From positions 620,001 to 684,000 of the forward strand of contig NZ_CP009287.1 of the NCBI RefSeq assembly GCF_000758705.1: a stretch of 64,000 bases of DNA, written 5' to 3'. The notes under the pieces are model-generated. The model saw only the letters and a list, made by a program, of their open reading frames with translations. It ran no database searches and had not been told where the DNA came from. Positions 1 through 64,000 of this stretch are shown one piece after another. The position numbers and the translations under genes are program-made. This DNA is from Paenibacillus graminis (GTDB lineage: Bacteria; Bacillota; Bacilli; Paenibacillales; Paenibacillaceae). Numbering within the stretch: position 1 is the stretch's first letter; every line of letters starts with the position of its first letter.

Positions 1-2
1 AG

Positions 3-173
3 CCTGACGGGATGCCCGGCGTGACTGAGGCTTTCGAAGAGAAGCTCCGGCAGCAGTTGAGGTCTCTTGCGGCAGCAGCTGCGGTACGAGGCATGACGGA
101 AGAGGCATTCGCGCAGGAGAGCAGGTCGGTGTACCGGAATACCATTACAAATCGCGGAGGGGAACAGCGTTGA
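3..173 (+). CDS. GntR-family regulator, C-terminal end (partial)
   Basis: The reading frame is open from the window edge to a TGA that overlaps the TTG start of the next gene (TTGA). The 56 residues left are a charged helical tail (AFEEKLRQQLRSLAAAAAVR then GMTEEAFAQE), like the end of YtrA-type GntR regulators, which often precede DUF1648 membrane proteins. The DNA-binding part lies outside the window, so the family call rests on the tail and on context. The overlap implies translational coupling with the DUF1648 gene. Confidence 0.5.
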   Translation, partial: PDGMPGVTEAFEEKLRQQLRSLAAAAAVRGMTEEAFAQESRSVYRNTITNRGGEQR

Positions 174-1267
174 CTGTACTAGAGACGATCATGATATCCA
201 GCTTTTATTTGTTTATCGCGTTGATGATCAGCATACAGGCCCATATTGGCTTGCGGACCCTGCTGTTCGGCATCACGCTGCCGGCGGAGGCCCTGCAGGA
301 TACGGACGTCCGGGGCATTCGCCGGAATTATGTTTTGCTCACCGGCGGATTTGCGATTGTCATCGGAGTAGCTTGCTTTTTAGTGGCGCGTCACCAAACG
401 ACGAGCCGGAGTTTCCTGTTTTGGGCGATAGCCATCATGCTTTTGATAATGATATCGTTCTTCGCCATTCGGATCAGCAGGAAGTCCGCGCAGCGTTTGA
501 AGGCGGCCAGAGGCTGGGAGGTTGCCGTACAGACGAAGCGCGCAGCAAGCCTCGCGGCCAGCCGGACACATGGTTCGGTGCTGGGCTCTTGGTGGTATGC
601 GGCGCATATCGCCGTGATGGCGTTATGCATCTTCTTTGCCGCCACGAGATGGAACGTTATTCCGCAGCAGATCGCGGTGCATATGGGGCCGGACGGTTTT
701 CCGGATCATTACATTTACAAATCCGTACGAACCGTAATCATGATGAACATCGTGCAAGCGCTGATGATCGCGTTTTTCGCCGGCTATAATCTGATGATCA
801 GCCGTGCCAGAATATCACTGGACCCCCAGGACCGGGAAGGTTCGTTACGAAAACAGTTAAAGCTTAAGAAAATCCACTCGATTACAGCTTGGGGCATTTC
901 GCTGTTGGGCATTGCAAACTTAGGGTTATTGCAAGCCGTAATGCTATACGGCTGGAAGCTCGATCTGCTCATCCGCTACAACCTCTCGTTCATGGCGGTG
1001 TTCTTCTTGGCATTGATTGGTGTCTTGTTTTACCTTCGTTTCAGAGGTCTTGATCAGCAAAGGGACATTCCGTCACAGGAGGAGAGGCACTGGAAGTGGC
1101 TCGGCAGCATTTACGCGAACCCTGAAGACCCGGCGTTGTTCGTTCAGGATCGATACGGATTCTTATGGACGATCAATATGGCTAATCCGCCCGGTAAGAT
1201 CATAGCCGCCGCAACGATAGCCGTTCCGGTAATCGCCATTCTCGTAGCCCTGTTCAATTTCCGATAA
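170..1267 (+). CDS. DUF1648 domain multi-pass membrane protein
   Basis: A 365-residue integral membrane protein with about eight hydrophobic segments (for example residues 5-25, 50-70, 85-105, 145-160, 190-210, 240-260, 275-295 and 345-365). The middle holds a DUF1648-like stretch around residues 160-200 (RWNVIPQQIAVHMGPDGFPD), the signature of a domain shared with SdpI-like immunity or signalling proteins. The TTG start is chosen because GGAGGGG lies 7-13 bases upstream and the start overlaps the stop of the GntR gene. A GntR/DUF1648 pair suggests an envelope-stress or peptide-response module, which is inference. The exact function is unknown. Confidence 0.7.
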   Translation: MTVLETIMISSFYLFIALMISIQAHIGLRTLLFGITLPAEALQDTDVRGIRRNYVLLTGGFAIVIGVACFLVARHQTTSRSFLFWAIAIMLLIMISFFAIRISRKSAQRLKAARGWEVAVQTKRAASLAASRTHGSVLGSWWYAAHIAVMALCIFFAATRWNVIPQQIAVHMGPDGFPDHYIYKSVRTVIMMNIVQALMIAFFAGYNLMISRARISLDPQDREGSLRKQLKLKKIHSITAWGISLLGIANLGLLQAVMLYGWKLDLLIRYNLSFMAVFFLALIGVLFYLRFRGLDQQRDIPSQEERHWKWLGSIYANPEDPALFVQDRYGFLWTINMANPPGKIIAAATIAVPVIAILVALFNFR

Positions 1268-1295
1268 ATAAAACAATCTTGGAAGGAGAGTTCAA

Positions 1296-3470
1296 ATGAT
1301 GAAAAGCCGATGGATAACGGGCGCTTTGCTAGCTTCGTGTCTGGTGCTGAGCTCCTGGGACGGCAACACAGCACTGGCTGCAATGCAGAACATAGCAGCG
1401 GCACTGCATGCATCTGAGGTAATCGAGTCAAGCTCTGTCCCGGTAAACGTGCAAACAACGGCAATAGGCATGCCTTCGAACAAGGGTGTGATCACCTATG
1501 AAGCAACCCGGAAAGCTGCTCAGGAGAAAGCCGACCTCCTCACGAAAACTTACGGCACGAACAGTGTGCAGTACGCCATTATCGATCATGGCCACATCGT
1601 CGTATCGGGCCAGTCCGGCAAGAATGATGAGCAGGGACAGAAGCCGCTCACGAAAGACACGATGTACGGGATTAGCTCTACGAGTAAAATGTTTACCACG
1701 GTTGCCGTCATGCAATTAGCCGACCAAGGGGAAATCGGCCTCGATACGCCCGTTGTCCAGTATATCCCCGAGTTTACGATGAAGGATGAACGCTACAAGC
1801 AAATTACCCCGCGCATGCTGCTGAATCATTCATCCGGACTGAACGGATCGTCGCTGACGAACGCTGTTTTATTCGAAGATAACGATACTTACGCCCACGA
1901 CACCCTGCTGGGGCAGCTGGCCGGTCAGACCTTAAAGGCGGCCCCGGGTGCTTATTCGGTTTACTGCAATGACGGATTTACGCTGGCCGAGATTCTAATC
2001 GAGCGAGTCAGCGGCATGGACTTTACCTCTTACATCCATAGATATATTACGGAACCTCTGGGTATGGCCAATACGAAGACGCCGCTCGATTCTCCGGACA
2101 CAGCGAAGATGGCGGGACTCTATTATCCTGCCTACGCTGGACAACTCCCCAACGAGACAAGCAACGTGATCGGAGCGGGAGGCATATATTCCACGGCGGA
2201 AGACTTGGCCCGATTCTCGCAAATTTTCACGGGGGAAGCGGAGGGGGTTTTGTCCGGTAAATCGGCTGCGTCCATGGCACAAGACGAGTACAAGACGCCT
2301 TTGTGGCCTGACGATGCGGACAGCTCATTCGATTACGGATATGGTCTTGGCTGGGACAACGTTAATCTGTATCCCTTCAGCGAATACGGGATAAAGGCGT
2401 TGACCAAAGGCGGGGACACACTCTATCACTCGTCGCTCGTTGTGCTTCCCGAACAGGGCATGGCGGCAGCTGTTATCACTTCCGGCGGGAGCAGCACGAT
2501 CGACCGGCTTCTGGCGAACCAAATCCTGCTTCATGCGCTGAAGGAGAACGGGACAATTGCCGAATTCAAGCCTGAAAAGTCATACGGTGTACCGGTAAAA
2601 GCTGATATGCCGGAGTCCGTGCAGCAGTATTCGGGAATCTACGGCGCGACTAATACAACGGTAAACATTGATATTACAAAAGGCGGCGTTATGTCCATTA
2701 CTTCGGAGCAGTCACCCGGTAATCCGGCCCAGATCTTCGGGTATTCGGCGGACGGCACGTTCCGGAGTGCGGATGGGAATACGAAGATCAGCTTCGTGAC
2801 GGAGGAGAACGGCCGCACCTACTTATGGATACGTCAATACGCTTCATTGCCGGGCCTTGGGCAAATGTCTACATCCGTGTACAACGCCGAGAAGCTCCAG
2901 CCCCAAAATCTTCCGGCAGAGACCAAAGAAGCATGGGTAAAGCGTGATGGCAAGAAGTATTATCTGTTGAATGAGAAGTATACGTCGTTCGTTTATTTGG
3001 TGGTGCCGCCCATCCAATTGAATGTGTCGAAACAATTGCCGGGGTATGTGTTGGATAAGCGAATAACAGGCCCGAATACGGCCATCTCCGAATTGCAAAT
3101 TCCGGGAATGAGCGGGCGGGATCTCTCAGGTTATACGTTCTTTACTCAGGACGGTGTTGAGTACCTGGATACTGGTGGAAGAATCTTAATGAACGAGGAC
3201 GCTGTGAAGCCTATCTACATCGCTAAGAAGTCAATCGTTACGATTCCGCCCGGCGGATACGCCCGATGGTATACGATAAGCGACAAAGACGGGGGTAAGA
3301 CCGTTAAGGTGAGTACGTCCTCGAACACCTCCTTCGCTGTTTATAATGCAAAGGGATCATGCATCTACTTCAGTCTTATCGGAGGCAAAGATCAGGTCGA
3401 ACTGCCTGCGGGAGGGTCGATTGTTTTCGCCGGAGATGCCGGCACGAAGTTCGAGATTTCCGCGCAGTAA
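1296..3470 (+). CDS. Secreted serine hydrolase of the beta-lactamase/penicillin-binding family
   Basis: A 724-residue protein with an N-terminal signal peptide (basic start, hydrophobic residues 8-20, cleavage probably after TALA). The class C beta-lactamase/D-Ala-D-Ala peptidase fold covers roughly residues 75-420: the SxxK nucleophile motif is S128-T-S-K131, the Y-x-N motif is Y223-C-N225, and TKGGDT is the likely third motif. The following ~300 residues are a beta-rich C-terminal extension of the kind seen in secreted family members. AAGGAGAG precedes the ATG. It probably hydrolyses an ester or D-amino-acid peptide outside the cell; substrate and true beta-lactamase activity cannot be inferred. 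It follows the DUF1648 gene by 28 bases and may be cotranscribed. Confidence 0.82.
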   Translation: MMKSRWITGALLASCLVLSSWDGNTALAAMQNIAAALHASEVIESSSVPVNVQTTAIGMPSNKGVITYEATRKAAQEKADLLTKTYGTNSVQYAIIDHGHIVVSGQSGKNDEQGQKPLTKDTMYGISSTSKMFTTVAVMQLADQGEIGLDTPVVQYIPEFTMKDERYKQITPRMLLNHSSGLNGSSLTNAVLFEDNDTYAHDTLLGQLAGQTLKAAPGAYSVYCNDGFTLAEILIERVSGMDFTSYIHRYITEPLGMANTKTPLDSPDTAKMAGLYYPAYAGQLPNETSNVIGAGGIYSTAEDLARFSQIFTGEAEGVLSGKSAASMAQDEYKTPLWPDDADSSFDYGYGLGWDNVNLYPFSEYGIKALTKGGDTLYHSSLVVLPEQGMAAAVITSGGSSTIDRLLANQILLHALKENGTIAEFKPEKSYGVPVKADMPESVQQYSGIYGATNTTVNIDITKGGVMSITSEQSPGNPAQIFGYSADGTFRSADGNTKISFVTEENGRTYLWIRQYASLPGLGQMSTSVYNAEKLQPQNLPAETKEAWVKRDGKKYYLLNEKYTSFVYLVVPPIQLNVSKQLPGYVLDKRITGPNTAISELQIPGMSGRDLSGYTFFTQDGVEYLDTGGRILMNEDAVKPIYIAKKSIVTIPPGGYARWYTISDKDGGKTVKVSTSSNTSFAVYNAKGSCIYFSLIGGKDQVELPAGGSIVFAGDAGTKFEISAQ

Positions 3471-3688
3471 CGCCGTAACAGCTATTTCATAACTGGCCAA
3501 GATACAGTCCTGCGTATAAGAAAGAAGGAGATTCTTCAAGAAAAATCGGATAAACTCCAGCTAAAAACATCTATAAAATGTACCTTAATTCATTCCAAAA
3601 GGTGAACATTCACAAGGGGGGCGATTGTAGACTACAAGCTGGACCGGAAAATGTTTTCAGCTATCGGCCCTGCGTCCGTCAGAAAGAC

Positions 3689-4669
3689 TCAACGGTCGCG
3701 TCCGGCAAAATACTGCAGCAATGTCTCGAGATCGGCATGTGCCGGGTAGCTGGAGAGCCGCTGGATAATTGCGGCAGCCTGGTCGAGATAATCCTGGCTG
3801 ACCCCCTCGGTACGGGCCAGGGCGTCGCTGCGGTTAATCAGGGCTAGCACATCAGCCACCTCTTCCTCTGAAGAGGCAGGGCCAATGGTGCGGATAACAG
3901 GCGCCAGTTCAGGGTCCTGCAGGGCAAAAAGCACAGGAAGGGTAACCTGCCCGTTGCGGAGGTCGCTGCCAGCAGGCTTGCCAAGCACATCGGCGGACTG
4001 GGTGAAGTCAAGCAGGTCATCCTGGATTTGAAAGGACATGCCCAGCGCCTCGCCAAAGTTGTAGAGCAGGTCCGCGACTTCTTCCGGGCTCTCTGTAGAA
4101 AGTGCGCCCACCCGCAAGCAGGTGGCCATCAGCATGGCTGTTTTGTTGCGGGATTTCTCCAGGTATTCCTCAAAAGTGAGATTATAGTCGTAGGCATGCT
4201 CCATTTGCTGGTACTCTCCCAGACACAGCTGGGCAGTAGCCACGGAAGACAAGTCGTGGACATAACGGTTTTTGTCACCGGTGTATTTGCTGAGCAGCTC
4301 AATCACCCGGGCAGACATATAATTCCCGATATGGACTGCGGAGAGCACGCCAGTTCTGGTATGCAGGGCAGGAGCGCCCCGCCGCAGTTCGGCATCATCA
4401 ATAATATCATCATGAATTAATGAGGCAGCGTGAATAAATTCTGCAGCAGCAGATAATTGAAGCGTTCTCCGCCCCGAAGGTTTACGTCCAAAACGGCTGC
4501 CGACGATGACCATCAGCGGCCGGAGACGTTTCCCCCCGGAGCCGGTCAGCTCCAGAATGCTCTGCGCGAGCTGCGACTTTTTGGGTACGTCTTTATCACG
4601 GGCCACAATATTCTGAATTTCATGGTTAATTTCGTCCAGGTCTATATTTAAGGCTTCATGCAGCTTCAT
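3689..4669 (-). CDS. Polyprenyl diphosphate synthase, DmkB/HepT-like
   Basis: An all-trans polyprenyl synthase (326 residues) that elongates farnesyl or geranylgeranyl diphosphate with IPP to the menaquinone side chain. The first aspartate-rich motif is LIHDDIIDDAELRRG and the second is FQIQDDLLDF; GSGGKRLRP is the IPP-binding stretch. The frame also allows a GTG start at 4684, but AGGTGG upstream fits the ATG at 4669 better. It lies 18 bases after the HepS-like gene and is the last gene of the pplA-ndh2 run. In Listeria the EET locus carries its own heptaprenyl synthase (DmkB) making a demethylmenaquinone pool, so the same job is inferred here. A general menaquinone HepT cannot be ruled out. 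Confidence 0.88.
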   Translation of the reverse strand: MKLHEALNIDLDEINHEIQNIVARDKDVPKKSQLAQSILELTGSGGKRLRPLMVIVGSRFGRKPSGRRTLQLSAAAEFIHAASLIHDDIIDDAELRRGAPALHTRTGVLSAVHIGNYMSARVIELLSKYTGDKNRYVHDLSSVATAQLCLGEYQQMEHAYDYNLTFEEYLEKSRNKTAMLMATCLRVGALSTESPEEVADLLYNFGEALGMSFQIQDDLLDFTQSADVLGKPAGSDLRNGQVTLPVLFALQDPELAPVIRTIGPASSEEEVADVLALINRSDALARTEGVSQDYLDQAAAIIQRLSSYPAHADLETLLQYFAGRDR

Positions 4670-4687
4670 CGTTTTGGTTCCCACCTG

Positions 4688-5137
4688 TCAAATGGCTTTG
4701 CTTGTGCGGCTTTGCTGGTTTTGCTCCTGAATCAGGAACCCTTCAATGCCCGCCGCCGGGTTTTGAGCCGCGAAGTCCCCATTTGACCGCGCGATTTGCA
4801 TTTTTTTAATCGAAGGAGCCAGATAAGCAACCAGGTCCAGTTCACGGCATTTTACTGCGAATTGCAAATAAAAGCTGTACAAATAATCTCCATCCAAAAT
4901 GTTGCGGGTCAGGTCAGGATGATGTGGGGCACATTCCATATGGCGTTCAGCCGCCACGGTAAGAATGATATAAATACCTAGCAAATGGACTTTGCGGTCA
5001 TATTCCAGATCATGGCGTTCCAGTACCGAGAACAACTGCTCACATTCTGCCGGAGAGAGATGCAACTGAATTCCGGCGATCGGTGACATTTCAGCCTGAA
5101 GCAACCGGAAGCTGTCTTCCATAAGTTTTCTGTTCAC
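4688..5137 (-). CDS. Short heptaprenyl diphosphate synthase component 1-like protein
   Basis: The GTG start is set by AAGGAGAG eight bases upstream; the frame stays open further upstream but without a ribosome site. The 149-residue product has, near residues 80-120, the pattern NILDGDYLYSFYLQFA followed by LDLVAYLAPSIKKM, which resembles the GDY...YY and LA-AIK-IN stretch of HepS (the small regulatory subunit of heptaprenyl synthase, normally about 250 residues). It sits just upstream of a HepT-like catalytic gene, as HepS partners do. It is much shorter than HepS, so it may be a minimal chain-length subunit. The family call is by motif memory and is moderate. Confidence 0.55.
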   Translation of the reverse strand: MNRKLMEDSFRLLQAEMSPIAGIQLHLSPAECEQLFSVLERHDLEYDRKVHLLGIYIILTVAAERHMECAPHHPDLTRNILDGDYLYSFYLQFAVKCRELDLVAYLAPSIKKMQIARSNGDFAAQNPAAGIEGFLIQEQNQQSRTSKAI

Positions 5138-5302
5138 AAGATTCTCTCCTTCTTGTCGGTTTTGCCGGAAGCAACCATAGCCTTGATTATCCCTACAAAA
5201 CCTTTTGTAAAAAACAAGACCCGGGACGGTTTCAGGAGTCCCTGTCCGTTGAAGAAGTAAACTATTAAACGGTTGGTTAGGCCTAAGCCTTAATAAATAA
5301 GG

Positions 5303-5332
5303 AGAGTAATGTGTCCATGGACACATTACTCT
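5303..5332. repeat. Perfect 30-bp palindrome without loop
   Basis: The arm AGAGTAATGTGTCCA (5303-5317) is followed at once by its exact reverse complement. It lies between the end of ndh2 and the HepS-like gene. No T tract follows on either strand, so it is not a standard terminator. It could be an RNA processing or stabilising hairpin within the operon message, or an operator for the distal genes. Confidence 0.7.
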
Positions 5333-5430
5333 TAAGAACATCATATTCAGCTGCAGCAACATAAAATACACATAAGTTGCTGATATACTTAATTAAACGG
5401 CGTCAGAAACGCTAAACAGCAGGGTTAATA

Positions 5431-7311
5431 TCAGTCCGTATATAGATACCAGCGCCGCACAAGCGGGATTCGTTTCCATTGCTTCTTGAGCCAAGGCAGG
5501 ACATAGTAGTCCAGACCGAAGACGCTGCCTGATCCTCCGATGCACGCGATAGCCGCTCCAACGTACCAGAGCATTTCTGTCGCTGCCATCTTGGTAGACC
5601 ATATCATGACTGCCATTGCAATGGTGGCAAGTGAAGAGATGGCAGTAAAGAGACCTACGATAAGCATAATACCAAAGACGATTTCGGCACAAACCATGCC
5701 GATTTGGAACCATTTAGCCAAGAATGTATAACTTCCGTCATTGTTGTAGAACATCAGATCCATGAACCAGTTCGTAATGTCATACACAAAGCCTGGTACC
5801 GGAAGAGCCGATACAGCTTCTTTGGCAGTGGAAACTGCGGAAGCCGCGGACTGCGCATCTACTGTTGTTTTTACAGCATCTACGGCCACGCTCGCTGATG
5901 AAGCAGCATCCGTAGCAAATGGAGCAGCAGGAATCAGGAAGATTTTGTCCGGGTCAACCCAGATCTTTCTGAGTTTATCGATCCCTTCATATAACCACAT
6001 GCCCCCGAGCAGCATACGAAGCGGAACGAGCCAGAAGTTCGGCGAACGCTTGGAGAAGTAGCCGCCGACGAAGCTCTTGCGGTTCTCCACATGGAAGAAC
6101 TCGTGCATCATATAGGTCCATACTTTGTTAAAACCTACCACTTGAGATAGATAGAACATATTGATAAAATGCTTGGACAACATAGCCATGAAGCCTGTAA
6201 GCATAAAGAGCTTGCCTGGAAGACCAACGTTGGCTACACCATAGCGGCTTCCGATGGAGACCATCGTGCCGTGAAATCCTGGTTTGTACGCTTTTTTGGC
6301 AGTACCGCTGATGTCAGCGGCGATGTTGCCGGCAACGAGTGGAGCCGCCTGTTCAGCATTTTCAACCATCTGTGGAACCGGACGGGTTTCGCCTTCAGGA
6401 ATAAAGAAGATGTTGTCCCCTACAACGTAGACGTTCTTATGGTCAACACTTTCCAGATGTTCATTGGTTACGATGCGTTTGCGTCCCTGCTGCTGGACTT
6501 CAAGGCCGCCGACGATTTCGGAGCCTTCCACACCGGCAGTCCAGACAATGGTTTTGGCGTCAACGACATTCTTCTCGCCGAGAGCCACACTGCCTTCGCC
6601 TACTTCGGTGATTTTGGCACCGGTCACGATTTCAACCTTCAGCTTGCGCAGGCGGGCTTCAGCTTTCTGAATAAGCTTATCCGGCAGGATAGGCAGAATC
6701 TTCGGAGCCATATCGGCAACAATGAGCCGTACTTCGGATGGATCAATGAAGAATTCTCTGCACAGCTCTTCGCGCTGCTCGGCCATTTCCCCAACCAGCT
6801 CGACACCAGTGAAACCGGCACCAATGATGACGAAGGTCAGCATTGCGCGGCGGACGGCAGGGTTCTTTTCTTTGGCAGCTTGGGTGTACATATCGCGGAT
6901 TTGGCGTTTGAGCGCAACCGCGTCATCGTAGGACCAGAACGAGAAGGTATTTTCTTCTGCTCCGGGAATTCCGAAGAACGTTGGTTTGCTGCCTGTGCCG
7001 ATTACCAGGTAATCATAAGCATAGGTTGCCTTGTCGGATTTCAGCTTCTTGTTTTTGAAATCAATATTGCTGATTTCATCCAGAACAACATCCACTTTCA
7101 GACCGGCGAAAATTTTCTTCAAATCAACCTTGATTGAATCCTCAGGCGCACGATTCGCAGATACCTCATGCAGCTCAGTCAAGAGAGTGTGATAAGGATT
7201 TCGGTCGATCAGCTTGATTTCTACATCTTTGTTGTTCTTATACTTCTTTGCCAGTTTCTTAGCCGTGAGTACGCCGCCGTAGCCGCCGCCCAAAATGACT
7301 ATTTTTTTCAA
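5431..7311 (-). CDS. ndh2: Type II NADH dehydrogenase with C-terminal membrane domain (EET Ndh2-like)
   Basis: A 626-residue flavoprotein that passes electrons from NADH to quinone without pumping protons. Residues 1-390 are the pyridine nucleotide-disulfide oxidoreductase fold: FAD-binding GGGYGGVLTAKKLAKK at the N terminus, a second dinucleotide site (VIIGAGFTGVELVGEMAE) near residue 165 and the ...VYVVGDN FAD motif near residue 300. Residues from about 430 onward add hydrophobic helices with a DoxX-like look (LRMLLGGMWLYEGIDKL; FQIGMVCAEIVFGIMLIVGL). The length and this extra membrane tail match the Ndh2 of the Listeria EET locus rather than ordinary ~400-residue NDH-2. TTG start with GAGGTGA seven bases upstream. 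It is 48 bases downstream of the PplA-like gene. Confidence 0.88.
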   Translation of the reverse strand: MKKIVILGGGYGGVLTAKKLAKKYKNNKDVEIKLIDRNPYHTLLTELHEVSANRAPEDSIKVDLKKIFAGLKVDVVLDEISNIDFKNKKLKSDKATYAYDYLVIGTGSKPTFFGIPGAEENTFSFWSYDDAVALKRQIRDMYTQAAKEKNPAVRRAMLTFVIIGAGFTGVELVGEMAEQREELCREFFIDPSEVRLIVADMAPKILPILPDKLIQKAEARLRKLKVEIVTGAKITEVGEGSVALGEKNVVDAKTIVWTAGVEGSEIVGGLEVQQQGRKRIVTNEHLESVDHKNVYVVGDNIFFIPEGETRPVPQMVENAEQAAPLVAGNIAADISGTAKKAYKPGFHGTMVSIGSRYGVANVGLPGKLFMLTGFMAMLSKHFINMFYLSQVVGFNKVWTYMMHEFFHVENRKSFVGGYFSKRSPNFWLVPLRMLLGGMWLYEGIDKLRKIWVDPDKIFLIPAAPFATDAASSASVAVDAVKTTVDAQSAASAVSTAKEAVSALPVPGFVYDITNWFMDLMFYNNDGSYTFLAKWFQIGMVCAEIVFGIMLIVGLFTAISSLATIAMAVMIWSTKMAATEMLWYVGAAIACIGGSGSVFGLDYYVLPWLKKQWKRIPLVRRWYLYTD

Positions 7312-7359
7312 GAGAAACTCACCTCATTCATCTGATTAGCTGCAAAAGGTAAACGAATA

Positions 7360-8274
7360 TTATTTCGCGCCTTCAAGTGCTTTTTCTGCAAGTGTAAAGT
7401 ATTCGCCAACATGGATAGATACACCGGAGATGGCGTCGGTTTTGCCTTCAGCATCCAGCTTAGGAGCAGCGCCTTTGTTTTCAAGGAAATATTTTTCGGC
7501 AAGGGCGATTTCTTCGTGCCATTCAGCAGAAGCGCCGCCGGCTTTCATGCCGTATTTGCCATCTATTGAATATTGCTTCTTGTCATCCCCTGCAGCATTC
7601 ACGCCGCTGAAGTTAGCTGCAACGATATTGCCATTGGCAACAGTAAGAGCAACAGTGGATTTCCAGCCGGATTCTTTATCCATTTCGCCTTCTGCGAAGT
7701 ATCCGCCATCTTTGTAAGGGCCAGCTTGTGCAGGGCCTGCAGCAAGAGCAGCTTGAGCAGCAGAAACAAAGTCATTAACGTGTACAGATACACCGGAGAT
7801 AGCATCGGTATGTCCTTCAGCATCAACTGCGATAGCTGCCGGATCTTGTTTTTCAATCAGGAATGCTTCAGCTTTGGCTGCTTGTTCATGCCATTCAGCT
7901 TGAGCGCCGCCTTTTTTGACCAGACCGTATTTGCCGTCCTCGGATACTTTTTTCTTCAGGTCGCCAGCTGTTTTGATATTGAAGGCATTCCAGTCGGCCT
8001 TGGTGATCTTTCCGCCTTCTACAGTCAACAGGGCATAGGTCTGCCAGCCTGTTTCCGGATCGGCTTCAATGGTTCCGTAATATGTTCCATCTTGATACTT
8101 GCCTGTTTCAGCAGTGCCGGCATCGGATGCGGCAGGTGCAGTGGTCGTGGAAGGTGCAGCGGATTCTGCAGGAGCGTTGGTTGCTGCCGTGTTGTTACCA
8201 TTGTTGTTGCCGCAGCCCGCGAGCAAAGTACCCAGTACGAGAGCACTCGACAAAATTACAGAAGCTTTTTTCAT
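7360..8274 (-). CDS. pplA: PplA-like flavinylated lipoprotein with two FMN-binding domains
   Basis: A 304-residue lipoprotein: signal peptide with lipobox LAGC (Cys near 21), a Ser/Thr/Ala-rich linker (residues 25-57), then two homologous FMN-binding domains (about 58-165 and 187-300). Each domain repeats the plan Y-DGTYYG/GGYFAEG...ETGW/ESGW...KYGxxxxGGAxAEWHE, and ends in a flavinylation-type motif TDAISGVS, where the last Ser would carry FMN through an ApbE-type transferase. In Listeria PplA such a protein relays electrons across the wall to iron and flavins, and its signal peptide yields a pheromone. GGAGGTC precedes the ATG. First gene of the run with ndh2; two FNR/CRP-like boxes lie upstream. 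No ApbE gene is in the window. Confidence 0.87.
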   Translation of the reverse strand: MKKASVILSSALVLGTLLAGCGNNNGNNTAATNAPAESAAPSTTTAPAASDAGTAETGKYQDGTYYGTIEADPETGWQTYALLTVEGGKITKADWNAFNIKTAGDLKKKVSEDGKYGLVKKGGAQAEWHEQAAKAEAFLIEKQDPAAIAVDAEGHTDAISGVSVHVNDFVSAAQAALAAGPAQAGPYKDGGYFAEGEMDKESGWKSTVALTVANGNIVAANFSGVNAAGDDKKQYSIDGKYGMKAGGASAEWHEEIALAEKYFLENKGAAPKLDAEGKTDAISGVSIHVGEYFTLAEKALEGAK

Positions 8275-8345
8275 TTTAGTATGACCTCCAAAGAAATAGT
8301 TTAAAATATATATATTAAAATGTAAAACATTTTAATAATTATTGG

Positions 8346-8363
8346 AAGTGATAAAAATCACTT
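8346..8363 (-). promoter_or_regulatory. FNR/CRP-type palindrome proximal to pplA
   Basis: AAGTGA-TAAAAA-TCACTT is a perfect inverted repeat with the 6-bp spacer of FNR/CRP-family sites (Bacillus Fnr consensus TGTGA-N6-TCACA). Its centre is 80 bases upstream of the pplA ATG, so an AT-rich -10 region near 8313-8325 would place it near -41.5, the class II activator position. A weaker TGA-N6-TCA copy is centred 21 bp further up at 8369-8382, two helical turns away. Confidence 0.6.
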
Positions 8364-8507
8364 TATAAATGACATATATCACTTTTGAATCGGTCTTAAG
8401 TCCCTTTTTGTAGCAGACATATGACATATATCGGCATACAATAGAAAAAAATTTAATCATCTCGTTTCATGTTCGATGGCATTTTAGCACAAGAAAGATG
8501 TTAGTCA

Positions 8508-8523
8508 TGTGAAAATAATCACT
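8508..8523 (-). promoter_or_regulatory. Distal FNR/CRP-type site
   Basis: TGTGA-AAATAA-TCACT matches the Bacillus Fnr/CRP-like consensus TGTGA-N6-TCACA at nine of ten fixed positions. It lies about 240 bases upstream of pplA and about 215 bases upstream of the divergent csbD gene, so it could act on either or on an upstream start site. The sequence match is clear, but the regulator is inferred. Confidence 0.5.
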
Positions 8524-8672
8524 TGAGCATAAAGTATTTTATTAACACCTGAATTATATCAAATTTTAAAATATATAGATACGGAATTTAAAAGACTATT
8601 ATGTGACAAAAAACGACGGGTGGCTGTTCTTTTCCCGGACGGTATCCGATTCAATTTTGGGGGCCGGGGGTA

Positions 8673-8689
8673 ATGTCTTTTTAAGACAT
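8673..8689. repeat. Inverted repeat upstream of csbD
   Basis: ATGTCTT-TTT-AAGACAT, seven-base perfect arms with a three-base loop, 47 bases before the csbD start. It could be an operator or a short leader hairpin. Function not known. Confidence 0.4.
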
Positions 8690-8735
8690 GAGCCTCTGGT
8701 CATACTTCAAAAGACACCTAAGGAGATGAGCATGT

Positions 8736-8939
8736 ATGGACAGCAACATTATCAAAGGAAAGTGGATGCAGCTTAAGGGCGAAGCCAAGAAGCAGTGGGG
8801 ACAACTGACGGATGATGATCTGGATGTCATCGACGGCGAGAAGGATAAACTGGTCGGCAAGCTTCAGGAGCGTTACGGCCATACCAAAGATGATGCGGAA
8901 GCGGAATACCGCAATTGGGAACAGTCCATCCGCCACTAA
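8736..8939 (+). CDS. CsbD-family stress protein
   Basis: A 67-residue hydrophilic protein of the CsbD family: it begins with the typical N-x-I-KGKWMQLKGEAKKQWG, followed by a short second helix with DGEKDKLVGKLQERYG. The family is induced in general stress (SigB regulon in Bacillus) but has no known biochemical role. GGAGATGAG precedes the ATG. No convincing SigB promoter was seen upstream. It is transcribed divergently from pplA. Confidence 0.9.
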   Translation: MDSNIIKGKWMQLKGEAKKQWGQLTDDDLDVIDGEKDKLVGKLQERYGHTKDDAEAEYRNWEQSIRH

Positions 8940-8976
8940 TATAAGAGAATAAAACCTCGGAACAGGATAGTCACCT

Positions 8977-9264
8977 ATGCAGGAAGAGGCGATGTCTATG
9001 TATAAATCTCATGTCGTAACCGGCAGAATTATCGAGATACATGCTGACCGGGTACTTACACAGCAGGGGGAGATGTTATGCACCTTTCATCCCCGGTACT
9101 ATATGCTGCCGGAAGTAGAGACATGGACACCTGAGAAATGTGACTTGAAAGAGGAGCCTGTAATGGTATTGCATGATCAGAGTGGAGGCAGGAACCGCAA
9201 AAGGCGCTGGAGCGCCGTAAGGCCCTGGTCTCCGCAGCAGAAGAAGAGCGCAAATCGAATCTGA
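8977..9264 (+). CDS. Small hypothetical protein ending inside a terminator
   Basis: Up to 95 residues; ATG codons at 8992 and 8998 follow AGGAAGAGG and may be the true start, giving MYKSHVVTGRIIEIHADRV. The N-terminal part reads like a small beta-strand protein (RIIEIHADRVLTQQGEMLCTF). The tail is basic (GGRNRKRRW). The last seven codons and stop form the left arm and loop of a strong hairpin. No family is recognised. It follows csbD by 37 bases and may share its transcript. Confidence 0.55.
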   Translation: MQEEAMSMYKSHVVTGRIIEIHADRVLTQQGEMLCTFHPRYYMLPEVETWTPEKCDLKEEPVMVLHDQSGGRNRKRRWSAVRPWSPQQKKSANRI

Positions 9265-9283
9265 TTTGCGCTCTTCTTCTGCT
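9236..9283. terminator. Long hairpin overlapping the 3' end of the preceding CDS
   Basis: Arms 9236-9256 and 9263-9283 are perfectly complementary over 21 bases with a six-base loop that holds part of the stop codon. No clean T run follows, although the right arm itself is T-rich (CTCTTCTTCT). It probably ends or stabilises the csbD-region transcript. Confidence 0.6.
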
Positions 9284-9564
9284 TGAAACCCGCAAAGAGC
9301 GATGCGTTAGTCCATGTGCCATATCTAAAAAAACATTCAATATTTCCTCTATAAGGAAGAAAAGTAATCACTTTGCATGTGAACAAGCGAACGTATGTGC
9401 TATGATGGGGTCGCGCGGCGGCAGCGACATAATCGACCATTCCCAAAGCGTTAACCCAGGAATGGGAGTATTCTATAGGACTGTGATTCCATGTATTGGT
9501 TCTACTAATATGGTACTATGAATCATAAGGATTACATTTCTGTAATCATTGAAGGAGTGATGCT

Positions 9565-10962
9565 ATGGAGTATCTGAAGATTTTTTGTATGAATACGGCT
9601 CTGCTTATTTCTGTCGCTTACATCGCGAATTTAATATACAAACATATGATTACGCACGCCCCGGAGCCTGTCAAACAGGCAAGCTGGGTGGTACTTTCCA
9701 TTTTTGCCGGCTGGGTCAATATATTTTTTGGATACAGGCTGGATGAGCATGTGATCTTCGATTTGAGATTTTTGCCGCTGATTATTTCCACCATTGCCTT
9801 CCCCCAGCCCTTCAGTCTTATCATCATCGGAGTTGGCATAGGTCTGAGCCGTCTGATCTTCGGAATGAATGAGGCGGCGGTGGCAGGCGTGCTCAATTTG
9901 TCGATTCTGGGATTCGTCTGTGCCGGGCTAAGCTTCTGGGTGCGCCGCACGCCAGCCACGATCATGGTCAAGTCCCTCATTGTGATTATGGCTGTGAATC
10001 TGATGAATGCGGTGAATATCACTGTTTTTGGAGTCATCCCCGAACAGGAGTACATAACGAAGATCTTGCCTGTAACGCTGCCTGCAGGGCTTGCTCTCAG
10101 CATGCTGTTTGCACTGATTATCCGTGACTTTCAGCTTGATCTGCAGCGCACTGTCCAGGTGGTAAGGGCGAATGAGCTGCTGTCTGCACAGGCCGAGGAG
10201 CTGCATAAGAACAAGATTGTACTGGAGGAGCGGGCGAAGCAGCTGATGATGGCCTCCCAGTTCAAATCAGAGTTTTTGGCCAATATGTCGCATGAGCTTA
10301 GAACTCCGCTGAACAGCATTATCAATTTGTCGCAGATTATTGAAGACAGCGATGAGGGGCTCAGCAGGGAGGAAATCACTGAATATGGCGCCATTATCCA
10401 CCGGTCGGGTGGTGATCTGCTATCGCTTATTAATGATATTCTTGATCTGTCCAAGGTAGAAGCGGGCAAGCTGGATGTTGTTCACGAGGAACTCAATGTC
10501 AGTGAGATTCCGGAAATGCTGGCCCTGCAGTTTACGGTGGCGGCCAAACAGAAAGGCCTGGATTTCAACATTACGCTGAGTGAGGATGTGCCGCATGTGA
10601 TTCATTCCGATCCCCAGCGGGTGCAGCAGATTCTCCGCAATCTGCTCTCCAATGCCTTGAAGTTTACTATGAACGGCTTTGTATCGCTGAATATCCGGGT
10701 GGTGGAAAAGCCGGAGGGACCGGCGCTGAGGCGCTGGGTGGTCTTTGAGGTGCAGGACAGCGGTATTGGCATCGCTGCCGACAAGCACGCGGTAATCTTT
10801 GAGGCCTTTCAGCAGGCGGATAGCAGCATCAGCCGGAAATATGGAGGAACAGGACTCGGGCTGTCCATCAGCAGTGACCTGGCCAAGCTCCTGGGCGGTT
10901 ACATTACACTGTCCAGCAAAGAGGGGCAGGGAAGTCTTTTCTCCCTGTATTTGCCATTGTGA
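9565..10962 (+). CDS. Membrane sensor histidine kinase with LytS-type 5TM input
   Basis: A 465-residue kinase. Residues 1-195 form five to six membrane helices with the 5TMR-LYT look (DLRFLPLIISTIAFPQPFSL, GIGLSRLIFG). A coiled coil (about 200-230) leads to a HisKA domain with phospho-acceptor H243 in SHELRTPLNS, then a HATPase_c domain with N box (NLLSNALKFT), G1 (DSGIGI) and G2 (GGTGLGLSIS). It lacks a receiver domain and no response regulator gene is adjacent, so it is an orphan kinase. GAAGGAGTGA precedes the ATG. The input type suggests sensing of cell wall or membrane state. Sensory ligand unknown. Confidence 0.9.
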   Translation: MEYLKIFCMNTALLISVAYIANLIYKHMITHAPEPVKQASWVVLSIFAGWVNIFFGYRLDEHVIFDLRFLPLIISTIAFPQPFSLIIIGVGIGLSRLIFGMNEAAVAGVLNLSILGFVCAGLSFWVRRTPATIMVKSLIVIMAVNLMNAVNITVFGVIPEQEYITKILPVTLPAGLALSMLFALIIRDFQLDLQRTVQVVRANELLSAQAEELHKNKIVLEERAKQLMMASQFKSEFLANMSHELRTPLNSIINLSQIIEDSDEGLSREEITEYGAIIHRSGGDLLSLINDILDLSKVEAGKLDVVHEELNVSEIPEMLALQFTVAAKQKGLDFNITLSEDVPHVIHSDPQRVQQILRNLLSNALKFTMNGFVSLNIRVVEKPEGPALRRWVVFEVQDSGIGIAADKHAVIFEAFQQADSSISRKYGGTGLGLSISSDLAKLLGGYITLSSKEGQGSLFSLYLPL

Positions 10963-11083
10963 GTCAATGAAACTTAAAGGGTGCACAGAAATCCAACTTA
11001 ATTTGTGATATTGGCTTATTGACAGGAACTTGGTGCGGAGTAGAATGAAGCAAAAGCCGCATCAAAGGAGTGTCATCACCCCC

Positions 11084-12355
11084 ATGAACATCATGAGAAA
11101 CAGACTTGGCGGCGCCCGCCCGAAAGGTCTACGCAAAACCTCGGTACATCGCAAGAATCTGCAGATTGCTACGTTTGAGGGGATTCCGTCAACGATATTT
11201 CAGGTGCTGCTCCAAGGGCAGTTCCTGACAGGCTTTCTGTTATATTTGGGGGCCAGTTCCAGTCAGATTGGTTTTGTAATAGCGCTTACTACATTGGTTA
11301 ATGTAGCGCAGATTGGTGTGGCTTTTCTGATTCAGAAGCTCCCAAGCCGCAAATGGGCTATGGTGACATTCATCGGCCTGCACAGGCTGCTATGGGGTTC
11401 AACCGGACTGGTGCCGTTTATTTTTCCAAAAGAGCATTGGGTTACTGCATTTATCGTTTTGTATACGATTGCATTTATTGCGAATACGGCGGGTGGCGTA
11501 CTGTGGAGCTCGGTGATCAGCGATCTGGTTCCTGCGCGGGTACGCGGCCGGTATTTTGGAATCCGCAATACCTTCCTGAATGCCCTGGGAAGCCTTGTGA
11601 TGTATGGAGGCGGTTTAGTGCTTGACCGTTATCCCGGCGGGCACGGGTTTCTGATTCTGTATATTGTGGTCTGGATCTTTTCCATATCCAATGTCATCGT
11701 GTTCTTCTTCTATCCGGACGTGCCGTTTGAGAAATCGGAAGAGAAGGATTTTCTGCCGATGCTGAAGAAACCGCTTCATGATACGCTGTTTATGAAATCG
11801 ACACTGTTTCTGTCCGCGTGGCTGCTGCTGCAGAATCTGACGGTGCCGCTCTATTCCTATGTCATGCTGCAGCTGCTTCACATCAATTATGAGACATTGT
11901 CCCTGCTGAACGTATCGCAGACGATTTTTATGATGGCAAGCTTCTATGTATGGGGCAACCTAAACGCCAAATACAGCAATAAGCGGCTGCTGCTCTGGAC
12001 ACTGCCGATTATCGCTGTATCCTCACTGCTCTGGGGACTGCTGTCCGTACTGCCAATGCTGCTGGTGCTGTTTGCCGCGCATATTGTATTCGGGATGGGA
12101 GTAGGGGGCTTTAACCAGTTGGCGTTCAACTTCATCATAGGCGATACGCCGAAGAAGGAACGTCCGATGTACATGGCGATGTACGCAGCGCTGACGGGAC
12201 TTGCTGCGTTTTTTGGACCGCTGATCGGCGGGCGGATCTATGAATGGATACATGAATGGCCGCACTGGACACAGGTATACGGGATGCAGCTTATCGTAGG
12301 GGCGCTAATGCTGGCTCTTGCACTGCTGCTGGGCCGGCGCATTCTGAAGGACTAA
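11084..12355 (+). CDS. MFS transporter
   Basis: A permease of the major facilitator superfamily with about 12 hydrophobic segments and the two-halves layout. The loop after helix 4 carries SDLVPARVRGRYFGIRNTFL, which matches the RxGR-type loop motif of MFS proteins. The frame is open to a TTG at 11030 and an ATG at 11045; ATG 11084 follows AAAGGAG by 13 bases and precedes MNIMRNRLGG. Substrate not predictable. It stands between the sensor kinase and a Rossmann protein, all on one strand, but the 120-base gap before it argues for its own promoter. Confidence 0.82.
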   Translation: MNIMRNRLGGARPKGLRKTSVHRKNLQIATFEGIPSTIFQVLLQGQFLTGFLLYLGASSSQIGFVIALTTLVNVAQIGVAFLIQKLPSRKWAMVTFIGLHRLLWGSTGLVPFIFPKEHWVTAFIVLYTIAFIANTAGGVLWSSVISDLVPARVRGRYFGIRNTFLNALGSLVMYGGGLVLDRYPGGHGFLILYIVVWIFSISNVIVFFFYPDVPFEKSEEKDFLPMLKKPLHDTLFMKSTLFLSAWLLLQNLTVPLYSYVMLQLLHINYETLSLLNVSQTIFMMASFYVWGNLNAKYSNKRLLLWTLPIIAVSSLLWGLLSVLPMLLVLFAAHIVFGMGVGGFNQLAFNFIIGDTPKKERPMYMAMYAALTGLAAFFGPLIGGRIYEWIHEWPHWTQVYGMQLIVGALMLALALLLGRRILKD

Positions 12356-12404
12356 TATAGAGGAGGGTCAGGCCTTCCTCCAACTTCGGGAAGGGGACCG
12401 TTCA

Positions 12405-13067
12405 ATGACTAGAATCGCGGTAGTACTGGGGGCCACGGGTCTTGTAGGCAGTGCGCTTACGAAGGATCTGCTGAATGGGGGCTGGGCGGAGGTGCGTGTG
12501 CTGCTGCGCCACCCGATGAAGATCCGGCATCCCAGGCTGAAGCAGGTGATCACCGACTGGGAGAGGCTGGCGGAATATAAGGAACAGTTTGCCGGGGCTT
12601 CGGCCGTCTTCTGCTGCCTGGGCACAACCATCAAAAAAGCCGGCTCGCAGGAGAAGTTCGAGCGGGTGGATCTGGAGTATCCGCTTGCTGCCGCCGCACT
12701 GGCCAAGACATGCGGGGTGAAGCAGTTTCTGGCGGTTTCGTCGATGGGGGCAAATGTCAGGTCGCGGGTTTTTTATTCCCGTACCAAAGGAAAACTGGAG
12801 AACGGGCTCGGTGTCTTCGGTTTTCAAGGATTGCATCTGTTCCGCCCCTCGCTGCTGCTTGGAGACCGTGCGGAATCCCGCCCCGGTGAACGGGTGGCTG
12901 CCATAGTCATGAAGGCGCTGGACTTTGCGATGGTCGGCAAGGCAGCTAAGTACCGGGCGATTCCGGCTGCCAAGGTGGCCAGAGCGATGATGAATATCGC
13001 CCAAGCAGATACCGGGGGCGTGCATATCTATACCAATGAAGTGATTCATGTAATTGGAAAAAGTTGA
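12405..13067 (+). CDS. NAD(P)-binding Rossmann protein, TIP30/HTATIP2-like
   Basis: A 220-residue atypical short-chain oxidoreductase. The N terminus has the dinucleotide motif [13 protein letters not shown], and [19 protein letters not shown] contains the Y-x3-K pair of the extended SDR fold; [10 protein letters not shown] is the conserved strand seen in HTATIP2-like proteins. GGAAGGGG precedes the ATG. It is 49 bases downstream of the MFS gene and probably in the same transcript. Reaction unknown. Confidence 0.8.
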
Positions 13068-13168
13068 AGTCCGGGGTTTGCAAAAAGCTTGGTGCAGGAC
13101 GTACAATGGGACATAAATCATACGTACATAGCGGATTCAATGTCTTGTACAGCAAACAGGAGGAGAAC

Positions 13169-13549
13169 ATGAGTAAAAAACAGGTAGCAACTGAAAAGGC
13201 CCCTGGTGCCATCGGCCCATACAGCCAGGCCGTCATCGCCGGGAACTGGGTATACACTTCAGGTCAGCTGGGGCTGAACCCGGAAACGGGAGCATTGGCA
13301 GAAGGCGTAGTGGAGCAGGCCCGTCAATCGCTCAGCAATGTTAAGGCGATTCTTGAAGAAGCTGGCGCATCCCTCGAACATGTTGTGAAGACAACGGTAT
13401 ACCTTAAGGATATGAACGATTTTGCAGCAGTCAATGAGGTGTACAGCAGCTTCTTCACTGAGCCATATCCGGCCCGCAGTGCTGTTGAGGTAGCGCGTCT
13501 GCCAAAAGACGGACTTGTGGAGATAGAAGCGGTAGCCCGCAAGAAATAA
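13169..13549 (+). CDS. ridA: RidA-family enamine/imine deaminase
   Basis: A 126-residue RidA protein, which hydrolyses reactive 2-aminoacrylate made by PLP enzymes. The family hallmarks are [13 protein letters not shown] at the start, [12 protein letters not shown], and the C-terminal [21 protein letters not shown] with the conserved Arg of the active site. The ATG at 13169 follows AGGAGGAG; a longer frame upstream lacks a ribosome site. A strong terminator follows 20 bases after the stop. Confidence 0.95.
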
Positions 13550-13567
13550 TACTCCGGAGATTGAAGT

Positions 13568-13610
13568 ATCCCTGAGCGCCTTCTGTAGGAGGAGCGCTCA
13601 GGGATTTTTT
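13568..13610 (+). terminator. Intrinsic terminator after ridA
   Basis: A 12-bp stem (ATCCCTGAGCGC with its reverse complement at 13594-13605) followed by TTTTTT. It separates ridA from the convergent TspO-like gene. Confidence 0.85.
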
Positions 13611-13642
13611 GTGTGAGGGACTTGATGCAGAGGCCCTATTGT

Positions 13643-14398
13643 CTATCTGCTCCGGCTCGGTGTCAGCAGCAGCCAAATGCTGTAGAGCAGCAGCAGGCAG
13701 GCTGTCACCAGACCGGCTATAAACACGCTATTGGTGTCCTTGTGCTCCAGGGCAATGGCGGTAAAAGCCCACATGAAGACAAGCGGATACATACAGTCCC
13801 GGAACGGAAAGCTGACGGCAACAGCAAGCAAAGTGCCGGCACAGAGCATAATTACGGCCCAGGCGGGGCCGCTTAAGCCGAAGCCTTCCCAATGGTTTTT
13901 TTCCAGTACGACACTGACATTCACAATCGTCGCTACCGAGATCCAGCTGAGATAGATGCTGAACGGCAGCTTAACCAGCCATTGCTCCCCGGAGGTGGGG
14001 GTTGTGATGCTCCGGGTTCTGCGGTAGATGACGATCAGTGTGATCAGCATCAGCACCATGGCAGCGAGAGACAGCTCAATATAGAGGTAATGCCAGAGGA
14101 ACAGCCAGCCCATATTAAAAATACAGCTCAGCACAAACCAGATGCCGACCGAATGCACGGAATCACGTGAGCCAGTGTCCTGCCGGAATTGATACACAAC
14201 GAAGCCGGCAAGCAGCAGATAGATCAGCGACCAGATGGAAAAAGCATAACCGGCTGGCGTAAGGTAAGTGTGATACCTGTCCGAAATTTCGCCGGTGCTG
14301 TTCCCGCCAAGGGGCAGAGTCACCGACAGTGTATTCACGGTAAGTACGCCAAGGAAGAACAGCAGATTCCACCACTTATAAGGATTATTCCGTCTCAT
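13643..14398 (-). CDS. TspO/MBR-related tryptophan-rich membrane protein
   Basis: A 251-residue membrane protein with about seven helices and many Trp residues. PAGYAFSIWSLIYLLLAGF is the TspO/MBR signature, normally found in proteins of about 160 residues; this one has extra C-terminal helices. Relatives bind porphyrins or act as stress-related membrane sensors, but ligand binding here is unproved. AAGGGAGTGA precedes the ATG. It is a single gene converging on ridA. Confidence 0.75.
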   Translation of the reverse strand: MRRNNPYKWWNLLFFLGVLTVNTLSVTLPLGGNSTGEISDRYHTYLTPAGYAFSIWSLIYLLLAGFVVYQFRQDTGSRDSVHSVGIWFVLSCIFNMGWLFLWHYLYIELSLAAMVLMLITLIVIYRRTRSITTPTSGEQWLVKLPFSIYLSWISVATIVNVSVVLEKNHWEGFGLSGPAWAVIMLCAGTLLAVAVSFPFRDCMYPLVFMWAFTAIALEHKDTNSVFIAGLVTACLLLLYSIWLLLTPSRSR

Positions 14399-14592
14399 GT
14401 TCGTTCACTCCCTTAACTTGATTGTCAGCCCTAAAGTAGAAGCTTACATAGAATATAACCGCTTTATTAGTAAATAAGACTCTCTCCGCCTGAAAAATGA
14501 CCTGCAGGTCATGATGTTGGCGGATAGCTGTCCGGCCTTGCTGGGTAATATGTATGTAACAAGCTGCATCAGCCGAAGGGGGAAAGCAAGCG

Positions 14593-17067
14593 ATGGAGAG
14601 CAGTGAAGCAATTCGTCCTGAAAAAATGGGTCCGCTGGTTATGAAAGAGACTTGGAACACGCCAGGAAGCTTCGTATCCTGGGAACGCTCCGAGAATATT
14701 TATATTGTCCGGGGGGAACGCGGAGGCATCGTTTTTGTATTTTTGAATGACGAAATGTTCCGGATGAAGGTATTTCGGAACAAGGTGCCTGATCTGACGA
14801 CGACCGCTGCGGTGCTCGCCGAGAGCTGTGTTCCGCACCTGTTCCCTGTGGAGGAGAATGACGGTCAGCTGACCTTTACGACCAGTGCCATCCGGCTGAT
14901 CATCGAGAAGACCTCTCTCCTTCTGCGTGTGGAGAACATGGACGGGAAGGTCATCATGCAGCAGAATCTGACGAGCTGGAGTCCGCGCGGGGCGAGCCAT
15001 GCTGAATATGATATGCAGCCGGATTCGCACTTTTATGGCCTGGGTGAAAAGGCGAGTTTCCTCGACAAGCGGGGGGAGCGCTACACCAACTGGAACACTG
15101 ATGTATTTGCCCCGCATTTGCCGGAAATTGAAGCTCTCTATGAGTCTATTCCGTTACTGATCCATATGCATGGCGCACTCTCCTATGGCTTATTCCTGGA
15201 TAATACAGGCCGGAGTGATTTTGACATGCGCTCCCATGGGGTGGCGTTTACCATCGGCTGCTCTACCGGGGCTTATGATATTTATTTTATCAACGGGCCT
15301 GAAATGAAGGATGTAGTCAAAAGATATACCTCCCTGACCGGACGGATTGCGCTGCCGCCTAAATGGGCTATTGGCTATCACCAGTCGCGATACAGCTATA
15401 TGAACCAGCAGGAGGTGCTTCAGCTCGCCCGGACCTTTCGTGAAAAGAATATCCCGTGTGATGTTATTTATCTGGATATCCACTATATGGATGAATACCG
15501 TGTGTTCACCTTCGATCCGGTCCATTTCCCTGAGCCTGACAAGATGATTGCCGAGCTCCGCGGGCTGGGGGTGCGGATTATTCCGATTGTAGACCCTGGT
15601 GTCAAAAAAGACCCTAATTATGAAGTATACAAGCAAGGGGTGCTGGAGAAGCATTTCTGCCGGCGCCTGGAGGGCGATATCTTCTTCGGGGAGGTCTGGC
15701 CGGGAATCAGTGCGTTCCCCGATTTCAGTGATGTCCGGACTGCCGAATGGTGGGGGGATTTGCATAAATACTATACGGATCTTGGCATTCAGGGCATCTG
15801 GAATGATATGAACGAGCCGGCGGTGTTCAATGAGTCGAAGACCATGGATCTCGATGTGATGCATTTCAACAATGGCCGTCCGGTTACGCATGAGGAATAC
15901 CACAATCTCTACGGGATGATGATGTCCAAGGCTACATATGAAGGGCTGGCTGAGCATATGGGCGGCGAGCGGCCTTTTGTGCTGACACGCGCCGGGTATG
16001 CGGGGATTCAGCGGTATGCCGCCGTATGGACCGGGGATAACCGCAGCTTTTGGGAGCATATGGCGATGGCAATGCCTATGGTACTCAATATGGGGCTGTC
16101 GGGTCTCGCGTTCTCGGGACCGGATATCGGCGGATTTGCCCATCATACCTCTGCCCAGCTGCTGGTGCGCTGGACGCAGATGGGCGTCTTTTTCCCGTAT
16201 TGCCGCAATCACTCCTCCATCGGGACGCTGCGCCAGGAGCCTTGGTCATTCGGTGAAGAGGTTGAGGGAATTCTGCGGGAGTTCATTGGGCTGCGTTACC
16301 GCTGGATGCCGCATCTATATAATCTTTTCCATGAGGCTGAGATGACGGGGCTGCCCGTGATCCGTCCGCTGATCCTGGAATATCCGCGCGACCCCCATGT
16401 TACGAATCTGTGCGACCAGTTCCTGCTGGGGGAAAACGTGCTGATTGCTCCCGTGTACCGGCCGGATACGGAGCATCGTTCCGTCTATCTGCCGGAGGGG
16501 TTGTGGATCGACTACTGGGATGGTGAGGTTCACGAAGGCGGACGCCACATCCTGGCCGCTGCTCCACTGCGCATCATGCCGATGTACGTCAAGGCAGGAA
16601 CCTTTGTCGCGGAAGGGCCGCTTAAGCAGTATGCCCTGGAGGATACAGCGGAGTCGGTGATTTTTCACCTGTATGGTGCAGAGGCAAGAAGCGGCTTCTT
16701 TGCTGCTTTTACTCTTTACGAGGATGACGGGCACAGCTTCAGCTACAAAAAAGGGCACTATTCCGAGATCAGTGTGCACGCTGCCGGCGAAGAAGGGGGA
16801 TTGCGGCTGGGCTGGACCTATACGGTCCGCGAGTATGCTCCGCGCAGAGATATGCTGCGCTTTGCGCTCTGCTATCCCAACTTCGCTGCAGCTTCTGTAG
16901 ACGGTCTCCCTGAGGTCAGTCTCGAACAACTGGAAGAGGGCCGGACCGGCTGGGCACGCAACGGTAAAAACGGTGCTCTCATTATCCAGGTGAATGATGC
17001 TGCTCGGGGTGGGGAGCTGCGTATACAGGCAGTTAGGGCGGAGGAAGAGCTTAACCGGAAGGAGTAA
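14593..17067 (+). CDS. Glycoside hydrolase family 31 alpha-glucosidase
   Basis: An 824-residue GH31 enzyme without a signal peptide, so intracellular. It has an N-terminal beta-sandwich, a (beta/alpha)8 barrel from about residue 245 and C-terminal beta domains. The nucleophile is D405 in GIWNDMNEP and the acid/base is probably D482 in VWTGDNRSFWEH; YLDIHYMDEYRVFTFDP and GFAHHTSAQLLVRWTQ are other barrel motifs. It probably hydrolyses alpha-1,4 or alpha-1,6 glucosides, although GH31 also holds xylosidases and galactosidases. GGGGGAAAG precedes the ATG. It stands alone, with a terminator 40 bases after the stop. Confidence 0.93.
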   Translation: MESSEAIRPEKMGPLVMKETWNTPGSFVSWERSENIYIVRGERGGIVFVFLNDEMFRMKVFRNKVPDLTTTAAVLAESCVPHLFPVEENDGQLTFTTSAIRLIIEKTSLLLRVENMDGKVIMQQNLTSWSPRGASHAEYDMQPDSHFYGLGEKASFLDKRGERYTNWNTDVFAPHLPEIEALYESIPLLIHMHGALSYGLFLDNTGRSDFDMRSHGVAFTIGCSTGAYDIYFINGPEMKDVVKRYTSLTGRIALPPKWAIGYHQSRYSYMNQQEVLQLARTFREKNIPCDVIYLDIHYMDEYRVFTFDPVHFPEPDKMIAELRGLGVRIIPIVDPGVKKDPNYEVYKQGVLEKHFCRRLEGDIFFGEVWPGISAFPDFSDVRTAEWWGDLHKYYTDLGIQGIWNDMNEPAVFNESKTMDLDVMHFNNGRPVTHEEYHNLYGMMMSKATYEGLAEHMGGERPFVLTRAGYAGIQRYAAVWTGDNRSFWEHMAMAMPMVLNMGLSGLAFSGPDIGGFAHHTSAQLLVRWTQMGVFFPYCRNHSSIGTLRQEPWSFGEEVEGILREFIGLRYRWMPHLYNLFHEAEMTGLPVIRPLILEYPRDPHVTNLCDQFLLGENVLIAPVYRPDTEHRSVYLPEGLWIDYWDGEVHEGGRHILAAAPLRIMPMYVKAGTFVAEGPLKQYALEDTAESVIFHLYGAEARSGFFAAFTLYEDDGHSFSYKKGHYSEISVHAAGEEGGLRLGWTYTVREYAPRRDMLRFALCYPNFAAASVDGLPEVSLEQLEEGRTGWARNGKNGALIIQVNDAARGGELRIQAVRAEEELNRKE

Positions 17068-17106
17068 GTCCTGTTCGTTTCCCAAAAGTGAAATTAACCA
17101 AATTAC

Positions 17107-17126
17107 CCGCCATTTGGCGGTTTTTT
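17107..17126 (+). terminator. Terminator after the GH31 gene
   Basis: Short stem CCGCC-ATTT-GGCGG followed by TTTTTT. Confidence 0.75.
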
Positions 17127-17388
17127 GGCATTGAAAGGGCCAATGGAGAACCTTCGGCTTGCCGGAGGAGAAATAATTCTTCAAAAAGAAGATAAATCTG
17201 CAGAAAAAATTGCAGAAGGGTTTTTAAATATGGCTCTTTTCGTATAAGATGAAGGGATGAAGAAAAAAAATATGGCAATCCACTCACTGGAATGCCTGTA
17301 ACTATATTTCCTGCGGAGAAGGATGCAGCCCTCCTGATGGAGGCGGACCGGCTCTTTCTGCTTGCTCAAAAAAGAATGGAGATCATCA

Positions 17389-20300
17389 ATGATTAAGCAT
17401 CTGTATGCAATATGGTTAGGGGACGTATTCTTTTGCTTCTCCGGCGAAACTTCAGAGCCGAAGGTGGACGCATGGACGCGTGTGGTCAAGCGCTTGGAGC
17501 TTCGGAGCGGCTGGCGTCCTTTTGCGGGTGCTTCGCTGCGGCTTACGGAAGTGAAATATCCGGTTGCTGCCTCTGCAGAAGGGAGGACAACGAGACGCGG
17601 TCTGCCGGGGCGTACGCTTGAAGGGCTGGCCCTGGCACCCAAGGACGCCTTTGAGCTGCTGCTCGCCTGGGACGAGCAGCTGTGCCGCAGCCAGGGGCTG
17701 GAGCCGGGCGGGGAACTGCGGTATTGGGCTGCCGCCGCCCGCTTCGCGCTGGAGCTTATGGGTACAGGCGGCATTGTGCCTGGGGCGCTGCCGCCGCGCC
17801 CGCTGGGATCACGCCGGCGCGGAGGAGAGCAGGCGGCGTCTGCTGCCTGGTCACCGGCATTCCGCAAGGCAGCAGACAGGGAGCTGTTCCTGCAGATGGC
17901 CGCATCCATGCCGGTGCTGGCGCTGGGGACGCATGTGGCCGAGGAAAGTGATCTGTCCACCCGTGAGGATGCCGGTGCCTATGTGCTTTACTCCTTTCTG
18001 CAGTCTGTAATGACTGCAGAGATCAAACGGGTGGTTGCGGAGAACGAAGGGAAGCTTGTGCCTTACAAGGCGAACTATCGCCGTGGCTACTCCCCGCTGA
18101 CAGAGCTGTGGTGGAATAGCCTGCTTACGGGCAGCCGTGATATTCCCGTACAAGGAACTCCGGCTGAAGTGGCGGAGCTTCTTGCTGCAGTAAACGCAAC
18201 CGCCGGCAACGAAGTGCCTCACGCGGAGACCGAAGAGGCGCGCAGCGGACAGCTCAGTCTTGGACTGCGTCTGGAGCCGCCTGCAGATGAGAATGAAGCG
18301 TGGCGCTTGTCCTTCTGGGTAGAGAGCCGCGAAGAGGGTGAATTCTGGCTCCCGGCAGCGGCAATCTGGGGCAGCCGGGAACGTGAATTCACCCTCTGGG
18401 GCAAGCGGTACCGCAACATCCAGCAGCAGCTGTTGTCTGCGCTGGGCCGGGCAGCCAGGCTGTCCCCGGATATTCAGCGGGCGCTATCCATGCCGGCCCC
18501 GGATGGCGTGGAGCTCGAAGCGGAACAGTTATATCTGTTCCTGAAGGAGAGCGTGCAGCCGCTGCGTGAGCGGGGAATCACCGTGCAGATGCCTTCCCGC
18601 TGGAGCCGCGAAGGCCGGCGGCGGATCGGCATGAAGATGAAGATGCAGCCGCCGGCAAGTGGAATCGACGGTCCGGCCCAGGCTGCACTGGGCATGGAGC
18701 AGCTGATTTCCTTCCGGATCGAGGCTTCGCTTGGCGATTCGGATATCAGTGAGGATGAACTGAACGCATTGGTGGAGGCGGGCGTGCCCTATGTGCGGTT
18801 TCGGGGAGAATGGATTGAGATCGACCCGAAAGAGGTCCGCCAGGTGCTAAGGTATATGAAGCGTAATGAAAGCGGGGAAATGTCGGCGGCCGAATGGATG
18901 CGTCTGGAGGCCGAGGATGGGAATGAACGCCTGTGGAAGGGGATGTCGGTCACCGGGATGGAGACCTCCGGTCTGCTGGCTTCGCTTATGCAAGGCGACA
19001 TGCTGCGGCATCTGCCGATGCGTCCGGTGCCGCCGGATCTGCACGGCACGCTGAGACCGTACCAGGAACGCGGGTTTCAGTGGCTGGCCTCGCTGAGCGG
19101 TCTGGGCTTCGGCGTCTGTCTGGCCGATGACATGGGTCTGGGAAAGACTGTGCAGGTAATTACCTGCCTGCTGGATCGCGCGCTGACCGCACCGCCGGAA
19201 GAACAACGTGAGCCGGTGCTGATTCTCTGCCCAACCTCGCTGCTGGGGAACTGGCAGCGGGAACTGCAGCGCTTTGCACCTTCCCTGCGGGTGCACATTC
19301 ATCATGGGGGACGCAGGGTCCGTGGCGGGGGCTTCGCCCAGCTTGCGGCCAGTCACGAAATTGTCTTAACCACTTACCATCTTGCCGGGAGGGACAGTGA
19401 GGATCTGGCAGGTGTGCGGTGGTCGACTGTGGTGCTGGATGAGGCGCAGTACATCAAAAACCACCGTACCAAGCAAGCGCAGAGCGTAATGAAGCTGTCG
19501 GCGCCGCACCGGATTGCCATGACAGGGACGCCGGTGGAGAACCGGCTGGGCGAGCTGTGGTCCATCTTTCATTTTCTGAATCCGGGTTACCTGGGCACAT
19601 ATCATTCGTTCCGCCAGCGCTATGTTTCCGGAGAAGGCGGGGACCGGCTGCGCGAGCTGCACCGTCTCGTATCGCCTTTTCTGCTGCGGCGGCTGAAAAG
19701 TGATCCGGATATCTCCAAGGATCTGCCGGAGAAGCTGGAGCTGAAGCAGTATTGCACGCTCACGGAGACGCAGGCGGCCTTGTATCAGGGTGTAGTCAAT
19801 GAGATGCTTGGCGTGATCGGAGAACGTTCAGGCATGGCCCGCCGGGGATTGGTGCTGTCTTCCTTGACCAAGCTGAAGCAAATCTGTGATCATCCGCAGC
19901 TATTCCGGGGGGATGAAGGACGGGGACAGCGCAGTGAGGCTTCCGGCAAAATGGAAGTGATGTTCGAGGTGCTCGACAGCATTGCCGAGCTTGGAGAATC
20001 TGCCTTGATCTTTACCCAATATGTGGCGATGGGGGAACTTTTGGTCAGCAGACTGGCCAGACGGTACGGGAAGGCTCCGCTCTTTTTGCACGGTGGAGTT
20101 CCCAAGCGGGAGCGTGATGAAATGGTTCATGCTTTCCAAGAGGGGGAAGGCCCGGCCTTTTTCGTACTGTCGCTCAAAGCCGGAGGTGTGGGGCTTAATC
20201 TGACACGGGCCAACCATGTGCTGCATTACGACCGCTGGTGGAACCCGGCGGTGGAGAATCAGGCGACCGACCGTGCTTTTCGGATCGGCCAGCACAAAAA

Positions 20301-20478
20301 TGTGCAGGTGCATAAGCTGATCTGCCAGGGAACACTGGAAGAGCGGATTGATGAGCTGATTGAACGCAAAAAAAACCTCTCGGAGCAGGTCGTCGGCTCC
20401 GGCGAAAACTGGTTGACTGAAATGTCCAATCATGAGCTGCAGGAGCTCATTGAACTGCAGGGACAGGACTGGATGTAG
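17389..20478 (+). CDS. SNF2-family DEAD/DEAH helicase-like ATPase
   Basis: A 1029-residue SWI2/SNF2 ATPase, a DNA translocase class that remodels protein-DNA complexes such as stalled RNA polymerase. The N-terminal ~450 residues are a bacterial SNF2-associated domain. The motor spans about 560-1010: Walker A DDMGLGKTVQ near 580, motif II DEAQ near 683, motif III TGTPVENRLGELWS, and the C-terminal lobe with FLHGGVPKRERDEM and RAFRIGQHKNVQVHK. The ATG at 17389 follows GGAG; an upstream TTG at 17362 is less likely. The next gene starts 32 bases downstream. Confidence 0.93.
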   Translation: MIKHLYAIWLGDVFFCFSGETSEPKVDAWTRVVKRLELRSGWRPFAGASLRLTEVKYPVAASAEGRTTRRGLPGRTLEGLALAPKDAFELLLAWDEQLCRSQGLEPGGELRYWAAAARFALELMGTGGIVPGALPPRPLGSRRRGGEQAASAAWSPAFRKAADRELFLQMAASMPVLALGTHVAEESDLSTREDAGAYVLYSFLQSVMTAEIKRVVAENEGKLVPYKANYRRGYSPLTELWWNSLLTGSRDIPVQGTPAEVAELLAAVNATAGNEVPHAETEEARSGQLSLGLRLEPPADENEAWRLSFWVESREEGEFWLPAAAIWGSREREFTLWGKRYRNIQQQLLSALGRAARLSPDIQRALSMPAPDGVELEAEQLYLFLKESVQPLRERGITVQMPSRWSREGRRRIGMKMKMQPPASGIDGPAQAALGMEQLISFRIEASLGDSDISEDELNALVEAGVPYVRFRGEWIEIDPKEVRQVLRYMKRNESGEMSAAEWMRLEAEDGNERLWKGMSVTGMETSGLLASLMQGDMLRHLPMRPVPPDLHGTLRPYQERGFQWLASLSGLGFGVCLADDMGLGKTVQVITCLLDRALTAPPEEQREPVLILCPTSLLGNWQRELQRFAPSLRVHIHHGGRRVRGGGFAQLAASHEIVLTTYHLAGRDSEDLAGVRWSTVVLDEAQYIKNHRTKQAQSVMKLSAPHRIAMTGTPVENRLGELWSIFHFLNPGYLGTYHSFRQRYVSGEGGDRLRELHRLVSPFLLRRLKSDPDISKDLPEKLELKQYCTLTETQAALYQGVVNEMLGVIGERSGMARRGLVLSSLTKLKQICDHPQLFRGDEGRGQRSEASGKMEVMFEVLDSIAELGESALIFTQYVAMGELLVSRLARRYGKAPLFLHGGVPKRERDEMVHAFQEGEGPAFFVLSLKAGGVGLNLTRANHVLHYDRWWNPAVENQATDRAFRIGQHKNVQVHKLICQGTLEERIDELIERKKNLSEQVVGSGENWLTEMSNHELQELIELQGQDWM

Positions 20479-20510
20479 CGGAAACGAAAAGGGTGAAGGA
20501 GGAATCAGCA

Positions 20511-21293
20511 ATGAGCGGAGAGCTTGAGCTGCGGCTGGAAATTCAGCCCGGCGTCGTAAAAGTGAAGGGCCTCCGGGGATCTGCCCCTGCACCAGGGGGG
20601 CAGGGTGTGCGCAAAGCGCCAGCAGCGGTTCAGGAAGCTGCACCGTCAGTGCTCACCTTGGAGGTTCCGCCTTGGCCGGCTGCACGCAAACGGGAGGTAC
20701 TGCTTGAGCTTGCCGCGCACCCGGGGGACTTGTATGAGCTGCTGCAAGGGCAACTAAGCGCCAGGCTTGCCGGACTGGGTCTGCTGCCTGACGGGGCAGA
20801 GCTTGCATCTGCGGCCTACGAGCAGGGGAGCGGAACAGCAGAGCGGGTGGAGCTGCAGAAGCTGCTGAATCAGCGGCTGACCGGGGAGCCTCTGCTGGCT
20901 CTGGCGCTGCGGGGCCTGGACAAGGAGGAGCTGCTGGCTGGCGTATTTGGCCTCTGGGCCGAGCCGGGCAGCACAGAAGAGGATGAAGCCAAGCCGGATG
21001 CATCCGGTGCCTTGGCAGCAGAGCTTGCCCGGCTGGAGCGCAAAGGGCCTGCGGTGTCCTCAGGCGAATGGCTGGCAGAGGCTGCCGCCGAAGGCTCGCT
21101 TCACCAGCCGGGTCCGCTGTTCCATGAGATCGCAGCCCGGCCGTTTCCGGTGTCCCCCGTTGTAGCGGAGCCTACCGAGGATTGGCCGTCTCTCCTGCCG
21201 CAGACCCCCAAGGCGGCCGAAGGACTGGCGCTGATTATGCGGGAAGTGGCTAAAGCGGCTGCCCGCAGGGCAGCTGGCTTGAAAAAGATGTGA
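20511..21293 (+). CDS. Hypothetical protein downstream of the SNF2 gene
   Basis: A 260-residue acidic protein rich in Ala, Leu, Glu and Gly, with no signal peptide or membrane helix. AAGGAGG lies eight bases upstream of the ATG. The order SNF2 helicase then a hypothetical protein with only 32 bases between them suggests one operon and possibly a physical partner. No cysteine pattern of a SWIM zinc finger is present, although SWIM proteins are common next to bacterial SNF2 genes. No family is recognised. Confidence 0.7.
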   Translation: MSGELELRLEIQPGVVKVKGLRGSAPAPGGQGVRKAPAAVQEAAPSVLTLEVPPWPAARKREVLLELAAHPGDLYELLQGQLSARLAGLGLLPDGAELASAAYEQGSGTAERVELQKLLNQRLTGEPLLALALRGLDKEELLAGVFGLWAEPGSTEEDEAKPDASGALAAELARLERKGPAVSSGEWLAEAAAEGSLHQPGPLFHEIAARPFPVSPVVAEPTEDWPSLLPQTPKAAEGLALIMREVAKAAARRAAGLKKM

Positions 21294-21304
21294 AATGAAC
21301 AAGA

Positions 21305-21344
21305 AAACCGCATCTAACCGCATTTTACCGGATGCGGTTTTTGT
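21305..21344 (+). terminator. Terminator after the SNF2 operon
   Basis: Ten-base stem AAACCGCATC (21305-21314) with GATGCGGTTT (21331-21340), then TTTT. Confidence 0.85.
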
Positions 21345-21468
21345 GCAACGATAAGAATCTATATGTGATGGGGAAACAAAGCTTACCCCTTATTAAGTTG
21401 TTGTTGGGAAAATATAATCCTTCTTTCTTGTGGATAAGATGTGCATAAAGTTGGGGATAAGTAGACTT

Positions 21469-21522
21469 AGAAGCAGAAGCAGAAGCAGAAGCAGAAGCAG
21501 AAGCAGAAGCAGAAGCAGAAGT
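21469..21522. repeat. AGAAGC hexanucleotide microsatellite, 8 exact copies
   Basis: Eight perfect tandem copies of AGAAGC at 21469-21516, followed by a decaying AGAAGT copy. It lies in an 850-base gap between the SNF2 operon and the alarmone synthetase. The frame reading Arg-Ser repeats has no good ribosome site, so it is treated as noncoding. A tract of this kind can change copy number by slippage. Confidence 0.9.
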
Positions 21523-21616
21523 AAAAGTAATGTTCATCAGATTCGCCTGAAAAAGGGGGCGGTCGAATTTAATAGCCTTTTTTCACATAGCGCCTATCGA
21601 AGAAGAAACTAAGCAG

Positions 21617-21803
21617 GATTAGGTGGAAAAAGGGAACTTATTTCTCCCTAAAATCAACAATTATGAGGTTTAGGTGGAAAAAGAAAGCTTAATTAGGTCC
21701 TTTTCCTTCCCGAGGAGCAAAATGGGCTAAATTAGTTGCCCTTTTTCCACTTCACCTGCGGAAATAGGGTGCATGAGCTAAATTAGTTATCCTTTTTCCA
21801 CTT
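21617..21803. repeat. Dispersed repeat cluster A (4 copies)
   Basis: Copies at 21617-21643 and 21668-21694 read TTAGGTGGAAAAAG...CTTA on the plus strand; copies at 21729-21752 and 21780-21803 are inverted (TTAGTTATCCTTTTTCCACTT type). The rest of 21345-22142 shows no gene, only this cluster, the microsatellite and AT-rich filler with one more degenerate unit near 21975 (CAAGTGGACTAAATGG). Confidence 0.7.
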
Positions 21804-22142
21804 GGTATAGCAGAAGAGATTCAAATAGGGTTATCCAGGCAAAGCTTCATGAAGATCAGAGGACAAGTATACAAGAAGATACTTATCCTTTACTCCTTAC
21901 ACAATCTTTTTGACACCGCCCAAGGACGCTCTGCAGGTTGGAATGAGAGGTGAAAGTATCTTTGATTCCGGCTCAAGTGGACTAAATGGCGGAAAGTGAG
22001 ATACAAATACCATTGAATCCTGCGCAAGTGGGCTGTTGGACCTTCAGAGGATCCGATTTGTTAGCACTCTATTAAACCAAAGGCAGCATATGACCAGGTT
22101 TATCCCTGTTCAGTATGCTGCCTTTGTGACAGTATAATAGCG

Positions 22143-22859
22143 TTATTCCTCTGAGGGTCTTTCAGCCAGCTCCAGAATTTCCCGGCGCAGGCGGAGCATC
22201 TTCTGATCCAGTTCGTCGGCGGCACGTGCTGCTTCCTTTAATTCCTCGGCCACATGTGAAGGGAGCTGCTTGTCGAATTTATAATATAAAATATGCTCCA
22301 TGCTGGCCCAGAAATCCATCGCAAGCGTACGCAGCTGAATTTCGGCCTTCACCCAGCGGGTGCCTTCCAGCAGCACCAGCGGCATAGCCACAATGAGATG
22401 CAGGCTTTGATAGCCATTAGGCTTGGGATGGGCGATGTAATCCTTGATCTCGAGCACCCGTATGTCCTCACGTGCACACAGATGATCGACCAGACGGTAG
22501 ATATCCTTCACAAAAGCACAGACGATGCGCATGCCCGCGATATCATGAATGTGCTGCTCCATATTATCCAGTGTGAATTCATGCCCTTTGCGCTCCATCT
22601 TATGGAGAATGCTCTTGGGGTCCTTAATCCGTGACTTGATATGTTCGATCGGACTGTAGCCGTCACGTGCCTGCCACTCTGTTTTGAGGATATCAATTTT
22701 ATTCTCAAGCTCATTCAGCGCATGGCGGTAGAGTGCTGGAAGCGCTGTGAAGTTTTCAATCTGCTTAGCAAATTCCTCGCTCACCTGCCACTTCTGTAAA
22801 TCCTTGACATGTACCTGCAACTGATTCAGCGTAACCTGTGTACTATCATTTTCTTCCAC
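22143..22859 (-). CDS. Small alarmone synthetase (GTP pyrophosphokinase family)
   Basis: A single-domain (p)ppGpp synthetase of the YjbM/YwaC (RelQ/RelP) type, with no hydrolase or TGS domains. Key stretches are YSPIEHIKSRIKDPKSILHK (ATP-binding basic loop), DIAGMRIVCAFVKDIYRLVD, PKPNGYQSLHL (GTP-binding Tyr) and EIQLRTLAMDFWASMEH. The GTG at 22859 follows GGGAGAG by five bases; an ATG at 22880 in frame lacks such a site. The 238-residue length is slightly longer than typical. RelP versus RelQ subtype is not decided. Confidence 0.9.
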   Translation of the reverse strand: MEENDSTQVTLNQLQVHVKDLQKWQVSEEFAKQIENFTALPALYRHALNELENKIDILKTEWQARDGYSPIEHIKSRIKDPKSILHKMERKGHEFTLDNMEQHIHDIAGMRIVCAFVKDIYRLVDHLCAREDIRVLEIKDYIAHPKPNGYQSLHLIVAMPLVLLEGTRWVKAEIQLRTLAMDFWASMEHILYYKFDKQLPSHVAEELKEAARAADELDQKMLRLRREILELAERPSEE

Positions 22860-23076
22860 TGAGACTCTCCCGGTTTTCATTATTTGTGACTGGTTCCTGA
22901 TCTTATTTTAACCCATGAACCGCCCCGGAAGCAAAATAAGACCCGGGCTCTCTGGCTGTGTGCCGGAGAGTCCGGGGCCTAATAATTGAAGAAAAGCAGC
23001 CCATGGCTAGTTTTCACAGAAACATTTTGACGCCCGCCGCGTATTAGCACACATAAAGCTCCAGGCGGCTGCGTAA

Positions 23077-23451
23077 TTATTTGTTGGTAGGCGAGCCTCC
23101 ATCATAACCTTTATCCTCATAGCCTGTATTGGACAGCTTCGGCAGAACATTCAGCTTCTCAATCGTCTGACGGGTTTCTTCGGAGCCATAGCGGTGCAAG
23201 TATTGAAATAGCCGGATCGTCTGATCATCAAACTGGTCGATGGCTTCATCGTGGTCGGCAGACTTATAGGGAACAAAAGCGCGGCGGAAGGCATATTCAT
23301 CCTCTTTGGCCAAATCCTTAAGGATATCCTCCAGCCCTGTCAGTTCCTCGGGAGTGAGCAGTACCTCATATTCGCCCGAGTCATTGCGCACATCCTGAAT
23401 GAGCCCATGATTCACGGACACGAAATATCGTTTCTTGTCACGCTTTTGCAA
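23077..23451 (-). CDS. Hypothetical cytoplasmic protein
   Basis: About 124 residues from a TTG that follows TGGAGGG by seven bases. It starts MQKRDKKRYFVSVNHGLI, then an acidic helical part (LTPEELTGLEDILKDLAKED) and a C-terminal helix DQTIRLFQYLHRYGSEETRQTIEKL. The KKRYFVSVNHG opening and EETRQTIEKL end resemble small uncharacterised Bacillus proteins. No catalytic motif. It is divergent from the zinc-ribbon gene. Confidence 0.7.
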   Translation of the reverse strand: MQKRDKKRYFVSVNHGLIQDVRNDSGEYEVLLTPEELTGLEDILKDLAKEDEYAFRRAFVPYKSADHDEAIDQFDDQTIRLFQYLHRYGSEETRQTIEKLNVLPKLSNTGYEDKGYDGGSPTNK

Positions 23452-23651
23452 GTGTAATCCCTCCATCGTTCGGTAAGGTTCACCGCGGTTTATTTTAACT
23501 ATTATACACAGAACGACAAATAATGAATCTAATCGAGACATTTGGTATGATAGAAGCACAATTCCGCTTCTGCAAGGAGCGTTGAGGGGTAACTAAACTA
23601 TACGAGGCTGCGAGTCGGCCCTGTTCTCACTCTGGAGAAGGAGGAACTACA

Positions 23652-24428
23652 ATGAATTTTTTGCAACGGCTTAAGGACGGTGCCAGCCGGGTGAGTGAAA
23701 AAGCACAAAGCTCGGTGGAAATCGGTAAGCTGAATGGCCAAATTTCCGATATCGAACGCGAGATGGAAATTGAATTTATGAAAATGGGCAAGCTTTTCTA
23801 TGAAGGCTACCGCTCAAGGGATATGTCGGTGGCGGAAGGCAAGATGGTGGAACTCTCGCGGGGCTGCTTCAAGTACCAGGAACAGATCGACGAGCTGCGC
23901 GCACGGATTGCTGAGCTTAAGAATGAACGGCTCTGCGCCTGTGGGCATGTAGTCGCCCTGGATGCGAATTTCTGCCCGCACTGCGGACGCAAGCTGGAGG
24001 AGCTCTCCCCGAGAAAAGAAGCGGCGGCAGTGAACGTACATACCGTTCATGAGCATGAAGAGGAAGAGGATGAATTTTACGGCGAGGACGAATTGACCGA
24101 AGCTGAAAAAGAACTGGCCATGAGACACGAGCAACGTGCTGTCTATACCGAGGTGCTTCCTGAGGAGGAAGAGCTGCCTCTGGAGAGTTATAGCGGAAAT
24201 GCCCAGACTGAGGAGCGCAGCCGCCGTGAAGCGGATCAACTGGAGCGGGAACGCGAGCGGCAGCTTGAGCTGGACCGGCGGATCCGGGACTGGAAGGCCA
24301 GTGAACCGGAGGAAGCGGCCGTCAGTGAAGGCGGAGGGGTGCGCGATATTGTAAAATGCCAAATTTGCCGGGCAGATCTGCCGAAGGGCTCAATGTGGTG
24401 TCCGCGCTGCGGTTCGGAGCAAATATAG
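23652..24428 (+). CDS. Zinc-ribbon protein with coiled coil
   Basis: A 258-residue cytoplasmic protein. The N-terminal ~85 residues form a coiled coil (ISDIEREMEIEFMKMGKLFY, YQEQIDELRARIAELKNE). Two zinc ribbons follow: CACGHVVALDANFCPHCGRK near residue 100 and CQICRADLPKGSMWCPRCG at the C terminus, joined by a highly acidic, Glu-rich linker. GGAGAAGGAGG precedes the ATG. An extended -10 (TGGTATGAT) near 23547 is a likely promoter. It heads the run zinc ribbon-TrmB-101 aa-xpt. Role unknown. Confidence 0.8.
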   Translation: MNFLQRLKDGASRVSEKAQSSVEIGKLNGQISDIEREMEIEFMKMGKLFYEGYRSRDMSVAEGKMVELSRGCFKYQEQIDELRARIAELKNERLCACGHVVALDANFCPHCGRKLEELSPRKEAAAVNVHTVHEHEEEEDEFYGEDELTEAEKELAMRHEQRAVYTEVLPEEEELPLESYSGNAQTEERSRREADQLERERERQLELDRRIRDWKASEPEEAAVSEGGGVRDIVKCQICRADLPKGSMWCPRCGSEQI

Positions 24429-24463
24429 ACAGGAGTCACAGACAGCTTAGGGGGACAACATAG

Positions 24464-25324
24464 ATGGAACAGTTGCTGCTGCATCTGCGCAATTTGGGTT
24501 TCACAGAGATGGAATCCAAAATCATGGTCGAGCTGGCCACCAAAGGCCAGGCTTCGGGCTACGAAGTCGCCAAACAGCTCGGAGTATCAAGATCCAACGT
24601 ATATGCGGCGCTTCAGCGCCTGACTCAGCAAGGATATGTTAGATGCGGTGAAGGGGAACCGGCACGCTACAGCGTGCTGGACCCGGAGGAGCTGGCGACA
24701 ATGATTTCCGGCAGGGTCCAGGCTTCCCTGGCATATATGGAAAGTGAAATGCCCCGCGGCGGACCGGTCAGCCCGTCCTTCTACAATGTGGAAGGCGACC
24801 GCAATGTGCTGGGAGCGCTGATTCGCCAGTTGAATCTGGCCCGCCAGGAGATTGTGGTCGATGTATGGCGCGAAGAGGCCTCGCTGCTGCGCAACGAGCT
24901 GGAACAGGCGGAGAGGCGGGGAGTGAAGCTGCTGTGGGCTTTTGACGGCGGCAATGCGGCAACGGCTCCGTATCCGGCCTGGCCGCCTTTAGGCGGGAAG
25001 CCCACGAGAAGCGGGGGGCGCAAGTTTTCTTTTGTCATCGACCGGTGCTGGTGCATGCTAGGCATGCGGTATGAGGATGGAAGCGCGCAGGCGGTAGTCA
25101 CAGAGCATCCGGTGCTGGTGGAGCTTTTGCTGAACCACTTTACGCAGGAAATGGTGCTGTTTGAACTGGAGGAAGATATGGGGGCAGAGCTTACCAAACG
25201 TTATGGTGAGCGCTACAGCCGGATTTACAGTAAATATGTGCTGCATGATCAGGATGGGGAAGAGTCAGAGGAATCAGACGAGCAAGTTGCGGGGCAACTG
25301 CGGGCGGAGGACACGGCTGATTAG
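24464..25324 (+). CDS. TrmB-family transcriptional regulator
   Basis: A 286-residue regulator. Residues 1-75 are a winged helix of the TrmB type (LRNLGFTEMESKIMVELATK, GYEVAKQLGVSRSNVYAALQ). The C-terminal half resembles the PLD-like effector domain of TrmB proteins (LNLARQEIVVDVWREEASLL...VKLLWAFDG). Archaeal relatives sense sugars; the bacterial ligand is unknown. It starts 35 bases after the zinc-ribbon gene. Confidence 0.85.
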   Translation: MEQLLLHLRNLGFTEMESKIMVELATKGQASGYEVAKQLGVSRSNVYAALQRLTQQGYVRCGEGEPARYSVLDPEELATMISGRVQASLAYMESEMPRGGPVSPSFYNVEGDRNVLGALIRQLNLARQEIVVDVWREEASLLRNELEQAERRGVKLLWAFDGGNAATAPYPAWPPLGGKPTRSGGRKFSFVIDRCWCMLGMRYEDGSAQAVVTEHPVLVELLLNHFTQEMVLFELEEDMGAELTKRYGERYSRIYSKYVLHDQDGEESEESDEQVAGQLRAEDTAD

Positions 25325-25367
25325 GAGCGCCAAGGCGGAGCTGAAATTTGCTTAGGGAGGTGAGAGC

Positions 25368-26311
<944 letters not shown>

Positions 26312-26399
26312 GGTTATGCAGCGAGGGCACCAGCATAAACAAACCTGGCTTTTCCCTGTGCGGAAGCCTCGGATCAACCATTACACTCTATACAACAAT

Positions 26400-26446
26400 A
26401 AACGAACCTGATCTCCGCAATAATGTGGCGGTCAGGTTCGTTTGTT
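26400..26446 (+). terminator. Terminator after xpt
   Basis: Twelve-base stem AAACGAACCTGA with its reverse complement at 26432-26443, plus an inner CCGC/GCGG pairing, then TTTGTTTG. Confidence 0.75.
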
Positions 26447-26501
26447 TGCTAATAGGGATGTGCGGCATGGGTGCTGACGCTCTATGGACGAGGCTGCATA
26501 A

Positions 26502-26628
26502 CGGATACCAGCACGTTTATTGGAGCAATCCGCCAAGATAAGTTGTTCCGGACACCAGTCCGCTTCTTAACCGGATTGAGCAGCAAAAACGGGATGGTTA
26601 CCCGAAATAGCGGAATCTCAGTCCGCAA
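26502..26628. repeat. Three imperfect CGGAxxxCAGTCCGC repeats
   Basis: CGGATACCAGCACGTTT (26502), CGGACACCAGTCCGCTT (26549) and CGGAATCTCAGTCCGCAA (26611) are related units in the 450-base gap after xpt. They differ from the AGTGGAAAAAG family. The rest of the gap has no supported gene. Confidence 0.5.
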
Positions 26629-26762
26629 TGGATTCGGGAATGCCGAGGTCGCAAAGGAACGGCATGGGCCGCGCTAAAAGGTGCTGGGCGCGGCGCGCGA
26701 GCCAGCGCGCTAGCAGTTGCGGCTGCGCCCCGCCGTACTGTCTTCGCGGGCGTCCGCTGCCC

Positions 26763-27704
26763 CTAGCCGCTCGCGGAGCAGGGCCCGGCTGCGCCCTGCG
26801 CGCTGGCGAGCGGCGAGAGCACGCGCAGCGCGCCCGGTTCGCAGCGCACGGCCTGCGGCACCGTGCCGAGGCTCTCGCCGTCGCCGATGGCATGGCGCGG
26901 CTCCGCGAAACGGACGGCTGCGCTTCGTCCGCTCAGCATGGTCACGAAGGGCAGGCGTGTATGCTTGCCCTTCACGACCGTGGGGAGCAGCCGCAGCAGC
27001 TGTCCGCGGCTGACCCCGTGCACGACGCAGACGTCGAGCAGGCCGTCATCGGCCTTCGCCTGCGGGCAGATCAGGAGCCCGCCGCCGTAGCTGGGCAGGT
27101 TGCAGACCGAGACCAGCCAGGCGTTCTCGAAGGCCTGCTCTTTCCCGTCGCAGGTGACGCTCACGCGGCAGGGCTTGAAGGTCATCAGCGTATGCAGAAT
27201 GCCGATGAGGTAGGCCAGCCGGCCGGCCCCGATAGCGTTGCACAGCCGTTTATACCGGCTGCGGTTCACATTGACGGCCACCTGGGCGTCAAAACCGCTG
27301 GCTACGGCGGTCAGCGTCAGGCCATCCGCGCCTGACAGCAGGTCCGCTTCAAGGCAGCGGTCCTGCAGCGCGGTATCCAGCGCGGCCTCTGTGGCCAGCG
27401 GGATGCCGAAGCCGCGGGCGGTGTCATTGCCGGAGCCGGCGGGAATCACCGCCAGCGGCACGCCCCTGCGCCGCAGTGCGCCGAGCACGCTGTGGATCGT
27501 GCCGTCGCCGCCGATCACGATGGCGGCGTGCCAGTCCTCGCGCCGGCCCAGCGCGTGCAGCACCTGGGACTCGGCGCTGTCCGCGCTTTGCGTGAACAGC
27601 GCTTCGTAAGCGGTGCCGCGGGAGCGGAGCATCGCTTCCACGGCATGCCAGGTACGCCCTCCGGTCCCTCCGCCGGAGCGGGGATTTATAATGAATAAAT
27701 ACAT
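26763..27704 (-). CDS. Diacylglycerol/lipid kinase family protein (YegS/BmrU-like)
   Basis: A 313-residue soluble lipid kinase. The DAGK catalytic fold shows NPRSGGG near residue 8, GGDGTIHSVLGAL near 65 and PAGSGNDTARGFGIP near 92, then a C-terminal beta domain. It probably phosphorylates diacylglycerol or a related lipid at the membrane face. GGAGGAAC precedes the ATG. Base use is unlike the neighbours: the gene is very GC-rich, third positions are mostly G or C, and the last ~25 residues are a low-complexity Ala/Gly/Pro tail. Confidence 0.88.
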   Translation of the reverse strand: MYLFIINPRSGGGTGGRTWHAVEAMLRSRGTAYEALFTQSADSAESQVLHALGRREDWHAAIVIGGDGTIHSVLGALRRRGVPLAVIPAGSGNDTARGFGIPLATEAALDTALQDRCLEADLLSGADGLTLTAVASGFDAQVAVNVNRSRYKRLCNAIGAGRLAYLIGILHTLMTFKPCRVSVTCDGKEQAFENAWLVSVCNLPSYGGGLLICPQAKADDGLLDVCVVHGVSRGQLLRLLPTVVKGKHTRLPFVTMLSGRSAAVRFAEPRHAIGDGESLGTVPQAVRCEPGALRVLSPLASAQGAAGPCSASG

Positions 27705-27929
27705 GTATGTTCCTCCAGCCTGCAGATGAATATGTCCAAATATAAGAATGTTTATGTTTCACGCTATTTATTATCCTTATATTTCTCACTGAAACGGTAG
27801 CATCCTTAATTAAAGGATGGCTAAGCGTTTCTGCTTGTGATTCTATTGTACGGAGGAGTAGGGCAAAAGGAAATCTTTTTAACAGGGAAACAACCAGCAA
27901 GGTTTGTAAAAGGCCAATTGTTCACGGGG

Positions 27930-28268
27930 CTACAACTGGCGGAGCTGGCGTTCAGCGATATCTCCCGCCCAGGGCAGTCTATACCACCTTCCGCCCAATG
28001 CATGGTAGATCATAAGCAGCCATACGGCGAACGAGCACAGGGAGATGAGGGAGGCGGCCAGTGGACCCAGCAGCGGAATGAATCCGCACAGCACATGGGC
28101 AATCATCAGCGCACCGAAGGCGATCAGCGACTGCAGCGCATGGAAAAGGACGAAACGGCTGCGCTTTTCGAGGGCGAGAAAAACAATCCCCCCAATGAAG
28201 GGGAAAAAGTAACAGAGGGCAGCGGCGATATGATCCGGTATTCCGGTAGAGGATCTGATAGGGGACAA
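27930..28268 (-). CDS. DUF4870-like small membrane protein
   Basis: A 112-residue protein with three hydrophobic segments (IAAALCYFFPFIGGIVFLAL, ALQSLIAFGALMIAHVL, LAASLISLCSFAVWLLMIYH) and the F-HALQSL pattern of DUF4870/TM2-like proteins. The TTG start follows GGAGAGTGAG. Function unknown. It is a single gene on the minus strand. Confidence 0.7.
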   Translation of the reverse strand: MSPIRSSTGIPDHIAAALCYFFPFIGGIVFLALEKRSRFVLFHALQSLIAFGALMIAHVLCGFIPLLGPLAASLISLCSFAVWLLMIYHALGGRWYRLPWAGDIAERQLRQL

Positions 28269-28633
28269 GGGCTCACTCTCCTTGGACTTGGTAAAAGAAG
28301 GCGGCTGCCATATTTCGGCTTCCCTACAATTCTATGAGCGATAGGTACAAAGTATGTGGTTCCAGGGTTCCAAAGCTAATCGGATTGCCGGTGCCCGCCG
28401 ATGTAACTAATAGGACCACACCAGAGTGAACTGAAAACTGTCCATAATGGACTTTTGTAAACGGCTGATATTTTTGCCAGTCCTGGGCATTCTAACATCA
28501 TAAACAACAGTTCAGCCAGTCCTGGGAATTTCCGTTTTTTAACCAGTGTTCGCCACCCTAACCTGCCGTGGAAGGTGAAATATATAAAATAATTCCCTTC
28601 GCACATTTTACATGGAAAGGTGGAACTTGGACT

Positions 28634-28648
28634 GGAATATGATACAAT
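28634..28648 (+). promoter_or_regulatory. Extended -10 promoter with a long leader
   Basis: TGATACAAT is an extended -10 with a weak -35 (TGGAAC) 17 bases up. The leader to the next CDS at 28934 is about 280 bases. It holds AAGGAGTGA followed by a GTG-started 14-codon frame at 28683-28727. Between 28269 and 28630 nothing is seen beyond a direct repeat GCCAGTCCTGGG (near 28475 and 28514). Confidence 0.45.
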
Positions 28649-28933
28649 ATAACGATAAGGCCCGAAAGGAGTGATTCAGCAAGTGGCTCTTCGGGTACAA
28701 AAGTGTCTAAGGGGTCCGAAGCGATAGGACATCCTTATTCTCAGCCCAAATCACGACGAACCTGCTTCACCCGGCGAGACGGAATTCCTTACACCGGAAT
28801 ATTGTATTGGCGGATATGCAAGCCACGTATGTGTATGGTTTCTGAACTTGCATTTCAAGGTTACGGCGAACTTTTCATCATGCATTCTCTACAACGGAGC
28901 ATTCATTTTCAATGTTTTGGGAGGGAACTGATC

Positions 28934-29122
28934 ATGGCAAGTAAAGGTCATAACGAAGTCAAGGAAAGTCTGCGGGAAATGACACGAATTTTCCGGCCCA
29001 AAGATCCCAAGAAATTTGTAAAGGAGTACGTCCGGAAGTATCGGATTACGGGAGGCTACGAAGAGGAGCTGACCATGGTCGTGGAGCATGAGCTGGTGAG
29101 AATGAACTCATCCGTCTCCTAA
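28934..29122 (+). CDS. Small basic hypothetical protein
   Basis: A 62-residue protein MASKGHNEVKESLREMTRIF... with a basic centre (RPKDPKKFVKEYVRKYRITGG) and acidic end (EEELTMVVEHEL). GGGAGGGAAC precedes the ATG; the frame is open further upstream but the stretch looks noncoding. A terminator follows. No family recognised. Confidence 0.7.
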   Translation: MASKGHNEVKESLREMTRIFRPKDPKKFVKEYVRKYRITGGYEEELTMVVEHELVRMNSSVS

Positions 29123-29199
29123 ACAACAGACAGGAACCGGTGCTTGCTGATTTTTGGAAAAACATCTATCTGGGTAATTACATCCATGAGGATTCTCAT

Positions 29200-29241
29200 A
29201 AACCGTGGCCAGGCGGCTTGCTGCCGGAAGCGGTTTTTTTT
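29200..29241 (+). terminator. Terminator after the 62-residue gene
   Basis: AAACCG...CGGTTT outer pairing with inner GGC/GCC pairing and a run of eight T. Confidence 0.65.
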
Positions 29242-29348
29242 GTTTGTCTACATGCCTCTAGACAGCCAATCTCTTCAAATAGTCAAATGAATTAATATAC
29301 ACAATTAGATATGTATGCGCTTTATTTATTATAACAGACTTGCTTGTA

Positions 29349-29424
29349 TTTGTGAAAGCGTTCTTAAGTCCAGTAGGGACAAGACTTTAGTCTTCAGAAA
29401 AACAATTGTGAATTTGTTGTGAAC
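29349..29424 (+). promoter_or_regulatory. ResD-like TTTGTGAAT motifs and a cre-like site upstream of ctaC
   Basis: TTTGTGAAA (29349-29357), ATTGTGAAT (29405-29413) and GTTGTGAAC (29416-29424) match the ResD consensus TTTGTGAAT in 7-8 of 9 bases; the last two are spaced 11 bp, one helical turn. TGAAAGCGTTCTTA (29353-29366) matches the CcpA cre consensus TGWAANCGNTNWCA with one mismatch. Both regulators control oxidase genes in Bacillus. Confidence 0.5.
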
Positions 29425-29426
29425 GA

Positions 29427-29455
29427 TTGACAAAAGACCCCTTCAAACTTATATT
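29427..29455 (+). promoter_or_regulatory. SigA-type promoter of ctaCDEF
   Basis: TTGACA, a 17-base spacer, TATATT; about 65 bases upstream of the ctaC start. The ResD-like motifs end just before the -35. Confidence 0.7.
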
Positions 29456-29523
29456 AATAGTGATTGTTATAATTGACAGGATAATACTCTAATCTACGAA
29501 ATCGGGAAAAGCGGGGTAGATCA

Positions 29524-30573
29524 ATGATGAAAACGTGGCAGGCTGGAAAGCGGCTTCTTCCCATGACCGCAGCGCTTGGACTCATTCTTGCCGGATGCGG
29601 GCGGGAGGACCTGTCGGTGCTTCGTCCTCAAGGGCCGGCTGCAGAAAGCTCGTTCGATCTGATGAAGCTGTCGATCACTATCATGATTGTTGTACTGCTG
29701 ATCGTCTTTTCCATTGCAGCCTATGTACTGGTCCGCTTCCGGCGCAAACCGGATCAGAGAGAAATACCCGAGCAGGTGGAAGGCAGCTTCAAGCTGGAAG
29801 TGCTCTGGACGGTCATTCCGCTGATACTGGTAGTTGTGCTGGCGGTTCCTACGGTAAAGGCCGTGTTTGCCGCCGGGAATGATCACTCGAACGACAAAAA
29901 TGCTATTAAGGTCAAAGTGACCGGACACCAATATTGGTGGGAATTCCAGTATACCGATTACGGAGTAACGACTGCGCAGGATCTGGTGATACCTGCCGGG
30001 AAGGATATCGCTTTTGAGCTGAGCACGAAGGATGTGCTGCATTCCTTCTGGGTGCCCTCGCTCTCCGGGAAAATGGATACCAACCCCGATGGAACAACGA
30101 ACCGTTTCAGTTTCAGTGCGCCAAATGAAGGCGTTTACCGGGGCAAATGTGCGGAGCTCTGCGGTCCTTCCCACGGCTTCATGGAGTTCAAGGTGAAATC
30201 CGTCAGCGAAGCGGAGTTTGAGAAGTGGGTCAAATCCATGAAATCTCCGGCTGTGCTGCCGGAAGATCCGGCTCTTGCCGAAACATTCAAGTCCCAATGC
30301 CTGACCTGCCATGCCGTAGGGGATATGCCGGATTTGTCGAGCGCCCCTAATCTGACTGGAATCGGCTCGCGGGAGTCTGTGGCCGGAATATTGCTGAATG
30401 ACGATACCGGGGTAGACGGAGAGCCGGTGCTGGAGAATCTTAAAACCTGGCTGCATGATACCCCAGGCGTAAAACCTGGAAACAAGATGCCTGACCCCAA
30501 GAAGGATATGGGCTTAAGTGATGAAGAGATAGACGGAATTGCCGAGTTTTTGGCCGGCTACACGCTGGACTAG
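29524..30573 (+). CDS. ctaC: caa3-type cytochrome c oxidase subunit II
   Basis: A 349-residue lipoprotein subunit carrying CuA and a fused cytochrome c. It has a lipobox LAGC near residue 28, two membrane helices (about 48-72 and 95-115), the CuA domain with HSFWVPSLSGKMD and CAELCGPSHGFM, and a C-terminal heme c site CLTCH near residue 260 with a distal Met in NKMPDP. The fused cytochrome marks a caa3 oxidase fed by cytochrome c. First gene of ctaCDEF behind a clear promoter. Confidence 0.96.
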   Translation: MMKTWQAGKRLLPMTAALGLILAGCGREDLSVLRPQGPAAESSFDLMKLSITIMIVVLLIVFSIAAYVLVRFRRKPDQREIPEQVEGSFKLEVLWTVIPLILVVVLAVPTVKAVFAAGNDHSNDKNAIKVKVTGHQYWWEFQYTDYGVTTAQDLVIPAGKDIAFELSTKDVLHSFWVPSLSGKMDTNPDGTTNRFSFSAPNEGVYRGKCAELCGPSHGFMEFKVKSVSEAEFEKWVKSMKSPAVLPEDPALAETFKSQCLTCHAVGDMPDLSSAPNLTGIGSRESVAGILLNDDTGVDGEPVLENLKTWLHDTPGVKPGNKMPDPKKDMGLSDEEIDGIAEFLAGYTLD

Positions 30574-30623
30574 AGCTTACATTCTGCAATGGAAGCAGCA
30601 TATTCGAAAAGGGGGTACGAACC

Positions 30624-32540
30624 TTGGCTCAAGCAGCGCAGTCCCTGAATCCATCACCGCCTCTGAAGCATGGCCACAGCGTGAAACGCCACACCGGACT
30701 GATGGACTGGATTACCACCGTCGATCATAAAAAGATAGCGATTTTATACCTGTGGGCCGGAGGCTTGTTTTTTGGCATCGGCGGACTTGAAGCCATTCTG
30801 ATCCGTATCCAGCTCATCAAGCCGATGAATACCTTTCTGGATGCCCAGACCTTCAACGAACTGATCACCATGCACGGCACAACCATGATCTTCCTGGGCG
30901 TCATGCCGGTGATCTTCGCACTGATGAACGCGGTCATTCCGCTGCAGATCGGTGCGCGCGATGTCGCTTTTCCGTTTCTGAATGCTCTGGGCTTCTGGAC
31001 CTTCCTGTTCGGCGGGGTTCTGCTTAACCTCAGCTGGATCATGGGCGGTGCGCCCGATGCGGGCTGGACCTCGTATACGCCATTATCCACCATAGAGTAC
31101 AGCGGCACACATGGCGTGGATTTCTACACCATTGGGCTGCAGATAGCCGGTCTCGGGACGCTTATCGGGGGCATTAACTTTCTGGCTACCATCATTACGA
31201 TGCGCGCGCCGGGCATGTCCTTCATGCGGATGCCGATGTTCGTCTGGGCCAGCTTCATTACTTCTGCGATTATCCTGTTTGCTTTTCCCGCTATTACAGT
31301 TGGGCTGGTGCTGCTTACGTTCGACCGGATTCTCGGAGCCAATTTCTTCGATACCTCAGCAGGCGGGAACTCGGTGCTCTGGCAGCATATCTTCTGGATC
31401 TTCGGTCATCCCGAAGTGTACATTCTGATCCTGCCGGCCTTCGGCATCATCTCGGAGGTCATCCCGACCTTCGCGCGCAAGCGTCTGTTCGGCTACAGCT
31501 CGATGGTATTTGCCACGATCCTGATCGCATTCCTGGGCTTCATGGTCTGGGCGCATCATATGTTCACCACCGGCCTGGGCCCGGTAGCGAACGCCCTGTT
31601 CTCGGTATCAACCATGCTGATTGCCGTACCAACCGGGATCAAAATCTTCAACTGGCTGTTCACCATGTGGGGCGGTCAGGTACGGTTTACGAGTCCCAAC
31701 CTGTTCGCGGTCGGTTTTATTCCCACTTTTACGATGGGTGGCGTCACCGGGGTCATGCTGGCCTCTGCGCCTGCCGATTTCCAGTTTCATGATACGTATT
31801 TTGTTGTTGCGCATTTTCATTACGTCATTGTCGGCGGTCTGGTGCTCGGCCTGTTTGCCGGGCTGCATTACTGGTGGCCGAAGATGTTCGGGCGGATGCT
31901 GAGCGAAACCTTGGGCAAATGGACCTTCTGGACCTTCATCATCGGCTTCCATCTCACCTTCTTCGTGCAGCATTTCCTGGGGCTGATGGGGATGCAGCGC
32001 CGTGTATTCACCTATCTGCCGAACCAGCAGTTTGATCTGCTGAATCTGATTAGTACGGTCGGGGCGGGATTGATGGGTGTGGGGATGCTTATTTTCCTCA
32101 CGAATATCTTCCTCACTTCCCGAAAACCGGCAGATGCCCCAGATGATCCTTGGGAAGACGGCCGCACGCTGGAGTGGGCGATTCCCTCGCCGCCGCCGGA
32201 ATATAATTTCAAACAGACTCCGCTGGTGCGCGGACTGGATGCTTTCTGGAAGGAAAAAACCTCGGGCCATAAAACTATGACTCCTGCTGAGCCGGTCGGT
32301 CCAATTCATATGCCATCGGCAACGATCCTGCCGTTCCTGATGTCAGTCGGCATCTTTATTGCCGGACTGGGCTTCATGTTCAGCCGTGATGATTTCGGGA
32401 ATGCGTTCATGGGCTTTATGTTCAACCATTATCTTGTTACAGCCATCGGGCTGGTGATTACCTTCGGGTCGATGCTGCTGCGGTCACTCTATGATGATCA
32501 CGGCTGGCATATTGAGCCTGAAGAGCTGGAAGGACGGTGA
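30624..32540 (+). CDS. ctaD: Cytochrome c oxidase subunit I
   Basis: A 638-residue heme-copper oxidase catalytic subunit with 12 or more helices. Visible ligands: low-spin heme His in TMHGTTMIFLG, CuB His and cross-linked Tyr in WIFGHPEVYILILP, the His pair in WAHHMFTTG, and the C-terminal heme pair in VVAHFHYVIVGG. The TTG start follows AAAGGGGG. It pumps protons while reducing oxygen at the membrane. 50 bases after ctaC. Confidence 0.97.
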   Translation: MAQAAQSLNPSPPLKHGHSVKRHTGLMDWITTVDHKKIAILYLWAGGLFFGIGGLEAILIRIQLIKPMNTFLDAQTFNELITMHGTTMIFLGVMPVIFALMNAVIPLQIGARDVAFPFLNALGFWTFLFGGVLLNLSWIMGGAPDAGWTSYTPLSTIEYSGTHGVDFYTIGLQIAGLGTLIGGINFLATIITMRAPGMSFMRMPMFVWASFITSAIILFAFPAITVGLVLLTFDRILGANFFDTSAGGNSVLWQHIFWIFGHPEVYILILPAFGIISEVIPTFARKRLFGYSSMVFATILIAFLGFMVWAHHMFTTGLGPVANALFSVSTMLIAVPTGIKIFNWLFTMWGGQVRFTSPNLFAVGFIPTFTMGGVTGVMLASAPADFQFHDTYFVVAHFHYVIVGGLVLGLFAGLHYWWPKMFGRMLSETLGKWTFWTFIIGFHLTFFVQHFLGLMGMQRRVFTYLPNQQFDLLNLISTVGAGLMGVGMLIFLTNIFLTSRKPADAPDDPWEDGRTLEWAIPSPPPEYNFKQTPLVRGLDAFWKEKTSGHKTMTPAEPVGPIHMPSATILPFLMSVGIFIAGLGFMFSRDDFGNAFMGFMFNHYLVTAIGLVITFGSMLLRSLYDDHGWHIEPEELEGR

Positions 32541-32546
32541 GCGGAC

Positions 32547-33173
32547 ATGACAACGGCACAAGCTGAAGGCGCAGCGGGTACTCTTCCGCACGAACCTGAA
32601 AAAGCAACCCTGGAGGGACGCAACAAGGTGCTGGCCTTTTGGCTGTTCCTCGGCGGGGAGTCAGTTTTGTTCGGAACCCTATTCGCAACCTTCCTGGCGC
32701 TGCGCAACCAGACCAATGAAGGCCCGTCGGCGAACGAGCTTTTCCACCTGCCGCTGGTGGCGGCTGCAACATTCCTCTTGCTGGTCAGCAGTCTGACCAG
32801 TGTGTTCGCTATTCAGGCTATGCACAGGGGGAAGGTGGCGGTGCTTCGCAACTGGCTGCTGGTTACGGTATTTCTGGGGTTGTGCTTTCTGGTTCTGGAA
32901 ATCTACGAGTTCAGCGTATATGTAAGACATGAGGAGTTCGGTATGACCACCAGCGCCTTCAGCTCGGCGTTCTACACACTGGTTGGCTTTCACGGCGCGC
33001 ATGTAGCTTTTGGCATCCTCTGGATTTCCGTGCTGATCGGACAGCTTGTGCGCAAGGGGCTTACGGTCGTAACCGCACCCAAGATTTATGTTTCGGCCAT
33101 GTACTGGCATTTTATTGATGTAGTATGGGTCTTTATCTTCACCGTCGTATACCTGCTCGGAAAGGTGGGGTAA
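32547..33173 (+). CDS. ctaE: Cytochrome c oxidase subunit III
   Basis: A 208-residue membrane subunit with five helices. GFHGAHVAFGILWI and YWHFIDVVWVFIFTVVYL are the COX3 signatures. It starts six bases after ctaD; ctaF starts two bases after its stop, showing a tight operon. Confidence 0.96.
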   Translation: MTTAQAEGAAGTLPHEPEKATLEGRNKVLAFWLFLGGESVLFGTLFATFLALRNQTNEGPSANELFHLPLVAAATFLLLVSSLTSVFAIQAMHRGKVAVLRNWLLVTVFLGLCFLVLEIYEFSVYVRHEEFGMTTSAFSSAFYTLVGFHGAHVAFGILWISVLIGQLVRKGLTVVTAPKIYVSAMYWHFIDVVWVFIFTVVYLLGKVG

Positions 33174-33175
33174 CC

Positions 33176-33502
33176 ATGGCGACAGAACAGCATTCCGCTT
33201 CAAATGGTTCAGTGAAGCACCGCCACCGGCAGGAAGGGCCGCAGCGGCATATTGTGGTATTTGTCTTCTCTGTCGTTTTGACGCTGATTGCCTTTGCGGC
33301 TGTAGCTGCGGGAGGCGTCAATGCCACATTTGCCGTGGTCCTGCTGCTGGTGATGGCAGTGCTTCAGGTATTCCTGCAAATGGGCTTCTGGATGCATCTC
33401 AAGGACAAAGGGCACCTGCTGCCCATTATATTTATGCTGGGCGGCTTTTTTATCGCTGGAACCAGCATTGTGATGGCGCTCTACTGGGTATGGTGGGATT
33501 AG
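33176..33502 (+). CDS. ctaF: Cytochrome c oxidase subunit IV
   Basis: A 108-residue subunit with a hydrophilic His-rich head and three helices (VFVFSVVLTLIAFAAVAAGG, AVVLLLVMAVLQVFLQMGFW, FMLGGFFIAGTSIVMALYWV). FWMHLKDKGH is typical of prokaryotic COX4. GGTGGGG precedes the ATG. Last gene before a terminator. Confidence 0.92.
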   Translation: MATEQHSASNGSVKHRHRQEGPQRHIVVFVFSVVLTLIAFAAVAAGGVNATFAVVLLLVMAVLQVFLQMGFWMHLKDKGHLLPIIFMLGGFFIAGTSIVMALYWVWWD

Positions 33503-33514
33503 CGTTTGCAAGGG

Positions 33515-33539
33515 GGCGGCGGGAGATGCCGCCTTTTTT
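33515..33539 (+). terminator. Terminator after ctaF
   Basis: GGCGGC (33515-33520) pairs with GCCGCC (33528-33533), then TTTTTT. Confidence 0.85.
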
Positions 33540-33630
33540 GCTGTGTGGGGAGAGCGGCTGCTGCTAAATGGGGAAATAGGTGAGCCCTACGCGGGCAAGC
33601 AGCTCTTTACAGGAGTTAACAAACTAAATT

Positions 33631-33732
33631 GCTGGTGGAATAAGATAAGTTGCTGGTGGAACAAGAGGGGTTAGTGAAAAAAGTTTGTTTAATCCCTATT
33701 TTTCGGTCGAAAGTCGAGTGTTGGTGGAAAAA
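33631..33732. repeat. Dispersed repeat cluster B, last copy cut by the IS
   Basis: Units GCTGGTGGAATAAGATAAGTT (33631), GCTGGTGGAACAAG... (33652), TTAGTGAAAAAAGTTTG (33671) and GTTGGTGGAAAAA (33720-33732). The last unit resumes after the insertion sequence as GTAAACTTAAT at 35034. Confidence 0.65.
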
Positions 33733-33770
33733 TGGACTTCCGTCAAGAAAGTGGACACAAAAAAATAGAT

Positions 33771-34604
33771 TTAGGCAGTCTTTCTCTTCTTGAACTTCGC
33801 TGCAAATTGGGCAGGGGAAACATAACCCAGCGCACTGTGGATTCGCTTGCGATTATAAAAAAATTCAATGTACTGGAACATCTCGTCCTGCGCGTGCTGC
33901 TTCGTTTTGAACTTGGTGCAATAAACAAACTCTTTCTTTAGTACGCTATGAAAGGATTCGATGCAGGCATTATCATAGCAATTTCCCTTACGGCTCATGC
34001 TCGCCTTCATGTGATATTTTTTTAGACGTTTACGGTAATCGGCAGAGGCGTACTGTGATCCCCGATCGGAGTGATGGATGAGTCCCTTTGGGGGCCGCTT
34101 GGCCTTGTAGGCGTCGTCCAGTGCGCCCAGTACCAGATCCGTCGTCATTCGTTCCTCCAGTCTCCAGCCGACAATTTCTCTCGTGCAGAGGTCGAGCACA
34201 CTGGCCAGGTACAGCCTACCTTGCCGGCAGGGAATGTAGGTAATGTCTGTGACCCAGACTTTGTTAGGCTCGGCCGTCGCAAATTTTTGATTCAGCAGAT
34301 TGGGAGCAATGGGCAAATTGTGATTGGAATCCGTCGTTTTTACACGAAACCGCTTGGCTACACAGGAACGTAATCCGAGCTCTCGCATGTATTTTCCTAC
34401 CGTCCGCTCGCTAATGGTGAACCCTTCTTTCAGCAAAAGCTCGGTAATTTTGGGGCTACCATAACGTTGTCTGTTGTCCTTGAAATGATAGATGATCCGC
34501 CGGAGCACCAGCGCCTTACGCTCGGCTTGAGGGCTCGAGGTAGCGCTTCGCCATTTGTAATACCCGCTCCGGGACACTTCAAAAACGCTGCACATCTTCT
34601 CCAT
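33771..34604 (-). CDS. IS3-family transposase OrfB (DDE integrase domain)
   Basis: 277 residues from the internal ATG. The HTH_21-like region (FEVSRSGYYKW, RRIIYHFKDNRQRYGSPKI) precedes the rve integrase core with catalytic acidic residues in VWVTDITYI, GLIHHSDRGSQY and CYDNACIESFHSVLKKE (the DDE triad, with the E in ESF). It is normally made as an OrfAB fusion by frameshifting; the frame upstream of this ATG is open and joins orfA at 34676. Confidence 0.95.
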   Translation of the reverse strand: MEKMCSVFEVSRSGYYKWRSATSSPQAERKALVLRRIIYHFKDNRQRYGSPKITELLLKEGFTISERTVGKYMRELGLRSCVAKRFRVKTTDSNHNLPIAPNLLNQKFATAEPNKVWVTDITYIPCRQGRLYLASVLDLCTREIVGWRLEERMTTDLVLGALDDAYKAKRPPKGLIHHSDRGSQYASADYRKRLKKYHMKASMSRKGNCYDNACIESFHSVLKKEFVYCTKFKTKQHAQDEMFQYIEFFYNRKRIHSALGYVSPAQFAAKFKKRKTA

Positions 34605-34642
34605 TCGAAACTCGGAGCGATGATCTTCGATGAACTGAAATC

Positions 34643-34960
34643 TCAGTTCTTTGGTTTGCTGAAGATGTGCACAGCTTTTTTTACGATGACGAGCTCCTCT
34701 TCGACGTCTGCAATTCGCTGCGCCCTTGCCTGTAATTCTTTTTCTTGTTCCGCCAGTCGCTGCTCAAGTTCGCGAACCTTTTCCGCACTGTTTACAGGTT
34801 CATTCCCGAACTCCCGATACTTTGCCAGCCAGTTGTGCAGTACGCCAGGGGAGATGCCCAGCTCCTCCCCAATCTCCGTCACCGTCTTCGTCTGTTCCTG
34901 AATGTACTTGACCGCTTCTCTTTTAAATTTTTCATTATACCGTTGCCGTTGTTCACCCAT
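34643..34960 (-). CDS. IS3-family OrfA (HTH DNA-binding)
   Basis: 105 residues with a helix-turn-helix (KFKREAVKYIQEQTKTVTEIGEELGISPGVLHNWLAKYRE) and a leucine-zipper-like coiled coil (VRELEQRLAEQEKELQARAQ). GGAGGTGT precedes the ATG. It binds the IS ends. Confidence 0.93.
   Translation of the reverse strand: MGEQRQRYNEKFKREAVKYIQEQTKTVTEIGEELGISPGVLHNWLAKYREFGNEPVNSAEKVRELEQRLAEQEKELQARAQRIADVEEELVIVKKAVHIFSKPKN
34676..34682 (-). other. Programmed -1 frameshift site (A7)
   Basis: On the minus strand the codons read gtA AAA AAA gct. The seven A form an A-AAA-AAA slippery heptamer in the orfA frame. A -1 shift continues into QQTKELRFQFIEDHR, which leads without a stop into OrfB. Confidence 0.8.
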
Positions 34961-35033
34961 GTGAACACCTCCTCGTTAAGTTCATTATTCATACTCTCTT
35001 AACGGGTGTCCACTTTTTATTCTACTTTCAAAA

Positions 35034-35208
35034 GTAAACTTAATTTTTGTTTTTTGGGTAAAAACCTAGTGTTAGTTGGAAAAAGTATCCTTAATTTCGC
35101 TGGAAAGTGCGGATGGACGCGGTTTTGGCTGAATTAGTGATACAAATTCCACTTAGCAGTGTCAGCAGCGGGTTTGCATCAAGATTAGTGGTACAAATTC
35201 CACTTAGC
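35034..35208. repeat. Dispersed repeat cluster C
   Basis: Right half of the IS-split unit (GTAAACTTAATTTTTG, 35034), GTTAGTTGGAAAAAGTATCC (35071-35100), ATTAGTGATACAAATTCCAC (35132-35157) and ATTAGTGGTACAAATTCCAC (35184-35208). The last two are inverted relative to the first two. Confidence 0.7.
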
Positions 35209-35326
35209 AACCACCCAGCACCGCCGCGCCCGGCTGTGCCAGTCTTGGCCCCGCCAAGCCAGACGATACTATTACGCGGTCGGGCTTTGTCCTATCCATC
35301 ATCCCGTGCGAGGAGGTTTGGTTATC

Positions 35327-36253
35327 ATGCTGGGATTATCCTACTTTAGCTTTGGCGAGTTGTGGAGCCCGCTGTTTCTGGCGGTGATGCTGCTGCTCAC
35401 AGCCGGTTATTTTGTGCTGATAGGCCCGCTTTCCGGACGTTTCCAGGGTTCATCCCGGGTTCCGCTGTGGCGGCGGATTTCATTCATCTCCGGCATGCTG
35501 GCCCTGTATCTGGCCCAAGCCGGACCACTGAGCCTGCTGGGGCATATTTTATTCTCTTTTCATATGGTGAGCATGGCCTTCTCCTACCTGGTTGCGGTTC
35601 CGCTGATTATGCTGGGCCTTCCTGACTGGTGCTGGCGCGCCCTGTTGAAGGGGGTTCTCCACCCTCTGCGGCGTGTATCCTTTCTGGCTCAGCCCGTAGT
35701 GGCGGCGCTGCTGTTCAACGGATTATTTTCACTCTATCACATCCCTGTGATCCATGATTATGTCATGCTGCATTTTGCGGTGCACCGGCTGTACTACGCT
35801 GTACTGTTCCTGACCTCCGCGCTGATGTGGTGGAATCTGATCAATCCGCTGCCGGAGCTGCGCAGCTTAAACGGATTGGGCCAGATCGGGTTTATTTTTT
35901 TGAACATGGTGCTGCTTACACCGGCTTGCGGTCTGATTATTTTTGCGGGGGAGCCGCTCTATGCCACTTACAGTGATCCGCAGATCTGGGCGCGGGCGAT
36001 GGGGTACTGTGTGTCCGGGAGCCCAGCGGAGCTGCTGCAGGCTTTTGGCGGTCCGGCGTTCTTCGGCTGGCTCTCACCCAAAGTGGATCAGCAGGTAGGC
36101 GGAATCGCTATGAAGTTCATCCAGGAATTTATTTTTGCCTCGATGCTTGCTTATGTGTTCTATCATTGGTATAAAAAAGAGAACGGGCAAGACGAAGCGG
36201 AGGTTTCCGCGCCTTCTTCCGAGCTGGAGAAGCGTGTTTTGACCCGGGTATAG
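35327..36253 (+). CDS. ctaG: Cytochrome c oxidase assembly factor CtaG
   Basis: A 308-residue membrane protein of the caa3_CtaG family, needed for assembly of the copper site in the Bacillus caa3 oxidase. Seven to eight helices; typical stretches are AGPLSLLGHILFSFHMVSMA and LFNGLFSLYHIPVIHDYVML with membrane His residues. GAGGAGG fixes the ATG at 35327. It is 1.8 kb from ctaF because of the IS3 element and repeats, but still on the same strand. Confidence 0.92.
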   Translation: MLGLSYFSFGELWSPLFLAVMLLLTAGYFVLIGPLSGRFQGSSRVPLWRRISFISGMLALYLAQAGPLSLLGHILFSFHMVSMAFSYLVAVPLIMLGLPDWCWRALLKGVLHPLRRVSFLAQPVVAALLFNGLFSLYHIPVIHDYVMLHFAVHRLYYAVLFLTSALMWWNLINPLPELRSLNGLGQIGFIFLNMVLLTPACGLIIFAGEPLYATYSDPQIWARAMGYCVSGSPAELLQAFGGPAFFGWLSPKVDQQVGGIAMKFIQEFIFASMLAYVFYHWYKKENGQDEAEVSAPSSELEKRVLTRV

Positions 36254-36278
36254 CCGGTAGACACCGAGGAGGATAATC

Positions 36279-36743
36279 ATGGATATTTTTACAGTGTTTC
36301 CAACGATCAGCACATCTTTCATCGTGATCAGTGCGGTGCTGGTGGCTATTGGCTGGAGACTAATCATCAAGGGCAAACGCGAGGCGCACAAGAAGACGAT
36401 GATTGCTGCCGCTGTCGCTGCCGTGCTGTTTTTCATCGTATATATGTCCAGAACTGTGTTTGTAGGCAATACTTCGTGGGGCGGTCCTAAGGATCTGTCG
36501 CTGCTGTATCACATTTTTCTGATTTTCCATATCGTGCTGGCAACGGTGGCAGCCGTATTCGGGATTACCACGCTGACCCTCGGGTTCAAAGCCAAGTACG
36601 CCAAGCACCGGAAATGGGGCAGAGTGACGTCTGTGATCTGGTTCATAACGGCCATTACAGGAGTTGCGGTATATGTGCTGCTGTACATCTTTTATCCGGG
36701 CGGACATACGAAGCCGGTGTGGGAAGTTATTTTGGGCGCCTGA
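36279..36743 (+). CDS. ctaM: DUF420 oxidase assembly protein (CtaM-like)
   Basis: A 154-residue protein with four helices of the DUF420 family (YozB; CtaM in Staphylococcus, where it is needed for heme-copper oxidase function). The conserved HKKTMIAAAVAAVLFFIVYM and FHIVLATVAAVFGITTL with KHRKWGRVTSVIW are visible. It follows ctaG by 25 bases, consistent with an assembly operon. Confidence 0.85.
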   Translation: MDIFTVFPTISTSFIVISAVLVAIGWRLIIKGKREAHKKTMIAAAVAAVLFFIVYMSRTVFVGNTSWGGPKDLSLLYHIFLIFHIVLATVAAVFGITTLTLGFKAKYAKHRKWGRVTSVIWFITAITGVAVYVLLYIFYPGGHTKPVWEVILGA

Positions 36744-36763
36744 TCAAGCCTGATTAATGTGTT

Positions 36764-36826
36764 AAAAAAAAGACCTGTGAGCCTGTGTTCCTACTGGGAG
36801 CGCTCAGTCCCACGGGTCTTTTTTTT
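36764..36826. terminator. Bidirectional terminator between ctaM and the MBL gene
   Basis: AAAAAAAAGACCTGTG pairs with CACGGGTCTTTTTTTT; A and T runs on the two flanks serve both convergent genes. Confidence 0.85.
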
Positions 36827-36850
36827 GGCTGAAAGCTTCCGTGTGGCCCG

Positions 36851-37633
36851 TCAGAACTGTATGCTGAAGCCGCTAAATGTGTGAAGGCCTGTGCCGAATC
36901 TGACCAGATTATTCTTGCGCAACAGTTGCACCGCATGCTTCACCTCGCTCAGAATTTGTGGATTAAGACCCAGGGTGTTGTGCGATCCATAAATCCTCCG
37001 TACTCCTTCAATCTCTGCAATCCTCTCTAAAGACCCGACTAAATCCACAGGGCTGGTGGATGGGTAGAAAGCATAGATCGGGGTTCCGTCATACAGCAGA
37101 TCGCCGGTGAACAAATAGCCGTTCAGCTTATCCCAAAAGGCAAGGTGCCCCGGAGAATGGCCGGGGGTATGATATACAGCTAATGCTCTGCCGCCCAGTT
37201 CAACCGTGTCTCCGTCCTGCAATAACCCTGCGGGTTGCCCCTGAAAGGGCCGGTAGGCCTGCGGATCAAAGCCCTCCGGCACAGGCTGGCTGATATCCCT
37301 GCCGATATCCCGGCGGATCTGTTCAAGTGATAAGCCCTTAATGCCATGGACAAGCCAATCCAGATCCCCCTCATGTACATAAATCCGCTCGTATTCCCCA
37401 TGGCTGCCGATGTGGTCTGTATGCACATGTGTGGTCAGCACATCGATCGGCAGATCCGTTAACTGATCTGTGATGGTCCGGATATTGCCGATTCCCAGCC
37501 CGGTGTCAATTAACGCGGCCCGGTCTTGTCCCAGCAGGAGGAAGGAATGGACCTTCTCCCAATGACCGTATTCACTGATGGCGAAGGTGTTCTCATCGAT
37601 TGGTTGTACGGTAAACCAGGGATCGTTAGTCAT
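36851..37633 (-). CDS. Metallo-beta-lactamase fold hydrolase
   Basis: A 260-residue MBL-fold enzyme. Metal ligands: THVHTDHIGSHG (HxHxDH), GHSPGHLAFW with the next His, GDLLYDG with the bridging Asp, and GSHN as the last His. Members hydrolyse thioesters (glyoxalase II type), lactones or phosphodiesters. GGAGGTTC precedes the ATG. Single gene, divergent from the ABC operon. Substrate unknown. Confidence 0.87.
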   Translation of the reverse strand: MTNDPWFTVQPIDENTFAISEYGHWEKVHSFLLLGQDRAALIDTGLGIGNIRTITDQLTDLPIDVLTTHVHTDHIGSHGEYERIYVHEGDLDWLVHGIKGLSLEQIRRDIGRDISQPVPEGFDPQAYRPFQGQPAGLLQDGDTVELGGRALAVYHTPGHSPGHLAFWDKLNGYLFTGDLLYDGTPIYAFYPSTSPVDLVGSLERIAEIEGVRRIYGSHNTLGLNPQILSEVKHAVQLLRKNNLVRFGTGLHTFSGFSIQF

Positions 37634-37731
37634 ATGAACCTCCAGTGCGTTTAGATTATGACTTCAAAGGCAGTGAAGCCGTTACTTCTTTAGCGTAACA
37701 TAAGGGCATAAGTTTGGGACTGAATTTTTGG

Positions 37732-37760
37732 TTGACATTGGAAATCACAGGCCATATACT
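37732..37760 (+). promoter_or_regulatory. SigA-type promoter of the ABC operon
   Basis: TTGACA, a 17-base spacer, TATACT; near-consensus. The -10 overlaps a perfect palindrome. Confidence 0.8.
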
Positions 37761-37781
37761 GTGTATATAGATATACACAGT
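37758..37781. promoter_or_regulatory. Palindromic operator for the GntR regulator
   Basis: Arm ACTGTGTATAT (37758-37768), two-base centre AG, and the exact reverse complement (37771-37781). Its place over the -10 and start site suits repression by the YtrA-type GntR protein encoded in the operon. Confidence 0.7.
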
Positions 37782-37834
37782 AAGCACACAGAGAAGCACA
37801 CTATGTTTTAGACCATAAAGTGAGGTTACAGTTC

Positions 37835-38563
37835 ATGACAACAATAAAAGATGCTTGGGTTATTGTCCGGAGCGATTTCCGGGCCGACAAGCTGAAGCTG
37901 CTGCGGGCGCTGATTTTTGCAATCCTATTTACGGGCTATATGTCCATATTTAGCGAAATGATTATCGGTGATGTCCTGGAGTCGGGTGACGGTAAGATAC
38001 TGGCAGATTTCCTGCTGCTCTCAATGACGCCAATGCTTGGCTTCACCTTCTCCCGGCGTACAATGAAGTATTTAAGTGAGGACTCGTATACCCGGATGCT
38101 CGCTTATATGCGCAGTCTCCCGGTCCCGGCTGCTGTGGTTCTGTGCAAAAGAAAGCTGCACACGGTGTTCGCCTTCACCCTGAATGGTGTGCTCTACTTC
38201 GGCCTCATTTATGCTATGAGCGGACAGCTCCGAAGCGAGTTGTCAGTCCCTGCCTATCTTGCTTTTGCACTAACCTGGGTTGGGTCCGCACTTGTGATGA
38301 CCGGGCTGTACATCTTCATTGAATTAATGGTTAGTGGTAAAACGTATTGCTGGCTTCTCCTGCTTATTATGCTCCTATGCCTGGGCGTAGCGCTGCTGGT
38401 AGGGGAGGCGGGAGGAAATCTGTTTCTTTACAGCGTCCGTTATGCGAAGGAATGGGGTTTCGCTTCCCCGCTGATGTGGGCGACTCTGCTGCTTGGCACT
38501 GTATCCGTGCAGCTGTTCTCCAAATGGACCATCTACCGGCTGAAGAGCCGTGATCTCGTATGA
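37835..38563 (+). CDS. ABC-type membrane permease subunit
   Basis: A 242-residue integral membrane protein with six predicted helices and no known motif. GAGGT lies eight bases before the ATG at 37835; a GTG at 37820 is less likely. First gene of an operon with GntR, two ATPases and an ABC-2 permease, so it is probably the membrane part paired with the ATPase at 39036. Confidence 0.7.
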   Translation: MTTIKDAWVIVRSDFRADKLKLLRALIFAILFTGYMSIFSEMIIGDVLESGDGKILADFLLLSMTPMLGFTFSRRTMKYLSEDSYTRMLAYMRSLPVPAAVVLCKRKLHTVFAFTLNGVLYFGLIYAMSGQLRSELSVPAYLAFALTWVGSALVMTGLYIFIELMVSGKTYCWLLLLIMLLCLGVALLVGEAGGNLFLYSVRYAKEWGFASPLMWATLLLGTVSVQLFSKWTIYRLKSRDLV

Positions 38564-38623
38564 AGGGGCTGAATAGCAAGGAAGCGCTCTGGCTTGCCGG
38601 AGTGTGGAAGGCGGGTGTGAACC

Positions 38624-39019
38624 ATGTGGATACCGATACAAATTAATGAAAACAGCGCCGAGCCGCTGTACCACCAGATCGAAACCCAGCTGAAATCGCT
38701 GATTATCAGCGGAGTAATCACCGAGGGGACACTCCTTCCTTCCATCCGGGAATTTGCCGGTGATCTGAAATGCAGTGTGATCACCGTGCGCCGTGTCTAT
38801 CAGGATCTGGAGAATGAGGGTCTGCTGCGGACTAGACAGGGTACGGGCACCTTTGTCTCCCACGTAGGTGAAGGGGCGATGGAGGGATATAAAAACGAGG
38901 CTATCCGCAAGGCGCTGGAGAGTGCGGTGGATGTCGCTCTGTCGGTACAATGCTCGGAAGCGGAACTGACGGAGCTGTTCAGGGAAATTGTGAAGCACAA
39001 ATATGCAGCACAGGCATGA
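38624..39019 (+). CDS. GntR-family regulator, YtrA subfamily
   Basis: A 131-residue repressor. The winged helix (PLYHQIETQLKSLIISGVIT, LPSIREFAGDLKCSVITVRRVYQDLENEGLL) ends in GTGTFV; the short C-terminal helix bundle (ALESAVDVALSVQCSEAELT) is the small dimer domain of the YtrA type, which often regulates ABC operons. It probably binds the palindrome at 37758. Its end lies 16 bases before the ATPase start. Confidence 0.9.
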   Translation: MWIPIQINENSAEPLYHQIETQLKSLIISGVITEGTLLPSIREFAGDLKCSVITVRRVYQDLENEGLLRTRQGTGTFVSHVGEGAMEGYKNEAIRKALESAVDVALSVQCSEAELTELFREIVKHKYAAQA

Positions 39020-39035
39020 AAGGTGGCGTCAATCC

Positions 39036-39968
39036 ATGGTACAGCAGGCCATAGAACTGCGTAACGTAAGCAAGAAGCGGCGAAGGGGCAAAACCATAGG
39101 TCCGCTTGATTTGAATCTCCCGCAAGGCTATATTACGGCACTGGTGGGCCAGAATGGCTCCGGCAAAAGCACAATGCTGCATATGCTTCTGCAATTGACC
39201 TTCCCCGATGAAGGCGAAATCCGCTGGTTCGAGAGTCCATATGCAGACGGGCTGCCGCTAGCGCTTCGCCAGCGCATTGCCTATGTGCCGGAAACCTCGC
39301 AGGCTGAGGAGAAATACTGGAATGCCGCCGAGGCTGCCGAATTCCGGCGCCACTGGTACCCGGCATGGGATCAGGGTTACTTCGAGGAGCTGCTGGCGAA
39401 GTTTGAAGTGCCGCAGGATGCCAAGCTGGGCAAAATGTCCAAGGGCGAGCGCCGCAAGTTCGAGATTGCCGCTGCACTGGCGGCACGCCCTCAGCTGCTG
39501 CTGCTGGATGAGCCATCCTCAGGGCTTGACCCTTTCGCCTGGAAGGCGATGATTGAGACCCTGCGCAAATATATGGATGAGACCAGTGCAACCGTGGTTA
39601 TATCCACCCATATTGTGGAGGAGGTGCGGCGGCTCGCGGATTATATTGTGCTGATGCATCACGGGCAGCTGCTCGGAATGGCTGAGAAGGACAGCTTGTT
39701 TGGCTCCTGGAGCGAGATTTCGGTTCAGGTGGAGGATGAGGAAGAGCTGAGGGAGCTAGCCGAAGAGCTGCCGGGGGCATTGCATTTTACCATAGAGACA
39801 CCGGGGGTTGCTTCATTCATTACCCCGAAAGCGCAGCAGAATGAGAAACGCATCCATGATTTGGGCGTAAAGGTTATTAAGAGCCGGATTTTGGAGCTGG
39901 ATGAGATCCTGAGCTTATGGACACAGGGACACCGCCCGACACTGATTGACCAGGAGAGAGGAGATTAG
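39036..39968 (+). CDS. ABC transporter ATP-binding protein
   Basis: A 310-residue ATPase. Walker A GQNGSGKS, signature KMSKGERRKFEIA in place of LSGGQ, Walker B LLLLDEPSSGLD, and the switch His in ISTHIVEEV. The ATG at 39036 follows AAAGGTGG; an upstream ATG at 39003 overlaps the GntR gene. The C-terminal ~90 residues are an extra domain of the YtrB/NatA type. It likely powers the permease at 37835. Confidence 0.9.
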   Translation: MVQQAIELRNVSKKRRRGKTIGPLDLNLPQGYITALVGQNGSGKSTMLHMLLQLTFPDEGEIRWFESPYADGLPLALRQRIAYVPETSQAEEKYWNAAEAAEFRRHWYPAWDQGYFEELLAKFEVPQDAKLGKMSKGERRKFEIAAALAARPQLLLLDEPSSGLDPFAWKAMIETLRKYMDETSATVVISTHIVEEVRRLADYIVLMHHGQLLGMAEKDSLFGSWSEISVQVEDEEELRELAEELPGALHFTIETPGVASFITPKAQQNEKRIHDLGVKVIKSRILELDEILSLWTQGHRPTLIDQERGD

Positions 39969-39972
39969 AAGA

Positions 39973-40875
39973 ATGGAAGCTTTGAAGCTGGAACAAGTTG
40001 TGAAGCAGTATGGAGACAAAACCGCAGTAAATGGAATCAGCCTAAAGGTGGAGCGAGGTGAGATTTATGGACTGCTCGGCGCCAACGGTGCCGGCAAAAC
40101 TACGACCATGCGTATGGTGCTGGGACTGATCTATCCCGATGGAGGAAAGATTCTATATAACGGCAAACCGTTCAGCGATGAGCTGCAGCATATGATGGGA
40201 TATCTCCCGGAGGAACGGGGGCTGTACCCGAAGGTAAAGGTCAGCGACCAGATTATCTATCTTGCCCGGCTGCGCGGCATGTCAGCCGGTGATGCGGAGA
40301 AGAGCCTCCGCTTCTGGCTGGAACGTTTTGACGTCCCGGAGTATTACAACAAGAAGATCGAAGAGCTCTCCAAGGGCAACCAGCAGAAGATGGGCTTTAT
40401 CGCCGCGGTTGTACATAAGCCGCAAATCCTGATCCTGGACGAGGCGTTCAGTGGTCTGGACCCCGTCAACGTTGAGCTGCTTAAGGATACAGTAAAAGAA
40501 TTGCGTGACCAGGGCACGAGCATTCTGTTCTCCACCCACCGGATGGAGCATGTGGAAGAGCTGTGCCGCAATATTACGATTCTCGACCGTTCCAATACGG
40601 TCGTGCAAGGCGACATTCGTGAGATCAAGAAGGGTTATCCGCGTGAAGAAGTCGCGCTCAGGACGGCCGGCGATTTGAGCGGACTGGACAAGATTCCAGG
40701 GGTAAGCGCGGTTCAGAAGCAGGAGCGGGGGTATCTGCTCTCCATCAGCGAGATCGGTGCAGCGCAGCGTATCCTGCAATACGCGATGGCAGCCGGTGAA
40801 GTTGAACATTTTGAAATCAAGGAACCAACCTTGAACCAAATCTTTATCAGAGCGGTGGGTGAATCTAATGAATAA
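39973..40875 (+). CDS. ABC transporter ATP-binding protein, NatA-like
   Basis: A 300-residue ATPase: Walker A GANGAGKTTTMR, signature LSKGNQQKMGF, Walker B LILDEAFSGLD and STHRMEHVEEL. This signature and C-terminal domain (DUF4162-like) are typical of NatA. GGAGAGAGGAG precedes the ATG at 39973. The stop overlaps the start of the NatB-like permease, so they are translationally coupled. Confidence 0.92.
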   Translation: MEALKLEQVVKQYGDKTAVNGISLKVERGEIYGLLGANGAGKTTTMRMVLGLIYPDGGKILYNGKPFSDELQHMMGYLPEERGLYPKVKVSDQIIYLARLRGMSAGDAEKSLRFWLERFDVPEYYNKKIEELSKGNQQKMGFIAAVVHKPQILILDEAFSGLDPVNVELLKDTVKELRDQGTSILFSTHRMEHVEELCRNITILDRSNTVVQGDIREIKKGYPREEVALRTAGDLSGLDKIPGVSAVQKQERGYLLSISEIGAAQRILQYAMAAGEVEHFEIKEPTLNQIFIRAVGESNE

Positions 40876-42166
40876 AATGGGAACAATTATCAGCTTTACT
40901 TTTAAAAACAAAGTGAGAACGAAATCCTTCCTGATTACAACCTTGATTCTGATTTTGCTGATCAGCATCGGCATGAATATTCCATACTTCATCAAGGTGT
41001 TCCAAGGGGATGATGGAGCCAAAGAAACACAGATCGGTGTTGTGGCTGAACAGGGAAACCGTGCCGCTGAGCTCCTGCTGGCGTATGCGCCGCCCGCGAC
41101 TGCAGCTGCAGATGAAGATACGGACACCGTGGCTTTTAAGGCCTTTGCCTCGGCGGATGACGCTGCCCTGAAGCAGGGGCTGGATGACGAAAAAATTGAA
41201 GGCTACCTTACTTTTGATGCCAAAGGCAGTGAAGGTGTCCCTCCGGTAACCTATCATAGCAAGGACGGAGAACTGGACAAAGACCTGAAGACTTATCTCC
41301 AGGGTGCACTGCAGCAGATCAATACGCAGCTGATTGCCGGCGATAAACTGACTCAGGAGCAGGTAGCAGCAATGTTTGCACCGGTGTCCATCGGAACCCA
41401 GCAGCTCAGCACGGATGGAACGGATGGTGCAGCACCGGATGAATCGAAGCCGGCTATCAATTATGTTATCGTCTATGTGCTTCTGATCCTGTTCTTCATG
41501 TCGATTACCATGACCGGGAATATGATTGCGGCTGAAGTGACCTCGGAGAAAAGCTCACGCATCATGGAGATTCTGATTACCAGCGCTTCGCCGCTAACGC
41601 AAATGTTCGGCAAGGTCATCGGGATCTTCCTGGTCGGCCTGATGCAAATTGCCATTATCTCGGCAAGTATCGCCATCAATCTGATGCTTCCGCATAATGC
41701 CAGCATATTAACTGATTTTGATCTGGATCTTGGACAATTGAATTATGGCATCCTGGTATATGGTTTTATCCTTTATGTGCTGGGCTACTTCCTGTATGCC
41801 TTAATGTATGCTGCTGTAGGCTCCATTGTAAGCCGCACTGAGGACTTGGGCCAGGCATTGATGCCGGTAATGATGTGTACCTTTGTAGCCTTCTACATTC
41901 CGTTGTTCAGCATCTCAGCCCCGGACACTATGCTAATTAAGGTGGCAAGCTTTGTGCCTATTACCTCACCGCTCAGCATGGTGCTGCGGATTGGGGTAGG
42001 GGAGGTTGCCTTTTGGGAAATTGCAGTCTCGCTTGTGATCCTGCTGGCAACTACATTTGGACTAGGCTGGCTCGCGGCCAAGATCTACCGGACCGGGGTC
42101 CTGATGTACGGCAAACGCCCAAGCATTAAGGAGATCAGAAAAGCGATGAAGGCTTATAAGATTTAA
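40868..42166 (+). CDS. ABC-2 type permease, NatB-like
   Basis: A 432-residue exporter subunit with one helix near the N terminus (SFLITTLILILLISIGMNIP), a long extracellular domain (about 50-205), then five to six helices including VIVYVLLILFFMSITMTGNM and EVTSEKSSRIMEILITSASP, the NatB/YhaP signature. With the NatA-like ATPase it may export Na+ or peptides or give antibiotic resistance. Substrate is inference. Confidence 0.88.
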   Translation: MNKMGTIISFTFKNKVRTKSFLITTLILILLISIGMNIPYFIKVFQGDDGAKETQIGVVAEQGNRAAELLLAYAPPATAAADEDTDTVAFKAFASADDAALKQGLDDEKIEGYLTFDAKGSEGVPPVTYHSKDGELDKDLKTYLQGALQQINTQLIAGDKLTQEQVAAMFAPVSIGTQQLSTDGTDGAAPDESKPAINYVIVYVLLILFFMSITMTGNMIAAEVTSEKSSRIMEILITSASPLTQMFGKVIGIFLVGLMQIAIISASIAINLMLPHNASILTDFDLDLGQLNYGILVYGFILYVLGYFLYALMYAAVGSIVSRTEDLGQALMPVMMCTFVAFYIPLFSISAPDTMLIKVASFVPITSPLSMVLRIGVGEVAFWEIAVSLVILLATTFGLGWLAAKIYRTGVLMYGKRPSIKEIRKAMKAYKI

Positions 42167-42304
42167 GGGACGTAATGCTGGTGTGAGTAACCATTCAGAC
42201 TAACGGGAGCATCCGATCGATTTCACAGAGGACTCTAACTGGAATGAGGATTGCCGGAAGCGACAAGAGATACTTTATGTTCGTATAGAATAAGATGCCT
42301 TCAA

Positions 42305-42345
42305 AAACAGCTCCGATGAATCAATTTTCTGCATCGGGGCTGTTT
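42305..42345 (+). terminator. Hairpin after the ABC operon
   Basis: AAACAGCTCCGATG (42305-42318) pairs with CATCGGGGCTGTTT (42332-42345) with one G-T pair. The T tract is weak. Confidence 0.6.
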
Positions 42346-42674
42346 GTATGCTTGTTAATAGAATCCCCAGAGGCGAATGTCGACAGCCTTAAAGGGATTT
42401 TTTTTGCTGTTTTCCCGTTTTTTTTGACCTATTATTACAAAATATCCCATATATAATCATATAAAATCATATAAAATATGTTACTTATTTACTATTTACA
42501 TAAAATTTAGTTAAAGTTATCCTGTTATTAGGAAAAAATTAACATTTTAAAATTACAACTTGGTTTTGATGTGTTAAGGAGGGATGAAAACACAATAAGT
42601 GGGCAATTGTACGAAACTTATCCTTGTCGGCTCAAGATCTGTTGTAAAAATTTGAAATTAGAGGAGCGAGAACT
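42346..42674 (+). other. AT-rich intergenic region upstream of the CBM21 gene
   Basis: No gene seen. The stretch 42400-42580 is strongly AT-rich, with repeated ATATAATCATATAAAATCATATAAA motifs near 42451-42480 that could hold the promoter or act as an UP-type or curved element. Confidence 0.4.
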
Positions 42675-43442
42675 GTGAAAGCAATAAAAAAACTATTTGC
42701 TGGATTGATGATGTTTACTCTGATTTTTGGTGTATCCTTTATGGGATCGGCATTTGCCAGCGGTGATGAGGTTAAACTTATTGACTCGGATGTCAGCATT
42801 ATGTATAAAAATGGATATGTCGGATTCAGCGGGAATATTGATGTTGCGAATCTGGGACCCGTCAAAAATGTTACTGTGCATTACACGACAGATAACACAA
42901 ATTGGTTTGATACGACTGCGTCTTATGTAGGGCCGACGGATGCAAACCGTGAGAAATGGCATTTCGGCATTTCCAGAACTGGTTCTTCAACAGATCATTT
43001 AGAGTTGAAGGATCTGAAATTCATAAAATTCGCTATTAAATACGAAGTGAATAACCAGATTTATTGGGATAACAACGGGGGAGCGAATTATTACAATGAA
43101 GTCAATAGTTCATATCCTGTGAGTTCCGTGATTTTGGGAGCACCAAATGTGCTTAATGATAAAAGTACTCTAAGCAATGGTGAATTTAGCGGATATATCT
43201 ATGTAAAAAACCTGGATCCGACGAAAACAGTAAAAGTAGTGTACACAACAGACAACTGGGCAACGACTCATGAGGCATTCGCTACTTACGGTGGCTCCGT
43301 GAATAATTTCAAGAGTGTTGAATCTTGGAACTACAGTATCAATGTTCCGGGTGCCACAAATGTTAAATACGCGATTTCGTATACAACTGGCGGGCAAACG
43401 TATTGGGATAATAACTATGGCCATAATTACGAGGTCAACTAA
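42675..43442 (+). CDS. Secreted protein of two tandem CBM21 starch-binding domains
   Basis: A 255-residue exported protein: signal peptide about 1-29 (MKAIKKLFAGLMMFTLIF, cleavage after AFA). Two homologous CBM21 domains follow (about 32-138 and 145-255), each with V-x-V-xYTTDN-x-W, K-x-KFAI/NVKYAI and the terminal YWDNN-x-G-x-NY signature. No catalytic domain. CBM21 binds alpha-glucans such as starch or glycogen. GTG start after GAGGAGCGAG. The gene is richer in A+T than its neighbours, and terminators isolate it on both sides. Confidence 0.85.
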   Translation: MKAIKKLFAGLMMFTLIFGVSFMGSAFASGDEVKLIDSDVSIMYKNGYVGFSGNIDVANLGPVKNVTVHYTTDNTNWFDTTASYVGPTDANREKWHFGISRTGSSTDHLELKDLKFIKFAIKYEVNNQIYWDNNGGANYYNEVNSSYPVSSVILGAPNVLNDKSTLSNGEFSGYIYVKNLDPTKTVKVVYTTDNWATTHEAFATYGGSVNNFKSVESWNYSINVPGATNVKYAISYTTGGQTYWDNNYGHNYEVN

Positions 43443-43466
43443 TTCATTGTAAAGTGCAGTTAATAT

Positions 43467-43504
43467 AGGATCACAGGCGGCTTATCCCGCTTTGTGATCC
43501 TTTT
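43467..43504 (+). terminator. Terminator after the CBM21 gene
   Basis: GGATCACA (43468-43475) pairs with TGTGATCC (43493-43500), then TTTT. Confidence 0.75.
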
Positions 43505-43806
43505 CTCTGTGGGGACCGTTTTCAGAAGTAATAAAACGATTACACTTGCCGCAGGCCAGAATTCAGCAACTATAGGTTCAGATCAGGGGAAGCTGCCTGT
43601 AGCTGGAATCCTTACACCCTTAATGTTCAAGTATAAAACCCACTCCAGAAATGATAGGTAAAACGAAACCTCCAATTTGGCAGAAGCGCGTCAAGCAACC
43701 TTACAACCTCCAACAGTACGTCTGCTCAAGCCAATAACCCAAGGTGTGGGAAGCGACAACAAATATTTAGACTGAATTAAAAATTTATGAACAGAACTAA
43801 TTGTCC

Positions 43807-43991
43807 TTAGTGGAAAAAGGTTCACTAATCGGGTCCATTCGGCTTATGAAGTAGCCTATGTGGGAAAAAGTATCACTAATTCGGCTGAAAGTGGCCATGT
43901 GGGATGAATAGGCATGAATTAGGTGTACAAAATCCCACTAAAACCTTCGGTAGCCAGGATTTCAACTTATTAGTTTTACTTTTTCCACTAT
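43807..43991. repeat. Dispersed repeat cluster D (4 copies)
   Basis: TTAGTGGAAAAAGGTTCACT (43807), GTGGGAAAAAGTATCACTAA (43860), an inverted TTAGGTGTACAAAATCCCAC (43918) and an inverted TTAGTTTTACTTTTTCCAC (43970). The rest of 43505-44282 shows no supported gene. Confidence 0.75.
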
Positions 43992-44282
43992 GAACTGAAC
44001 TTGTGATTTTGTATTTGGGCTGGGCCGTGACTCCAGAGAATGTTTGGACTTCCGGCCGCTGGTGTCTGCAGATTTCTTGAATTTATACCGCTATTCCGCA
44101 GTGTAAATCCGCAGACAAAGGCAGACGCTACCGCTCCTGCAGTTCCAAACTTCTCCTCCGCCACCTCTGCATTAAATATAATATTTTCAAGTTCAATTTA
44201 TGTAGCTTTTATGTTCCCGAAGCTTCCAAGCTCTCCGGCTCAACTCCGGTTCAAAATAGCCCGTATCTTCTTCAGAAACCGC

Positions 44283-44528
44283 TTATCCATGCTTTTCATC
44301 CTGAATCAGGCCATGGTTTTTCCCTTGTATTAATTCAAGGAATTCCAAAGTGACCATAGAAACCGCATCTTCTGCAGGCAGATGGATGTATCTGCTAACT
44401 TTGAGGATATCCTCTTTGAATAAGTTCACCAGCTGCAAGATTGCTGCAGGGTCTTTTCTTTTCGCTTCTTGCAGCAGATTTAAAAATTCGCGGTCTGAGA
44501 TAATAATTGAATCATTCTCTTTTTCCAT
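44283..44528 (-). CDS. RsoA-like sigma co-factor (region 2-type)
   Basis: An 81-residue protein, MEKENDSIIISDREFLNLLQ..., with an EFLNLLQEAKRKDPAAILQLVNLFKEDI helix pair that resembles B. subtilis RsoA and the HTH_16 proteins next to Tn916-type sigma factors. The ATG at 44528 follows GGCGGTGA and overlaps the upstream sigma-like gene by 49 bases, which implies coupling. RsoA supplies a sigma region 2-like part to SigO. Call by pattern and context. Confidence 0.5.
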   Translation of the reverse strand: MEKENDSIIISDREFLNLLQEAKRKDPAAILQLVNLFKEDILKVSRYIHLPAEDAVSMVTLEFLELIQGKNHGLIQDEKHG

Positions 44529-44806
44529 TTGTTCACCGCCTGTTGACTGAGATGAAGTTCCTTTGCAACCTCGTGTTCGGTCATATCCTGCAGATAAAGC
44601 TTGCTGATTATGGTACTTCCCTGGGGCGGAAGCTGACTCAAAAGGTCTTGAATCCATATTTTTGTATCGGAAATGGCCGTAAAATTATGATCGGTTGTGT
44701 GATTATCAAAGAGAGGGAACTCTCTTGCACGGACCTTTCTTGCTTTGTACTGAATTCTCCAGCCAATCCGGTAAATCTCTCTTTTGTATTCTTCGTAGGC
44801 GCTCAC
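44480..44806 (-). CDS. Sigma-70 region 4-type factor (SigO/UviA-like)
   Basis: A 108-residue protein with a region 4 helix-turn-helix at the C terminus: LLSQLPPQGSTIISKLYLQDMTEHEVAKELHLSQQAVNKWKKRM. The N-terminal 50 residues are basic (YRIGWRIQYKARKVRAREF). It lacks region 2, as in split sigma factors such as SigO. GTG start after AAAGGAGAA. A LexA-like palindrome lies about 65 bases upstream. Target promoters unknown. Confidence 0.62.
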   Translation of the reverse strand: MSAYEEYKREIYRIGWRIQYKARKVRAREFPLFDNHTTDHNFTAISDTKIWIQDLLSQLPPQGSTIISKLYLQDMTEHEVAKELHLSQQAVNKWKKRMIQLLSQTANF

Positions 44807-44868
44807 AACTGATTCTCCTTTACCATTGTTTATGTATAGGGAAATTTTAGAAGTTAAAAAACAACCAA

Positions 44869-44890
44869 AATAGGAACATTTGTTCCTATT
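44869..44890. promoter_or_regulatory. LexA-like palindrome upstream of the split sigma genes
   Basis: AATAGGAACA-TT-TGTTCCTATT, perfect arms of ten bases. The core GAAC-ATTT-GTTC fits the Gram-positive LexA (Cheo) box GAAC-N4-GTTC; the full consensus CGAACRNRYGTTYC has two mismatches. A sigma autoregulatory site is the alternative. Confidence 0.55.
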
Positions 44891-45064
44891 ACAATACCAT
44901 AATATGGTTTGATATTGTATGACAAACTACAACTTCAGCTATTGAGTGGAGGCAGAAAGCTGGAAAGTGCTGATTAAAAAAACACTCCAGGGACAGCCGC
45001 CAAGCTAGTTCTGGCGAAAAAATGCCGTATAGTGTACCTTAGTAAGTAAGGAGTGGTTCTGTTT

Positions 45065-45253
45065 ATGAAAAAAAGGCAAACACCCTTGCTGGTAGCGGCT
45101 TCGATTCTGCTGATCATTGTCAGCAGCCTAATCAAACCGGAGAGCTCAGTGTGGCTGGGGGCGCTGCAGACGGTATTGCTTGGCGTTGGAATATTGGGCT
45201 GCTGCATGGCGTTCCTGAGATTCGCCAAAGGCGGCAAAGGCAAAAAGGGTTGA
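45065..45253 (+). CDS. Small two-helix membrane protein
   Basis: 62 residues: basic start (MKKRQTP), helix LLVAASILLIIVSSLI, helix LGALQTVLLGVGILGCCMAFL and a Gly/Lys tail (AKGGKGKKG). AAGGAG lies 11 bases before the ATG. A strong terminator follows, so it is a single-gene unit. Function unknown. Confidence 0.65.
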   Translation: MKKRQTPLLVAASILLIIVSSLIKPESSVWLGALQTVLLGVGILGCCMAFLRFAKGGKGKKG

Positions 45254-45265
45254 GAAAGGAATAGA

Positions 45266-45294
45266 AAGCCGCGGCAGGCTGCCGCGGCTTTTTT
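45266..45294 (+). terminator. Terminator after the small membrane protein
   Basis: AAGCCGCGGCA-GGC-TGCCGCGGCTT, 11-bp perfect stem, then TTTT. Confidence 0.9.
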
Positions 45295-45488
45295 GACGTA
45301 TCAGAAAGTATTGGGGGAGATTTTGTAGAGCCTACCGGATATGGGGAGGATTGCTGAGAGAATTACGAATGCCGCACAGTTCTCCTTTTTTGTTATCTAT
45401 CAACTATATTTAGGGTAATTTTGCCAATGAGAGAATATGACATTATAATAAATAAGTATATGCAATAAATTGTAAAGGGGAATATAAA

Positions 45489-48296
45489 TTGGGCCATCCT
45501 GTATACGGTAAAAAGGCGACACAGTCAAAAATTGCTGAAAAGATATCCAGCCCGCTCTGGGTGCTGATTATCGGTATTATTCTATTTCTCGTATGGACCC
45601 CATTTCAGGTGGGATTATTTAACGGTCTGCGTGCGGATTATGAGAAGCCGCTCTATATCTCAGTTATCATTTGCAGTCTGATGCTCATTGTCTGGGCAGG
45701 CATCTATTACAAAAAGTTTAAGCTGGAGGATCAGCGGGATCTGCTCGCACTGGCTGTGCTTCTGCTTCCGCTGACTTACTTCCTGTCGCTTTTTGTAGCT
45801 GCTTCACATTATATGGCAATCAATATGCTCCTTATTCAAAGTATGTATGCGGCATTATTTATTGTAGGCCTCTACCTTCTTCGACAAAAACAAGTGGATG
45901 CTCTCATACAAAACGTCATAATGACCGTAGCTTACCTAATTATTTGGTTTGGTCTGCTGAACTGGTTGGGTGCCTGGAATGTGGCCGGAGGAGCGGTCGG
46001 CTGGTTCTCCAATACTGTTGCCGGATCAGGGAAGTACCTGGATGCAGTAATGACTGACTCGAATGGTCTGCGTCTAACCTCGGTATTTCAGTATGCCAAT
46101 ACATATGCAGGCTTTCTGATGGCGTTCCTGTTCGTTGCCGTGTTTGCACTAATACGGTCTCCAAAATGGTATGGTACGGTCATTCACGGTTTTATGCTGG
46201 TGCCGGTTATCGTGTCGCTGCTACTGACCCTATCGCGGGGCGGCCTGGTCCTGCTGCCGGTAGTATTTGTTCTGCTGCTTCTCTTTCAAAAGCCTTCGCG
46301 GCAGATTCTGTGGATCATTCATCTCATTGTGGCTGCCCTTGCATCCCTGGCCGTGATCGGTAAGTTAACATCTATCGGCAAACGTCTGGCAGCGGTTCCT
46401 GATGCTTCTGCGGCAGTAGAGGGCTGGTCCTGGCTGCTTATTGCTTGTGCTGTAACCGCAGCTGTAAGCTGGGCCGTGCAACACTTTGCCGCTCCCCGGC
46501 TGGAGAAGCGCTTAGAGCACTGGTCTACCCGTAAGCTGGCTAATCTGTGGCTGCCCATCGGAGCAACAGCGGTGGTAGCTATTGCAGCGTGGCTCCTGAT
46601 TGGTACAAGCGCGCGGAGTATTCTGCCGGCTAATATTGAAACCCGCCTGGAGAACATTAACTTTGAGCAGCACAGTGTGCTGGAGCGGATCACTTTTTAC
46701 CGCGATGCTTTTAAGGTAGCGAAGGATTATCCGGTGCTTGGGGTAGGCGGGGGCGGATGGGCCGCCCTGTATGAGAAGTACCAGAACAACCCGTATGTCA
46801 GCCGTCAGGCGCACAACTTCTTTTTGCAGTATTTGATCGAGGTTGGAATATTGGGCTTTATCGTGTTCATGGGGTTTATCCTGTTCGTATTCTACAAATA
46901 TACCAAAGGATACATGAAGCGGGCGGGGACAGATGATTACGGTAACGGCTTCTTTTATCTGATTATTGCGCTTTCGATTCTGGTACACAGTATCCTGGAC
47001 TTTAATATGAGTTATGCTTTCATGGGAATCCTCGTATTCATCGCTCTTGGCGGAATGGCAGCTGCAATGGAGGCCAAACCTCTCGCCGCCGGATGGAATT
47101 CGTCTGTACTGCGTCTCGGTTATCTGGCCGTGGCCTGCGCGGCCGCGTTGGCAATCTTTATCGTTTCACTTCGCAGCATCAGTTCCACCAACGCATTCGC
47201 CGAAGCGAAGGCCATTGCTCAATACAGCACATCTTATGAAGAGATTAAGGCTCCGCTGATGAAGTCGCTGAAGATCCGGCCTTCACATCCCGAATCAGTG
47301 ATCCTGCTGGCGGTGCTTGATAATCAGGTGTACAGCCAGACCAAAAACGAGCAATTTGCCGCAGAATCCCTTTCGGTGCTGCAGCGTGGTCTAAAGGATG
47401 AGCCGAACAACAAGCAGATGCTGCAGCAGCAAATCGCTCTGTATGATCTGCAGGGCAAGAGCGAGAGCGCTTATGCCGTATACCGTGATAATCTGAACAA
47501 GTATATCTGGGATATTGACTGGTACGAGCCGCTGATTACCCGGGCATCTGGTTTGGGTGTCCAGGCTCTCCTCCAACAGGACAAGGCTAAGCAACAGGAG
47601 TACTTCCAGACCGCCCTTACCACTTACCAGGATGTTGTAGATGGTATTGCCTTCTTGAAGACATTGCCTTCCGGGCAGCTTCAGGGCCGGCCTTTCTCGG
47701 TTACGCCGCTGATTGCGCTGAGCGCGGGTAAGGTTAAGCAGATAACAGGGGATACAGAGACGGCCTTGAACTTCATCCAGACGGGCTTCACGGGCGGTTA
47801 CGCCGATCTGGCCGGCCGGGGCGATTTGTGGAGCGCTGGATGGTATAACGACTTAATCGTCCGGTCTAACGAGTTGGGACAACCCATTTATACAGAGTGG
47901 CTGAATCTGTTAAACACCCCGGGCTCTGACAGCACAGTCGTCGATCAGGTCGCTGCCAATGCAAAGGCGAACTTCAATACGGGAATTGAGGCGTATAGCC
48001 AAGTTGTGAGAGAAGCAAACAATCAGACAACTGCTTTTTCTTCCACCGCAACCTTAGCACTTGGTAAAATGCAGTACCTCACCGGAAATGTCCAGGCCGC
48101 AGTTGCTGCGTTGAAGGGCGGACTTGGCGAAAATTATTCGGATGCGGTTAACCGGGAGATGGCCCGCTGGTATTTAGCCGGGTTAAAAAAGCTGAACAGC
48201 TCTGAGGATCAGGATGTGTATAATAAGCTAATTGCCGCCGATGCCCAAGAGGCGGGTATGATCGAGCAAATTGCCGGAATGAAGCCATTATCATAA
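45489..48296 (+). CDS. O-antigen ligase-family membrane protein with C-terminal TPR region
   Basis: A 935-residue protein. The first ~570 residues hold about 13 helices with the Wzy_C/O-antigen ligase signature near residue 430 (GVGGGGWAALYEKYQNNPYV then RQAHNFFLQYLIEVGILGF). The last ~330 residues are soluble and repetitive, TPR-like (LSVLQRGLKDEPNNKQMLQQ). TTG start after AAAGGGG. Relatives join glycan or teichoic polymers to acceptors at the outer membrane face, but no glycan genes lie nearby. Confidence 0.85.
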   Translation: MGHPVYGKKATQSKIAEKISSPLWVLIIGIILFLVWTPFQVGLFNGLRADYEKPLYISVIICSLMLIVWAGIYYKKFKLEDQRDLLALAVLLLPLTYFLSLFVAASHYMAINMLLIQSMYAALFIVGLYLLRQKQVDALIQNVIMTVAYLIIWFGLLNWLGAWNVAGGAVGWFSNTVAGSGKYLDAVMTDSNGLRLTSVFQYANTYAGFLMAFLFVAVFALIRSPKWYGTVIHGFMLVPVIVSLLLTLSRGGLVLLPVVFVLLLLFQKPSRQILWIIHLIVAALASLAVIGKLTSIGKRLAAVPDASAAVEGWSWLLIACAVTAAVSWAVQHFAAPRLEKRLEHWSTRKLANLWLPIGATAVVAIAAWLLIGTSARSILPANIETRLENINFEQHSVLERITFYRDAFKVAKDYPVLGVGGGGWAALYEKYQNNPYVSRQAHNFFLQYLIEVGILGFIVFMGFILFVFYKYTKGYMKRAGTDDYGNGFFYLIIALSILVHSILDFNMSYAFMGILVFIALGGMAAAMEAKPLAAGWNSSVLRLGYLAVACAAALAIFIVSLRSISSTNAFAEAKAIAQYSTSYEEIKAPLMKSLKIRPSHPESVILLAVLDNQVYSQTKNEQFAAESLSVLQRGLKDEPNNKQMLQQQIALYDLQGKSESAYAVYRDNLNKYIWDIDWYEPLITRASGLGVQALLQQDKAKQQEYFQTALTTYQDVVDGIAFLKTLPSGQLQGRPFSVTPLIALSAGKVKQITGDTETALNFIQTGFTGGYADLAGRGDLWSAGWYNDLIVRSNELGQPIYTEWLNLLNTPGSDSTVVDQVAANAKANFNTGIEAYSQVVREANNQTTAFSSTATLALGKMQYLTGNVQAAVAALKGGLGENYSDAVNREMARWYLAGLKKLNSSEDQDVYNKLIAADAQEAGMIEQIAGMKPLS

Positions 48297-48319
48297 GGGA
48301 CAGTCTGTCAAAAGCCGCA

Positions 48320-48344
48320 CCAGTTTATCCAACGGATAAACTGG
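48320..48344. terminator. Hairpin between the ligase and the convergent sigma-like gene
   Basis: CCAGTTTATCC-AAC-GGATAAACTGG, perfect 11-bp stem covering the stop codon of the minus-strand gene. No T run, so termination is uncertain. Confidence 0.45.
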
Positions 48345-48777
48345 CTGTTGGCGTTTCGGCTTCATGTGCAGCCAGTTGCTCGCGCATCTGCCGGATCTGT
48401 GCCTTGAGCTCAGGCAGGTTCATCCTGAGGATTAGACTGATGTCCGTAAGGGACAGGCGCAGGCCATACCGGAGCGCATGCACAAGCTGGTCCTCCCAGG
48501 ACAGGCAGGCCGAAATACGGGACTTGCGGCCTTGGGCAATCCGGGAGCAACAGCGGATGCATTCACGGTAGGCCTGGAGGGAGAAGCTCTGCGCGTCACA
48601 GCCTGTACGCAGATACGGCTCATAAAGCTCCGTGAAGCTCTTCACCGCAGCCTCCTCTGCTTCGGCCCCCTGCCCGAGCAGCAGCCTGCTGAGCATGTAG
48701 ATATTCCCGCTGTACTTCTCAATATACTCGGCAAATCCGGCTGTTGAAGCCGACGTGCGTGATAAGGGATCGGGCAT
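48325..48777 (-). CDS. Sigma-factor-like protein, second gene of the riboswitch operon
   Basis: 150 residues from an ATG after AAAGGACTGTGAG. The layout resembles an ECF sigma factor: FAEYIEKYSGNIYMLSRLLLG then AEEAAVKSFTELYEPYL (region 2-like) and a C-terminal LRLSLTDISLILRMNLPELK (region 4-like HTH). The core is short and several consensus residues are absent, so it may be a degenerate sigma or another helical regulator. It starts 28 bases after the 170-residue gene. Confidence 0.5.
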   Translation of the reverse strand: MPDPLSRTSASTAGFAEYIEKYSGNIYMLSRLLLGQGAEAEEAAVKSFTELYEPYLRTGCDAQSFSLQAYRECIRCCSRIAQGRKSRISACLSWEDQLVHALRYGLRLSLTDISLILRMNLPELKAQIRQMREQLAAHEAETPTASLSVG

Positions 48778-48805
48778 GTTCTCACAGTCCTTTCTGAATA
48801 AGAAA

Positions 48806-49318
48806 CTATAGAATAGAATAATAAGCGATAGATTTGTTAATGAGTTCTGCCGGATCCGGCTCTGGCCAGGCCTGCTGGAGCTGCAGTGTTCGTGAGGGTC
48901 TATAGTACATTCTTCCCGCACTTGATTTACCGCCGGCAGCCAGCACGGAGTGGTAATAAGAGTAGTCTGTCTGAACCTGCGTATCAATAAATTTCCCTTG
49001 AAGCTTTGCTTTTAGATGCAGCAGTGCATTCGATACCAGATTCCGCTGAGACTGCTCCCACCGGGGACCTAAGCGGTCTACAATTTGTATCGCCTCCTCA
49101 AGGCGGCAGCGGCGGATACTGCGCAGGAAGCTGCTCCATTGGATCAGGTCAACCCGCTTCTCTTCCCATAGCAGTCCCTGTGACCAGCTATGCCCTGCCG
49201 GGCAGGTCAGCTTCAGGAGGCCGTAACGGCAATTTCCGGCCTGATCCGGCCCGGGGCTTACTGGCCAGGGAGCATCGAATACCCATATTTCTATACGCAA
49301 CAACCGGCGTGACTCCAT
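48806..49318 (-). CDS. Hypothetical protein, first gene behind the c-di-AMP riboswitch
   Basis: 170 residues, no signal peptide or membrane helix. The N terminus is MESRRLLRIEIWVFDAPWPV; it has a helical middle (LRSIRRCRLEEAIQIVDRLG, SNALLHLKAKLQGKF). GGAGGAAGTGAG gives a strong ribosome site. No family is recognised. Its place just after a ydaO-type riboswitch and terminator predicts expression when c-di-AMP is low. Confidence 0.65.
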   Translation of the reverse strand: MESRRLLRIEIWVFDAPWPVSPGPDQAGNCRYGLLKLTCPAGHSWSQGLLWEEKRVDLIQWSSFLRSIRRCRLEEAIQIVDRLGPRWEQSQRNLVSNALLHLKAKLQGKFIDTQVQTDYSYYHSVLAAGGKSSAGRMYYRPSRTLQLQQAWPEPDPAELINKSIAYYSIL

Positions 49319-49351
49319 TGCTCACTTCCTCCTTCTCCTTGATCTCCACAC

Positions 49352-49388
49352 AAAAAGCCGCAGGCAGAGGAGGACCTCTGCTGCGGCT
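49352..49388 (-). terminator. Attenuator terminator of the c-di-AMP riboswitch
   Basis: On the minus strand AGCCGCAGCAGAGG pairs across a four-base loop with CCTCTG-C-CTGCGGCT (one bulge), then TTTTT. It lies between the riboswitch and the first gene. Confidence 0.8.
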
Positions 49389-49449
49389 CTGGTAACAGGC
49401 TGAAATAAACCTGGCGCAAAAGCGTGGCGGATCAAGTTCTCTCTCTATA

Positions 49450-49600
49450 CGCTTACGGAGTTAGCTGTCGGATTCGGGCGGTGAGAGTCGCCCTGCCTAG
49501 TGAGACTGCATGGGTGCAGTCCCCTTCGGATTCACCCCAAGTAGGCTTGTGGCCTGGTGGTTCCCCCGTTTCCCGCGTGGCGGGAATTCAGCGTTGATTG
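49450..49600 (-). ncRNA. ydaO/yuaA-type cyclic di-AMP riboswitch
   Basis: The minus strand contains the ordered ydaO signatures: CGGGGGAACCACCAGG, TTGGGGTGAATCCGAAGGGG, GGGCGACTCTCACCGCCCGA, ATCCGACAGCTAACTCCGTAAGCG (quoted in parts). These match the conserved GGGUGAAUCC, CCCGAAUCCGUCAGCUAAC and GUAAGCG parts of the motif. Ligand binding normally turns the gene off through a downstream terminator, which is present at 49352. Confidence 0.9.
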
Positions 49601-49625
49601 GTTTTCATGAATAAGTTCAAATCGA

Positions 49626-49655
49626 ATCATACTCTTTCATGCGGTTCTTTGTAAA
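49626..49655 (-). promoter_or_regulatory. Promoter of the riboswitch operon
   Basis: On the minus strand TTTACA, an 18-base spacer, TATGAT, about 25 bases upstream of the riboswitch. From 49656 to 49990 no gene is seen. Confidence 0.6.
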
Positions 49656-49995
49656 AAAGAAAAAGGGAAATGCGGCGTAAATTAACGTTGAAATCCCGGA
49701 ATTCGCAGGAAATAAACGGATAAAACCATATATGTTGCCGTTTATCGGCCAATTATCTCATTCGCACGCCGGTTTTTATTTTTTATGAAAAAAGGGGCTT
49801 GGAAGCGTTGAGCCTCGGCAAAAAGACCGGATTTTCAAAGTTCAGCCGGGTTTCTGTGAAGCGGTCCAAAGACGAGTAATCCGGAGCAATAGAGAGTCAG
49901 AAGGCAAAGTAAGCGCTACATGAAGCAAAACCGGCGGTCGCCAGCATTATTTTGGCAATTGCGGCATTTAATCAAGTGCAGGTTTCATCGGCAGC

Positions 49996-50034
49996 AAAAA
50001 AGGGGATTCAGGCCCAAATCATTCCTGAATCCCC
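49996..50034 (-). terminator. Terminator of the ytxJ-glutaredoxin operon
   Basis: GGGGATTCAGG (50002-50012) pairs with CCTGAATCCCC (50024-50034); on the minus strand TTTTTT follows. Confidence 0.8.
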
Positions 50035-50119
50035 CGAAAGGACCTGAATCAGCTTCCATGGAAAAGCCCCGCCGGTCTTCTTTACGCCAGCTCTGCTGGC
50101 CCAAAGAAGCTCCGGCGCA

Positions 50120-50362
50120 TTACCGGGCTGCTGCTGAAATAAGCTCCTTAAGCTCAGGCAGATTGAAGCCTTTGACGGCATGAGCTCCCGATACTGTAAC
50201 GGGAACACCCATGAAACCGAGCTTCTCCACCTCTTCCTGATAAGCCGTGCTGGTCATAACATCTCTTACTTCAAAAGGAACGCCCTGTTCCTTCATCAGT
50301 TGCTTCACTTGGTTGCAGTCACTGCAGTTTGCGGTTGAATAGATAATGACAGGTTGGCTCAT
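50120..50362 (-). CDS. Glutaredoxin-family protein
   Basis: An 80-residue thioredoxin-fold protein with the redox motif CSDC (STANCSDCNQVKQLMKEQGV) and the cis-Pro loop GVPVTV. It probably reduces disulfides or bacillithiol mixed disulfides. Its ATG overlaps the TGA of ytxJ (ATGA), so the two are coupled. Confidence 0.88.
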   Translation of the reverse strand: MSQPVIIYSTANCSDCNQVKQLMKEQGVPFEVRDVMTSTAYQEEVEKLGFMGVPVTVSGAHAVKGFNLPELKELISAAAR

Positions 50363-50685
50363 AGGTTCACAGCTTCCTGAATGGCATCCCGGGTGATCTT
50401 CCAATGGGAAGTGTTCCAGCGGACCTCGCCGTCTTCGAGCAGGAAAATTTGCGGAGACTCATGTTTGATGCCGAAGTCCTCGGCGATCTGGTTGGAGACT
50501 GGACGGTCTTCAATCACATGGACCACGGCTGCAGGGGTGCCGGAGCTTTGGACATAGGCCCGGAATTCTTCATTGGCCTTGGCGCTGATCGGGCAGGTGG
50601 TGCTGTGCTTGAACAGCAGCTTTTTACCGGGCTGTGCAATGTATTGATGCAATTCGTCGACACTGTGAATTTGTGCTATGGACAT
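50359..50685 (-). CDS. ytxJ: Bacillithiol system redox-active protein YtxJ (BrxC)
   Basis: A 108-residue monothiol thioredoxin-fold protein. HSTTCPISAKANEEF has the TCPxS motif of YtxJ/BrxC, a bacilliredoxin-type protein that removes bacillithiol from proteins. GGAGGG precedes the ATG. It heads a two-gene operon with the glutaredoxin. Its presence implies that the organism makes bacillithiol. Confidence 0.9.
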   Translation of the reverse strand: MSIAQIHSVDELHQYIAQPGKKLLFKHSTTCPISAKANEEFRAYVQSSGTPAAVVHVIEDRPVSNQIAEDFGIKHESPQIFLLEDGEVRWNTSHWKITRDAIQEAVNL

Positions 50686-50910
50686 TGGAATCCCTCCTGA
50701 GATTTTTAGTTTGCTAACAATTCGGTTGTTAACAATGATATTTCTGATTGTAACATAGTTAAAAATTAAGTCAAAAGAAAGAATCCGCCGTGCTGCCGAT
50801 CCGGACAGTCCAGTGCAGGACGTTGAAAAAAGCCAAGTGCCATGCTAATGTGTATGGGATGATAGCGGTAACAAGTGTATGATTCTTAAGTTGAAGGAGT
50901 GTCCAAATTC

Positions 50911-51633
50911 ATGAAAAGGGTCGCTTGTGTTACTGGTGCTGACCGGGGACTTGGATTTTTCCTTGTGCGCTGGCTTTTGGAGAATAAATATAAGGTGTTC
51001 GCCGGGCAGTACCTTGAGGAATCTCACGCCCTGGAAGCGCTGCAGGCACAATATCAGGACCATTTGAATCTGATTCCGCTGGATATCGGCAGCAGCGAAA
51101 GCGTAAAGCGTGCAGCACGCAGCATTGCCGGATGCACGGGTCATCTGGATCTGATTATCAACAATGCCGGAGTGATTGACCGGGCGGACGATGCCACCAT
51201 ACTGGTGGATATGGATGACACGGCGATGGCGCACATTTATAATGTCAATACGCTTGGTTCCCTGCGGGTCAGCAATGCTCTGATGGGCCTTCTGCTGCAG
51301 GGGAAACAAAAGTTAATTGTGAACATATCCTCTGAAGCCGGCAGTATCAGCCGTAACCAGCGGATTAACATGTACGGTTATTGTATGTCTAAGGCAGCGC
51401 TTAATATGCAGTCTTCCCTGATGCATAATCATCTGCGGGTGATGGGGGGCCAGGTCATGGTCTTCCATCCTGGCTGGCTGCAGTCCTATATGAGCGGCGA
51501 GAAAAATGAGGCAGCGCCTATACCGCCTGAAGAATCCGCGAGCAAAATTATGAGTATTGTGGAGGATCACAAGGCACATATGGGGAAGGAGCCGGTTTTT
51601 CTTGATTTTCAAGGGGAACCATGGCCCTGGTAG
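50911..51633 (+). CDS. SDR-family oxidoreductase
   Basis: A 240-residue classical short-chain dehydrogenase: cofactor motif TGADRGLGFFLV, NNAGVIDRADD, the catalytic Ser in NISSEAGSI and YGYCMSK with the Tyr-Lys pair. GAAGGAG precedes the ATG at 50911. It is 27 bases upstream of the ThuA-like gene, so the two probably act in one sugar or metabolite pathway. Substrate unknown. Confidence 0.9.
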   Translation: MKRVACVTGADRGLGFFLVRWLLENKYKVFAGQYLEESHALEALQAQYQDHLNLIPLDIGSSESVKRAARSIAGCTGHLDLIINNAGVIDRADDATILVDMDDTAMAHIYNVNTLGSLRVSNALMGLLLQGKQKLIVNISSEAGSISRNQRINMYGYCMSKAALNMQSSLMHNHLRVMGGQVMVFHPGWLQSYMSGEKNEAAPIPPEESASKIMSIVEDHKAHMGKEPVFLDFQGEPWPW

Positions 51634-51660
51634 TACAATTTTTCCGGAAGAAAGGTGTGA

Positions 51661-52302
51661 ATGGAAATGGGAGAGTTCAAGGCACTTGCGCTTGGAAGCT
51701 ATACGGAGGTGAAGTATCATCCGTTTGCCGGTGTGGACCGCGTATTTGAGGAGCTGTTGGCCGGAGAACTGCAGGTGAAATCCACCGAAGATTACCGTCT
51801 GCTGAGTAAGGACAGCTTATCGGACTACAAGCTTGTGATAGCGTATACAGAATTTTCGGATCACAAAATAGCTCCTGAACAAAGCGGCAGTCTGCTCTCT
51901 TACGTGGCAAGCGGCGGCGGACTGCTGGTGGTGCATAATGGAATCTCGCTGCAGCGGAACCAGGAGCTGGGTGTGATGCTAGGAGCCCGCTTTACCCACC
52001 ATCCGGCGTACACTTCGCTTCACATGACGGTCTCCGCAGCCGGGCATCCCATTATGGAGGGCATCACTGACTTTGTGATCGAGGACGAGCCGTATTATTT
52101 TGACATGCAGCCGCATTTTGAAACGACAATACTGGCAGAGTATCTGCATGGGGGTGCGATGCGGGCGGCAGCCTGGTGTCATGCATTCGGTCAAGGGCGT
52201 GTTGTATATCTCATGCCAGGCCACCATCTTCCTTCCTTTTCGGTCGGACCCTTCCGGCAGATGATTAGGAGAGGCGGTCTATGGGCAGCAGGACTGCTGT
52301 AG
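51661..52302 (+). CDS. ThuA-like domain protein
   Basis: A 213-residue protein with the class I glutamine amidotransferase-like fold of ThuA (trehalose utilisation). SYVASGGGLLVVHNGI and FTHHPAYTSLHMTV then HPIMEGITDFVIEDEPYYF are typical. ThuA proteins help oxidise disaccharides to 3-keto forms together with dehydrogenases, in line with the SDR upstream. The link to trehalose here is inference. Confidence 0.85.
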   Translation: MEMGEFKALALGSYTEVKYHPFAGVDRVFEELLAGELQVKSTEDYRLLSKDSLSDYKLVIAYTEFSDHKIAPEQSGSLLSYVASGGGLLVVHNGISLQRNQELGVMLGARFTHHPAYTSLHMTVSAAGHPIMEGITDFVIEDEPYYFDMQPHFETTILAEYLHGGAMRAAAWCHAFGQGRVVYLMPGHHLPSFSVGPFRQMIRRGGLWAAGLL

Positions 52303-52426
52303 CTCTTGCCCATGCGGCGAAGTGCATAACATAAGCAGAATTGTGAAGAATCCGGATGAAGCCTTAGGCTGCAGCCGGATTCTTGCTTTTGCAGCCGCTG
52401 CGCGCAAAAAGATGAATAAAAAAGTC

Positions 52427-52458
52427 TTGACCCTGACACTGGTGTCAGGGTTTATACT
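52427..52458 (+). promoter_or_regulatory. MerR-type promoter with palindromic operator in the spacer
   Basis: TTGACC, a 20-base spacer and TATACT. The spacer holds arms ACCCTGACAC and GTGTCAGGGT around a TG centre (52430-52451). The overlong spacer filled with a palindrome is the signature of MerR-activated promoters. The regulated gene is the MerR gene itself plus the thioredoxin. Confidence 0.8.
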
Positions 52459-52499
52459 ATGATCAGACCATTTCTCATGAACCCCGGGGAGAACATGCC

Positions 52500-52862
52500 A
52501 TGAAAATAGGTGAGCTTGCAGAACGGACGGGTGTTAGCATCCGGTCACTGCGATATTATGAGCGTCAGGGTCTGATTACCCCGCTCCGTAAGGCCAATGG
52601 ATACCGCGAGTATTCGCCGCTTGCCGTGGAGACGGTGGAGACGATCAAGCTGTATTTGAATCTGGGTTTATCGACGGAGGAAATCGCCGGTTTTTTAAAT
52701 TGTGTACTGATGAAAAAAGAGGCCTTTTGTGCGGAAGTAATGCCGCTGTACCGCAGCAAGCTGGAGGATATTGAACGCCAGCTGCTGCAGCTGAACCAGA
52801 TCAAGTCAAATCTGGAGGAGAGGATTGCTTCCATTCAGCAGGAGCAGAAGGAATCAGAATGA
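52500..52862 (+). CDS. MerR-family transcriptional regulator
   Basis: A 120-residue regulator: HTH MKIGELAERTGVSIRSLRYYERQGLI, wing with REYSPLAVETV, and a dimerising C-terminal coil (IERQLLQLNQIKSNLEERIA). Two Cys (FLNCVLMKKEAFCAEV) between HTH and coil could sense thiol oxidation or metal. It sits right after a MerR-type promoter and 38 bases before a thioredoxin gene. Confidence 0.92.
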   Translation: MKIGELAERTGVSIRSLRYYERQGLITPLRKANGYREYSPLAVETVETIKLYLNLGLSTEEIAGFLNCVLMKKEAFCAEVMPLYRSKLEDIERQLLQLNQIKSNLEERIASIQQEQKESE

Positions 52863-52900
52863 CCTGAAACGATACAGAATAGGTGGAGGAGGAATTAACG

Positions 52901-53236
52901 ATGGCTGTTGTAAATACGGAACATGCCGATACGCTGCGGATGCGGCTGCGCGAAGGAGGGACTGTACTGGTAGATTACGGCGCGCCTTGGTGCCCGCCTT
53001 GCCAGACGCTTCTGCCGGTCCTGGAGGAGCTGGATGAGGAGTATGGCAGCAATGTCACGATTCTTAAAGTGAATTGTGATGTTCTGCCGGAGCTGGCTGC
53101 AGAAGCAGGAGTCATGGGCCTGCCTACCGTGATTGTATACAACGGGGGACAGCCTATGGAAAAGCTGGTAGGCCTGCGGCCGAAATCAGCCTATCAGGGT
53201 GTGCTGGACCGCTTTGCCGCCGTGAACAGCCGGTAA
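52901..53236 (+). CDS. Thioredoxin-family protein with WCPPC active site
   Basis: A 111-residue thioredoxin fold: active site APWCPPCQTLLP near residue 29 (WCPPC instead of WCGPC), cis-Pro loop MGLPTVIVYNGG. The CPPC form changes the redox potential and suggests an oxidase or specialised reductase role. GGAGGAGG fixes the ATG at 52901. Controlled with its MerR neighbour. Cytoplasmic, as no signal peptide is present. Confidence 0.92.
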   Translation: MAVVNTEHADTLRMRLREGGTVLVDYGAPWCPPCQTLLPVLEELDEEYGSNVTILKVNCDVLPELAAEAGVMGLPTVIVYNGGQPMEKLVGLRPKSAYQGVLDRFAAVNSR

Positions 53237-53340
53237 AGACAGCAACCCTGGCGGCACCTGGCGGAGCATAAACAACGTCAAAAGTGCCGTTGTTTTGAAG
53301 GGAATTAGGGTGAGGATCATCACTTCTGGCGTAATGACAA

Positions 53341-53380
53341 AAAAAGGAGGAAGCCGCCTGGTGCTGGCTTCCTCCTTTTT
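53341..53380. terminator. Bidirectional terminator after the thioredoxin gene
   Basis: AAAAAGGAGGAAGCC (53341-53355) pairs with its exact reverse complement at 53366-53380, a 15-bp stem with A5 and T5 tails. Confidence 0.9.
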
Positions 53381-53469
53381 CTGCATAAAATAGGGACCAA
53401 ACTAAAAAAGTGAGCAATGGAAGTCCAAGCATTTCCGGCAGTTACGAGTTGGCCCGAAATGAAAAAATC

Positions 53470-54357
53470 TCAAGTGCCGGGAAACTGGACGACCTCATTG
53501 TGGTGCAGCGCTTCAAGGACTTCAGCACTGAGGCTGTCTGTAAATGCAGCCCAGACCTTGCGGCCGGCCCCCAGCTCCTCGCGTCCGATGGATTGGAGAA
53601 TTTCCAGCCATACCCGTTTATCGTTAATGATGCCAAGCTGTTCCTGAATCTCTTTATAAATGTCTTCGTGGGCATGGAATTTCTGGCTCAGCGCAAAGCT
53701 AGCGGCACTGGCGGTATACCGCAGTTCCTTAGCGGCGATCCGCAGCTCATGCAGTGCGTCGAAGGACTCCTTAGATTCGGCCCCGGGACCCTTGAAGAGG
53801 GTTTTGCAGGCCTTTTTCTTCTGCTCGAATGCGACCTCCAGCTCGCGCATGACGACATTCGCATCCCTTTTAGACGCCAGTGCTTCGAGATCACGGCTAA
53901 GAAAGGCCTCCCACTGCTCGTTCAGCGCTTTGCCGCTCAGCTTGGGCAGCCCGGCTGCCAGCTTCTTGCGGTACTTTTTCCGCTTATCCTTTTGATGCCG
54001 GATGACAGCCTTCAGCAGTTTGGCGGTTTTGGCCTCTCCGGCTTCCTTGGCCTGATTATGTCTGTCCTTGAAAGAGGCGATCAGCACATCGGCGTCTCTG
54101 ACCTTGCCGAGTCTTTTTTGCGCCTGTTTGAGAGTACTGTACAGATCTGCTGTAACTACATGCTCCGGGTCAAGTATGGACAGCAGTGTCAGGAGCTTGC
54201 GGCAGTTCACTCTGGCCTGATGAATATCCTCATCACCGAATGACTTCAGTACGTCTTTGCTGTAATCGCAAAAATTGATATATAGCTTGTTCAGCGCCAG
54301 CTCCCATTGCCTGGCTTTGCTGATTTGGCGTTCCTTCACTACTTGCAGGTCTGTCAT
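53470..54357 (-). CDS. CHAD domain protein
   Basis: A 295-residue all-helical protein with conserved His and basic residues: IHQARVNCRKLLTLLSI and later LHELRIAAKELRYTASA are the paired CHAD motifs (histidine-rich helices that bind polyphosphate). No CYTH domain is fused. AAGGAGTGATG precedes the ATG. It may bind polyphosphate granules. Single-gene unit. Confidence 0.88.
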   Translation of the reverse strand: MTDLQVVKERQISKARQWELALNKLYINFCDYSKDVLKSFGDEDIHQARVNCRKLLTLLSILDPEHVVTADLYSTLKQAQKRLGKVRDADVLIASFKDRHNQAKEAGEAKTAKLLKAVIRHQKDKRKKYRKKLAAGLPKLSGKALNEQWEAFLSRDLEALASKRDANVVMRELEVAFEQKKKACKTLFKGPGAESKESFDALHELRIAAKELRYTASAASFALSQKFHAHEDIYKEIQEQLGIINDKRVWLEILQSIGREELGAGRKVWAAFTDSLSAEVLEALHHNEVVQFPGT

Positions 54358-54634
54358 GCTTCATCACTCCTTAGAAGGTTGTGTCTTGCATGAACTCTGG
54401 GGGCATTTGCGGCACTTATACCCTAAGGATAACGCTATCATGACCTCATTTCAAATACGGATATCGGACGGGGCTTCGCTGCCGGACTGCTCATCGGTTA
54501 CAATGGGAATATAGTTGGTATTCTTATAATAAGACAAAAAAACGGAACGTTCGACAGCAGCTTTCAAGGCGAAATTGGGCTATATGCCGCATTTTCCGAA
54601 TGAAAGAAGCGAATGGACTGCGGGAGGTATATAG

Positions 54635-55876
54635 ATGAGCGGGGAACATAACGAGATGGACCAGCGTGAGGCAAGGGCAGGGGCCCGGGCTGGGAATGGT
54701 GCAGGGACAAGTGCGAGGACAGAAGCAGAGGCCGGCGGGGGAGGACGGGCAGGAGTAAGTGAAGAAACTAGGAAAGAGCAAGTAATAGGGCAAGTTATAA
54801 GGCAAGATGAAGAGCACGGGCATTTAGAAGGACAGGGGCAAGTGCAGGGACAAGGACAAGTGCAGGGACAGGGGCTAGTGCAGGTACAGAAGCAAGTCCA
54901 GGGACAAGGACAAGTGGAGGGACAGGGGTTAGTGCAGGGACAAGGACAGTTGTCAGCGGGTGTGCTTCCGCCGGTTATGGTGCTTTTTGAGCACTTGGCG
55001 GAACTGAAAGCTTCACCGGGAAGTACGGATTCCAGCCGTCCCGCGAGTGGAGGAGCCGCAGGAGCATTTAATACAGCCGAGGAGGCTGGCGGAGATATGC
55101 TGCTCCCGTTTGCGTTCGAGGAGACGCTTTGCCGGGATGTGGGAGCGGGCCTCGTTCCGCCGTCTATACATCTGTGGAGCCATCCCGGTGGCGTAGCACT
55201 GGGCTTGCGGGACAGCAAGCTGCCCCGGGCAGCTGAAGCGATGGCCGAACTGGAAGGAAAGGGCTACCGCACGGCGGTCCGGCATTCCGGCGGCGCGGCT
55301 GTGCCGCTGGATGCCGGGGTCGTCAACGTGTCGCTGCTGCTCCGTAAAAGTCCGGGGAAGCTGGACTTCCACGATGATTTCCGGCTGCTGGCTTCGCTGA
55401 TCACAGAAGCCGTCAGGGTCAGCCATCCGCAGGCGGCGGCCCAGATCCAGGCGGGCGAGGTCGCCGGGTCATATTGCCCGGGCGACTTCGATCTGGCCAT
55501 CGGCGGCCGCAAATTCTGCGGCATTGCCCAGCGTAGGCAGAGCAGCGCGTACTTCGTGCACGCGTTCGTAATCGTCTCCGGCTCCGGGCTGGAGCGCGGG
55601 CAGTTGATCCGCGGCTTCTACGACACTGCCGCGGACGGGGCTGATGCGCTTGCTTATCCGCGCGTCATCCCGCAGACCCTGGCCGCGCTCAGCGAGCTTG
55701 GCGGACCGGCTTCGGCGGCAGCGTTCGCCGAAGGATTCCGCCAGGCCTTGGCCCGGCGCGGCGTCCATCTGCAGTCTGCCGTCCAGCTGCGGCAGACTGC
55801 AGGGTACAGCCTCCAGTACGCTGATCCACGCGTACTGGAGGCTGCAAGGGTGCTGCGGGAGCGCTACGCCCGCTAG
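54635..55876 (+). CDS. LipL-like octanoyltransferase with a repeat-expanded N terminus
   Basis: 413 residues. The C-terminal ~270 residues are the biotin/lipoate A/B ligase fold of LipL (GcvH-to-E2 octanoyl transfer in lipoate synthesis): LPFAFEETLCRDVG, HLWSHPGGVALGLRDSKLP, RHSGGAAVPLDAGVVNVSLL, the probable catalytic Cys C281 in GSYCPGDFDLAIGGRKFCGI. The N-terminal ~110 residues are unusual: an Ala/Gly/Glu head, then seven GQGQVQ-type hexapeptides (about 66-107), and a second Gly/Ala/Ser insert (about 125-145). GGGAGGT precedes the ATG at 54635, so the repeats are translated. Confidence 0.82.
   Translation: MSGEHNEMDQREARAGARAGNGAGTSARTEAEAGGGGRAGVSEETRKEQVIGQVIRQDEEHGHLEGQGQVQGQGQVQGQGLVQVQKQVQGQGQVEGQGLVQGQGQLSAGVLPPVMVLFEHLAELKASPGSTDSSRPASGGAAGAFNTAEEAGGDMLLPFAFEETLCRDVGAGLVPPSIHLWSHPGGVALGLRDSKLPRAAEAMAELEGKGYRTAVRHSGGAAVPLDAGVVNVSLLLRKSPGKLDFHDDFRLLASLITEAVRVSHPQAAAQIQAGEVAGSYCPGDFDLAIGGRKFCGIAQRRQSSAYFVHAFVIVSGSGLERGQLIRGFYDTAADGADALAYPRVIPQTLAALSELGGPASAAAFAEGFRQALARRGVHLQSAVQLRQTAGYSLQYADPRVLEAARVLRERYAR
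54829..54954 (+). repeat. 18-bp tandem repeat in the LipL coding region, 7 units
   Basis: Consensus GGGACAAGGACAAGTGCA repeated in frame seven times, each unit coding for GQGQVQ or a close variant. Units 2, 5 and 7 and units 3 and 6 are most alike, which suggests amplification in 36-bp pairs. Confidence 0.9.
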
Positions 55877-55916
55877 CAGTCTGAAGGCTGGTGTATAGAG
55901 CATCACCGGCCAGTCC

Positions 55917-55962
55917 CAAAAGTGCCGTCTCTGCTGTGAGTTCAGCAGGGACGGCACTTTTG
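55917..55962. terminator. Bidirectional terminator after the LipL gene
   Basis: CAAAAGTGCCGTC plus CTGCTG pair with CAGCAG plus GACGGCACTTTTG around a TGAGTT loop, with A and T runs at the tips. Confidence 0.8.
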
Positions 55963-56065
55963 CAATGCAAGAATGGAAGCAGGCCATTCAGGCTCTAGAT
56001 CCGCTTTCGCTATCGGGAAAAGATCATATGCGGGTGTAAGAAAAGACAGCCAATGACCCGCTGAG

Positions 56066-56254
56066 CACTAAGTGGAATTAGGATAACTATATAGGCCTGA
56101 ACTCGCTGCGCAGCGGTATTTAGTGGGAATTTGTATCCTTATTTCCGGCTAATCTGCTACATGTAGAGCCAAGCGGCTCCTTTAAGTTTATTTTTTCCCA
56201 CTGGGGACCCGCAGGATGACAAAAGGCCCGGATTAGGTTTACTTTTTCCACTTT
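56066..56254. repeat. Dispersed repeat cluster E (4 copies)
   Basis: CACTAAGTGGAATTAGGATA (56066), TTAGTGGGAATTTGTATCCT (56120), and two inverted copies, TTAAGTTTATTTTTTCCCAC (56182) and TTAGGTTTACTTTTTCCACT (56233). Nothing else is seen in 55963-56368. Confidence 0.75.
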
Positions 56255-56368
56255 GGTCAGCGGCAATGGATTCCGGGCAACTTTTCACGTAAGATGGCTG
56301 GCAATTCTGCAAACTTACAGGCAGGGTTGCCCTTGCAAGCGCCCCTCCCCGTGTGGCCGCTATGAAGA

Positions 56369-57148
56369 TTAATGATACAGCTCCGGCCTCCGGTCGGAAA
56401 AAACCGGAATCTGTGCCCGGACCTCCCGCACCTTCTGCAAATCTATCACTCCGCTTAGAATTTCCTCCCCTCCCGAGGCTTCACAGATTACCTCTCCCCA
56501 TGGATCAATAATCATCGAATGACCTGCAAAGGTGTTCGACGGGTCCTCGCCTGCACGGTTGCACGCTATGACATAACATTGGTTTTCAATGGCCCGGCTG
56601 ACCAGCAGGGCTCGCCAATGGGCGAGACGCGGCAGCGGCCATTCGGCGCTGATGAACAGCGTCTCGGCACCGGACGCTGTATGGGCACGGACCCATTCGG
56701 GAAAGCGGATATCATAGCAGATCAACCCGGCGCAGCTTGCTCCGTCCAGAGTGAACAGCCCTTTGGCTGCCCCAGGCTGCAGATACAGATGCTCATCCAT
56801 CAGCCGGAACAGATGCAGCTTGCTGTACTCTCCGGCGAGTTCCCCGGTACGGTTGAACACATACATGCTGTTGGTAATGCCGTTGTCGTACTTACTGGCA
56901 ACGGAGCCGGCTACAATATGGATGCCAAGTTGGCGGGCCAGGCCGGACATCAACGCCTTGGTGGCATTACCCTCAGGATCGGCAATTTCGGCTAGCCGGG
57001 TCAAATCATAACCGGTCGTCCACAGTTCCGGGAGGATGACACAATCTGTGCCTTGAGCGGCAGCCTCGCGGATTTTACGTTCGGCCGCAGCATAATTCAC
57101 CTGGGGATTGCCAAATGCTATATCGAGCTGAAGCAGGGAGATTTTCAT
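56369..57148 (-). CDS. Carbon-nitrogen hydrolase (nitrilase family), omega-amidase-like
   Basis: A 259-residue nitrilase-superfamily amidase with the triad in ILPELWTTGYD (Glu), GEYSKLHLFRLMDE (Lys) and LICYDIRFPEW (Cys). The size and C-YDIRFPE motif match YafV/MtnU and NIT2-type omega-amidases, which hydrolyse 2-oxoglutaramate or 2-oxosuccinamate made by Gln/Asn transaminases. A matching aminotransferase lies 1.6 kb away on the other strand. AAAGGAGT precedes the ATG. Confidence 0.88.
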   Translation of the reverse strand: MKISLLQLDIAFGNPQVNYAAAERKIREAAAQGTDCVILPELWTTGYDLTRLAEIADPEGNATKALMSGLARQLGIHIVAGSVASKYDNGITNSMYVFNRTGELAGEYSKLHLFRLMDEHLYLQPGAAKGLFTLDGASCAGLICYDIRFPEWVRAHTASGAETLFISAEWPLPRLAHWRALLVSRAIENQCYVIACNRAGEDPSNTFAGHSMIIDPWGEVICEASGGEEILSGVIDLQKVREVRAQIPVFSDRRPELYH

Positions 57149-57238
57149 GATCAGACTCCTTTTTTTATGGATTAGGATAATTTGATTCTACGGAGAAGGG
57201 GCTGGCGCGGCAAGAATTGAATGGAGTGCGAATATTAG

Positions 57239-57250
57239 TTGACGGGTCAA
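57239..57250. promoter_or_regulatory. Candidate MarR operator
   Basis: TTGAC-GG-GTCAA, perfect five-base arms, about 70 bases upstream of the MarR gene start. Divergent nitrilase and MarR genes flank it. Confidence 0.35.
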
Positions 57251-57318
57251 GTATAAAGGTGTAAAGTGATGATTGTCAAAAATATTTTGCGCAATCTATT
57301 TGTGTTAGGGGGTTAATC

Positions 57319-57753
57319 TTGACTGAACATCTGTCTGAGGAAGACCGCATTTTTGATCGCCTGCAGGCGCTGAATAAAGCAATTACACCAACCTTCGAGC
57401 GCTGTGCGGGCATTAGTCCCACCCGGCTCCGTCTGCTTCATGAGCTGTTCCAGGTTACTGAGATCAGCCAGATTTCCCTGCAAAAGCATGTGGATATCGA
57501 TGCTGCGGCTGTCACCCGCCACCTGAAGGGACTGGAGGAGAACGGTATGATCTCCCGGCGCAACAATCCCGATGACAACAGAGTGACTCTGGTCTCGCTG
57601 ACTGCGCAGGGCAGGGATAAAATCCGCTCTTACAGGGAAGAGAAAAACCGTTTTATTGCCAATTTGCTCGCAGGATTTAATGAACAGGAGCGCGCAACGC
57701 TCGCGGATATGCTTGCCCGGCTGCAGCATAATATCAATTTGCTGCAGCCATAA
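57319..57753 (+). CDS. MarR-family regulator
   Basis: A 144-residue winged-helix repressor. HTH: ISQISLQKHVDIDAAAVTRHLKGLEENGMISRRNNPDDNRVTLVSLT, the last part being the wing with the D-x-R motif. One Cys (FERCAGISP) near the N terminus could sense electrophiles, as in YodB/MhqR-type regulators that control nitroreductases. TTG start after AGGGGG. It heads a four-gene run. Confidence 0.9.
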   Translation: MTEHLSEEDRIFDRLQALNKAITPTFERCAGISPTRLRLLHELFQVTEISQISLQKHVDIDAAAVTRHLKGLEENGMISRRNNPDDNRVTLVSLTAQGRDKIRSYREEKNRFIANLLAGFNEQERATLADMLARLQHNINLLQP

Positions 57754-57788
57754 AAACTATAAACCAACCTCAAAGGAGCTTGTTATTT

Positions 57789-58424
57789 ATGAACACTACG
57801 CAAACTAATGATTTTACAAGTATTATCACAGGACGCCGCTCGATCCGCAAATATGATCCATCCGTCAAAATCAGCAAAGCGGAAATGACCGAAATTCTTA
57901 CTGAAGCAACGCTCGCGCCTTCTTCGGTGAACATGCAGCCTTGGCGTTTTCTGGTGATCGAAAGTGCTGAGGGCAAAGCCAAGCTGGCGCCACTGGCTAA
58001 ATTCAACCAGCAGCAGGTAGAGACTTCTGCGGCTGTTATCGCAGTTTTTGTGGATATGAATAATTTCGATTATGCCGAAGAAATTTACGGAACGGCTGTA
58101 GAACGCGGACTGATGCCTGTTGAAGTAAAAGAAAGACAGCTTGCCGCGCTGGGTGCGCATTTTGCGAATCTGCCGGCAGCTGTGAACAGAGAAACCATTA
58201 TGATCGACGGGGGGCTGGCCTCCATGCAGCTGATGCTGGCAGCCCGTGCCCACGGCTATGATACCAACCCTATCGGCGGCTTCGAAAAAGACCAGATTGC
58301 AAAAGTGTTCGGAATGGACAAAGAGCGCTATATCCCGGTCATGCTGATTTCGATCGGCAAAGCCGCTGAAGCTGGTTATGCATCTGTCCGTCTGCCTATC
58401 GACACCATTGCACAGTGGAAATAA
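57789..58424 (+). CDS. Nitroreductase-family protein
   Basis: A 211-residue FMN-dependent NAD(P)H oxidoreductase: ITGRRSIRKYDPSVKISKAE (FMN phosphate contact), APSSVNMQPWRFLVIES, and GLASMQLMLAARAHGYDTNPIGGF. AAAGGAG lies 10 bases before the ATG at 57789. Next to MarR and a quinol monooxygenase it probably detoxifies quinones or nitro compounds. Confidence 0.92.
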   Translation: MNTTQTNDFTSIITGRRSIRKYDPSVKISKAEMTEILTEATLAPSSVNMQPWRFLVIESAEGKAKLAPLAKFNQQQVETSAAVIAVFVDMNNFDYAEEIYGTAVERGLMPVEVKERQLAALGAHFANLPAAVNRETIMIDGGLASMQLMLAARAHGYDTNPIGGFEKDQIAKVFGMDKERYIPVMLISIGKAAEAGYASVRLPIDTIAQWK

Positions 58425-58471
58425 GACTGTTAAGCTGCTTAAGCACACAAAACGTTTAGGAGGTCACCACA

Positions 58472-58768
58472 ATGATCATTATTCATGCTGTAATGCAAGT
58501 CAATCCCGCACTTAAGGAGAAATTTCTGGCTGAGGCAAAACAACTTCTGGCCGCAACCCATCAGGAGGAAGGCAACCTTTCTTACGAGCTGTACAATCAT
58601 TTCGAACAGGACAATACCTACATCATGGTGGAAACCTGGCGCGATATGGAGGCTGTAGCCAGTCATAATACAAGTTCCCACTTCACCGGTTTTGCGGCGA
58701 AAGCGCCGGAGTTCCTGACGGCTCCGCTGGATGTTAAGGAGTATAACGCCGAGCCTGTAAGCAAATAA
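58472..58768 (+). CDS. Antibiotic biosynthesis monooxygenase (ABM) family protein
   Basis: A 98-residue dimeric ferredoxin-like fold of the YgiN/ABM type: MIIIHAVMQVNPALKEKF, TRQ-like EEGNLSYELYNHFEQDNTYIMVETW and SHNTSSHFTGFA. Relatives act on quinols without cofactors. AGGAGGTCAC precedes the ATG. In one run with MarR and the nitroreductase. Confidence 0.9.
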   Translation: MIIIHAVMQVNPALKEKFLAEAKQLLAATHQEEGNLSYELYNHFEQDNTYIMVETWRDMEAVASHNTSSHFTGFAAKAPEFLTAPLDVKEYNAEPVSK

Positions 58769-58796
58769 ATTACAGCCGGAGAGGGGAATACCTGCA

Positions 58797-59981
58797 GTGA
58801 AGCATTTTGAGCCTTCAACGGTGTTGCAGTCCTTGCCCAAGCAGTTTTTTGCCGCCCTTGTAGCCAGAGCGGGTATAGCTTCGGCGGCAGGGCATGACGT
58901 GATCAATCTGGGACAGGGGAATCCCGATATGCCTACGCCAGCGCACATTGTCGAGGCCTTGCAGGCGGCAGCGGCCAATCCCCTCAACCATAAATATCCG
59001 CCGTTTCGCGGCCACCGCTACCTGAAGGAAGCAGTAGCCGGATTCTACGATCGTGAATATGGAGTGAGACTTGAGCCGGACAGCGAGGTTGCGGTCCTGT
59101 TCGGCGGCAAAACCGGACTGGTCGAAGTGGTCCAGTGCCTGCTGAACCCGGGGGATACCGCACTCGTACCGGACCCTGGATATCCCGATTACTGGTCGGG
59201 AATTGAACTGGCCCGTGCGGCCATGGAGATGATGCCGCTGACTGCGGAGAACGGCTTTTTGCCCGATTACGGCACTATATGCCCGGAGGCGGCAGACAAG
59301 GCGAAGCTGATGTTCCTGAACTATCCGAACAATCCGACGGGAGCCGTGGCTACGGAGGCATTTTTCCGCGATACAGTGAAGTTTGCCGGACAGCATAATC
59401 TTTGTGTGGTCCATGATTTCGCCTATGCCGCAATCGGCTATGATGGAGTACGTCCGCCCAGCTATCTTCAGACGCCGGGAGCGAAGGACAACGGCATTGA
59501 AATATATACTTTATCCAAAACTTACAATATGGCCGGGTGGCGGGTAGCGTTTGCTGTCGGAAATGCCAGTGTTATTGAGAGCCTGAACCTGCTGCAGGAT
59601 CATATGTACGTCAGCCTGTTCGGTGCGGTTCAGGAAGCGGCAGCCGCAGCATTGACAGGTGCCCAGGTCTGTGTCCAGGAGAACCTGGACCGATATGAAG
59701 CAAGGCGGAATCTTCTGATCGGCGGGTTGCGCGAGCTTGGCTGGAAGGTAGAAGCTCCAGGCGGTTCATTTTTTGCCTGGCTTCCGGTTCCTGCAGGCTA
59801 CACCTCCCAGAGCTTTGCCGATCTGCTGCTGGATGAGGCCCATGTGGTAGTGGCGCCGGGGATCGGCTTCGGCGAATACGGCGAAGGCTATGTGCGGGTA
59901 GGTCTGGTCAGCGATGAAGCCCGGCTGGCGGAAGCTGTGAAACGGATCGCAGGGTTGAAGCTTTTTGCTCCAGGCCGGTGA
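58797..59981 (+). CDS. PLP-dependent aminotransferase, class I/II (MtnE-like)
   Basis: A 394-residue fold type I aminotransferase: INLGQGNPDMPTPAHIVEAL, LNYPNNPTGAVA, and YTLSKTYNMAGWRVAFAVGN with the PLP-Lys. The N terminus LQSLPKQFFAALVARAG is typical of MtnE-type enzymes that end the methionine salvage pathway with Gln as donor. GTG start (58797) after GGAGAGGGG. No SAM riboswitch is seen upstream, and other mtn genes are absent, so a broader aromatic/Met specificity is possible. Confidence 0.88.
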   Translation: MKHFEPSTVLQSLPKQFFAALVARAGIASAAGHDVINLGQGNPDMPTPAHIVEALQAAAANPLNHKYPPFRGHRYLKEAVAGFYDREYGVRLEPDSEVAVLFGGKTGLVEVVQCLLNPGDTALVPDPGYPDYWSGIELARAAMEMMPLTAENGFLPDYGTICPEAADKAKLMFLNYPNNPTGAVATEAFFRDTVKFAGQHNLCVVHDFAYAAIGYDGVRPPSYLQTPGAKDNGIEIYTLSKTYNMAGWRVAFAVGNASVIESLNLLQDHMYVSLFGAVQEAAAAALTGAQVCVQENLDRYEARRNLLIGGLRELGWKVEAPGGSFFAWLPVPAGYTSQSFADLLLDEAHVVVAPGIGFGEYGEGYVRVGLVSDEARLAEAVKRIAGLKLFAPGR

Positions 59982-60016
59982 TAGGCTGCCGGAATATCAT
60001 GAATAAGTATTCTTTC

Positions 60017-60069
60017 AGCAGGGGGAGTTCCGGGAGCCGTACAGGCTTTGGAAACTCCCCCTGCTTTTT
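60017..60069 (+). terminator. Terminator after the aminotransferase
   Basis: AGCAGGGGGAGTT (60017-60029) pairs with AACTCCCCCTGCT (60053-60065), then TTTT. Confidence 0.85.
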
Positions 60070-60222
60070 GCTCAGCCGGCTGAAGGGGAAGGGTAGAACT
60101 CCAAGCGGGTTGACGTTTATAAACGGCGCATCCGGGGTATCTAAGCATAGCCTAATTAGTCTGACTCAAGGTTGTTCGTCATGAACCGGCTGCATATCTT
60201 AGAATGGATGGAGGAACTTGCC

Positions 60223-61839
60223 GTGAGAAATATACATAGGAACAGCAGACTGCTTCCCGAAGGAGGGAATGAAGGACTGCAGCGGGATATTGTTGATGTT
60301 GTGAATTATTATATATCCGGCGGCTCACTGGAGGCGGTTGCCGGTCCGGCGGAACGGCTTACATCATTGATGGCCACGGTGCTGGAGGAAGGTGCTGCCC
60401 GCGCATACCGCCAGGAAATCGGCGGTGTGATTACGGAGATCGGGCAGCTCTCTGAACTGCCGGGCTTCAGTACGGGGCTGCTTGAACAGCTTGCCGCTGA
60501 GGTCCGAGTGCTGGATTCCGGCAAGCTTCGGGCACTGGCTCCGCAGACCACCCGCCATAACCGGGTGGACGCCTATGTGAACGGTCCGCAGTGCCTGGAA
60601 ATGCTTCTGGAGGAGATCGGCAAGGCCCGTCGTTATATTCATCTGTCCGTCATGCTGTTTTTTAATGATGATTCGGGCAACCGGATCGCGGACGCGCTGC
60701 TGCGCGCGCTGGAGCGGGGAGTTCAGGTTCGCATTATGGTGAATTACACCGTCACTGCGCTTGGGTATGGACATAACCTCGAGGTCGGGAAATTCAGCGA
60801 AATCTCAGACCGGCTGAAGAAAGCGGGAGCTAAGCTGCAGGATACGTTCAATTCCTACTACACTGCTGTGGAGTGGCATAGGAAACGGTCTGAATTGAAG
60901 GCTCAGGGTGTACCTGAGAGTATCCTCTTCCTTCAAGATAAAGTCCAGGAGGACGTGGAGCTGACCGGTCTGAATGTGATTGACCACCGCAAATTCATGA
61001 TCATCGACGGCATCACCTCTATCATCGGCAGCCTGAATTTTGGAGACCAGTATACGTTTGCTGCACCGATTGTAACCTCTGACTCTGTACAAGTTGACGG
61101 GCGTCCAATGGGGGTGCCGGCCCGTGAGGAGGAATGGCATGACGGCTGCTTCCGCATCCGGGGAGCGGCGGCCCTGCCGCTGAATGCCGTGTTCCGGTCC
61201 AGATGGCTGCTGCTCGGGGGAGATTCTTTTGATCCCGGGGATGCCTTTTACCGTCCCGAGGGCAATACGGATTTGGGTTCCGAGGAATGTACGTTGTTTG
61301 TTAGCTTTCCGGGAAATCCGGTCAATCTGATTCAGCAGTATTATCTGGATCTGATCACTTACGCCGCCGAAGAGACTGTAATAGTGAACCCGTATCTGAT
61401 TGACCAGGCATTCTGGGACCGGCTGGGCGGGCTTGGCCCGGAGAGCTCCTGCCATCTTACGATCTGCAATCCGCTGGAGGTCAATGATCATCCCACCAAC
61501 CGTGCGGCAGTGCGCAGCAATATGTATATCCCTTTTTGCAATGGCGTCTCTTTTTATGACTACAGTGCTACAGAACGCTTTTCCCATTGGAAAATCACCT
61601 ATGACCACAGATCGCGCGCGGTGTTCCACGGCTCATATAACATCAACGAAAGAAGCGCCTGCCACGATTTCGAGCTGGGACTGCTGGTGAAGGGGGAGGC
61701 TTTTGCTGCAAAAGTCAAAGCCATGATTGACTATGATCTCAGCGTATCCCGCAAAATTACAAATAAAAAGGAATTCTTCAAGCATCCTTGGATGCACCCC
61801 AGCACCTATGTGAATAAAGCAACACAGAATTATACCTGA
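60223..61839 (+). CDS. Phospholipase D-like protein (cardiolipin synthase-like)
   Basis: About 538 residues. The first HKD motif is intact (IDHRKFMIIDG with GSLNFGD downstream). The second is altered: FSHWKITYDHRSRAVFHGSYN reads H-x-K-x3-D, one residue short of HxK-x4-D. A helical N-terminal domain of ~110 residues has no known family. The GTG at 60223 follows GGAGGAA by six bases; an ATG at 60181 with only AAGG is the alternative. No membrane helix is evident, unlike classical cardiolipin synthases. Probably a soluble phosphatidyltransferase or phosphodiesterase. Confidence 0.82.
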   Translation: MRNIHRNSRLLPEGGNEGLQRDIVDVVNYYISGGSLEAVAGPAERLTSLMATVLEEGAARAYRQEIGGVITEIGQLSELPGFSTGLLEQLAAEVRVLDSGKLRALAPQTTRHNRVDAYVNGPQCLEMLLEEIGKARRYIHLSVMLFFNDDSGNRIADALLRALERGVQVRIMVNYTVTALGYGHNLEVGKFSEISDRLKKAGAKLQDTFNSYYTAVEWHRKRSELKAQGVPESILFLQDKVQEDVELTGLNVIDHRKFMIIDGITSIIGSLNFGDQYTFAAPIVTSDSVQVDGRPMGVPAREEEWHDGCFRIRGAAALPLNAVFRSRWLLLGGDSFDPGDAFYRPEGNTDLGSEECTLFVSFPGNPVNLIQQYYLDLITYAAEETVIVNPYLIDQAFWDRLGGLGPESSCHLTICNPLEVNDHPTNRAAVRSNMYIPFCNGVSFYDYSATERFSHWKITYDHRSRAVFHGSYNINERSACHDFELGLLVKGEAFAAKVKAMIDYDLSVSRKITNKKEFFKHPWMHPSTYVNKATQNYT

Positions 61840-61901
61840 TCGCGCAGCGGGCCGGATGTCATGTATAATATGCAGTAAATCTCAGCAAATGGAGCCAAGC
61901 T

Positions 61902-62279
61902 ATGAATATCAAGATACTAGGGACAGGCCTGAAAAAGGATGAAGTGTTTTTTGAAGCGGCAACCGGCAAAGGAAGAGGCAGCTGGTGCGGCCCTCCTGTA
62001 GAGCCGGGTGATGAAGCTGTGGTGGAATTTGAGCTCCCGGCCCTGCTGATGCGCTGGGTGGATATCGTTCCGGCGGACCAAGAGGGGCATGGTATCCGCA
62101 TGGAAGAGAATGAGATTGTGCTTACCGGTGTGCTGGACAATATTGAAGAGGATGGAACCGGCTGCCTGCAGCTGGACGGGGAACTGATCATGTTCGAATG
62201 CCTTGGTGAGCCAATGGCGCTGGGCAGTGTTGTGGAAGTCCGGACCCGGGAAATCAGACTGTATCCGGTCTACCTGTAA
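61902..62279 (+). CDS. Hypothetical protein
   Basis: 125 residues, mainly beta: VEPGDEAVVEFELPALLMRW, EIVLTGVLDNIEEDGTGCLQ, GSVVEVRTREIRLYPV. It is acidic and cytoplasmic. GGAGCCAAG precedes the ATG. No family recognised. A single gene between PLD and ArsR. Confidence 0.7.
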   Translation: MNIKILGTGLKKDEVFFEAATGKGRGSWCGPPVEPGDEAVVEFELPALLMRWVDIVPADQEGHGIRMEENEIVLTGVLDNIEEDGTGCLQLDGELIMFECLGEPMALGSVVEVRTREIRLYPVYL

Positions 62280-62381
62280 AGAAGGTTTTCGCATTATAAA
62301 TTCACCGCCGGCATAGCCACTCCAGGCTAAATAGGCTAAGATAAACATTAACAAGAAGTAAGCTAGAGGAGCAGAGGTTCA

Positions 62382-62708
62382 ATGAACAGCGATATTCAAC
62401 AATTCAAGACGGAGTTTTTTAAGGCGCTGGCTCATCCGATGCGGATTCGTATTCTGGAGCTGCTAAGCGAAGGTGAAAAAAATGTGAATGAGCTGCAGGC
62501 GATTCTTGGGTCCGAAGGGTCCGCCGTATCCCAGCAGCTTGCCGTGCTCCGCGCCAAAAATGTAGTAGCCAGTGTAAAAGAAGGCACAACGGTGATTTAC
62601 TCGCTGCGTGATCCCCTGATCAAAGACCTTCTGGCCGTAACCAAGCAAATATTCGATAATCATCTGGTGAACGCCATCTCTCTTCTGGAGGGAATCCGCA
62701 GCGAATGA
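62382..62708 (+). CDS. ArsR-family regulator
   Basis: A 108-residue winged-helix repressor: FFKALAHPMRIRILELLSEG, NVNELQAILGSEGSAVSQQLAVLRAKNVV, then the wing with GTTVIYSLRD. No Cys-based metal site of the ArsR/CadC type is present. GAGGAGCAGAGG precedes the ATG. It lies 109 bases upstream of the SulP gene, a common pair in Bacilli. Confidence 0.92.
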   Translation: MNSDIQQFKTEFFKALAHPMRIRILELLSEGEKNVNELQAILGSEGSAVSQQLAVLRAKNVVASVKEGTTVIYSLRDPLIKDLLAVTKQIFDNHLVNAISLLEGIRSE

Positions 62709-62817
62709 CCCGGGTTCTCCCGGAGCGGATTTCCCGTTGACAAGAGCGGCTTGCAGGAGTAATGTTGCTCTTATATTCAAATAATCAGATATTCAGAGAA
62801 AAGAAGGTTAAAACAGG

Positions 62818-64000
62818 ATGATAGGGCGGGGCCGTTTTAAAGGCTACAATATTGCGTCGCTGCGTAAGGATCTCATTTCAGGGATCATTGTCGGCGTTAT
62901 TGCCATTCCGCTGGGGATGGCATTTGCTATTGCTTCAGGCGTCAAGCCGGAGTACGGAATTTATACAACCATAGTTGCGGGCATTCTCATTTCTCTGTTC
63001 GGCGGTTCAAAGTTTCAAATTGGCGGGCCTACGGGTGCGTTTATTCCCATTTTGTTCGCGATTGCCATGGAGTATGGCTATGAGAACCTGCTGCTGGCCG
63101 GGATGATGGCCGGGGTCATTCTCGTCCTGATGGGGCTGCTCCGGCTCGGTGTGCTGATCAAGTTTATTCCGAGGCCCGTAACGATTGGGTTTACGGCAGG
63201 GATTGCGGTCATTATTTTCACCGGGCAGATAGCGAGCTTTCTTGGCCTGAAGGATATGAAGCGCCATGAGAGCTTCGTGGACAACATGAAGGAGATCGGC
63301 CTGCATCTCTCCACGATCAATCTGTACAGCATTCTGACAGCGGTGATTTGCCTGGCTGTGCTGGTGCTGGGGATGCGTTATGCGCCAAAAGTGCCCGGGG
63401 CACTGGTTGGGCTGCTCTGCGCAACCATCATAGCCGCGCTATTCTTCAGCGGCAAGGTGACTACGATCGGCTCAGCCTACGGGGACATCCCGAATACGCT
63501 GCCTAGCTTCCATTTCCCGGTTATTACCTGGGAACGGGTGAAGCTGCTGCTTCGCCCGGCCTTCGTAATTGCCATGCTGGGCGCGATTGAGTCGCTGTTG
63601 TCCGCAGTGGTGGCAGACGGCATGTCGGGCAGCCGCCACAACAGCAACCGGGAACTGATCGGCCAGGGGGTTGCCAATATAGCTGCTCCTCTGTTCGGCG
63701 GGATTCCCGCTACCGGGGCGATTGCAAGAACGGCAACCAATATCAAAAGCGGGGCGGCTTCCCCCTTGTCGGGTGTAATCCACGGTGTGGTGGTATTCCT
63801 CATTCTGCTGCTGTTTGCTCCTTATGCGTCGAGTATTCCGCTGGCTGCAATGGCGCCTATTCTGATGGTAGTGGCCTGGAATATGAGCGAGCGCAAGGAA
63901 TTCCTTCATCTGCTCAAGCTGAAGACAGGGGATTCGCTGGTGCTGTTCATTACCTTCCTGTTGACCGTCTTTGCCGACCTGACCGTGGCGGTGGAGGTTG
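62818..64000 (+). CDS. SulP-family anion transporter (runs off the window)
   Basis: The first 394 residues of a SulP permease: MIGRGRFKGYNIASLRKDLI, the SulP signature AIPLGMAFAIASGVKPEYGIYTTIVAG, GGPTGAFIPI and GIPATGAIARTATNIKSGA. About ten membrane helices are seen. The C-terminal STAS domain, if present, is beyond the edge. SulP proteins carry sulfate, bicarbonate or other anions. AAGAAGG lies upstream of the ATG. Probably controlled by the ArsR regulator next to it. Confidence 0.93.
   Translation, partial: MIGRGRFKGYNIASLRKDLISGIIVGVIAIPLGMAFAIASGVKPEYGIYTTIVAGILISLFGGSKFQIGGPTGAFIPILFAIAMEYGYENLLLAGMMAGVILVLMGLLRLGVLIKFIPRPVTIGFTAGIAVIIFTGQIASFLGLKDMKRHESFVDNMKEIGLHLSTINLYSILTAVICLAVLVLGMRYAPKVPGALVGLLCATIIAALFFSGKVTTIGSAYGDIPNTLPSFHFPVITWERVKLLLRPAFVIAMLGAIESLLSAVVADGMSGSRHNSNRELIGQGVANIAAPLFGGIPATGAIARTATNIKSGAASPLSGVIHGVVVFLILLLFAPYASSIPLAAMAPILMVVAWNMSERKEFLHLLKLKTGDSLVLFITFLLTVFADLTVAVEV

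Follow-up and report, generated by a model that had tools for sequence, protein, structure and literature searches.

Flavin-based extracellular electron transfer genes of Paenibacillus graminis and their association with a U32-family protein, an aminotransferase and an MqnP-like prenyltransferase

The closest described systems are the extracellular electron transfer (EET) loci of Listeria monocytogenes and lactic acid bacteria, which encode FmnA, FmnB, DmkA, DmkB, EetA, EetB, Ndh2 and PplA (PMC10373932, PMC8906456, PMC9973259, PMC9888254). In Listeria, EetB, FmnA and EcfA/EcfA' are reported to export FAD (PMC9973259), and the EET quinone has been described as 'an unidentified demethylmenaquinone' (PMC9094743). 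Anode reduction is reported to need ndh2 and pplA, and to change little or not at all on deletion of dmkA or dmkB in the presence of an added quinone precursor (PMC9888254). Within the genus studied here, the Cedars isolate of Paenibacillus sp. carries an EET operon and is reported to perform EET and to reduce magnetite; ecfA1-ecfA2-ecfT stand with its EET genes and seven of the eight genes lie in one operon, with dmkA elsewhere in the genome (PMC10373932). As this operon has already been published, the EET locus of Paenibacillus is known and not new. The available part of that account makes no mention of a U32 protein, an aminotransferase or a promoter box (PMC10373932), which are the features considered below.

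We analysed a stretch of 64,000 nucleotides (the window), which spans positions 620001-684000 of the 7.17 Mb, one-contig genome of P. graminis. Four minus-strand genes at window positions 3689-8274 are real. They encode a PplA-like lipoprotein (7360..8274), the type II NADH dehydrogenase Ndh2 (5431..7311), a small HepS-like protein of 149 aa (4688..5137) and a DmkB-like, HepT-like polyprenyl diphosphate synthase (3689..4684). For the HepS-like gene, the start was moved from 5371 to a GTG at 5137, where a Shine-Dalgarno sequence is present. The original prediction had recognised these four genes as the core of a Listeria-type locus, but had called the locus reduced because EetA, EetB, ApbE and DmkA were missing, which is true of the window alone. 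A search of the genome found all of them.

Between 1 and 9 kb left of window base 1 is the other half of the locus. Here, the plus strand carries, in this order, eetA, eetB (PF07456; genome 611642-612085), ecfA1, ecfA2, ecfT, a U32 protein, a class III aminotransferase and a UbiA-type dmkA (genome 618134-618844), so that EetA, EetB and the ECF flavin exporter are all present. Next to dmkA follow genes for a GntR protein, a DUF1648/DUF5808 membrane protein (170..1267, plus strand) and a serine beta-lactamase-family protein (1296..3470, plus strand), after which the four window genes stand on the opposite strand. The GntR gene, partner of the DUF1648/DUF5808 gene, starts at genome position 619772, left of the window, and runs to window position 173. 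The latter two genes of this insert between the two EET halves have no match in 40 other regions of the same layout or in the best 80 of 150 loci. GntR has one weak match in L080, elsewhere in that region. The only apbE gene of the genome, counterpart of fmnB, lies at 1.61 Mb, 1 Mb away from the locus, and its product has a lipoprotein-like N-terminus. An Rfam search of L019 and L020 returned no FMN riboswitch above the gathering score, and one BsrC sRNA.

The genome thus encodes counterparts of all eight Listeria EET proteins, and one locus holds seven of these if ecfT is counted as FmnA (per PMC10373932). For DmkA and DmkB these are the UbiA-family and polyprenyl synthase genes, with DmkA likened to the Listeria protein by family only. 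The locus is a complete EET system that is split by the window edge, and it looked reduced because of where the window was cut. The assignment to the Listeria-type core therefore holds, as does the suggestion that the missing parts lie elsewhere; the description as reduced or minimal does not, and neither does that of unrelated flanks, since the left flank is, beyond the three-gene insert, the rest of the EET locus. A minimal variant that dispenses with EetA, EetB, ApbE and DmkA is next to impossible, as all four are encoded in the genome, three of them no more than 9 kb outside the window.

The layout recurs across Paenibacillus, with variation. PplA is encoded in 84 of 100 genomes of the genus, and 40 of these 84 provided the 40 other regions that, with the P. 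graminis locus, make up a set of 41; this set overlaps in genomes with the best 80 of 150 loci. Unlike in Listeria, apbE stands in trans in the clade of the window. It lies beside eetA in 10 of the 41 regions, so an apbE in trans characterises other clades, among them that of the window. ApbE is absent from seven of the 100 genus genomes, all of which also lack pplA. The dmkA gene is found elsewhere in the genome in 8/41 regions. Further differences from the Listeria-type locus are the added HepS-like protein, U32 protein and aminotransferase.

Like its Listeria counterpart, the PplA of P. graminis is a lipoprotein that carries a pair of FMN-type domains, as originally proposed. The Pfam FMN_bind search of the genome missed it at E 0.001, which is why the fold was tested, and the fold comparison recovered FMN-type folds for both domains, so that the proposed refutation by a lack of such domains failed. 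The protein stays under the Pfam FMN_bind and NCBIfam cut-offs and, with 78.2 bits against a cut-off of 325 for lipo_FMN_PplA (NF041941), is a PplA-like relative outside that family, in which it differs from the Listeria-type system. NqrC and RnfG were not among its structural matches, which excludes nothing. A second difference is the acceptor motif, which is SGVS (as DAISGVS, twice) rather than the published [S/T]GA[S/T]; across 90 loci, Val precedes the acceptor in 158 of 165 motif matches. FMN would be attached at this SGVS site, which makes the motif a test of how strict ApbE is.

The other three proteins encoded in the window fit the system to varying degrees. Residues 2-394 of Ndh2 match solved NDH-2 proteins and are followed by ~230 extra residues with a hydrophobic stretch, whose similarity to DoxX/DoxD is slightly under the cut-offs. 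The predicted long membrane tail is thus present, and, judged by this tail, the proposed refutation by an ordinary NDH-2 did not succeed. In the DmkB-like synthase, both aspartate-rich motifs are retained, and identity to the HepT encoded by the same genome is 34%. No Pfam or NCBIfam family was matched by the small protein, but a profile of its family could be aligned with HepS across 62 columns (E 3e-5, probability 73, in a low-diversity comparison with one over-long row of 546 aa), so that 'HepS-like' is a reasonable name but not a strong one.

DmkA appears to differ from that of Listeria. Listeria DmkA is probably MenA-like, whereas the protein encoded here is MqnP-like, in a genome that has MqnA and no MenD over the cut-off. 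The main menaquinone operon of P. graminis reads hepS-menG-mqnP-ubiX-mqnA-hepT, and MenD scores above the cut-off in 0/100 genus genomes, which together suggest that menaquinone is made via the futalosine route. With the dmkA of the EET locus, the genome has a second prenyltransferase that resembles its MqnP (41% identity over 281 residues). Both proteins score above the cut-off of the UbiA-like family TIGR01475, and both miss that of NCBIfam MqnP_DT (430 bits), DmkA with 258.5 and the MqnP of the operon with 325.2 bits. Despite this likeness, DmkA is a distinct paralogue, being 66-100% identical to its genus orthologues and ~40-44% identical to MqnP among the matches listed.

Taken as a whole, the locus very likely encodes a complete Gram-positive flavin-based EET system of Paenibacillus. 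Gene content, gene order, conservation, the FMN-type fold and the conservation of a promoter box (see below) are observed; FAD export and flavinylation are taken over from the Listeria papers, and the electron path in P. graminis would follow those of Listeria and Lactiplantibacillus. By this analogy, Ndh2 would oxidise NADH and reduce a membrane quinone, presumably of the demethylmenaquinone type, which would be made by DmkB, the HepS-like protein and the MqnP-like DmkA alongside the main menaquinone operon. FAD would leave the cell through EetB, EcfA1, EcfA2 and the EcfT/FmnA-like subunit, and ApbE, a lipoprotein whose sole gene lies in trans, would use it to place FMN on both PplA domains. 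The quinone would then pass its electrons to the FMN on PplA or to free flavin, and PplA may hand them on to Fe(III), to free flavin or to other FMN-domain surface proteins of the cell. We count several points against this reading: PplA lies under the family cut-offs and its motif is unlike [S/T]GA[S/T], ApbE is encoded outside the locus and lacks the box, eetA lacks the box in 109/112 loci, and a Listeria ΔeetA strain is reported to have no EET phenotype (PMC9973259).

The promoter box in question was found upstream of pplA. Two copies of GTGA-N6-TCAC, which we take to be the core of an FNR/CRP box, lie before this gene in P. graminis, one at 8348..8361, which is conserved in relatives, and one at 8509..8522, which has one mismatch to TGTGA-N6-TCACA. 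The latter is the FNR consensus, and in Bacillus it has an anaerobic meaning. The 64 kb window contains four GTGA-N6-TCAC sites, including these two, where 0.52 are expected. Counts were restricted to loci whose upstream DNA was long enough and whose start could be aligned. Of 78 such loci, 74 have the motif in the 320 bp upstream of pplA, at a distance of 36 to 247 bp from the gene; with a slightly different filter, the count was 73/77 against 0.05 expected from shuffling. The same motif is rare before eetA (3/112), dmkB (0/92), ndh2 (1/79), dmkA (0/108), the aminotransferase gene (5/109) and apbE (2/35), and stands before the U32 gene in 16/111 loci. In P. graminis itself, the best sites have four mismatches before apbE and the menaquinone operon and three before eetA. 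An FNR-type regulator is a candidate for binding the pplA box, and would probably switch on pplA-ndh2-hepS-dmkB at low oxygen. The conserved box would thus make it easy to ask under which conditions EET is switched on in a large genus of soil bacteria. In the open-licence literature searched, we found no earlier report of the box before pplA or of the SGVS motif of PplA.

The U32, aminotransferase and dmkA genes form a block that is closely associated with EET. The aminotransferase gene and dmkA come after the U32 gene in 77 of the best 80 of 150 loci, and the remaining three end at contig ends; in four of these 80, the block has no EET genes nearby. It lies inside the EET locus in 31 of the 41 regions. 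The other ten genomes comprise seven that carry it elsewhere, one (G025) that has it on another contig with ecf genes, and two (G051 and G061) that lack it. Across the 100 genus genomes, U32 and pplA occur together in 82 and are both absent from 14; pplA occurs alone in G051 and G061, and U32 alone in G018, which has lost the half of the locus that holds pplA, and in G022, a fragmented assembly. In a survey of 398 genomes of the class, U32 was found in 22, ten of them outside the genus, and PplA was present in all 22, while four of the 26 genomes with PplA lacked this U32. In loci that hold the block away from the EET genes, U32 is preceded by the box at 68-86 bp in 11/11 cases (nine distinct, as L167 and L239, and likewise L173 and L241, are the same records), which ties the block to PplA independently of gene neighbourhood. 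The boxes thus appear to place the block, PplA and perhaps the partners of PplA under one control, which is probably anaerobic.

Shared ancestry inflates this co-occurrence. Fisher p-values for U32 and pplA overstate it because the genomes are related. The lists of negative genomes behind these values were compiled by eye. On a tree of 60 genomes, which took in seven of the 14 genomes without both genes, the seven negatives need three changes, whereas shuffled labels average 6.7 and give four at the least, so the absences cluster on the tree. There are also exceptions. The block is accessory in G051 and G061, and in G013, dmkA is kept in the EET locus without a match for U32, the aminotransferase or pplA; in this genome, dmkA tracks EET more closely than the other two genes of the block do. 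Taken together, the gene order, co-occurrence and boxes suggest that the two neighbours of dmkA, the U32 and aminotransferase genes, are part of the EET system. We found no report of the likeness of DmkA to MqnP, or linking the U32 protein or the block with EET, in the open-licence literature searched, and a 2026 survey of bacterial quinones contains neither 'Paenibacill' nor 'MqnP' (PMC13386864).

The cysteine motif of the U32 protein, C179-x6-C186-x15-C202-x3-C206, is invariant in 81 sequences and equals the CX6CX15CX3/4C of 4Fe-4S U32 proteins. The protein shares the CX6CX15CX3C motif in the N-terminal half with UbiU-UbiV, TrhP and RlhA, at 29-34% identity (PMC6747719), and UbiU-UbiV are reported to take part in oxygen-independent ubiquinone hydroxylation (PMC6747719). 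In contrast to these proteins, the EET-linked U32 proteins form a separate group, which lies under the NCBIfam cut-offs for UbiU (140.7 vs 440 bits) and TrhP (179.9 vs 534 bits) and has a degenerate second U32-like half. This second half repeats the first weakly (22% identity over 263 residues, E 2e-8) and lacks the motif cysteines. Searches of solved structures gave nothing useful for this protein, and no weight is given to its AlphaFold model, a poor one with a mean pLDDT of 66.5, for which Foldseek returned generic TIM barrels.

These data allow two readings of the block. The U32 protein and aminotransferase may have nothing to do with quinones and may instead act in RNA hydroxylation or elsewhere in anaerobic metabolism, sharing an FNR-type regulon and the neighbourhood with dmkA. 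The nearest E. coli relative of the U32 protein is RlhA, an rRNA hydroxylase (34% over 272 residues), before TrhP (30%) and UbiU (29%), the aminotransferase is about equally close to 4-aminobutyrate, acetylornithine and putrescine aminotransferases, and some EET loci lack both genes. We regard this reading as plausible yet short of probable, as there is no evident reason why an RNA enzyme should stay with dmkA and follow EET across genera. Alternatively, the block could make a dedicated, chemically modified EET quinone, in which U32 would hydroxylate a naphthoquinone or its precursor, DmkA would prenylate it and the aminotransferase would supply or tailor a substituent. The joined genes, the paired presence and absence of U32 and pplA, the cohesion of the block and its own box away from the EET locus, and the invariant cysteines all speak for such a scheme. 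As the closeness to RlhA, the genomes that have EET genes or dmkA without U32 and the inflated co-occurrence count against it, we hold this particular chemistry to be rather unlikely. Slightly more doubtful still is the idea that EET in Paenibacillales relies on a quinone of its own with a distinct chemistry, kept as a separate anaerobic pool reserved for EET. The U32 protein would act in its synthesis as an oxygen-independent hydroxylase, along with the MqnP-like prenyltransferase and the class III aminotransferase, and the FNR-type control would be shared with pplA.

In the broader sense, the U32 protein and aminotransferase probably shape the EET quinone, and the system is best read as including a dedicated, probably anaerobically controlled quinone branch. 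What is added to the known locus is a Paenibacillales prenyltransferase tied to a U32 protein of the 4Fe-4S type by gene order, co-occurrence and promoter boxes. This bears on the identity of the EET quinone. The U32 family includes oxygen-independent hydroxylases.

The final acceptor of the electrons poses a separate question. The system could mainly serve flavinylated surface reductases rather than iron or electrodes, with PplA relaying electrons inside the cell envelope, much as in the Listeria FrdA route to a flavinylated fumarate reductase (PMC9094743). We consider this unlikely as the main function; it would be compatible with EET to iron, and the Paenibacillus isolate with the published operon is reported to reduce magnetite (PMC10373932). 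In its favour, the P. graminis genome encodes two more FMN_bind proteins, and both genes have one-mismatch boxes upstream, a match reached by 1.0% of random 320-bp stretches of the same genome. One (L021) is an exported protein with three domains. The other (L022) is a lipoprotein that combines FMN_bind with an FAD domain resembling those of flavocytochrome c and vinyl phenol reductase, the FAD-domain part scoring below the cut-offs of those families.

Two FMN-type domains, as in the PplA copy of the window, are not universal among PplA relatives, even inside Paenibacillus, since some Paenibacillus relatives (L072-L077; frames of about 180-205 aa) carry a single one. Relatives of greater length (P0053-P0119) reach about 400-480 aa, with three domains in those that were aligned. 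Several of these longer relatives bear names from Spirochaetia or Sphaerochaeta, at 44-57% identity, a level that is high across phyla and may reflect gene transfer.

P. graminis itself encodes other FMN_bind proteins. One, of 772 aa and with three FMN_bind domains (L021:7307-9625; genome 1709307-1711625), is probably exported and could possibly be a partner of the EET system; two FNR/CRP-type boxes, with one mismatch each, lie upstream of its gene. A lipoprotein-like protein (L022:7062-9053; genome 6927062-6929053) combines FMN_bind with an FAD domain that resembles those of flavocytochrome c and vinyl phenol reductase, with scores under the respective cut-offs. Its gene is likewise preceded by a box with one mismatch, and we regard the protein as a candidate flavinylated surface reductase.

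Two EET loci of other Paenibacillus genomes are partly dismantled. G018 (L247) has lost the dmkB-hepS-ndh2-pplA half. G013 (L246) retains ndh2, hepS, dmkB, dmkA and apbE, with no match for U32, the aminotransferase, eetB or pplA. MqnA was not found within the hepS-menG-mqnP-ubiX-hepT stretch of L178-L183, L189, L190, L207 and L236, and the group with no MqnA match there includes six of the seven sampled EET-less genomes.

In P. graminis, an Rfam match to the sRNA BsrC (L019:3155-3241; 74.9 bits, E 1.8e-11) sits ∼2 kb upstream of eetA. Further GTGA-N6-TCAC sites occur at window positions 48632-48645 and 53310-53323.
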